Origin: Kofleriaceae bacterium
Lineage (GTDB): Bacteria; Myxococcota_A; Polyangia; Haliangiales; Haliangiaceae
Length of the DNA: 33,179 bases
NCBI GenBank assembly: GCA_018058095.1
Contig: JAGPCO010000084.1
Span: 1 to 33,179 of the forward strand
Direction of reading: 5' to 3'
Shown: piece by piece, positions 1-33,179 of the stretch
Position numbering within the stretch: the first letter of the stretch is position 1
Layout of the letters: every line of letters starts with the position of its first letter
The notes under the pieces: generated by a model
The model's database searches: none
Told to the model about the DNA's origin: nothing
What the model saw: only the letters and a program-made list of their open reading frames with translations
Program-made: the position numbers and the translations under genes

Positions 1-1578
1 GTCCCGGTCCATCACGTCGAGGCCGACGCGGCCGGCCACCCGGTGGTGGTGCTCAAGCGCATCGAGGGCACCGAGTGGAGCACGCTGCTCGGTGACGCCG
101 ACGCCGTGCGGGCCCGGTTTGGCCACGACGACCTGCTGGCCTGGAACCTCGAGATCCTCCTGCACGTGTGCAACGCGCTGCGGTTCGCGCACAGCCGGGG
201 CGTGGTCCACCGCGACATCAAGCCGAGCAACGTGATGATCGGTTCGTTCGGTGAGGTGTACCTGCTCGACTGGGGCCTGGCGGTGAGCACGCGCGACGAC
301 GGCAGCGGGCGCCTGCCGCTGGCGCGCAACGCCACCGAGATGGCCGGCACGCCCGGTTACATGGCGCCGGAGATGCTCGGCGGCGCGGACATCACGCCGG
401 CGACCGACGTGTACCTGGTCGGTTCGGTGCTGGCGCAGCTCATCAGCGGCCGGCCCCCGCACCGCGGCCGCAGCGTGGCCGAGGTGGTGGCCAGCGTGGT
501 CGCGTCGAGCCCCGAGCTGCCGGCCGACGCCCCGCCGGAGCTGGCGGCGATCTGCCGGCAGGCGATGGCGGCCAGCCCGGCCGACCGGTTCGCCACCATC
601 GACGACCTGCGCCGGGCGCTGGTGACGTTCCTGGCCCTGCGCGGGGTGGCCCGCCTGGTCACGACTGCCGAGCAGCGCCTGCGCGAGCTGCGCGCGCTCG
701 CCAGCGGCGACCAGCCCGACCGGCACGAGCTGTACCGGCTGTTCGGCGCGTGCCGGTTCGGCTTCCTCGAGGCCCTGGTGACCGCGCCCGAGCACGCGGG
801 CGCCCGCGCCGGCCTGCGCGCCGCCAGCGTCGCCGTCGCCGAGTTCGAGCTGGCAGCCGGCTCGCCCCAGGCCGCGCTCGACGTGCTGGCCGAGCTCGAG
901 GGGCCTCCACCCGAGCTGGCGGGCCGGGCCGAGGCCGCCGCGGCCGCCGCCCGCGCCCGCCAGGCCAAGCTCGAGGCGCTGCGGCACGACTACGACGAGA
1001 CCGTCGGCGCGCGCACCCGCACCTTCCTGGCGCTGATCCTCGGCGTGGTGTTCACCACCTCACCGCTGCTGGGCGCGGCCTACCCGCAGGCGGTCGCCAC
1101 CCCGCGCCACCTGGTCCTGTGGAGCCTGGCCGCGCTGGTGCTGCTGGTCGCGCTCGGCGTGTGGGCCCGCCACTCCCTGAGCAAGACGGTGGTCAACCGC
1201 CGCCTGTTCGGCAGCTACCTCTTCCTGTTCGTGATGCAGGCCGGCCTGTGGGCGCAGCTCGACGCGCTCGGCGTCAGCGTCGAGACCGGCCTGCCGCTCA
1301 CCATCGCCCTGTGGGCGGTGGTGGCCGGCCTGGTCGCGCTCGGCATCGATCGCCGGGTCGTGCCGATGGGGCTGGGCTTCGTGCTGGGCGCGGCGGTGGC
1401 GACGGCGCGCCCGAGCTGGGCGTTGTACGTGGCCGCGGTCTGTAACGTCGGCTTCACGATCAACGCGGTGGTGGCCTGGCGCCCGACCACCTGGACCCGC
1501 AGCGAGGAGGAGCGGCTGCGGCAGAAGGCCGAGGAGCAGCAGGCCGCCGCCGCGCGCCGGGCCCGGCGTGGCCACTGA
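1..1578 (+). CDS. Ser/Thr protein kinase, C-terminal polytopic membrane domain (5' truncated)
   Basis: The reading frame is open from base 1, so the N-terminal lobe (P-loop and probably the catalytic Lys region) lies outside the window; 525 residues are visible. The kinase core is recognised by HRDIKPSN (catalytic loop), LLDWG (a DWG in place of DFG at the metal-binding motif), GTPGYMAPEM (activation-segment end) and the ATDVYLVG helix. A helical, Ala-rich region follows, then about six hydrophobic segments between nt 1020 and 1490, and a charged Glu/Arg tail. The protein therefore looks like an inner-membrane kinase with its catalytic domain N-terminal to a polytopic anchor or sensor. Substrate and signal are unknown. 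The stop lies 55 nt before the next gene on the same strand. Confidence 0.9.
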   Translation, partial: VPVHHVEADAAGHPVVVLKRIEGTEWSTLLGDADAVRARFGHDDLLAWNLEILLHVCNALRFAHSRGVVHRDIKPSNVMIGSFGEVYLLDWGLAVSTRDDGSGRLPLARNATEMAGTPGYMAPEMLGGADITPATDVYLVGSVLAQLISGRPPHRGRSVAEVVASVVASSPELPADAPPELAAICRQAMAASPADRFATIDDLRRALVTFLALRGVARLVTTAEQRLRELRALASGDQPDRHELYRLFGACRFGFLEALVTAPEHAGARAGLRAASVAVAEFELAAGSPQAALDVLAELEGPPPELAGRAEAAAAAARARQAKLEALRHDYDETVGARTRTFLALILGVVFTTSPLLGAAYPQAVATPRHLVLWSLAALVLLVALGVWARHSLSKTVVNRRLFGSYLFLFVMQAGLWAQLDALGVSVETGLPLTIALWAVVAGLVALGIDRRVVPMGLGFVLGAAVATARPSWALYVAAVCNVGFTINAVVAWRPTTWTRSEEERLRQKAEEQQAAAARRARRGH

Positions 1579-1621
1579 TCGGCGGCACGCCCGATCGCTG
1601 GTGCGCGCGGGCGGCGATGGC

Positions 1622-1627
1622 GATACT
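1622..1627 (+). promoter_or_regulatory. -10-like GATACT, 6 nt before start codon
   Basis: GATACT is followed by GCGGCG and then the ATG at 1634. It shares ACTGCGG with three other start regions in the window. No -35 and no Shine-Dalgarno are seen, so a leaderless transcript is possible. Confidence 0.35.
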
Positions 1628-1633
1628 GCGGCG

Positions 1634-2773
1634 ATGCCGGCGCCCTCGCTCGAACTCGACCCCGCCACCCTGGCCGAGCTCGGCCGCTTCGGCTTCGACC
1701 CGGTCCAGCTGGAGACGTTCGCCGCGCGGGTGATGGCGCCGGTCGCTGCGGGCGGCGCCGACCCCAACCTGGTGCGCGGCGCCATCACCCCGCTGGTGGA
1801 GGGTGACGTCCGGCAGCTGCCAGCGGCCGGCAGCGCCGAGGCCACCCGCCTGGCCGCGCTCGGCCGGGACGCGGCCCGGCGTGGCGAGGTCGGGGTGGTG
1901 GTGCTGGCCGGGGGCATGGCGACCCGCTTCGGGGGCGTGGTGAAGGCGATCGTGCCAGCGATCGGGCCACACTCGTTCCTGGCCCTCAAGCACGCCGACG
2001 TCGCCGCCCGTGCCCGCGAGGCGGGCGCGGTGATCCCGATGCTGCTCATGACCAGCTACGCCACCCACGACCGCACGCTGGCTCACGTCGCCGAGCTCGG
2101 CCTGGGCGGGCCGGCCCCGGTGGCGTCGTTCCCGCAGTTCGTCTCGGTCCGGCTCGGCCCGGGCGGCGGGCTGTTCCGCCAGGCCGACGGCACCCTGTCG
2201 CCGTACTCGACCGGGCACGGCGACCTGACCTTCGCGCTGCGCGCCAGCGGCACCCTCGACCGCTTCCGCCGCGCCGGCGGCCGCGTCCTGTGCGTGTCCA
2301 ACGTCGACAACCTCGGGGCCACGCTCGACTGGACCGTCCTCGGCGCCCACCTCGAGCACGGGCGCGCGGTGACCGCCGAGCTGGTGGCCAAGGCCCCGGG
2401 CGATCGCGGCGGCGCCCCGGCCCGGGTCGACGGCGTGCCTCAGATCATCGAGGCGTTTCGCTTCCCGCCGGCGTTCGACCAGGACTCGATCCCGCTGTTC
2501 AACACCAACAGCTTCGTGCTCGACGCCAGCGCCCTCGACCGCGACTTCCCGCTCGACTTCTTCCAGGTCGAGAAACAGGTCGACGGCCGCGCCGCGATCC
2601 AGTTCGAGCGCCTGGTCGGCCAGCTCACGGCGCACCTGCCGACCCAGTTCCTGGTGGTGCCGCGCGACGGCGTCGACGGGCGGTTCCAGCCGGTCAAGGA
2701 TCCGGCCGAGCTGACGGCGCGGCGCCCGGTGATCGAGGCGCTGCTGGCCGCGCGTGGTGTGGCCACGTCGTGA
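1634..2773 (+). CDS. UDPGP-family nucleotidyltransferase (UTP-sugar-1-phosphate uridylyltransferase-like)
   Basis: The protein is 379 aa from ATG 1634. A GTG at 1568 extends the frame but overlaps the upstream kinase and adds an atypical N-terminus. Residues 88-108 carry the nucleotide-binding signature LAGGMATRFGG followed by VVKAIVP, the LxGGxGTRxG...K pattern of UDP-glucose/UDP-GlcNAc pyrophosphorylases of the UDPGP type. VSNVDNLG and the PLFNTNSF and FQVEKQ blocks also fit that family. It would transfer UMP from UTP to a sugar 1-phosphate for cell-surface polysaccharide or glycoconjugate synthesis. Which sugar cannot be told from the sequence. The usual second Gly of the signature is replaced (GGMA for GGLG). 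It sits between two Ser/Thr kinases. Confidence 0.75.
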   Translation: MPAPSLELDPATLAELGRFGFDPVQLETFAARVMAPVAAGGADPNLVRGAITPLVEGDVRQLPAAGSAEATRLAALGRDAARRGEVGVVVLAGGMATRFGGVVKAIVPAIGPHSFLALKHADVAARAREAGAVIPMLLMTSYATHDRTLAHVAELGLGGPAPVASFPQFVSVRLGPGGGLFRQADGTLSPYSTGHGDLTFALRASGTLDRFRRAGGRVLCVSNVDNLGATLDWTVLGAHLEHGRAVTAELVAKAPGDRGGAPARVDGVPQIIEAFRFPPAFDQDSIPLFNTNSFVLDASALDRDFPLDFFQVEKQVDGRAAIQFERLVGQLTAHLPTQFLVVPRDGVDGRFQPVKDPAELTARRPVIEALLAARGVATS

Positions 2774-2798
2774 ACGCCCGCGCGACGATGAGGCGCGG

Positions 2799-2804
2799 TA
2801 TACG
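2799..2804 (+). promoter_or_regulatory. Possible -10 TATACG
   Basis: TATACG lies 9 nt before the GTG at 2814 in a very GC-rich context. No -35 and no clear Shine-Dalgarno are seen. The match is weak compared with others in the window. Confidence 0.25.
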
Positions 2805-2813
2805 GGTGGCGCC

Positions 2814-4070
2814 GTGAACCCGTTCGAGTTCCTCATCTCCATCACGCCGTTCGTGTTCGCCGCCTTCACCGTCAAGACGGTGCTCGAGCACCGGCGGGCC
2901 CGGCTCGAGCTCGAGCGCGGCAAGGGCGCTGATCCCAAGCTGCTCGAGGCCGGGGCGCGCGAGCGCAAGCTGCTGGTCGAGCGCATCGAGCACCTCGAGA
3001 CCATCGTGTGTAGCGTCGACCTCGAGCTCAACCAGAAGCTCAGCCGGCTCATCGACGAGCAGCAGCTCCTGCCGGCCCCGGCCGGCGCGACCAGCGCGCC
3101 CGCCCCGGCCGGCGGCCCCGCACGAGCGGGCGACGCCCCCGCGGCCGCGGCCGCCGCGCCGGTCGCCGCGCCCGCCGCGCCTGGGCTCGACCGCACGCTG
3201 ACCGCAGCGCCCGGGGCCAGCCCGGCCCCACGTGGGGCCGGCTCGACCGAGCTGCACCCGGGCGAGGTCCTGGCCGGTCGCTACCGGGTCCAGCGCCTGC
3301 TCGGACGCGGCGGCATGGGCGCGGTGTACCTGGCCGACGACGAGGTGCTGCGCGAGCTGGTCGCGCTCAAGGTCATCGCCAGCGCCTGGGCCGTCGACGA
3401 CGTCGCGATGATCGCCCGCTTCAAGGGTGAGGCCACCGCGGCCCGCAAGGTGTCGTCACCCAACGTCATCCGCATCCACGATCTGGGTGAGGCCCGGCCC
3501 GGCCTGCTGTACCTGTCGATGGAGTACTTCCCGGGTCGCACGCTGGCCGAGGTGATCACCCAGCGCGGCCTGGTCCCGCTGGCCGACGCCCGCGACTACC
3601 TGCGCCAGATCTGCACCGGCCTCGGCGCGGCCCACGACGCCGGGGTGATCCACCGCGATCTCAAGCCGCAGAACGTGCTGGTCGGGGAGCGGGGCGCGGT
3701 CAAGCTGATCGACTTCGGGCTGGCCAAGGCGGCGTCGGGTCACGGCCTGACCTCGACCGGGGCCCTGCTCGGCACCCCCAACTACATGGCGCCCGAGCAG
3801 CTGCGTGGCAAGGCGGTCGACGTCCGCACCGACCTGTACGCGCTCGGCGCCCTCGCCTTCCACCTCTTGACCGGGCGGCCGCCGTTCGCCGGCGACAACC
3901 CGATCGCGGTCGGCTTCGCCCACCTGACCGAGCCGCCGCCGACGGTGCGCAGCCTGCGCCCCGACGTCGACGCCGCGCTCGAGCAGATGGTTCTGGCGGC
4001 GCTGGCCAAGGACCCGGCGCAGCGCCCGGCCTCGGCCGCCGACTTCCGCAAGGCGGTCGAGGCGGCGTGA
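2814..4070 (+). CDS. Ser/Thr protein kinase with N-terminal membrane segment and PspB-like coiled coil
   Basis: Start GTG 2814 gives 418 aa beginning with a hydrophobic segment (residues 5-20). The upstream GTG at 2754 would put an Arg-rich stretch first. Residues 24-82 form a charged coiled coil with ERIEHLETIV, resembling the ERIxxLExIL helix of phage-shock protein PspB. Residues 85-145 are an Ala/Pro-rich linker. The kinase domain covers about 155-418: GRGGMGAVY P-loop (165-172), VALK Lys186, HRDLKPQN (280-287), DFG (300-302), GTPNYMAPEQ (320-329), RTDLYALG. All catalytic residues are present. It should be a Hanks-type kinase with its kinase domain held at the cytoplasmic face by a short stalk. 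Target unknown. The gap to the upstream gene is 40 nt, so co-transcription is possible. Confidence 0.9.
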   Translation: MNPFEFLISITPFVFAAFTVKTVLEHRRARLELERGKGADPKLLEAGARERKLLVERIEHLETIVCSVDLELNQKLSRLIDEQQLLPAPAGATSAPAPAGGPARAGDAPAAAAAAPVAAPAAPGLDRTLTAAPGASPAPRGAGSTELHPGEVLAGRYRVQRLLGRGGMGAVYLADDEVLRELVALKVIASAWAVDDVAMIARFKGEATAARKVSSPNVIRIHDLGEARPGLLYLSMEYFPGRTLAEVITQRGLVPLADARDYLRQICTGLGAAHDAGVIHRDLKPQNVLVGERGAVKLIDFGLAKAASGHGLTSTGALLGTPNYMAPEQLRGKAVDVRTDLYALGALAFHLLTGRPPFAGDNPIAVGFAHLTEPPPTVRSLRPDVDAALEQMVLAALAKDPAQRPASAADFRKAVEAA

Positions 4071-4087
4071 TCACCTGCGACCGGTGC

Positions 4088-4093
4088 TAGCCT
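4088..4093 (+). promoter_or_regulatory. -10-like TAGCCT, 7 nt before start codon
   Basis: TAGCCT is followed by seven bases and the ATG at 4101. A -10 hexamer at this spacing would place transcription initiation at or next to the start codon. No -35 is recognisable. Confidence 0.45.
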
Positions 4094-4100
4094 GCCGGCC

Positions 4101-5870
4101 ATGACCACGAGCAGCCAGCCGCATGGCGGCGCCATCATCGCCGACGTCCTGTACCGCCACGGCGTGCGCCACCTCTTCACGCTGTGCGGCGGCCACATCT
4201 CGCCCATCCTGACCGGGTGCGACGAGCGCGGCATCCGCGTGGTCGACACCCGCGACGAGGCCAACGCGGTGTTCGCGGCCGACGCGGTGGCACGCCTGAC
4301 CGGCACGGTCGGGGTGGCCGCGGTCACCGCCGGGCCGGGCGTCACCAACGCCCTGACCGCGCTCAAGAACGCACAGATGGCGCAGACCCCGCTCATCCTG
4401 TTCGGCGGCGCCACCGCGACGCTGCTCAAGGGCCGCGGCTCGCTGCAGGACATCGACCAGCTGTCGATCGTGCGGCCGATGACCAAGTGGGCCACCTCGG
4501 TGTCGACCGTGCCGGCGCTGGGCCCGACGGTCGAGCGGGCCATCGAGATCGCCACGTCGGGTGTGCCCGGCCCGGTGTTCATCGAGACCCCGGTCGACCT
4601 CTTGTACTCCGAGGCGACCGTGCGCCAGCTGTACGAGAAGGAGGCCGGCCTGGGCAAGGCCAAGGGCGTCGCCGCCAAGGCCCTCGAGTGGTACATCAAG
4701 GCGCACCTGTACAAGCAGTTCAAGGCGCCGGCGCTGCCGGGCCTGGGCGGACGCGACCTCGGCCTGCCCGAGCTGAAGCTGCCGCCGCTGCGGCACCAGC
4801 AGGCCATGGGCCAGATCACCCGGGCCCTGGCCAGCGCGCAGCGCCCGGTCATCGTCGTCGGCAACCAGACCATGGTCGGCGTGCGCGACCCCGAGCGGAT
4901 CGCGGCCGCGCTCGAGCGCCTCGGCGCCCCGGTCTACCTGGCCGGCGCCGCCCGCGGCCTCCTCGGCCGGACCAGCTCCCTGCAGTTCCGCCACGCCCGC
5001 GGCGCCGCGCTCAAGGAGGCCGACTGCGTCATCGTGTGCGGCTTCCCGTTCGACTTCCGCCTCGGCTATGGCCGCGGCATCGGCCGCGGCGCGACGCTCA
5101 TCGCCGCCAACCTGTCGGCGACCGAGCTGCGCAAGAACCGCCGGCCCGACCTCGCGGTCGAGATGCACCCGGCCGACTTCCTGGTCGCGCTGGCCGGCGC
5201 CAGCGCCGGGCCTGGCGCCGGCTGGGCCGGCTGGTTCGAGACGCTGCGCGGGCGGGAGGCGGCGCGCGACGCCGAGATCAGCGCCAAGGCCGCGCCGGCC
5301 GGCGAGCTGATCGACCCGCTGCACTTCTTCCTCCGGGTCGAGGAGCACCTGGCCGATGACGCCATCCTGGTCGTCGACGGCGGCGACTTCGTGGCCACCG
5401 CCAGCTACATCGTCCGCCCGCGTCAGCCGCTGTCCTGGCTCGACCCCGGCGTGTTCGGCACCCTCGGCGTCGGCGGCGGCTTCGCGCTCGGCGCCGCGGT
5501 GGCCCGGCCTGGCCGCGAGGTGTGGCTCTTGTGGGGCGACGGCTCGTCGGCGTACACGCTGGCCGAGTTCGACAGCTTCGTCCGCCACGGCGTCGCCCCC
5601 ATCGCCCTCATCGGCAACGACGCCTCGTGGGCCCAGATCGCGCGCGAGCAGGTCGAGATCCTCGGCACCTCGCTCGGCACCGACCTGCGCCGGACCGACT
5701 ACCACCTGGTCGCGGCCGGCTACGGCGGCGTCGGCCTCGAGCTGCGCGACCCCGACCAGGTCGACGCCGTGCTGGCCGAGGCCAAGCGCATCGCCGCCAG
5801 CGGCCGACCGGTGTGTATCAACGTGCACCTGCGTCGGACCGACTTCCGCAAGGGCTCGATCTCGATCTGA
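4101..5870 (+). CDS. ThDP-dependent 2-hydroxyacyl-CoA lyase-like / acetolactate synthase-like protein (ILVBL/HACL2 type)
   Basis: The 589-aa protein has the three domains of the ThDP decarboxylase superfamily. The N-terminal PYR domain has the catalytic Glu53 in DTRDEANAVFAADA, followed by AAVTAGPGVTN. A central domain has VVGNQTM and ARGLLGR. The C-terminal PP domain has the ThDP/Mg motif GDGSS...IGND. Landmarks GGHISP, KNAQMAQ, GGDFV, FGTLGVG and the terminal RTDFRKGSI match, as I recall it, animal ILVBL (HACL2) more closely than bacterial IlvB. HACL2 cleaves 2-hydroxyacyl-CoAs to a shortened aldehyde and formyl-CoA. Unlike the animal protein there is no N-terminal membrane anchor. No IlvN-like small subunit lies nearby, which argues against a canonical acetolactate synthase. 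Substrate is inferred. Confidence 0.8.
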   Translation: MTTSSQPHGGAIIADVLYRHGVRHLFTLCGGHISPILTGCDERGIRVVDTRDEANAVFAADAVARLTGTVGVAAVTAGPGVTNALTALKNAQMAQTPLILFGGATATLLKGRGSLQDIDQLSIVRPMTKWATSVSTVPALGPTVERAIEIATSGVPGPVFIETPVDLLYSEATVRQLYEKEAGLGKAKGVAAKALEWYIKAHLYKQFKAPALPGLGGRDLGLPELKLPPLRHQQAMGQITRALASAQRPVIVVGNQTMVGVRDPERIAAALERLGAPVYLAGAARGLLGRTSSLQFRHARGAALKEADCVIVCGFPFDFRLGYGRGIGRGATLIAANLSATELRKNRRPDLAVEMHPADFLVALAGASAGPGAGWAGWFETLRGREAARDAEISAKAAPAGELIDPLHFFLRVEEHLADDAILVVDGGDFVATASYIVRPRQPLSWLDPGVFGTLGVGGGFALGAAVARPGREVWLLWGDGSSAYTLAEFDSFVRHGVAPIALIGNDASWAQIAREQVEILGTSLGTDLRRTDYHLVAAGYGGVGLELRDPDQVDAVLAEAKRIAASGRPVCINVHLRRTDFRKGSISI

Positions 5871-5904
5871 TCGCCGCGTCAGCGGCGACCGCGGTGGCCG
5901 GCGC

Positions 5905-8358
5905 CTACTGCTGCAGGCAGTACACGCGGTGCTGGGTGTTGTCGCACTGGGTGATGCCCCCCATCGTCGCGTAGTTGGCAAACGCCGTGCTCTTGCGCGC
6001 GCTGGCCGGGAGGCCGACCCATCCATATGCGGTCGCGGCCGCGGACGACCAGTTGTTGCAGGTGCTGGTGAACGAACCCGCGGTGGTCAGGGTCGCCGCG
6101 CCGGCCCAGGTCCGGGTCGTGATGTAGTTGCCGTTGGCGGTGACGCTGAGCGACGAGTCCCACAACGTCGGCGTCGTGGCCAGGAACTGGGTGGCGTTGA
6201 TGGCCAGCTGCACGTTGTCGGGCCGGACCCACACGCCCCCGCTCGCCGTGAAGCGCGACGCCGCCGAGGTGCCGCCGCCGGCGGCCGGCCCGGCCGGCAG
6301 CAGGGCCAGGAACGTGCCGGTGTAGCCGGCCATGGTCGCCTCGCTCTGGCACAGGGTGTCGGCGGCGGCGCGGCCGGCGCTCGGGATGAAGTTGCCGTTC
6401 GATACGAAGGCGCGGCGGAACCCGCCCGAGGGCGCCGGCACCGTCACCGTGGCCTGGAAGTCGATGCCGAAGCAGTACAGCGGCTGCGACGACGAGCACG
6501 TGCCACCGCCGTTGGAGACCCAGCCGAACGTGGTGTAGTCGTTGCTACCGGAGTTGCCGGTCATCGCGGTGGTGCCGTCGGTCCAGTTGGCGCAGGTGCT
6601 GGTGACGATGGAGGTGCCGTTGTTGCTGGCGCCGGTCCAGACGGTGGACTCGACCACGGCCGCGGTCTCGCTGCGGTTGGGCGGGTAGAAGATCTTGCCG
6701 GCGCCGAGGTCGGCCTGGCTGTTGGCGAACGGCTTGTTGTCGGTCCGGACCCAGCCGCTGGCGGTGGCGCCGAGCCGGCTGATCGCCGTGGCCGAGCCGG
6801 TGCCGAGGTAGGCGCGGAAGGTGCCCGGCAGTGAGGCGGCGGTGGCGCGAGCCTGGCAGATGGCGTCGGCGCCGGACAGGCCACCCAGGTTGCCGGTGTG
6901 GGTGGAGCTGGTGACGAACATGTAGTTCGGCGGCGGGTTGAACGTCGCCGCCACCGTGGTCGCCGCGGTCACCGTCACCGTGCAGGTGCCGGTACCGGTG
7001 CAACCGCCCCCGGACCAGCCGGCGAAGGTGTGGCGGTTGGCGGCCGCGGCGGTCAGCACCACGACCTGGCCGTGGGTGTAGGCCTCGGAGCAGTCGAGGC
7101 CGCAGTTGATGCCGGACGGGCTCGACGTCACGGTGCCCGTGCCGGTGCCGGGCTTGGTCACGGTCAAGGTGTAGCTGTTGAGGGCGAAGCTGGCGGTGAC
7201 GCTGGTCGCCGCGGTCATCGTCACCACGCAGGCGCCGGTCCCGGTGCAGCCCCCGCCCGACCAGCCGGTGAACGTCGAGTTGGCCGCCGCGCTGGCCGTC
7301 AGCTGCACCATCTGGCCGTGGTTGAAGCTGGCCGACTGGCTCGAGCAGGCCGCGCCGCAGTTGATCCCGACCGGGTTGGACGTGACGGTGCCGGTCCCGG
7401 TGCCACCCTTGTTCAGGGTCAGCAGGTAGCTGTTGAGGGTGAACTCGGCGTCGACCACGGTGGCCGCGTTCACGGTGACGACACACGCCGCGTTGCCGGA
7501 GCAACCACCGCCGCTCCAGCCCATGAAGGTCGAGCCGCCGCCGGCGCTGGCGCTGAGGGTCACCACCTGTCCGAGCGAGTAGACCTCGGAGCAGTCCGTG
7601 CCGCAGTTGATGCCGGTCGGGCTGGAGCTGACCAGGCCGGTGGGCGAGGCGTTGCCCGACCGGCTCACGGTCAACGAGTTGCCGGCCGAGAAGGTGGCGC
7701 CCACGGTGACGTCGCCGTTCACCGTGATGGCGCAGCTGCCCATGCCGGTGCAGGCCCCGCTCCAGCCGGTGAAGGTCGACGGCATGGTCGCGGTCGCCGA
7801 TAGCGTCATCGCCGTGCCGTGGGCCACGGTGACGTTGCAGGTGCCGGGGCAGGCGATGCCACCCACGTTCGAGGTCACGATGCCTTGGCCGTTGCCGGGC
7901 AAGGTCACGGTCACCATGCGCTGGGCCACGGCGAACTCGGCGGTCACCGTGAGGTCGGCGTCGACGGTCACCGCGCAGCTCGGCGCGGTGCCGCAGCCAC
8001 CACCCACCCATCGGGTCAGGACGGAGGCGTTGTCGGCCGTGGCGGTCAGGGTGACGACGGTGCCGACCGGGACCACCGCGCTGCAGGTGGCGCCGCAGGT
8101 GATGAGGCCCGAGTCGGAGGTGATCTCGCCCATCCCAGTGCCGGACCTGGCCACGGTCAGCGTGACCAGGTTGGGTCCGGCGTCGGGCATGACGGCGTCG
8201 ACCCCGGCGTCGATCGTGGCGTTGCCATCGGCGGTCGGGCCGTCGTTCACGCGCGGCCCGTCAGGCAGGTTGTTCTCGACGTTGCCGCACCCGACGAGCG
8301 CGGCGAGCGCGGCCAGCACGACCCAGGTCACGACGCGACCAGACGACTTCATCCCCAT
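5905..8358 (-). CDS. Repeat lipoprotein: five InlB B-repeat-like modules plus two DUF1554-like domains
   Basis: Start ATG 8358 (817 aa) is preceded by GAGG at 5-nt spacing; a further in-frame start at 8379 lacks this. The N-terminus is a type II signal peptide with lipobox LVGC (Cys24), then a Pro/Asp-rich linker. Residues 64-475 hold five tandem modules of about 80 aa of the pattern TVxxxGxGTVTSxPxGINCG..C...F.GWSGGGCTG.G.C.VT...TVTATF, the divergent InlB B-repeat type (Flg_new_2), each with conserved Cys pairs. Residues 478-817 hold two related domains starting with FVTSSTHTGNLGGLSGAD and FVSNGNFIPSAGRAAAD, with W/C pairs, resembling DUF1554/endostatin-like domains. It is likely an outer-membrane or surface-exposed adhesive lipoprotein. 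It converges with the ThDP gene, leaving 34 nt between stops. Confidence 0.85.
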   Translation of the reverse strand: MGMKSSGRVVTWVVLAALAALVGCGNVENNLPDGPRVNDGPTADGNATIDAGVDAVMPDAGPNLVTLTVARSGTGMGEITSDSGLITCGATCSAVVPVGTVVTLTATADNASVLTRWVGGGCGTAPSCAVTVDADLTVTAEFAVAQRMVTVTLPGNGQGIVTSNVGGIACPGTCNVTVAHGTAMTLSATATMPSTFTGWSGACTGMGSCAITVNGDVTVGATFSAGNSLTVSRSGNASPTGLVSSSPTGINCGTDCSEVYSLGQVVTLSASAGGGSTFMGWSGGGCSGNAACVVTVNAATVVDAEFTLNSYLLTLNKGGTGTGTVTSNPVGINCGAACSSQSASFNHGQMVQLTASAAANSTFTGWSGGGCTGTGACVVTMTAATSVTASFALNSYTLTVTKPGTGTGTVTSSPSGINCGLDCSEAYTHGQVVVLTAAAANRHTFAGWSGGGCTGTGTCTVTVTAATTVAATFNPPPNYMFVTSSTHTGNLGGLSGADAICQARATAASLPGTFRAYLGTGSATAISRLGATASGWVRTDNKPFANSQADLGAGKIFYPPNRSETAAVVESTVWTGASNNGTSIVTSTCANWTDGTTAMTGNSGSNDYTTFGWVSNGGGTCSSSQPLYCFGIDFQATVTVPAPSGGFRRAFVSNGNFIPSAGRAAADTLCQSEATMAGYTGTFLALLPAGPAAGGGTSAASRFTASGGVWVRPDNVQLAINATQFLATTPTLWDSSLSVTANGNYITTRTWAGAATLTTAGSFTSTCNNWSSAAATAYGWVGLPASARKSTAFANYATMGGITQCDNTQHRVYCLQQ
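6934..8169 (-). repeat. Five tandem ~240-bp protein-coding repeats (InlB B-repeat-like)
   Basis: The modules correspond to residues 64-146, 147-226, 227-309, 310-394 and 395-475 of the lipoprotein encoded here. The last three are the most alike, sharing GTGTVTSxPxGINCG and FxGWSGGGCTGTG, which suggests recent internal duplication. Confidence 0.8.
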
Positions 8359-8448
8359 GGGTACCTCGTACCGCACCAACGCGCGCAGTTGAAGAACTTC
8401 CCGCCGCGGTGTGCGACCAGGCCCGGTTGGCGGCCTCGGCCGGCGGGC

Positions 8449-10203
8449 TCAGCCCAGGCCGGTGTGGGCGCGTGGCGGCAGCGGCCGCCCCTGCAGCTCG
8501 GCCAAGGCCTCGACCGGCAAGGGGAACCAGCGCAGCTGCTCGAAGTCGGCCGTGGTCACGACCGGCTCGGGCTCGGCCTGCTGGGCCGCGCGCGGTCCGG
8601 CCTCGGCGAAGATCCGACGCGCCTCGTCGAGGTATCCGGCCAGCGCCCACTCCGGCTCGGTCGCCCGGCGCGACCGGTACTCCATCTTGCCCGACCGGTA
8701 CGAGACGTGGGCCAGCCGCATGGCCGGGTCGGGCCGACCGCGCCGGTGGTGCCACAGCCCCGACTCGGGCTCGAAGCGGTACTCGGGCAAGAGCTTCCAG
8801 CCCTCGGTCGAGACCAGGTGGATGGCGTCGAGCAGGAACTGGAACTGACTCTCCGACAGGAAGTAGTTGAAGTTGACCCGGACCCAGCCGGGCTTGATGC
8901 CCTCGCACCCGCGCACGATCTCGCGCTCGAACTCCTTGCTGTGGTCGAGGTCGATGCCGAGCAGGCGGTGGCCGTACGGGCCGGCGCACGAGCACCCGCC
9001 GCGTGCCTGGATGCCGAACAGGTCGTTGAGCAGGGCGACCACGAAGTTGTGGTGGAGGAAGTCCTTGTTGTGGCGGACCACGAACGACACGATCGACAGG
9101 CGCCAGGCGTCGCGGTTGCCGAGGATGAACAGCTTGGCGTTGGCCGACCACGAGGTGATGGCGCGACGGATGAAGTCCTCCTCACGGGCGCGGATGGTGG
9201 CCGCGCCGACCTCGTCCTTGAGCTGGAACACCAGGCCGGCCCGGATCGACTCGATGATCGCCGGCGTGCCGCCCTCCTCGCGGTGCTGCGGGTCGCTCAG
9301 GTAGCGGTGCTCCGACGGGTTGACGAAGGCGACCGTGCCGCCGCCGGGCTCGGCCGGGACCGAGTTGCCGAACAGCTTGCGCTTGGCCACCAGCACCCCG
9401 GGCGTGCCCGGGCCGCCGATGAACTTGTGCGGCGACAGGAAGATGGCGTCCTTGAACGCCAGCTCGCAGGTCGGGTCGTCACCGCGCATGTTCATCTCGA
9501 TCTCGACGTACGGGCCGGCTGCGGCGAAGTCCCAGAACGACAGCGCGCCGTGCTGGTGCAGCAGGGTCGACACCGCCTTGGTGTTGGTGCCGATGCCGGT
9601 GACGTTGGACGCGGCCGAGAAGCTGCCGATCTTGAGCGGCCGGGCCGCGTACCGGACCAGCTCCTGCTCGAGGTGGCCGAGGTCGATGCGGCCGTCGAGG
9701 CTCTCGTGGATGACGACCACGTCGGCGATCGACTCGCGCCACGGCAGCTCGTTGGAGTGGTGCTCGTAGGGGCCGATGAACACCACCGGGCGCTGCTCGG
9801 CCGGGATGTGGCTCGACAGCGCGAAGCGATCGTCGAGGTCGGCCGGCAGCCGCAGCTGCAGGCAGTCGATCAGCTTGTTGATGGCCCCGGTCGCGCCCGA
9901 GCCGGTGAAGATGACGACGTCGTCGGGCCCACCGCCGACGGCGCGGTGGATGATGCGGCGAGCCTCCTCGCGGAAGCTGGTCGTCTGCAGCCCGGTGCCG
10001 GACGTCTCGGTGTGCGTGTTGGCGTACAGCGGCATCACCTCGTCGCGGATGAAGTCCTCGATGAAGCCGAGCGACCGGCCCGACGCGGTGTAGTCGGCGT
10101 AGGTGACCCGGCGCAGGCCGTACGGGCCCTCGAGCGCGTGGTCGTCGCCGATGATCGACGCGCGGATGGTCTCGATCAGCCGCTCACTCGCCGAGATGGT
10201 CAT
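8449..10203 (-). CDS. Class V aminotransferase-fold PLP enzyme (cysteine desulfurase-like)
   Basis: Start ATG 10203 gives 584 aa; an in-frame start at 10242 overlaps the neighbour. PLP residues are visible: GSGATGAIN (phosphate-binding loop, about 101-109), YEHHSN (His148/149), SFWDFAAAG (Asp225 for the pyridine N) and SPHKFIGGPGTPG with Lys260 as Schiff-base lysine. Further on, GGCSCAGPYGHRLLGID falls where SufS/CsdA-type desulfurases have their catalytic-Cys loop, so a cysteine desulfurase or C-S lyase role is possible but unproven. It is longer than SufS (about 400 aa) because of a C-terminal extension of about 150 aa that I do not recognise. It lies 35 nt after the Cys-rich protein gene and 90 nt before the repeat lipoprotein, all on the same strand. 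Confidence 0.8.
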   Translation of the reverse strand: MTISASERLIETIRASIIGDDHALEGPYGLRRVTYADYTASGRSLGFIEDFIRDEVMPLYANTHTETSGTGLQTTSFREEARRIIHRAVGGGPDDVVIFTGSGATGAINKLIDCLQLRLPADLDDRFALSSHIPAEQRPVVFIGPYEHHSNELPWRESIADVVVIHESLDGRIDLGHLEQELVRYAARPLKIGSFSAASNVTGIGTNTKAVSTLLHQHGALSFWDFAAAGPYVEIEMNMRGDDPTCELAFKDAIFLSPHKFIGGPGTPGVLVAKRKLFGNSVPAEPGGGTVAFVNPSEHRYLSDPQHREEGGTPAIIESIRAGLVFQLKDEVGAATIRAREEDFIRRAITSWSANAKLFILGNRDAWRLSIVSFVVRHNKDFLHHNFVVALLNDLFGIQARGGCSCAGPYGHRLLGIDLDHSKEFEREIVRGCEGIKPGWVRVNFNYFLSESQFQFLLDAIHLVSTEGWKLLPEYRFEPESGLWHHRRGRPDPAMRLAHVSYRSGKMEYRSRRATEPEWALAGYLDEARRIFAEAGPRAAQQAEPEPVVTTADFEQLRWFPLPVEALAELQGRPLPPRAHTGLG

Positions 10204-10238
10204 GACGGCGCCAGCCTGTCGCAGCGAGCCCGCGGGTG

Positions 10239-10802
10239 TCAATCACCGCGTGCCGGGCGACGCCGGGCCACCCGCGCGGCCACCGAGGCCGCCATCGCCG
10301 CCTTGTCGGCCGACCAGGCCAGGCCGAGGTGGTCGGCGATGGCCCGCAGGTAGGCCTGGCACGGAGCGTCCAGCGCGGCGCCGTCGACGAACCGGCGTCG
10401 GCACGGCGGGCAGTAGTTGACCGCCCACACCACCTCGTCGGCGCCAACCTCGAGGTCGACGATGGGGCTGCCGTCGTCGTGCGGGCGGAACGGCTTGACG
10501 TGCCAGACCCCGGCCGGATCGCTGGCGTCCATCAGCAGGGTCCGATAGTTGAGCGAGGGCACGAACTCCCACGCGCCCCAGTCGTAGCCGCGGGCCTGGG
10601 TCAGCAGGCGGCGCGCCCGATCGAGTCGCGCCTCGAGCTGGTCCGGGCTGGTCGGCGCGTCGGCCGCGGCGAACACGTACAGGTCGACGATGGCCTGATC
10701 CTCGCCGATCCCGGACTCGCCGCACTCGCCACCGTCCACCTCGTGGCACTCGTACGACAGCGGAGTGCCACACACGCTGCAGGTGTAGTCGTGGACGCCC
10801 AT
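10239..10802 (-). CDS. Conserved-type hypothetical protein with two CxxC motifs
   Basis: Start ATG 10802 (187 aa) is preferred over a GTG at 10808. The N-terminus has CSVCGTPLSYEC and the middle has NYCPPCRRRF, two CxxC pairs that could bind Zn like a split ribbon. Between them are acidic segments and the aromatic-rich GYDWGAWEFVPSLNYR. The C-terminus is Ala/Arg-rich. No signal peptide or membrane segment is seen. I do not recognise a family. It is divergent from speD (about 30 nt to the candidate leader ORF) and upstream of the PLP enzyme with a 35-nt gap, so it is probably co-transcribed with that gene. Confidence 0.7.
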   Translation of the reverse strand: MGVHDYTCSVCGTPLSYECHEVDGGECGESGIGEDQAIVDLYVFAAADAPTSPDQLEARLDRARRLLTQARGYDWGAWEFVPSLNYRTLLMDASDPAGVWHVKPFRPHDDGSPIVDLEVGADEVVWAVNYCPPCRRRFVDGAALDAPCQAYLRAIADHLGLAWSADKAAMAASVAARVARRRPARGD

Positions 10803-10819
10803 GGCCACAGCTTCGCACG

Positions 10820-10825
10820 TAGACT
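10820..10825 (+). promoter_or_regulatory. -10-like TAGACT within GTAGACTGCGG, 7 nt before an ATG
   Basis: TAGACT is followed by GCGGCCC and the ATG at 10833. The 11-mer GTAGACTGCGG (10819-10829) recurs exactly before the genes starting at 25898 and 27497. It probably initiates the speD transcript at or next to the ATG at 10833. Confidence 0.5.
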
Positions 10826-10832
10826 GCGGCCC

Positions 10833-10898
10833 ATGTCGCTCCCCATCCGCCTTCGCCCCGCTCGTGGCCGGCCCGTGCGCCCAGGCAGGTGGTGGTGA
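10833..10898 (+). CDS. Candidate 21-residue leader ORF upstream of speD
   Basis: ATG 10833 opens a 21-codon frame that begins MSLPIRLRP, is rich in Arg and Pro, and ends RPGRWW. Its TGA at 10896-10898 overlaps the third of three consecutive GTG codons that can start speD (10889, 10892, 10895). It lies exactly 7 nt downstream of the TAGACT hexamer. Translation of this frame could therefore couple to or control speD. It may be fortuitous: there is no Shine-Dalgarno and the frame is short. Confidence 0.35.
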   Translation: MSLPIRLRPARGRPVRPGRWW

Positions 10899-11314
10899 CC
10901 GCGCCGCGCGCTCTCGGGCGCCACCTGCTGTGCGAGTACCATGGCTGCGACCGCGCCCGCATCGACGACGTCGAGGTGGTGCGGACGGCCCTGCGCGACG
11001 CCGTGGCCGCGGCCGGCGTGACCCCGCTGCACGAGCACCTGCACGCGTTCAGCCCGCACGGCGTGACCGGCGTGGTGGTCATCGCCGAGTCGCACTTCTC
11101 GATCCACACCTGGCCCGAGCACCGGTACGTGGCGGTCGACCTGTTCACCTGCGGAGAGCGGGCCGACCCCTGGCCGGCGTTCGCCCAGCTCGGCCTCGCC
11201 TTCGCCGCCGCCTCGCACGCGGTGGTCGAGCTGCGGCGGGGCGTGCTGGACGACCGCGGCCAGCTGGTCGGCCCGGGCGCCCTGGTGTGGCGGGACCACG
11301 CGTCGCCGGCGTGA
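10895..11314 (+). CDS. speD: S-adenosylmethionine decarboxylase proenzyme (prokaryotic class 1B)
   Basis: The pyruvoyl enzyme decarboxylates S-adenosylmethionine to the aminopropyl donor for spermidine synthesis. From GTG 10895 it is 139 aa, close to the 120-140 aa of the short bacterial/archaeal SpeD (SpeH) type. The sequence begins with ALGRHLLCEYHGCD, and VVIAESHFSIHTWPEHRY contains the self-cleavage site between Glu65 and Ser66, with Ser66 becoming the pyruvoyl group. His71 and Cys86 (FTCGERADPW) match the processing and catalytic residues of the Thermotoga enzyme. Starts at 10889 and 10892 are equally possible; 10895 is chosen because it overlaps the stop of the upstream frame. No spermidine synthase gene is adjacent. 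Confidence 0.93.
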   Translation: MTAPRALGRHLLCEYHGCDRARIDDVEVVRTALRDAVAAAGVTPLHEHLHAFSPHGVTGVVVIAESHFSIHTWPEHRYVAVDLFTCGERADPWPAFAQLGLAFAAASHAVVELRRGVLDDRGQLVGPGALVWRDHASPA

Positions 11315-11338
11315 GCGCCGGGGCCCGCCACCAAGACG

Positions 11339-11361
11339 CAAACGCGGCGCAGCGGCGTTTG
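11339..11361. terminator. Palindromic hairpin between convergent genes
   Basis: Arms CAAACGC (11339-11345) and GCGTTTG (11355-11361) are perfect inverted repeats around a 9-nt loop, between the stops of speD and the convergent methyltransferase. There is no T-tract beyond the three T's in the arm, so it is at best a bidirectional terminator or pause hairpin. Confidence 0.45.
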
Positions 11362-11371
11362 TAGCGCCCTG

Positions 11372-12211
11372 CTAGCGCGGCGGCCGCGTCGGCATGCCGA
11401 ACCGGGCCCGGACCGCGGCGAAGGCCGGCGTCCACTGGCCACCCGCGTCGCGCACGACCAGCTCATCGCACCGGGTCTCCTGCGCCACGCGGGTGAAGGC
11501 CTCGACCACGATCAGCGCCGGCTTGCCCAGGCGCGGGATGATGTACCGGCGCCGGGCCGCGGCCCAGCCGGTGCGCGCCGCCGCCGCCGCCACCCGCGCC
11601 TCCTCGGGCGCGGCGAAGCACATCACGAACGTGCCGGCCGGTGCCGCCAGCATGGCCGCCGCCGCCAGGTAGGCCTCGACGCCGCCGCGGGCCTCGATCC
11701 GGCACGCCGCCACCTCGTCGTCGATGGCCGCGGTCGCGGTGCCGGGCGGGAAGTAGGGCGGCGTGCCGGTGACCAGCGCGGCGCCGGCCGGAACCATCGC
11801 CCGCACCGCGCCCAGATCGGCGCGGAGATCCCCCTCGGCGACCCGGCAGCGCCCGGCCACGCCGTTGAACCGGATCGAACGCCGGGCCCGGGCCGCGCGC
11901 GCCGCCTGCGCCTCGATCCCGACCAGGGTGGCCGCCGGCAGGCGCCAGGCCAGCAGCAGCAGCACGCTGCCGAGCCCGCAGCCGAGATCGATGACATCGC
12001 TCGCGCCGGGCGCCGCCTCGAGCGCCAGATCGGCCGTGACCAGGTCGTCGAGGCTCCAGCGGTGCCCCACCCGCGGCTGGAACAGGCGCCAGTCCCCCGC
12101 GAGGTAGGCCAGGTCCTCGTCGGCCCCTGGCTGGAGGTCCGGATCGGCGCCCGCGCCGGCCGGCGCCGGGCCGGGCGCGGTCCATCCCGGTGGGCGGCGT
12201 GGGTGGTCCAT
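11372..12211 (-). CDS. TrmN6-like Rossmann-fold N6-adenine methyltransferase
   Basis: Start ATG 12211 gives 279 aa; the frame is open to 12280 but the extension is poor. After an Ala/Pro-rich N-terminus comes DWRLFQPRVGHRWSLDDLVTADLAL, typical of the N-terminus of tRNA1(Val) A37 N6-methyltransferases (TrmN6/YfiC). The SAM-binding motif I is DLGCGLGSVLLLLA, with the acidic residue of motif II in GIEAQ. The catalytic motif IV, normally NPPY/NPPF, reads GTPPYFPPG here, so Thr replaces Asn/Asp/Ser. The C-terminal part (RRYIIPRLGKPALIVVEAF) fits the family. It would methylate adenine in tRNA or another substrate using SAM. The altered motif makes activity uncertain. It is divergent from the kinase gene, with 164 nt between them. 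Confidence 0.75.
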   Translation of the reverse strand: MDHPRRPPGWTAPGPAPAGAGADPDLQPGADEDLAYLAGDWRLFQPRVGHRWSLDDLVTADLALEAAPGASDVIDLGCGLGSVLLLLAWRLPAATLVGIEAQAARAARARRSIRFNGVAGRCRVAEGDLRADLGAVRAMVPAGAALVTGTPPYFPPGTATAAIDDEVAACRIEARGGVEAYLAAAAMLAAPAGTFVMCFAAPEEARVAAAAARTGWAAARRRYIIPRLGKPALIVVEAFTRVAQETRCDELVVRDAGGQWTPAFAAVRARFGMPTRPPR

Positions 12212-12359
12212 GGTGTGGGCATCGCACGGCCCACCCCGCCGGCTCAAGCCCACCCCCGGCGTTGCCGCAGGCGCCAGCACGGCGCGCGGCGCATCGCGCT
12301 CGTACGTTTACCGACGCCCACCGTCAACCGGCGCCTGCGCCGACCCTCCTGGCGCGTGC

Positions 12360-12365
12360 TACCCT
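12360..12365 (+). promoter_or_regulatory. -10-like TACCCT, 10 nt before start codon
   Basis: TACCCT is followed by ten bases and the ATG at 12376. The rest of the 164-nt divergent spacer holds no recognisable -35. Confidence 0.3.
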
Positions 12366-12375
12366 CCGTCCTGGC

Positions 12376-13833
<1,458 letters not shown>

Positions 13834-14373
13834 CCTGGCGCTGGCCCTGGCCGCGCTCCCGGCGCGGGCCCAGAACGCCGCCGCCGAGGCCCTGTTCACC
13901 GAGGGCGAGCAGCTGCTCGCGTCCGGCAAGGTGGGCGAGGCGTGTGACGCCTTCGCCGCGTCCAACCGCCTCGAGCCCCGGGCCGGGACGCTCATCAACC
14001 TCGGGTTGTGCCGCGAGCAGAACCGGCAGCTGGCCTCGGCCTGGGTCGCCTTCAAGGACGCGCTGACCCGGGTCAAGGACCCGAAGAAGAAGAAGGTGGC
14101 GGTCGACAAGGTGGCGACGCTCGAGCCGCGCCTGTCGTACCTGACCATCTCGGTGCCGGACGAGAGCCGCGTCGAGGGCCTGGTGGTGACCCGCAACGGC
14201 CAGGTGGTCGATCCGGCGCTGCTCAACCGCGCCGTGCCGGTCGACGGCGGCCCGTACACCATCGCCGGCCGGGCCCCGGGCCACGAGGAGTGGACCACCA
14301 CCGTCGAGGTCGCGACCGAGCGCGACAAGGTGTCGGTCGACGTGCCGCGCTTCAAGGAGCTGGCGGCGCTGGT

Positions 14374-14400
14374 CGGCCCGACCGGCCCGACCGGCCCGAC
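14374..14400 (+). repeat. Three tandem 9-bp copies (CGGCCCGAC)
   Basis: Perfect triplication encodes the GPT-GPT-GPT part of the linker in the TPR/PEGA-like protein. It is a likely slippage or expansion site. Confidence 0.8.
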
Positions 14401-14793
14401 CGAGACCAACTCGCCGGCCCCGGACGTCGCCGCGCCGTCGCGCTTCACGGGCCGGCGCAAGCTGGCGCTGGCCGTCGGCGCTACCGGCCTGGTGGCGATC
14501 GGCGTCGGCGCCGCGCTCGGCGTGTCGGCGCGTGGGCTCGAGGACGACGCCTTCGCCCTGTGCCCCGACCCGGCGATGACGTGCGCCGAGGCCGACCGCG
14601 CCAACGACCTGATCGACCAGGGCCAGCGCCGGGCCGTCCTGGCCAACGTCGGCTACGGCGTCGGCGCCGCCGCCCTCATCGGCGGCGCGGTGCTGTGGCT
14701 CACCGGTGGGCCGGCCGAGCGCACGTCCGCGGTCGCCCTGACGCCCCGCCTCGGCACCACGCCCGGCCTTGACGTCCTCGTGAGGTGGTGACC

Positions 14794-17427
14794 ATGTCCA
14801 GCCCATCGACCTTCCTGCCCCCTGCCCCGCCCCGCCGCTGGCCTGGCCACGTGCTGGCCCTCGCCGCCGCCCTGCTGGTGGCGTGCTCGGTCGACAACGT
14901 GACCTTCAACAACGGCGATGGCGGCGGCAGCGGCACCGGCGCCGACGCCGCGCCCGGGCCGGTGACGATGGTGCTGTCGACCACCAGCGTGACCGTCACC
15001 GAGGGCACCACCACCACGTTCACGGTCGGGCTGTCGGGGCCTCCGCTCGAGCCGATCCTCATCAACCTGACCCCGTCGGACGACCTCAAGCTCGGCGTCA
15101 CCCCGGCCGCCCTGCTGTTCTCGCTCGACGACTGGCAGGCCGCGCAGGAGGTCACGCTGACCGGCCGCGCCGACAGCGACACCATCGACGAGGCCCTGTC
15201 GATCGCCGTGGCCTCGGCCATGATCACCGACCCGGCCGAGGTCGCGGTCACGGTCGACGACGACGACGGCCTGGCCCTGCTGGTCACGCCGACCACGCTC
15301 GACCTCGGCGAGGGCGGCACCGCCCCGCTCATGGTCCGGCTCAGCGCCCAGCCGCCGGCCGACGTCGTCGTCGACGTCGCCTCCAGCAACACCGCGGTGG
15401 TGACCGTGAACCCGGCCCAGCTGACCTTCACCGACGCCAACTGGGCCGCGCCGCAGATGGTCACCGCGTTCGGCGCCCAGGACGCCGACACCGTCAACAG
15501 CAGCGCCAGCATCGACTTCACCGCCACCGCGGCGGCGCTGACCCCGGTCGGCCTCGGCGTGCAGGTCACCGATGACGACGTGCTCGGCATCTCGCTGTCG
15601 ACCACCGCGGTGACCGTGACCGAGGGCGGGACCCAGGGCTTCTCGGTCAGCCTGACGCAGCAGCCGGCGTCGAACCTGACCGTGACCCTGGCCAGCGCCG
15701 CCCCCGGCGTCGCCACCGTCAACCCGGCCACCCTGACCTTCAGCCAGGCCAACTGGAACCAGCCGCAGGCGGCCACGATCGGCGGCGTCGATGACGTCGA
15801 CACCGACGCCGGCGCCACCACCGTGTCGGCCTCGGCCAGCGGCCTGTCGACCCGGACCATCAGCGTCAACGTGACCGACCCCGACGTGCAGAGCCTGAGC
15901 GCCAGCCCGACCTCGGTCGCCCTGACCGAGGGTGGGGCCACCGGCGCGACCAACGTGCGCCTGGCCTTCCGGCCGAGCGGCAACGTCACCGTCAGCGCGG
16001 CCAGCCTGGCCCCCGGCGTCGCCACCGTGGCGCCGGCCAGCCTGACCTTCACCCCGGCCAACTACGACACGGCGCAGCCGGTCACCATCATCCCCACCTC
16101 CGACCCCGACGCCGCCGATGGCGCCACCACGGTGCGCCTGCAGGACGCGGCCAGCGGCCTGACCCGCGACGTCGCGGTCACGGTCGACGACGACGAGGTG
16201 CTCCTGCTCGAGGTGTCGGCCACCGCGGTCGCGGTGGCCGAGGGCGGCACCGCCAGCTTCGGCGTGCGCCTGACCGCGCAGCCGGCGGCGACCACCACCG
16301 TCTCGATCACCAGCGCCGACCCGGGCGCGGTCAGCGCCACCCCGAGCCTGAGCTTCTCGACCGCCAACTGGAACACCTTCCAGACCGTGACCGTGACCGG
16401 CGTCGAGGACGTCGACCTGGCGGCCGACAGCGTCGCGTTGCAGGTCTCCTCGGCCGGCCTGCCGACGGCCACCGTCAACGTGACCACCACCGACAACGAC
16501 ACCCAGGCGCTGCAGCTCAGCACCGGCTCGCTGGCGATCAGCGAGGGCGGGACCGGGACCTTCACGGTGCGCCTGGCGTTCCAGCCGAGCGGCACGGTCA
16601 CCGTCAACCTGGCGTCGACCGATCCCGGCGCGGCCGGCGTGAGCCCGGCCACGCTGTCGTTCGGCCCGGCCAACTACGCCACACCCCAGCTGGTCACGGT
16701 GACCGGCGTGCAGGACGCCGACATCCAGCCCGAGACGGCGACGATCAGCGTGACCGGGGCCGGCGCGCCGGGGGCGGCGGTGAGCGTCAGCGTGGCCGAG
16801 GACGATCAGCAGCAGCTGGTGGTGAGCACGTCCTCGCTCGCCTTCCCGGAGACCACCGTCGGTGGCGTGTCGGTCAGCCTGGCCTTCCAGCCGGTCTCGA
16901 CGACCACCGTGACCGTCAGCACCAGCAACGCCGCGGTGGCCAACCCCGGGCCGACCACCCTCACGTTCACGACCGCCAACTGGTCGACGCCGCAGGTGGT
17001 CAGCGTGTCGACCACCCTCGATGCCGACTACAACTTCGCGACCGCGACGTTGACCTTCGCGTCGGCCGGGCTGACCAGCCGCAACACCGTGGTGACCATC
17101 GTCGAGCCCGACATCCTCGAGCTCACGCCGACCTCGGGGTGGACCTGCCCGTTCGACAACAACACCACCTCGCTTCGGCTGCGCGGCAACCCCATCAACG
17201 ACCTCGTGGTCACCGCCATGGAGGGCAGCGTCGAGGGCTCGGTCTTCCCGGCCGCGCGGACCTTCACGGCCGTGAACTTCGGGACGTTCCAGACGTTCAC
17301 CGTCGGTGGCTCGGACGGGCCAGACTCCATCCAGTTCACCTTCTCGACCAGCACGGTGCCCGGGGTCACGCCCCGCACGTACAACCTGACCGTCCGATCG
17401 TTCGGGCAGAACCCGTGCAACCTGTAG
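14794..17427 (+). CDS. Large lipoprotein of tandem Calx-beta-like repeats
   Basis: ATG 14794 is preceded by GAGG at 8 nt and lies 2 nt after the previous stop (877 aa). The signal peptide ends in lipobox LVAC (Cys31), then a Gly/Asp-rich spacer. Residues about 58-773 hold seven tandem modules of roughly 100 aa, each starting like LSTTSVTVTEGGTxxFxVxLxxQPxxxVTV and ending VTVxDDD, with the central xPATLTFxxANWxxPQxVTVxGVxDxD. This pattern is typical of Calx-beta/Ig-like bacterial surface repeats, where the acidic DDD ends suggest Ca2+ binding. An eighth, degenerate module with two Cys (TSGWTCPFD and NPCNL) closes the protein. It is likely outer-membrane-anchored and elongated, and co-translated with the two preceding genes. 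Confidence 0.85.
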   Translation: MSSPSTFLPPAPPRRWPGHVLALAAALLVACSVDNVTFNNGDGGGSGTGADAAPGPVTMVLSTTSVTVTEGTTTTFTVGLSGPPLEPILINLTPSDDLKLGVTPAALLFSLDDWQAAQEVTLTGRADSDTIDEALSIAVASAMITDPAEVAVTVDDDDGLALLVTPTTLDLGEGGTAPLMVRLSAQPPADVVVDVASSNTAVVTVNPAQLTFTDANWAAPQMVTAFGAQDADTVNSSASIDFTATAAALTPVGLGVQVTDDDVLGISLSTTAVTVTEGGTQGFSVSLTQQPASNLTVTLASAAPGVATVNPATLTFSQANWNQPQAATIGGVDDVDTDAGATTVSASASGLSTRTISVNVTDPDVQSLSASPTSVALTEGGATGATNVRLAFRPSGNVTVSAASLAPGVATVAPASLTFTPANYDTAQPVTIIPTSDPDAADGATTVRLQDAASGLTRDVAVTVDDDEVLLLEVSATAVAVAEGGTASFGVRLTAQPAATTTVSITSADPGAVSATPSLSFSTANWNTFQTVTVTGVEDVDLAADSVALQVSSAGLPTATVNVTTTDNDTQALQLSTGSLAISEGGTGTFTVRLAFQPSGTVTVNLASTDPGAAGVSPATLSFGPANYATPQLVTVTGVQDADIQPETATISVTGAGAPGAAVSVSVAEDDQQQLVVSTSSLAFPETTVGGVSVSLAFQPVSTTTVTVSTSNAAVANPGPTTLTFTTANWSTPQVVSVSTTLDADYNFATATLTFASAGLTSRNTVVTIVEPDILELTPTSGWTCPFDNNTTSLRLRGNPINDLVVTAMEGSVEGSVFPAARTFTAVNFGTFQTFTVGGSDGPDSIQFTFSTSTVPGVTPRTYNLTVRSFGQNPCNL
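14965..17112 (+). repeat. Seven tandem ~310-bp coding repeats (Calx-beta-like)
   Basis: Direct coding repeats within the lipoprotein; phrases such as PGVATV and LTFxxANW recur. Nucleotide identity is imperfect, so this is an older expansion than a simple satellite. Confidence 0.8.
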
Positions 17428-17452
17428 CGGCGGCGAGGCCGCGGCCGGTGGC

Positions 17453-17902
17453 TCAGGCGCCGGCGCGCCCGGCCCGGGCCTCGGCGAAGCGCTGGAACGA
17501 ACGAACCACCTTCTCGGGCGTGTCGCCGGCCAGGCTGGCCCGCGCCCACGGCGGCACGGTGTCCCCGACCTTGCTGCCGAGCGCGTAGTCGAGCCGGCAC
17601 CGGCCCGGGCCGAGTTCGATCAGGCGGGCCTCCCCCGTGATGCGGCGGTCGGCGCCCGGCAGGGTCTCCCACCAGAGCACCCGGGCCGCGTCGTCGTAGC
17701 GGTACGCCATCACGTAGTCGAGCGAGCCGACCGACGGCATGCCGCCGAACCGGACCTGGATCGGGCGCCCCGCCTCGTCGCTGGCCAGGACGTGCGCCTC
17801 GGCCACCCCGGTGACCCACTCCGGGATCAAGCGCGGATCACACAGCAGGGCCCAGCACTGGCCCGCGTCGCAGGCGATCTCCACGGTCGCGTCGACGGTC
17901 AC
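17453..17902 (-). CDS. SRPBCC (START/Bet v1-like) family protein
   Basis: The 149-aa protein starts at GTG 17902. It opens with VDATVEIACDAGQCWALLCDPRLIPEWVTGVAEAHVL, the beta1-alpha1-alpha2 pattern of SRPBCC/polyketide-cyclase-like ligand-binding proteins (usual length about 140-150 aa). It continues with alternating strands (RVLWWETLPGADRRITGEARLIELGPGRCRLDYAL) and a C-terminal helix (EKVVRSFQRFAEA), as expected for the helix-grip fold. The ligand is unknown. It is cytoplasmic, with no signal peptide. It converges with the repeat lipoprotein (25 nt between stops) and diverges from the CapA-like gene. Confidence 0.75.
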   Translation of the reverse strand: MTVDATVEIACDAGQCWALLCDPRLIPEWVTGVAEAHVLASDEAGRPIQVRFGGMPSVGSLDYVMAYRYDDAARVLWWETLPGADRRITGEARLIELGPGRCRLDYALGSKVGDTVPPWARASLAGDTPEKVVRSFQRFAEARAGRAGA

Positions 17903-17911
17903 GGCGCGAGC

Positions 17912-17917
17912 ACCCTA
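17912..17917 (-). promoter_or_regulatory. -10-like TAGGGT, 9 nt before GTG start
   Basis: On the minus strand TAGGGT is followed by nine bases and the GTG at 17902. The remaining divergent spacer (to 18074) shows no clear -35. Confidence 0.3.
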
Positions 17918-18074
17918 ACACGGCGTGGCGCCCCGGGATAAGTCGCGGCTCCGCGCCGGTGTCAGCCGACCCCGGCGCGCCCCGTGGGCCCGACCGCCAG
18001 GGTAGCCACCCGCGCGCTTCCGCCTCGCGATCTCGCGCGGTTGCGCCGGCACAGCGGTTGCCTCGAGGGGCCGC

Positions 18075-19328
18075 ATGCGCGCCACGACCCTCGCCCTCGC
18101 CATGCTGGCAGCCCTGCCCACCACCGCCGCCTGCGTCGCCGACGGCGGCGACCCCGACGAGGTGTCGAACGACGGCGACGACGACGGCGACGACAGCTAC
18201 CAGCCGTGGGCCCCCAAGGCCGACGGCCAGAACGGCCTGGGTGGCGCCATCGAGTTCGCGGCGGCGTGTAGCGCCGGGCCACGCCTGACCCTCGCCGCGG
18301 TCGGTGACGTGCTCCTGCACGGCCCGCTGCAGCAGCAGGCCATCGCCCGCGGCGCGCGCGACCGCTTCGCCAGCCTGTGGGCGCCGGTGCGCGACCTGCT
18401 CGCCGCCGCCGACGTCACCTACGCCAACTTCGAGGGCCCGACCGCGGCCGGCGTGGCCGCGACGGGTCGGGCGACCACCGATCCGGGCCTGCGCTTCGAC
18501 GGCGTGGTGTACTCGAGCTACCCGCAGTTCAACTACCACGGTCTGCTCGTCGACGACCTCAAGAGCAGCGGCTTCGACGTGGTGTCGACCGCCAACAACC
18601 ACTCGCTCGACCGGCGCGAGCTGGGGGCCGACCGCACGATCGAGCGGCTGCGCGAGGTCGGCATGCCGTACACCGGCACGCGCCGGCGCGACGAGCCCGA
18701 CGCGCCCTGGCACACGGTGACCGAGCAGGGTGGCTTCCGCCTGGCCTGGGTCGCTTGCACCTACGGCACCAACGGCCTGCCCGACCCGCGCCAGCAGGTG
18801 CTGGGCTGCTGGGAGGACGAGACCGAGCTGCGTGGCCTGATCGGCCGCCTGCGCGGCACCGCCGGCATCGACGCGGTGATCGTCACCCCGCACTGGGGCG
18901 AGGAGTACACCGCCTCGCCGAGCCGGGCCCAGCGCGACCTGGCGCGTCGCCTGGTCGACGCCGGCGCCACCCTGGTCCTGGGCAGCCACCCGCACGTGTT
19001 GCAGCCGTGGGAGAAGCTCAAGGCCGCCGATGGTCGCGAGGCCCTCGTCATCTACTCGCTCGGCAACTTCGTGTCGGGACAGACCCACCTGGCCCGCCGC
19101 TCGACGCTGCTCTTGTACGTCGGCCTGACCCGGACCAGCCAGGGCGTGGTCGTCAACGGCGTCAGCTACGTGCCGATGATCATGAACACGCGTGACGGCG
19201 TGCGCGGCGTCGAGGCCATCGACCGCGCCGGCGGCTCGACCGACAGCCGGGCCCTGACCGTCGGCATGTTCGGGACCCAGAACCTGCAGGACCCGGCCCA
19301 GCCGATCCGCACCAGCCGCTGCCCCTGA
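18075..19328 (+). CDS. CapA-like (PGA_cap) metallophosphatase-fold lipoprotein
   Basis: ATG 18075 follows GAGGGG (5-nt spacing); 417 aa. The signal peptide ends TTAAC, with Cys20 as probable lipidation site, then an acidic spacer (DGDDDGDD). The catalytic-type domain begins at about residue 73. Motifs are TLAAVGDVLLHG, YANFEGP, DVVSTANNHSLDRR, VTPHWGEEYT, LGSHPHVLQPWE and YSLGNFVSGQ, the metal-binding blocks of the poly-gamma-glutamate synthesis CapA family, related to calcineurin-like phosphoesterases. The set D, N-E, NNH, H-W-G, GxHPH and SLGN is complete. No capB/capC genes are adjacent, so it is more likely a stand-alone surface hydrolase than part of a PGA capsule operon. Confidence 0.88.
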   Translation: MRATTLALAMLAALPTTAACVADGGDPDEVSNDGDDDGDDSYQPWAPKADGQNGLGGAIEFAAACSAGPRLTLAAVGDVLLHGPLQQQAIARGARDRFASLWAPVRDLLAAADVTYANFEGPTAAGVAATGRATTDPGLRFDGVVYSSYPQFNYHGLLVDDLKSSGFDVVSTANNHSLDRRELGADRTIERLREVGMPYTGTRRRDEPDAPWHTVTEQGGFRLAWVACTYGTNGLPDPRQQVLGCWEDETELRGLIGRLRGTAGIDAVIVTPHWGEEYTASPSRAQRDLARRLVDAGATLVLGSHPHVLQPWEKLKAADGREALVIYSLGNFVSGQTHLARRSTLLLYVGLTRTSQGVVVNGVSYVPMIMNTRDGVRGVEAIDRAGGSTDSRALTVGMFGTQNLQDPAQPIRTSRCP

Positions 19329-19367
19329 CGCTCTTCCCGTTGGATCAGCAACAGCGGTCGGAGCACA

Positions 19368-19396
19368 AGCAGGCTGCTGAAGCAGCAGCCTGCTAG
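19368..19396. repeat. Palindromic repeat (first unit) of CAGCAGCCTGCTAG cluster
   Basis: AGCAGGCTGCTG (19368-19379) and CAGCAGCCTGCT (19383-19394) are a perfect 12-bp inverted repeat with a 3-nt loop, ending in TAG. The right part CAGCAGCCTGCTAG recurs at 19470-19483. It looks like two element ends fused back to back. Confidence 0.75.
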
Positions 19397-19410
19397 TCAT
19401 TTTCGATCTC

Positions 19411-19483
19411 GCAGCCTGCTGAAAACACGGAGCCCGTCCCGTCGGCAGGAGCCGCCGGCACGGGTTTTTCAGCAGCCTGCTAG
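19411..19483. repeat. Short inverted-repeat element (second unit), possible MITE remnant
   Basis: GCAGCCTGCTGAAAA (19411-19425) pairs with TTTTCAGCAGCCTGC (19466-19480) with one mismatch and encloses a terminator-like hairpin. It shares its 14-bp right end with the first unit, 87 bp upstream. No transposase is present. Confidence 0.6.
19438..19469 (+). terminator. Rho-independent-type terminator
   Basis: CCCGTCGGC (19438-19446) pairs with GCCG and ACGGG (19454-19464, 2-nt bulge), followed directly by TTTTT (19465-19469). This is the best T-tract hairpin in the window, 110 nt downstream of the CapA-like gene. It lies inside the inverted-repeat element. Confidence 0.6.
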
Positions 19484-19511
19484 CTCGGCGCGCCGCCGCG
19501 GCGGCCGCGCG

Positions 19512-19967
19512 CTACAGCATGACCTTGTTGGCGGCGCACACCTTGATGGCGGTGTCGAGCAAGGGCTTGGGCAGGCCACGGCTCCAGGCCTTGGCCTTGT
19601 CGACCTCGCCCAGGCGACACGACGCCAGCGCGCAGCCGAGCAGCGCCTGCGGGTCGCCCTTGCCGGCGACCTGGCCCTGCAGCTCGCAGTACTTGACGAC
19701 GTCCTTGTCCTTGCCGTCGATCATGGCCTGCTTGCGCGCCTGATCGATCGCCTCCGGCGTGGTCGGCTCCGGGGCGGCGGGCTCGGCGGCGGCGGCCTCC
19801 TCGGCCGGCTTGCTCGGCGCCGGCTCGGCGGCCTTGGCCGCGGCGGCCTTGGCCTCGGCGGCCTTGGCCTCGACCTCGGCCTTCTCGGCGGCGGACGGCT
19901 GGTACTCGCCGCCGCAGGCGACGAGCGCGAGGACGAACAGGGAGAGCAACGACGAGGTACGCCACAT
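19512..19967 (-). CDS. Small lipoprotein with Ala/Glu/Lys-rich helical stalk
   Basis: Start ATG 19967 gives 151 aa. The signal peptide and lipobox LVAC (Cys18) are clear. Residues about 24-72 are an Ala/Glu/Lys/Pro-rich low-complexity helix or stalk. The C-terminal half (about 73-151) is compact, with four Cys (KYCELQG, LLGCALASC, IKVCAANK) and short TPR-like helices (GDPQALLGCALASCRLGEVDKAKAWSRG). I do not recognise a family. The stalk suggests it extends through the periplasm. It is divergently arranged with the exported protein gene at 20040. Confidence 0.8.
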   Translation of the reverse strand: MWRTSSLLSLFVLALVACGGEYQPSAAEKAEVEAKAAEAKAAAAKAAEPAPSKPAEEAAAAEPAAPEPTTPEAIDQARKQAMIDGKDKDVVKYCELQGQVAGKGDPQALLGCALASCRLGEVDKAKAWSRGLPKPLLDTAIKVCAANKVML

Positions 19968-19975
19968 GGGCCCGG

Positions 19976-19981
19976 AGCGTA
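19976..19981 (-). promoter_or_regulatory. -10-like TACGCT, 8 nt before start codon
   Basis: On the minus strand TACGCT is followed by eight bases and the ATG at 19967. It faces the TACACT hexamer of the divergent gene within the 72-nt spacer. Confidence 0.35.
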
Positions 19982-20026
19982 CCGCGAAGTGCCACCGCGT
20001 GCCCGACCGCACCCGCGCCGGCCGCG

Positions 20027-20032
20027 TACACT
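20027..20032 (+). promoter_or_regulatory. -10-like TACACT, 7 nt before start codon
   Basis: TACACT is followed by CGCCGGC and the ATG at 20040, the same geometry as at 4088-4101. There is no -35 or Shine-Dalgarno. Confidence 0.45.
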
Positions 20033-20039
20033 CGCCGGC

Positions 20040-22827
<2,788 letters not shown>

Positions 22828-22882
22828 CCTGCGCGCCCGGCGGCGCGATCCAGATCACCACGCGCTTGGCCCGGCTTTCCTC

Positions 22883-22888
22883 TACAAT
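22883..22888 (+). promoter_or_regulatory. -10 element TACAAT upstream of long leader
   Basis: TACAAT stands out in the GC-rich 151-nt spacer after argG. It would give a leader of about 85-90 nt before ATG 22979, which has a good Shine-Dalgarno. No -35 hexamer is seen at 16-18 nt. Confidence 0.4.
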
Positions 22889-22978
22889 ATCTCCGTCGGT
22901 CGCGGGGGCGGTCGGGCTGCGTCGTCAGGCGCGTCCGTCCTCACCGCGGCGCGAGATGACCCGAGCGAGAGGAACGCG

Positions 22979-24781
22979 ATGACCACGAGCCGCACATCCC
23001 TGCTGTCCATGGCGCTCGCCCTGACCCTGGCCACCGCGGCCGGGTGCGGTGGCGGCGCGGTCGATTGCCCGGTCGGGCAGACCGCCTGCGACGGCGCGTG
23101 TGTCGACGTCCTCACCGATGGTGAGCACTGCGGCACCTGTGGCAACACGTGCGGCGCGGGCCTCTTGTGCGGCAACGGCACCTGCGCCGCCGAGTGCCCG
23201 GCCGGTCAGCTCGAGTGCAGCGAGGGCTGCTCCGACCCGATGACCGACGAGAACAACTGTGGCGGGTGCGGCGCGCCGTGCGCCGCCAACGAGGAGTGCC
23301 GGGGCGGGACCTGCGAGATCCCGTGTGCGCAGATGCTGACCGCGCCGGTCACGGATCAATATGGCCTGAGCTGGGATGGGCTCGAGCGGACGGCGGCCAC
23401 CCTCGACGCCGCCGCCGTGTCGTGCGAGGCGTTCGGCGGCCGTCTGCCGTCGGCGACCGAGCTGTTCCGGGTCAACGCGACCCGGACCGACGAGGTGGCG
23501 CAGGCGTTCCACACCAACCCGCTGTGGTCCCGCACCGCCAGCACCCGAACCGAGCAGGTCGCGATCACCCTGGCCACCGGCGCGGTCAGCGACGCCACCG
23601 CCAGCGCGCCGCTGGCCTACCGCTGCGTGTGCGCGCCACCGACCCCGCCGTTCTTCGGCGGCGCCCGCTGCAACGGCCCGGCCGGCGCGGCGTGTTTCTC
23701 GGTCGGCCGGTACCTCCTCGACGCCGAGGACCGGGTCCCGCTGCGCAAGAGCGCGGCGCTGCAGGAGTGCGCGGCCGAGCGAGCCGGCATCGCCGACGTC
23801 CCCTTGCTGGTGGCCGCCATCATCGGCGGGTTGCCCGGCTCGGGCCAGCTGGTCCAGACCGCCGACCAGGCCACCTACTTCGAGACGACCCAGGTGCGGT
23901 GGAGCGGCGATCCGGCGGCGTGGACCGCCGTCGGCAACCTCGGCGCCACCGCCACCACCAACCGCGCGCCGTTCCGCTGCGCCGGACCGGGCTTCGCGGC
24001 CGGGACCAACCCCAACCCGATCAGCGGGGAGTTCGTCGGCCAGGACGGCGGCTTCAAGGGCGAGGTGGCCGACAGCCCGACCGCCGGCTGGACCGCGGCC
24101 CACGACGCCTGCACCAGCCGCGGCGGCCACCTCGCGCGCTCGGCCGAGATGGCGTCGCTGCTGATCGCCGGCCTGCCCGGCGGCAGCAACACCTTCCTGT
24201 GGACGGCTGATCAGAACGGCTACAACGGCACCGACTTCCTGTCCTCCCTCATCCTGTGGAACGGGCTCGACCCACGCACGCCGTACGAGTACGCGGGCGG
24301 CGGCGGGCCCAACTACACGACGACCTGGTACTACAAGAACTCGGCCTACCCGTTCCGCTGCATCTACTACCCGCTCGACCCGGCGTTCCAGGCCCCGACC
24401 ACCTGCACCGGCGGCTGCTTCAGCATGGCGCTGCCGGGCCCGGTGCCAGCGACGATGTGGTTCGACAGCAACGACCGTGGCCCGGCGACCTGGACCGCGG
24501 CCAGCGCGGCCTGCCGCGCCGAGGGCGGGCGCCTGGCCAGCGCGCGTGACCTGACCGAGGCCATCCGGGGCGGCCTGCCCAACGGGCCCGGGCCCAGCGT
24601 CTGGCTGCACACCAGCGAGCTGGGCGGGTCACCCGCGATCGCCGGCGGCCCCAACACCCTCATCACCCACTGGACCGGGGTCGAGCCGACCTTCTCCGAT
24701 CTGTGGTCGACCCACATGACCTGGGCCGGCGTCGGGGAATCCCACTACTTCCGCTGCATGTGGAGCAACGAGCTGCGCTGA
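22979..24781 (+). CDS. Cys-rich lipoprotein with four lectin-like/DUF1566-like modules
   Basis: ATG 22979 follows AGAGGA (600 aa). The lipobox is TAAGC (Cys23). Residues about 30-118 hold two Cys-rich repeats of the CxxGQxxCxGxCxDxxxDxxxCGxCGxxC type common in myxobacterial surface proteins. Then come four modules of about 110-125 aa, each opening with an aromatic-rich strand, containing xxAxxxCxxxGGRLPSA (or GGHLARS, GGRLASA) and closing with AYRC or PFRC/YFRC. They resemble C-type-lectin-like or DUF1566 (Lcl) folds; this is pattern-based only. Modules 3 and 4 are the best preserved. A surface role such as binding glycans or prey is inferred. The gene converges with the next one, with 25 nt between stops. 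Confidence 0.8.
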   Translation: MTTSRTSLLSMALALTLATAAGCGGGAVDCPVGQTACDGACVDVLTDGEHCGTCGNTCGAGLLCGNGTCAAECPAGQLECSEGCSDPMTDENNCGGCGAPCAANEECRGGTCEIPCAQMLTAPVTDQYGLSWDGLERTAATLDAAAVSCEAFGGRLPSATELFRVNATRTDEVAQAFHTNPLWSRTASTRTEQVAITLATGAVSDATASAPLAYRCVCAPPTPPFFGGARCNGPAGAACFSVGRYLLDAEDRVPLRKSAALQECAAERAGIADVPLLVAAIIGGLPGSGQLVQTADQATYFETTQVRWSGDPAAWTAVGNLGATATTNRAPFRCAGPGFAAGTNPNPISGEFVGQDGGFKGEVADSPTAGWTAAHDACTSRGGHLARSAEMASLLIAGLPGGSNTFLWTADQNGYNGTDFLSSLILWNGLDPRTPYEYAGGGGPNYTTTWYYKNSAYPFRCIYYPLDPAFQAPTTCTGGCFSMALPGPVPATMWFDSNDRGPATWTAASAACRAEGGRLASARDLTEAIRGGLPNGPGPSVWLHTSELGGSPAIAGGPNTLITHWTGVEPTFSDLWSTHMTWAGVGESHYFRCMWSNELR

Positions 24782-24806
24782 GGGCTGCGTCCCGCCGGCG
24801 TCCGGA

Positions 24807-25898
24807 TCACTTCTTCCGGAACGTGCCCATGTCGATCATGCGCAGATCGACCAGGCGGTCGCCGACCAGCTCGAGCTCGCGCGTGTCCTGCAGTGGCCGG
24901 CCATCGTGCATGGTGCGACCGGCGTCGAACACGACCTTGAGGCGCTTGCCGAGCGTGCCCTTGCTCCACGTACACGTCGCCGGCGACACCTCGGCCCGCG
25001 ACGAGATGACCCGGCAGGTGTCACCGTCGACCAGGAGCCACTCCTGGTGGAGCTCGACCCGGAACCGGCGCGGGTCGGTGACCGGATCCTGGTTGTAGGC
25101 CAGGTTGTTGCTGGCCAGGAACGTGCGCGCGTCCTTCTGCCAGAAGGCGTAGGTCTGGCTCGACGACGGCGTGGTCTGCACCCGCAGCTCACCGTCGCGC
25201 TCGAACCGGACGGTGTACGTCGCCTGCTCGGTCTCGTCCTTGCGGACCCGGGTCACCGCGACGGTGCCGTCGGCGCTGACCTTCCAGGTCGTGACCTGAC
25301 CGAAGCTCTTCCAGTCGTTGACCCAGGTCCCGACCAGCGCGCTCAGGCGCCGGGCGGCGTCGGCGGGGTCCAGCTCCGGCGCCTGGACCCGCCCGGCCGC
25401 GGTGATCAGCGGCGCCCACAGGTGCTGGTCCGCCTCGAACTTGCCGTCGTTGACCTTACACGTGCGCAGGCCGGCGATCGGGTTGGCGCTGCCCTCGAGG
25501 CAGGTGCGCAGGTCAGCGGCGATGAACACGCAGCGGTTGAGGAACACCTCGTCGTGCCGGTAGCGCTGCTCGATGGAGGCCGCCTCCACCCCGACCTCGG
25601 TCAGCGTGGGCCCGATCGCGGTCCACGCCTTGTCGAGGATGCGCTGGCACTGCGCCGCCGCCACCGGGTCGCGCAGCGCGTTACCGGAGCCGCTGCCCGA
25701 GCCGCTGCCGGCGCCGAGGCCGGAACCGGACCCGGCCGCGCTGCCGGCGCTGCCGGCGCCCGACCCGGGCCGAATCGGTGCACTCGAACCCGCGCTCGAA
25801 CCCGCGCCCGAACCGGGGGATGGGCCAGCGTCGCCCTTGCTGCCACAGGCCGCGGCGAGAGAACCAGAGATGACGAGGACGAAGTCGCGCAGTTGCAT
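24807..25898 (-). CDS. Lipoprotein with Gly-Ser-rich linker and lipocalin-like C-terminal domain
   Basis: ATG 25898 gives 363 aa. The signal peptide ends LAAAC (Cys18). Residues about 25-75 are almost entirely Gly, Ser and Ala (GSGAGS-type repeats), a flexible tether. Residues 78-175 are helical with Cys in AAQCQRIL, NRCVF, LRTCLEG and LRTCKVN. Residues about 195-363 form a beta-rich domain opening LVGTWVNDWKSF and including VSADGTVAV and TYTVRFERDGELRV, reminiscent of lipocalin-like domains. Two more Cys (DTCRV, PATCTW) lie in it. No specific function is recognised. It is preceded by the exact GTAGACTGCGG motif. Confidence 0.78.
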   Translation of the reverse strand: MQLRDFVLVISGSLAAACGSKGDAGPSPGSGAGSSAGSSAPIRPGSGAGSAGSAAGSGSGLGAGSGSGSGSGNALRDPVAAAQCQRILDKAWTAIGPTLTEVGVEAASIEQRYRHDEVFLNRCVFIAADLRTCLEGSANPIAGLRTCKVNDGKFEADQHLWAPLITAAGRVQAPELDPADAARRLSALVGTWVNDWKSFGQVTTWKVSADGTVAVTRVRKDETEQATYTVRFERDGELRVQTTPSSSQTYAFWQKDARTFLASNNLAYNQDPVTDPRRFRVELHQEWLLVDGDTCRVISSRAEVSPATCTWSKGTLGKRLKVVFDAGRTMHDGRPLQDTRELELVGDRLVDLRMIDMGTFRKK

Positions 25899-25904
25899 GC
25901 CCGC

Positions 25905-25910
25905 AGTCTA
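25905..25910 (-). promoter_or_regulatory. -10-like TAGACT within GTAGACTGCGG, 6 nt before ATG
   Basis: On the minus strand the sequence runs GTAGACTGCGGGCATG, ending in the start codon at 25898. This is the same 11-mer as before speD and the HExxH/Cys-cluster gene. The spacing predicts a leaderless transcript. Confidence 0.5.
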
Positions 25911-25924
25911 CGCCAGCGCCGTGG

Positions 25925-26398
25925 TCAGCGCCGGCGTCGGCGCGGCGGCGGGCGCCAGGCCACGTTCTCGAGCGACGCGACCCGACGCAGGCTGCCGATG
26001 TGCAGCACCGCCACGCCCTCCTCGTCGAGCATCCGCGCCTGCCCGATCTCGCCGCCCGGCAGCTTGTCGAGCAGGCCACCATCGTCCCGCACCACCCTCC
26101 AGGTCGGCACCGGGCGCCGCTGCCCGCGCTCCTCGGCGCTGGCCTCGGCGACGATACGCAGGAAGATCCCGGTGGTGAGCGGGCAGGTGTAGTCGGCCTT
26201 GTGGTCGGTGGCGAGCCGGGCCCGCAGCGCGCCCATGGTGAGCACCTTGCCGGTCGGGATGGTCGCGACCAGGTCCTCGATCTCGCGCGGCGACGAGATG
26301 AGCATCTTGCCGGCGGGGTAGCTGGCGCCCTTGGCCACGGCCAGCGTCTCGACCCGCGGCGGGGGCGCACCGTCACGCTTGGCGACTGCGGACGACAT
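25925..26398 (-). CDS. MGMT/ATL-like DNA-binding domain protein without alkyl-acceptor cysteine
   Basis: The 157-aa protein starts at ATG 26398. The core reads IPTGKVLTMGALRARLATDHKAD, then TCPLTTGIFLRIVAEA, then PTWRVVRDDGGLLDKLPGG...QARMLDEEGV. This follows the C-terminal domain of O6-alkylguanine-DNA alkyltransferases (IPxGxVxTYGxxA, P[CW]HRVV, G.L..., Q..LL..EGV). PTWRVV stands where active MGMTs have PCHRVV, so it lacks the methyl-accepting Cys, as alkyltransferase-like (ATL) proteins do. The TCPLTTGIFLRI block is an insertion I associate with a bacterial MGMT-family subgroup of unknown role. The C-terminus is Arg-rich. It begins 4 nt after the upstream gene's stop, so the two are probably co-transcribed. 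Confidence 0.72.
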   Translation of the reverse strand: MSSAVAKRDGAPPPRVETLAVAKGASYPAGKMLISSPREIEDLVATIPTGKVLTMGALRARLATDHKADYTCPLTTGIFLRIVAEASAEERGQRRPVPTWRVVRDDGGLLDKLPGGEIGQARMLDEEGVAVLHIGSLRRVASLENVAWRPPPRRRRR

Positions 26399-26402
26399 GA
26401 GC

Positions 26403-27497
26403 TCAGCCTATCGTCAGGCCCACGCGCTGTCGCGCGGTGAGGCAGTGTTCGGACCCGAGGGTGAAGTCGCGGCAGGTGCGCGGTCGGTCCGGGTACACGA
26501 CGCAGGCGTACGGGCTGACCCTGGGCCCCTGCGCGGCCTCGACCGCCTCACCGCCGACCAGGGCGGCGCAGCGGTCACCGGCGCGCTGGATCTCGAGGTA
26601 GCTGCCGCGGTCGACCACCAGGTCCGGGTGCTGGCGCACGAACCGCTCGCGCCGGCCGACCTCGACCGACTGGTAGGCCGCGCGGCAACACGCGCCGCAG
26701 CGCTGGCAGTCGACGCTGCCAGCTGGCTCCCACCGCTCGCAGCCCGGCCAGGCCAGGTCGATCCGGGTCGTGGTGTGCCGGCACCGCTCCGCCTTGCGAC
26801 CAGGGCCGCCCTGGTAGCGCCAGGCGCAGGTCCCGCAGCTCCGCTCGGCCCGCACCAGCCCCGCCGGCAAGCCGGTCGGGTGTGGCGGTGGGGGCGCGGT
26901 GAGGCCCTGCCACAGCGAGGGCAACTCGCCCGGCGCCGGGGCCGCCGTCGGCGCCCGCGCCAGCGCGGCGTCGACCTGGCGCGCCAGCGCGGCGGTCGCC
27001 TCGAGCGCCGCCGTCAACGCCGGGGCCCACGGCCGATCGCCGACGCGGGTCAGGCCGCGGATGGCCGCCTGCACCGACGGCGCATCGCGATCGCCCAGCG
27101 GATCGTCCCCGAGCTGATCCCAGAACGCCGGGCGATGATCGGTGGTGGGCGCAAACAGCTCGCGCAGGCCATAGCGCCCGGCCAGGACCCACTGCAAGCG
27201 CAGGCACCCGTGCTCACGCCAGAGATCGTCGTCGCCGACGTTGTCCATGCCCCAGTCCGGGCGAGCGAAGGCGTCGGGCCCCTCGACCAGGGAGTGACAC
27301 AGCTCGTGGAAGATCATCTGCGCCAGCGAGTCGTCGGCGTCGAGGCTGGGCTCGTCGCCGACGATCAGCACGCCCCGACCGTCGGTGGCGGCATACGCCG
27401 CCGGAGAACGGACCACCTGGAGGCCGACCTGGCGGGCACAGGCGAGCCAGATCTCGGCCAGCGGGTCGACGTAGCGGGCGCGGATGGCGCGGGTCAC
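26403..27497 (-). CDS. HExxH metallopeptidase-like protein fused to Cys4 and YkgJ-type Cys-cluster domains
   Basis: GTG 27497 gives 364 aa. The N-terminal domain (about 1-150) has MIFHELCHSLVEG with HELCH at 64-68, a zincin HExxH motif, and an acidic WGMDNVGDDDLWREHGC region that could supply the third ligand. A Pro-rich linker leads to a first cluster CGTC...C...C (Cys221, 224, 239, 253). The C-terminal domain carries CQRCGACC (264-271) followed by DRCAAL, YACVVYPDRPRTCRDF and EHC, the layout of YkgJ-type zinc/iron-binding cluster proteins. It is cytoplasmic, with no signal peptide. Whether it is a peptidase is inferred. It is first in a unit with the MGMT-like gene. Confidence 0.78.
   Translation of the reverse strand: MTRAIRARYVDPLAEIWLACARQVGLQVVRSPAAYAATDGRGVLIVGDEPSLDADDSLAQMIFHELCHSLVEGPDAFARPDWGMDNVGDDDLWREHGCLRLQWVLAGRYGLRELFAPTTDHRPAFWDQLGDDPLGDRDAPSVQAAIRGLTRVGDRPWAPALTAALEATAALARQVDAALARAPTAAPAPGELPSLWQGLTAPPPPHPTGLPAGLVRAERSCGTCAWRYQGGPGRKAERCRHTTTRIDLAWPGCERWEPAGSVDCQRCGACCRAAYQSVEVGRRERFVRQHPDLVVDRGSYLEIQRAGDRCAALVGGEAVEAAQGPRVSPYACVVYPDRPRTCRDFTLGSEHCLTARQRVGLTIG
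26405..26410 (-). promoter_or_regulatory. -10-like TAGGCT, 6 nt before internal ATG
   Basis: On the minus strand TAGGCT GAGCTC ATG places a TAnnnT hexamer inside the 3' end of the HExxH/Cys-cluster gene, 6 nt before the MGMT-like start. It could give that gene its own leaderless transcript. Confidence 0.3.
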
Positions 27498-27503
27498 CGC
27501 CGC

Positions 27504-27509
27504 AGTCTA
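27504..27509 (-). promoter_or_regulatory. -10-like TAGACT within GTAGACTGCGG, 6 nt before GTG
   Basis: On the minus strand the sequence runs GTAGACTGCGGCGGTG, ending in the start codon at 27497. This is the third exact copy of the 11-mer in the window. Confidence 0.5.
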
Positions 27510-27538
27510 CTGCAAGCCGTGGCGCCGACCGCGCCGGG

Positions 27539-28372
27539 TCAGGCGCCGACCGCGCGCTGGCGGGCGAAGGCGTGGACCGCGGCCTCGACCCGAGGCTGGC
27601 TGGCCAGCCCGAGGGCGATCACCGCGGCCGACAGGGTCACCCCCATCGATTGCCGGTAGGCCTCGGCCGCGCGCAGGCGATCGGAGGTCAAGAGGCCGGC
27701 GGCGACGAGGTAGGCGCCGAAGCCGGCCCGATCGGCTCGGCGCGGCGGCGGGATCGGCGGCGGAGCCAGGCCGGGCGACGGGGTGGGTGCCGGCGGCGGG
27801 CGCAACGAGGGGATGTCGACGCGCAGCGCGGGTGGCGGTGTGGGCGGGCGCGCCGGCCCCGCGCTTGCCGGGGGCGGGCGGGTCCCACGAGCCAGCCGCG
27901 CCGGCGCAGCAGGCGCCGGCGCCGCGGCTGGCGGCGAAGCGGCGGCGCCGGATCGCGCAGGGGCCGGATGGGCCGGGGGCCTCGGCGCGGCCGGGGGCCT
28001 CGGCGCGGCCGGCGGTGGTTCGCGCAGCAGCCGCTCGACCACGCCGAGCCACTCCGCCGCCTCGCGATCCCGTGGATCCATCGAGCAGGCATCTGCCAGG
28101 AGCTGGCGCGCCTCGGCCAGCTGGTCGCGCCGGGCCGCCATCATGCCAAGCAGGCGATAGGCGCCCGCGCAACGCGGGTCGCGCCGCAGCACCTCCGTCA
28201 GCACGCGCTCGGCCTCGGCGAGCCGGCGCAGGCGGATGAGGGCCTGGGCCAGCAGGAGGCGGAGCTCGAGCTGGTCGGCCCCGGCCGCCAGGGCGTCCTC
28301 GCACACCGCCACCACGCCGGGGTAGTGCCGCCCGGCCAGCAGCTCGGTCGCGGTGGTGAGGATCGCGTCCAT
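27539..28372 (-). CDS. TPR protein with Pro-rich linker and MshEN/GspE-N-like C-terminal domain
   Basis: ATG 28372 gives 277 aa. Residues 1-110 are about three TPR hairpins (ATELLAGRHYPGVVAVCEDALAAG, LRLLLAQALIRLRRLAEAERVL, AYRLLGMMAARRDQLAEARQLL). Residues about 115-215 are a Pro/Ala/Arg-rich linker. Residues 216-277 (FGAYLVAAGLLTSDRLRAAEAYRQ then LSAAVIALGLASQPRVEAAVHAFA) show the doubled LGxxLVxxGLIxxxxLxxAL pattern of type II secretion/PilB ATPase N-terminal (MshEN-like) domains. These can bind c-di-GMP in some proteins; the leading RLG is replaced here, so binding is uncertain. It is a cytoplasmic adaptor candidate. The 41-nt gap to the downstream HExxH gene allows read-through. Confidence 0.75.
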   Translation of the reverse strand: MDAILTTATELLAGRHYPGVVAVCEDALAAGADQLELRLLLAQALIRLRRLAEAERVLTEVLRRDPRCAGAYRLLGMMAARRDQLAEARQLLADACSMDPRDREAAEWLGVVERLLREPPPAAPRPPAAPRPPAHPAPARSGAAASPPAAAPAPAAPARLARGTRPPPASAGPARPPTPPPALRVDIPSLRPPPAPTPSPGLAPPPIPPPRRADRAGFGAYLVAAGLLTSDRLRAAEAYRQSMGVTLSAAVIALGLASQPRVEAAVHAFARQRAVGA

Positions 28373-28379
28373 GACGGTC

Positions 28380-28385
28380 TGGATA
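28380..28385 (-). promoter_or_regulatory. Weak -10-like TATCCA, 7 nt before start codon
   Basis: On the minus strand TATCCA is followed by seven bases and ATG 28372. The hexamer is a poor match but has the same spacing as the better examples. Confidence 0.2.
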
Positions 28386-28434
28386 GCAAGCGCAGGGCCA
28401 GCACGCGCGCGCCCTAACTCGCTGATCTCCAGTT

Positions 28435-28473
28435 GGTGCCCCCCCCTCAGTGGCGCGATCTGTGGGGGGCGCC
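28435..28473. other. C-run/G-run hairpin in divergent spacer
   Basis: GGTGCCCCCC (28435-28444) can pair with GGGGGGCGCC (28464-28473), one G-T pair, 19-nt loop, between the two divergent TPR genes. There is no T-tract. Function unknown; it may be an operator or simply a structured spacer. Confidence 0.3.
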
Positions 28474-28547
28474 CGACGTCGACCGTCGCCTGCGGGCTGC
28501 GCCCCCGAGTGATCGGGACGCAGGTGGTGGCGCCCGCCGACATCCTC

Positions 28548-28553
28548 CATACT
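28548..28553 (+). promoter_or_regulatory. -10-like CATACT, 7 nt before start codon
   Basis: CATACT is followed by GGTCCAC and the ATG at 28561, the same spacing as at 4088 and 20027. It would drive the three-gene TPR operon. Confidence 0.4.
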
Positions 28554-28560
28554 GGTCCAC

Positions 28561-29535
28561 ATGCGAGGTGGTGCACGCCGGCTCCTGCTCGGGCTGGCCC
28601 TGACCCTGGTGGCGGGTCCGAGCTGGGCCGACCGGGCCGAGGAGCCCACGGCCGAGGCCACCACCCCGCGCGACTTCTGGCTCGAGCTGATCGACCGCCA
28701 CGGCCCTCGGGCGCGCCGCCTGGCCCAGCTGGCGGAGCGGGCGCTCGCCGCCACCACCTCCCTGCACCAGGCCGACGCCGATCCGTCCGGGTCGCAGCAG
28801 GCCCGCCTTGGCCGCGAGGCGCTGGAGCTGGCCCGGGCTGGCGCCGCCCTCCGCCCACGCGATCCAGAGCTGCTGCTGATGGTCGCCCGCGCCGCCGCCC
28901 GGCAGGCGCCGGCCGAGGCCGAGGCCGCGCTTACCACGTACTTCGCCGTCACCGGCGCCGGCACCAACGCCGACCCGGGCGCCACCATCCGCACCGGCGA
29001 GCCGGTCGCCGCCGCCTTCGAGCTGCGCGGCATGCTCGCGGTCCGGACCGGCCGCGTCGACGCCGGCATCGCCGACCTGCAGCGCGGCGACGGCGGCCTG
29101 CCCGGCGCGACCATCGCGCTGGCCTCGGCGCTGGCCCAGCGCGGCCAGCTCGATCAGGCGATCGCGCTGCTGGCGGCCCCGCGCCGGGTGGTCGGGCCGT
29201 ACTCGGCCGACGCGGTCCGGGCCGCGCTGGCGCTGGCGGTGGCCTACGATCGCGACGAGCAGATCGGCGCGGCGTTCGCGGTGCTGGCCGAGCTCGAGCG
29301 CACGCTGGGCAGCAACCTGCTGAGCATGGCGCAGGGCGCGATCGACGAGGCCTGGTTCGTCCAGCCGGGCGAGCGTGCCTACTACCTCGCGCTGCTGTAC
29401 GAGGTCACCGGCTTCCTGCCCGAGGCGCGCGCGATGTGGCTGCACTACGCCGCCGGTGAACGGGCCGCGTTCACCCGTCGGGCTCAGGCCCACGTCGACG
29501 CCATCGATCGGCTGCGCCGCCGGGGCCAGCCGTGA
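28561..29535 (+). CDS. Exported TPR-type protein, first gene of three-gene operon
   Basis: ATG 28561 gives 324 aa. The signal peptide (RRLLLGLALTLVAGPSWAD) is cleaved near residue 22. The rest is helical, with TPR-like hairpins: ALELARAGAALRPRDPELLLMVARAAARQ, AAFELRGMLAVRTGRVDAGIADL, ATIALASALAQRGQLDQAIALL and AYYLALLYEVTGFLPEARAMWLHY. A periplasmic scaffold or partner-binding role is inferred. The last hairpin, ending EARAMWLHYAAGE, resembles AYYYLALAHEALGNTQAAIAHYDRFL of the next gene, so the two may be related by duplication. The stop overlaps the next GTG by 4 nt. Confidence 0.8.
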   Translation: MRGGARRLLLGLALTLVAGPSWADRAEEPTAEATTPRDFWLELIDRHGPRARRLAQLAERALAATTSLHQADADPSGSQQARLGREALELARAGAALRPRDPELLLMVARAAARQAPAEAEAALTTYFAVTGAGTNADPGATIRTGEPVAAAFELRGMLAVRTGRVDAGIADLQRGDGGLPGATIALASALAQRGQLDQAIALLAAPRRVVGPYSADAVRAALALAVAYDRDEQIGAAFAVLAELERTLGSNLLSMAQGAIDEAWFVQPGERAYYLALLYEVTGFLPEARAMWLHYAAGERAAFTRRAQAHVDAIDRLRRRGQP

Positions 29536-30491
29536 ACCGCGTCGCGCTGACGCTGGGGCTGCTGCTCGTCGCCAGCTCGCTCGGAGACGCGACGGCGGCG
29601 CCGGGCCCCTGGCCGGGCTGGGATCGCCTGGCCGAGCCCGAAGAGGCCGCGCTGCGCCGCGCGCGGGTCCAGCAGGCGCTCGACGAGGGCGACGAGCTGG
29701 TGCTGCAGGCCGTCGACGTCGACATCGCCGCCGAACGAGTGCGGCTCCTGGCCCGCGCCAAGCGGGCCTACCAGGCGGCCATCGCGGCCGACCCCGACGC
29801 CGGCGAGCCGTACTACCGGCTGGCGCGCACGCTGCTGGCGTTCTTCGTCGAGTGCGACCACCCGACGCTGCTGTGCAACCCGCGCCAGCTCAACAAGCCG
29901 GTCGCGCGCGAGGCGCTCGGTTACCTCGAGCGCTTCGACCAGGTCGCGCCGCTCGATCCGCGCGGCACCCACCTGCTCGACGACCGCGCCATCCTCGCCA
30001 CCAAGCTGGAGGACTTCACCGCCGCCATCCGCAGCTACGAGGTGCTGCTCGACCGCCTGGCCGTGAGCGAGACCGGCAGCCGCGCGGTGGCCGAGGGCAA
30101 CCTGGCCGAGACCTACATGATGGTCGGCCGGCTCGACGAGGCGATCGAGCTGTACCGATGGGCCGCCGCGGGGAACGGCCGCGCCAGCACGGTGTACGGC
30201 CTGGCGGTCGCGCTCGATCGCGACGGGCGCGGCAGCCAGGCGCGCGAGGCCATCGCCCAGCTCGGGCCGTCGGGGCTGGCCTCGTTCGAGCACGACCTGG
30301 CCGAGAACGACATCTTCTACGTCCCGGCCGGCGAGGCCTACTACTACCTGGCGCTGGCGCACGAGGCGCTCGGCAATACCCAGGCCGCGATCGCGCACTA
30401 CGACCGCTTCCTGCGCTCTGGCGCGCACCCCCGCTTCCAGCCGCGCGCGCGCGCCAACCGCGACGCCCTGGCCCGGCGGCGCTCGCCATGA
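29532..30491 (+). CDS. Exported TPR protein, second gene of operon
   Basis: GTG 29532 overlaps the previous TGA (GTGA), giving 319 aa. The N-terminal signal peptide is VALTLGLLLVASSLGDATAAPG. TPR hairpins: LLARAKRAYQAAIAADPDAGEPYYRLARTLL, THLLDDRAILATKLEDFTAAIRSYEVLL, AEGNLAETYMMVGRLDEAIELYRWA and EAYYYLALAHEALGNTQAAIAHYDRFL. FVECDHPTLLCNPRQL holds a Cys pair that may form a disulfide. Periplasmic protein of unknown partner. The stop overlaps the next ATG (ATGA), so the three genes are very likely translated as a unit. Confidence 0.82.
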   Translation: MNRVALTLGLLLVASSLGDATAAPGPWPGWDRLAEPEEAALRRARVQQALDEGDELVLQAVDVDIAAERVRLLARAKRAYQAAIAADPDAGEPYYRLARTLLAFFVECDHPTLLCNPRQLNKPVAREALGYLERFDQVAPLDPRGTHLLDDRAILATKLEDFTAAIRSYEVLLDRLAVSETGSRAVAEGNLAETYMMVGRLDEAIELYRWAAAGNGRASTVYGLAVALDRDGRGSQAREAIAQLGPSGLASFEHDLAENDIFYVPAGEAYYYLALAHEALGNTQAAIAHYDRFLRSGAHPRFQPRARANRDALARRRSP

Positions 30492-31801
30492 GGCGCGCGT
30501 GCCTGGGCTGGATCGCGACCGTCGCCGTGGCGCTGCTCGGCGCCCGCGCCGGCGCGCAGTCGCGCCGCTACCCGGCGCCGACGCCCGATCCCGACGAGGT
30601 GGCCGAGTCGAGCTCCGAGTACTGGGAGCGGGTGCTGTCGCCGGGACGCGGCCCGTTCGCGATCACGCTGGCCAAGGCGCGCCGGCTCATCGACGGGCGC
30701 GCGCCGGCCGAGCTGCGCGAGGCCATCGGCATGCTCGACCTGGCGCTGAGCCGCGCCGGCGACCTGCCAGATGGCCTGGTCGCGCGCGGCTGGGCCAAGG
30801 AGCTGCTGGCGGACTGGTCCGGCTGCGCCGCCGACTACCAGCGCGCGCACACGGTCGACCCGGCCTACCAGCCAGCGCCGAGCCTGCGGCCGCGCGGTGG
30901 CCTCGATCACGGCGCCGGGGTGTGCCTGGCCCGGGCCGGCCGCGTCGATGACGCCGAGGTGGTCCTGGCCGCGGCCACCGCGACCACCGAACCGAGCGCC
31001 GAGCTGTGGCTGCGGCTGGGCGAGGTGCACCTGGCGCAGGGCCGGCTGACCGAGGCCGTCGCCGAATTCGATCGCGCCCTGGCCGTGGCCCGCACCGAGG
31101 AGGTCATCACCATCCAGTGGATGCGGCTGCTCGCCTTCGACCGCGCCCGCATGCCGGCCGAGGCCGGCGACGCCGCCGACGTCGCCGCCGCGCTCGACCG
31201 CAACGCCAACCGGGTGTTGTCGCCCGCCCTGCCGTTCGTCGTCCCGGCCGACCAGCTGTACGCCACCGCCCTGGCCATGGACGCCATCGGCCAGCCCGAG
31301 GTCGCCCTGCCCTATTTTCGCGAGTACCTCCGCGTCGCCGGTTCGACGCCGTGGCGGCGGCGGGCCGAGGAACACGTCGCGGCGCTGCGGACGCTCGATC
31401 TCAGCGCTCGCTGGAGCCAGCTACAGTGGACCGCGGTGGTCGACGCCGCGGCGGTGCGGACCGCCCTGCGTAAGGTGCTGCCGGCGGCGCGCCGCTGCCT
31501 GCGCGCGCACCCCGGCCTGGTGCTCGAGGTGCGCTGGGTCCATGGCTCCGGACTCGGGGTGGTGGTGCTCGGTCCCGGGCCGCGACCGCCCGGGCCGGGC
31601 GCAGGCGGAGGCGTGATCGGCGCGGCCCAACCACCCACCACGGCGGCGGCGGGGCCCCAGGTGCGCACCGTGCTCAACCTCGGCCACACCGACCCGACCG
31701 AGGCCACCGCCTGCACGGTGGCGGCGACCCGCAAGCTGGCCCTGCCGGCGCTGGCCAAGGGCGCCTGGATGCAGCTGCGCTTCCCGGTCGTGGCCGACTG
31801 A
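30488..31801 (+). CDS. Exported TPR protein with AgmX/PglI-type C-terminal domain
   Basis: ATG 30488 (overlap ATGA with the previous stop) gives 437 aa. The signal peptide ends ARAGAQS near residue 24. TPR hairpins lie between about 60 and 300 (LWLRLGEVHLAQGRLTEAVAEFDRAL, ATALAMDAIGQPEVALPYFREYL). The last 125 residues read VRTALRKVLPAARRCLRAHPG...VLEVRW, a Gly/Pro-rich loop, then EATACTVAATRKLALP...LRFPVV. This is the pattern of the AgmX/PglI C-terminal (TonB-C-like) domain: VxxxLxxxxxxxRxCY at the start, a second Cys, then W/KLxFP. AgmX and PglI belong to the gliding-motility envelope machinery of Myxococcus. A link to motility or envelope traffic is inferred. Confidence 0.78.
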   Translation: MRRACLGWIATVAVALLGARAGAQSRRYPAPTPDPDEVAESSSEYWERVLSPGRGPFAITLAKARRLIDGRAPAELREAIGMLDLALSRAGDLPDGLVARGWAKELLADWSGCAADYQRAHTVDPAYQPAPSLRPRGGLDHGAGVCLARAGRVDDAEVVLAAATATTEPSAELWLRLGEVHLAQGRLTEAVAEFDRALAVARTEEVITIQWMRLLAFDRARMPAEAGDAADVAAALDRNANRVLSPALPFVVPADQLYATALAMDAIGQPEVALPYFREYLRVAGSTPWRRRAEEHVAALRTLDLSARWSQLQWTAVVDAAAVRTALRKVLPAARRCLRAHPGLVLEVRWVHGSGLGVVVLGPGPRPPGPGAGGGVIGAAQPPTTAAAGPQVRTVLNLGHTDPTEATACTVAATRKLALPALAKGAWMQLRFPVVAD

Positions 31802-31829
31802 GCACCCGGCCCGGACTAACCCAGCGCAA

Positions 31830-31865
31830 CCCCTGGCGGCGCCACCAGGCCAAGGAAGCCAGGGG
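31830..31865. other. 8-bp inverted repeat after TPR operon
   Basis: CCCCTGGC (31830-31837) and GCCAGGGG (31858-31865) flank a 20-nt loop, 28 nt after the operon stop. It could act as a transcript-end hairpin but lacks a T-tract. The rest of the spacer to panB shows only a weak -10-like TTATCA at 31884. Confidence 0.3.
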
Positions 31866-31972
31866 CACGCCGGCGTGGCCGTGTTATCAACGAGGGGAGC
31901 CGCGGACCCTCGGGCCGTGAGCTCGCCTTCGATACCCCAAGCAGTCCGTAGCAGACAGAAAGAAAGGGCGGA

Positions 31973-32836
31973 ATGTCGACCTCCCGGGTCACCATCCACA
32001 CCTTGCGTAAGCAGAAGGAGCGCGGCGAGAAGATCGTCATGCTCACCGCGTACGACGCGACCTTCGCTCGCCTCCTCGACAGCGCCGGCGCCGACATCTT
32101 GCTGGTGGGCGACTCCCTCGGCATGGTCGTGCAGGGCCACGACACCACCCTGCCGGTCACGCTCGACGAGATGATCTACCACTGCCGCGCGGTGGCACGC
32201 GGCACCAAGCGGGCCCAGATCCTGGGCGACATGCCGTTCATGTCGTACCAGAGCTCGATCGAGCAGGGCCTGACCAGCGCCGGCCGCCTGATCAAGGAGG
32301 GTGGCTGCCAGGCCATCAAGCTCGAGGGCGGGGCCCAGCACGCCGAGCTGGTGCACCGGCTGGTGTCGGCCGGCATCCCGGTCATGGGCCACATCGGCCT
32401 GACGCCGCAGAGCGTGCATCAGATGGGCGGGTTCAAGATCCAGGGTCGCGAGCCAGGTGCGGCCGAGCGCCTGCTCGACGACGCCCGCACCCTCGAACAG
32501 GCCGGCGCCTACGGCCTGGTGCTCGAGGGTATCCCGTCGGTCATCGCCGCCGACATCACGGCGGCGCTGACGATCCCGACGATCGGCATCGGCGCCGGAC
32601 CGGAGTGCGACGGTCAGGTCCTCGTGATCTACGACCTGCTCGGCATGGACGACAGCTTCAAGCCGAAGTTCGTGCGGCGCTACGACGCCCTCGGCGCTCG
32701 CATCCGCGACGCCGTCGGCGCCTTCACGCGCGACGTGCGGGCCGGCACGTTCCCATCGACGGCGGAGAGCTTCGAGCTCGATCCAGGCCAGCCGGCCGCG
32801 GTCACGCCGCTGTACGGCTCCGGCAAGAGCCGCTAG
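31973..32836 (+). CDS. panB: 3-methyl-2-oxobutanoate hydroxymethyltransferase
   Basis: The enzyme adds a hydroxymethyl group from 5,10-methylene-THF to alpha-ketoisovalerate, giving ketopantoate for pantothenate and CoA. ATG 31973 follows AAAGGGCGGA; 287 aa, slightly longer than the usual 264-280. Residue blocks match the family: [35 protein letters not shown] (Asp47, Ser48), GDMPFMSYQ (Asp86), AIKLEGG (Lys116, Glu118), [29 protein letters not shown] (catalytic-type Glu185) and [16 protein letters not shown]. All metal and substrate residues are in place. No panC or panD is within the window. It lies 171 nt after the TPR operon, so it probably has its own promoter. Confidence 0.96.
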
Positions 32837-32890
32837 GAGTCCGACTCCATAACGACTCCGGATCGCCCCGGGGTCGGCCTTCGGCCTCGC

Positions 32891-32968
32891 GCTGTGGACA
32901 GGCGCCCGGCGAAGGCGGGCCCTGACGCGGGCCCTGACGCCCGGCTTCGCCGGGCGCCTGCCCACAGC
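32891..32968. repeat. Long inverted-repeat element 1
   Basis: The 24-bp arms 32891-32914 and 32945-32968 are inverted repeats with one mismatch. The outer ends read GCTGTGGACAGGCGC and GCGCCTGCCCACAGC. The 30-nt loop contains two tandem 12-bp copies of GCGGGCCCTGAC (32915-32938). Confidence 0.85.
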
Positions 32969-33022
32969 GGTCTCCCCGGGGCTGTCGTGGCTCCCCCAAC
33001 CGGATTCTTTCGAATCCGTCCC

Positions 33023-33056
33023 TGACCCCACCCGGCGAAGCCGGGTGTCTGGGTCA
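33023..33056. repeat. Stem-loop between the two inverted-repeat elements
   Basis: TGACCC plus CACCCGGC (33023-33036) pair with GCCGGGTG (33040-33047) and GGGTCA (33051-33056) around a GAA loop, with a 3-nt bulge on the right side. Confidence 0.6.
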
Positions 33057-33110
33057 CGGTCCAGGGTGGAATCACCCCTCAGGGTGCGCATGTCCAGGCC
33101 CGGGCGGACT

Positions 33111-33179
33111 GCTGTGGGCAGGCGCTGCCCCGCTCCACGCCCGTCACCACCCCTGCCACGCCCTGCGCCTGTCCACAGC
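33111..33179. repeat. Long inverted-repeat element 2, opposite orientation to element 1
   Basis: GCTGTGGGCAGGCGC (33111-33125) and GCGCCTGTCCACAGC (33165-33179) are inverted with one mismatch. Its left arm is the exact complement of element 1's right end and its right arm the exact complement of element 1's left end, so the pair is nested and inverted. It runs to the last base of the window. Confidence 0.8.

Follow-up and report, generated by a model that had tools for sequence, protein, structure and literature searches.

What does a protein do that carries an HExxH motif, a four-cysteine cluster and a YkgJ-type cysteine cluster in one chain, and does the MGMT-like gene behind it belong to the same system? 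The question is raised by a contig of a Kofleriaceae bacterium (JAGPCO010000084.1), of which a stretch of 33,179 nucleotides, here called the window, was analysed. A sequence-only reading had proposed that the two genes are co-transcribed, and that a putative protease, metal or redox clusters and a DNA-binding module could form a stress- or damage-responsive switch. The fusion ORF is intact in the ORF listing of the window and encodes 364 amino acids from a GTG start (Table 1). Its TGA stop is followed by GCTC and then by the ATG of the MGMT-like ORF, confirming the reported 4-nt gap. Short gaps separate the pair from a TPR-type ORF upstream of the fusion (27539–28858) and from a further ORF downstream (24807–25898), both on the same strand, and the two genes may therefore belong to a longer gene run. 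A sigma-70 scan of 24700–28900 gave no promoter-like site, and co-transcription of the two genes is a reading drawn from spacing and strand. Elsewhere in the window, an ORF at 22535–24781 (+) matches STIG1-like cysteine-rich and Xlink domains and apparently encodes a secreted protein.

Table 1. Features of the fusion locus and of genes found near the fusion in related genomes. The first seven rows give window positions.
Feature	Position	Strand	Evidence or remark
Fusion gene: HExxH metalloenzyme domain (predicted), Cys4 and YkgJ-type CxxCxxCC domain	26403–27497	-	ORF, PF03692, relatives, alignments
N-terminal zincin-like / EpmC-like domain (predicted), aa 11–180	26958–27467	-	AlphaFold model; ArdC Z 6.2; IrrE Z 3.8; sub-threshold PF04315 matches of family members
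HELCH, aa 64–68: two predicted His metal ligands and predicted catalytic Glu	27294–27308	-	HExxH in 56/56 aligned N-domains
Glu95, predicted third metal ligand, aligned with EpmC Glu98	27213–27215	-	56/56; spacing against EpmC and PMC4231759
Cys4 cluster C221, C224, C239, C253 (CxxCxW...C...C)	26739–26837	-	46/46 C-halves
YkgJ-type domain, aa 263–352: CQRCGACC (aa 264–271) plus C310, C332, C342, C352	26442–26711	-	PF03692; all eight Cys invariant
MGMT-like (PF01035) ORF, 157 aa, 4 nt downstream of fusion	25925–26398	-	Neighbour in window genome only; outside conserved unit
Ada-AlkA gene	L049:4656–6684; L046, L057, L065; contigs G003:C257, G004:C300, G005:C340, G014:C495	divergent to fusion	
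Small conserved protein	L046:6758–7198; L049:6688–6966; L039:5635–5928; others; window genome G000:C194:16105–16242		

The domain combination is real, unusual and conserved; the MGMT-like partner first tied to it is not. PF03692 (CxxCxxCC) matches residues 263–346 of the window protein at its cut-off (E 1.3e-4, 23–23.5 bits against 23). Protein searches found the fusion family in 44 of 56 relatives, and full-length relatives, 44–65% identical, are spread over the family, order and class. His64, Glu65, Cys67, His68, Asp81-Trp82-Gly83, Glu95, Gln102 and twelve cysteines are invariant in 26 aligned full-length copies. When standalone copies were added, HExxH and Glu95 were kept in every one of 56 aligned N-domains and Cys67 in 53; all 12 cysteines were kept in each of 46 aligned C-terminal halves. 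Left out of these counts were two paralogues (G005 C306, locus L067, and G010 C109, locus L068), in which HExxH has decayed to HQLCH and DRLCR with the cysteine half intact. Full-length relatives with invariant HExxH and cysteines place the combination far beyond chance. Literature searches returned no description of an HExxH, Cys4 and YkgJ-type architecture. The sequence-only reading was right that the three motifs share one polypeptide. The family is a conserved, undescribed two-part metal protein built of known metal-enzyme parts.

The link between the two halves is the firmest functional clue. In a phylum scan, 124 of 282 genomes gave matches to the halves, and the 94 that exceeded a 60-bit cut-off were sorted by arrangement. 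The fusion was found in 27 genomes, both halves as separate genes in another 27, the N-domain only in 32 and the C-terminal half only in eight. Among genomes without the fusion, 27 thus carry both halves, 32 the first, eight the second and 188 neither (odds ratio 20, Fisher P 2e-13, uncorrected for kinship). Six genomes (G105, G141, G199, G286, G290 and G311) have the separate halves in head-to-head orientation, within 3 kb of each other. Together with the co-occurrence, this arrangement indicates that the N- and C-terminal halves probably form one functional unit. The N-domain tree does not set fused forms apart from unfused ones: the two are interleaved, and well-supported branches force at least four changes, so fusion or fission occurred more than once. 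The halves are not inseparable, since the two paralogues lost HExxH yet kept the cysteine half.

An AlphaFold model of the N-domain, built with nine input sequences, is fairly confident up to residue 180 (pLDDT of the block mostly 60–90) and not at all after it. The predicted order is a helix, three strands, the HExxH helix (58–72) and a second helix (89–107) bearing the invariant Glu95, which falls 30 residues after HExxH. In this prediction HELCH lies on a helix of a zincin-like topology, as the sequence-only reading had suggested, though the structural matches are weak. The best was to the ArdC metalloprotease domain (6sna, Z 6.2, 125 aligned), followed by IrrE at Z 3.8; IrrE, selecase and abylysin gave Z 3.4–3.8, with minigluzincins near (VIA-align), and values below 8 may reflect merely a common arrangement. 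Like ArdC (MPTase-PolyVal, PF18818) and IrrE/ImmA (PF06114), the domain as modelled pairs HExxH with a Glu on the following helix. Unlike them, the fusion protein has no ssDNA-binding domain, and no HTH or sensor domain of their kind. Pfam scans with the N-domain family gave no match to PF06114 or PF18818. Alignment by hhalign gave about 70–74% to EpmC against 45% to M78, and M78/IrrE membership was rejected on this low value and the missing Pfam match. The corresponding 11% for ArdC is not evidence, as the ArdC alignment contained spurious segments.

EpmC (PF04315) was the family matched by most members, weakly and in 6 of 22 diverse ones (best E 0.0011). The best member scored 19.1 bits against a curated cut-off of 23.8, and the window protein itself gave no match. 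A PF04315 scan of 140 genomes placed family members from G133, G105 (twice), G091, G145 and G141 among the top sub-threshold matches, that of G133 spanning profile positions 46–111. The top PDB sequence match of the N-domain was also weak, to the EpmC protein YfcM (3wtr, E 0.19). The similarity is limited to about 22–66 residues, below the Pfam cut-off, and is not significant beyond the motif region. Within it, the extended motif HExxHx4[GA]x6-8D[WFY]G was restricted, among 257 HExxH segments of the compared loci, to members of the family and a pair of EpmC proteins; the family is over-represented in this set, which makes it a comparison with about 180 other segments and no survey. The M78 and ArdC segments in the set lack the motif. 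In YfcM the metal ligands are His59, His63 and Glu98, and Asp105, seven residues past Glu98, is bound to His59 (PMC4231759). In the sequence alignment Glu95 is likewise followed seven residues on by Gln102, which Glu replaces in G133. The N-domain therefore shares with EpmC, at the level of sequence, HExxHx4Gx7D[WFY]G, a Glu in the position of third ligand and an acidic or amide residue at Glu+7. YfcM was not among the structural-search matches listed for the model, which says little, as its crystal structure is partly disordered between the two metal helices (PMC4231759). From motif and model we take the N-domain to belong to a zincin-like group including EpmC, ArdC and IrrE, with an active-site region nearest to that of EpmC.

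The target is probably not that of EpmC. EpmB makes the EpmC substrate, beta-lysyl-EF-P. Just four of 282 genomes had a match over the EpmB cut-off, and all four are without the N-domain family; EF-P was rejected as target on this absence. Besides having no EpmB partner, the family differs from EpmC in its cysteine module, which is either fused or linked. One Myxococcota genome has a full EpmC (166 bits; L147, G058:C54:6175–6615) and also an EpmB-like match just under cut-off, but gave no member of the N-domain family.

The main rival reading, which we hold to be unlikely though well worth weighing, is a metal- or redox-gated peptidase. On this view the N-domain would be an ArdC/IrrE-type zinc minigluzincin that cleaves a regulatory protein under the control of the cysteine half, which would sense or store metal. 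The ranking of ArdC, IrrE, selecase and abylysin in the structural search argues for it, although at Z below 8. An ArdC-like protein is also the best non-family HExxH match of the N-domain profile, with 21 bits against 17 and 13 for EpmC proteins, and a 30-residue spacing from HExxH to the third ligand suits gluzincins. The residues after HExxH are nevertheless EpmC-like, and no conserved regulator gene adjoins the family, whose neighbours vary between families.

All 13 scanned C-terminal halves matched PF03692 (best E 2e-9), while their N-terminal knuckle (CxxCxW...C...C) falls in no named family. The structure model of this half is poor (pLDDT 43), so no fold is claimed, and no solved structure matches it by sequence. 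The family shares the eight cysteines of the domain with YkgJ and other PF03692 proteins, but adds the Cys4 knuckle and a fused or linked HExxH domain. Paper searches for YkgJ/CxxCxxCC proteins found no functional study. In the flagellin lysine methylase FliB, a [4Fe-4S] cluster is bound by a CX4CX3CC motif that has been likened to PF03692, and eight cysteines are conserved (PMC8598068). By this analogy, iron-sulfur binding by the C-terminal half is plausible. FliB differs in motif spacing and SAM chemistry, and an HExxH domain is not described for it.

We tentatively favour, ahead of the gated peptidase, an Fe(II) oxygenase that acts on a protein target and is served by a cysteine-rich iron or iron-sulfur module. 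The fusion product would then be one functional unit of two metal-binding modules. Its N-terminal domain would be a small HExxH metalloenzyme, with His64, His68 and Glu95 as the metal ligands. The C-terminal half may carry iron or an iron-sulfur cluster (or zinc) on the CxxCxxCC set and a further metal on the Cys4 knuckle, and would supply the active site of the N-terminal domain with metal or electrons, or act as its redox sensor. As in EpmC (YfcM), the likeliest chemistry would be that an Fe(II) 2-His-1-carboxylate centre oxygenates a protein target. Few protein hydroxylases fall outside the 2-oxoglutarate and pterin classes, and EpmC is among them; the source of its electrons is not known, and the authors of the YfcM study infer an electron-transfer component that is yet to be named (PMC4231759). 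The cysteine module could give the electrons that EpmC is thought to get from that component. Counting against the oxygenase are the first ranks of ArdC and IrrE in the structural search and the 32 genomes that have the N-domain without the cysteine half. So do the short, sub-cut-off likeness to EpmC, the lack of EpmB, the two paralogues with decayed HExxH and the poor model of the C-terminal half. Architecture, conservation, the motif shared with EpmC, the zincin-like model and the genomic link between the halves are results of computation; which metal is bound, the oxygenase activity, the electron transfer and the protein target are inferred.

A natural family that joins an EpmC-like site with a cysteine cluster module, by fusion or pairing, would open the EpmC electron-source question to test, and would give YkgJ/CxxCxxCC proteins a first functional context. 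If the enzyme is instead a peptidase, it would be a small gluzincin that carries its own metal or redox module. We rate the interest as moderate, and higher if the combination of an EpmC-like enzyme and its electron donor is true. A further and more novel proposal, to which we give a low likelihood, is a protein-hydroxylating or -oxygenating system of Myxococcota. It would pair an EpmC-type Fe(II) enzyme with a dedicated Fe-S electron donor, fused, head to head or dispersed, and would act on a target other than EF-P, possibly the small conserved neighbour protein described below or a translation component.

It is improbable that the cysteine half is the working part of a metallochaperone or metal-storage protein in which the role of the HExxH domain is limited to storing or exchanging zinc or iron. 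Such a role would suit the two paralogues without HExxH and the eight genomes with the C-terminal half alone. The invariance of HExxH and Glu95 in the other 56 N-domains, standalone copies included, is however what is expected of an active site.

We give slightly less credit still to an alkylation-damage response, in which the metalloenzyme would be induced with, or act beside, Ada-AlkA/OGT or MGMT-like proteins. The ORF directly after the fusion in the window matches the MGMT DNA-binding domain (PF01035) just under cut-off (E 6e-6, 26.4 bits against 27). In all nine sequences compared it reads P-[YT]-W-R where PCHR has the catalytic Cys-His. With Tyr/Thr-Trp in place of Cys-His, it is not a methyltransferase. 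The ORF shares the DNA-binding domain match with ATL/MGMT-like proteins, but its catalytic Cys-His is replaced and it is no conserved partner of the fusion. Of 30 genomes in the window's family, most of which have the fusion, nine carry the gene; in the phylum it is present in 9 of 282, with no second case beside the fusion. In all eight relatives with both genes these lie on different contigs, and the 4–10 kb flanks of the relatives' MGMT-like genes do not contain the fusion gene. The adjacency is therefore unique to the window genome, where the MGMT-like neighbour is a local accident. We rejected the pair as a conserved system, and the proposed protease/DNA-binding switch is not supported.

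Some other link to alkylation repair may exist. In eight same-genus genomes (G001, G003, G004, G005, G007, G012, G013 and G014) a divergent Ada-AlkA gene lies beside the fusion. Its product has an Ada Zn domain, HTH_18, AlkA_N and HhH-GPD, and OGT adjoins it where annotated (L049). Other genera have Ada-AlkA elsewhere or absent near the fusion gene, however, and the window genome gave only partial, distant Ada-like matches and no full-length match to this Ada-AlkA.

Nor is Ada-AlkA the constant neighbour. That place is taken by a small ORF of 57–100 aa (MxGDIALAGFVLTAEEWxxLDxxxRAQLL), which lies between the fusion and Ada-AlkA in the same-genus genomes. It is the steadiest neighbour of the fusion in the window's family, where it lies immediately beside it or about 1 kb off in most genomes. 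Pfam matches of the small protein are weak, the best to a KRAB box (E 0.0028). It is a possible partner or substrate of the fusion protein. In the window genome it lies on another contig, on which neither the fusion nor Ada-AlkA was found, so the gene order in the window is derived or was split by assembly.

A role in anti-phage defence was rejected, as neither the fusion nor the MGMT-like protein matches PADLOC. No single neighbour is conserved across families. Within the window's family, flotillin, TlpA-like and 5'-3' exonuclease genes are also found nearby. Two other families, f16 and f17, have rpsB-tsf-pyrH-frr downstream of the N-domain gene, which is a fusion in f17 (L060, L094, L104, L105, L106 and L107). 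In three genomes, part of family f39, a Leu/Phe-tRNA-protein transferase gene (aat) closely follows a standalone N-domain gene (L110, L114 and L115).
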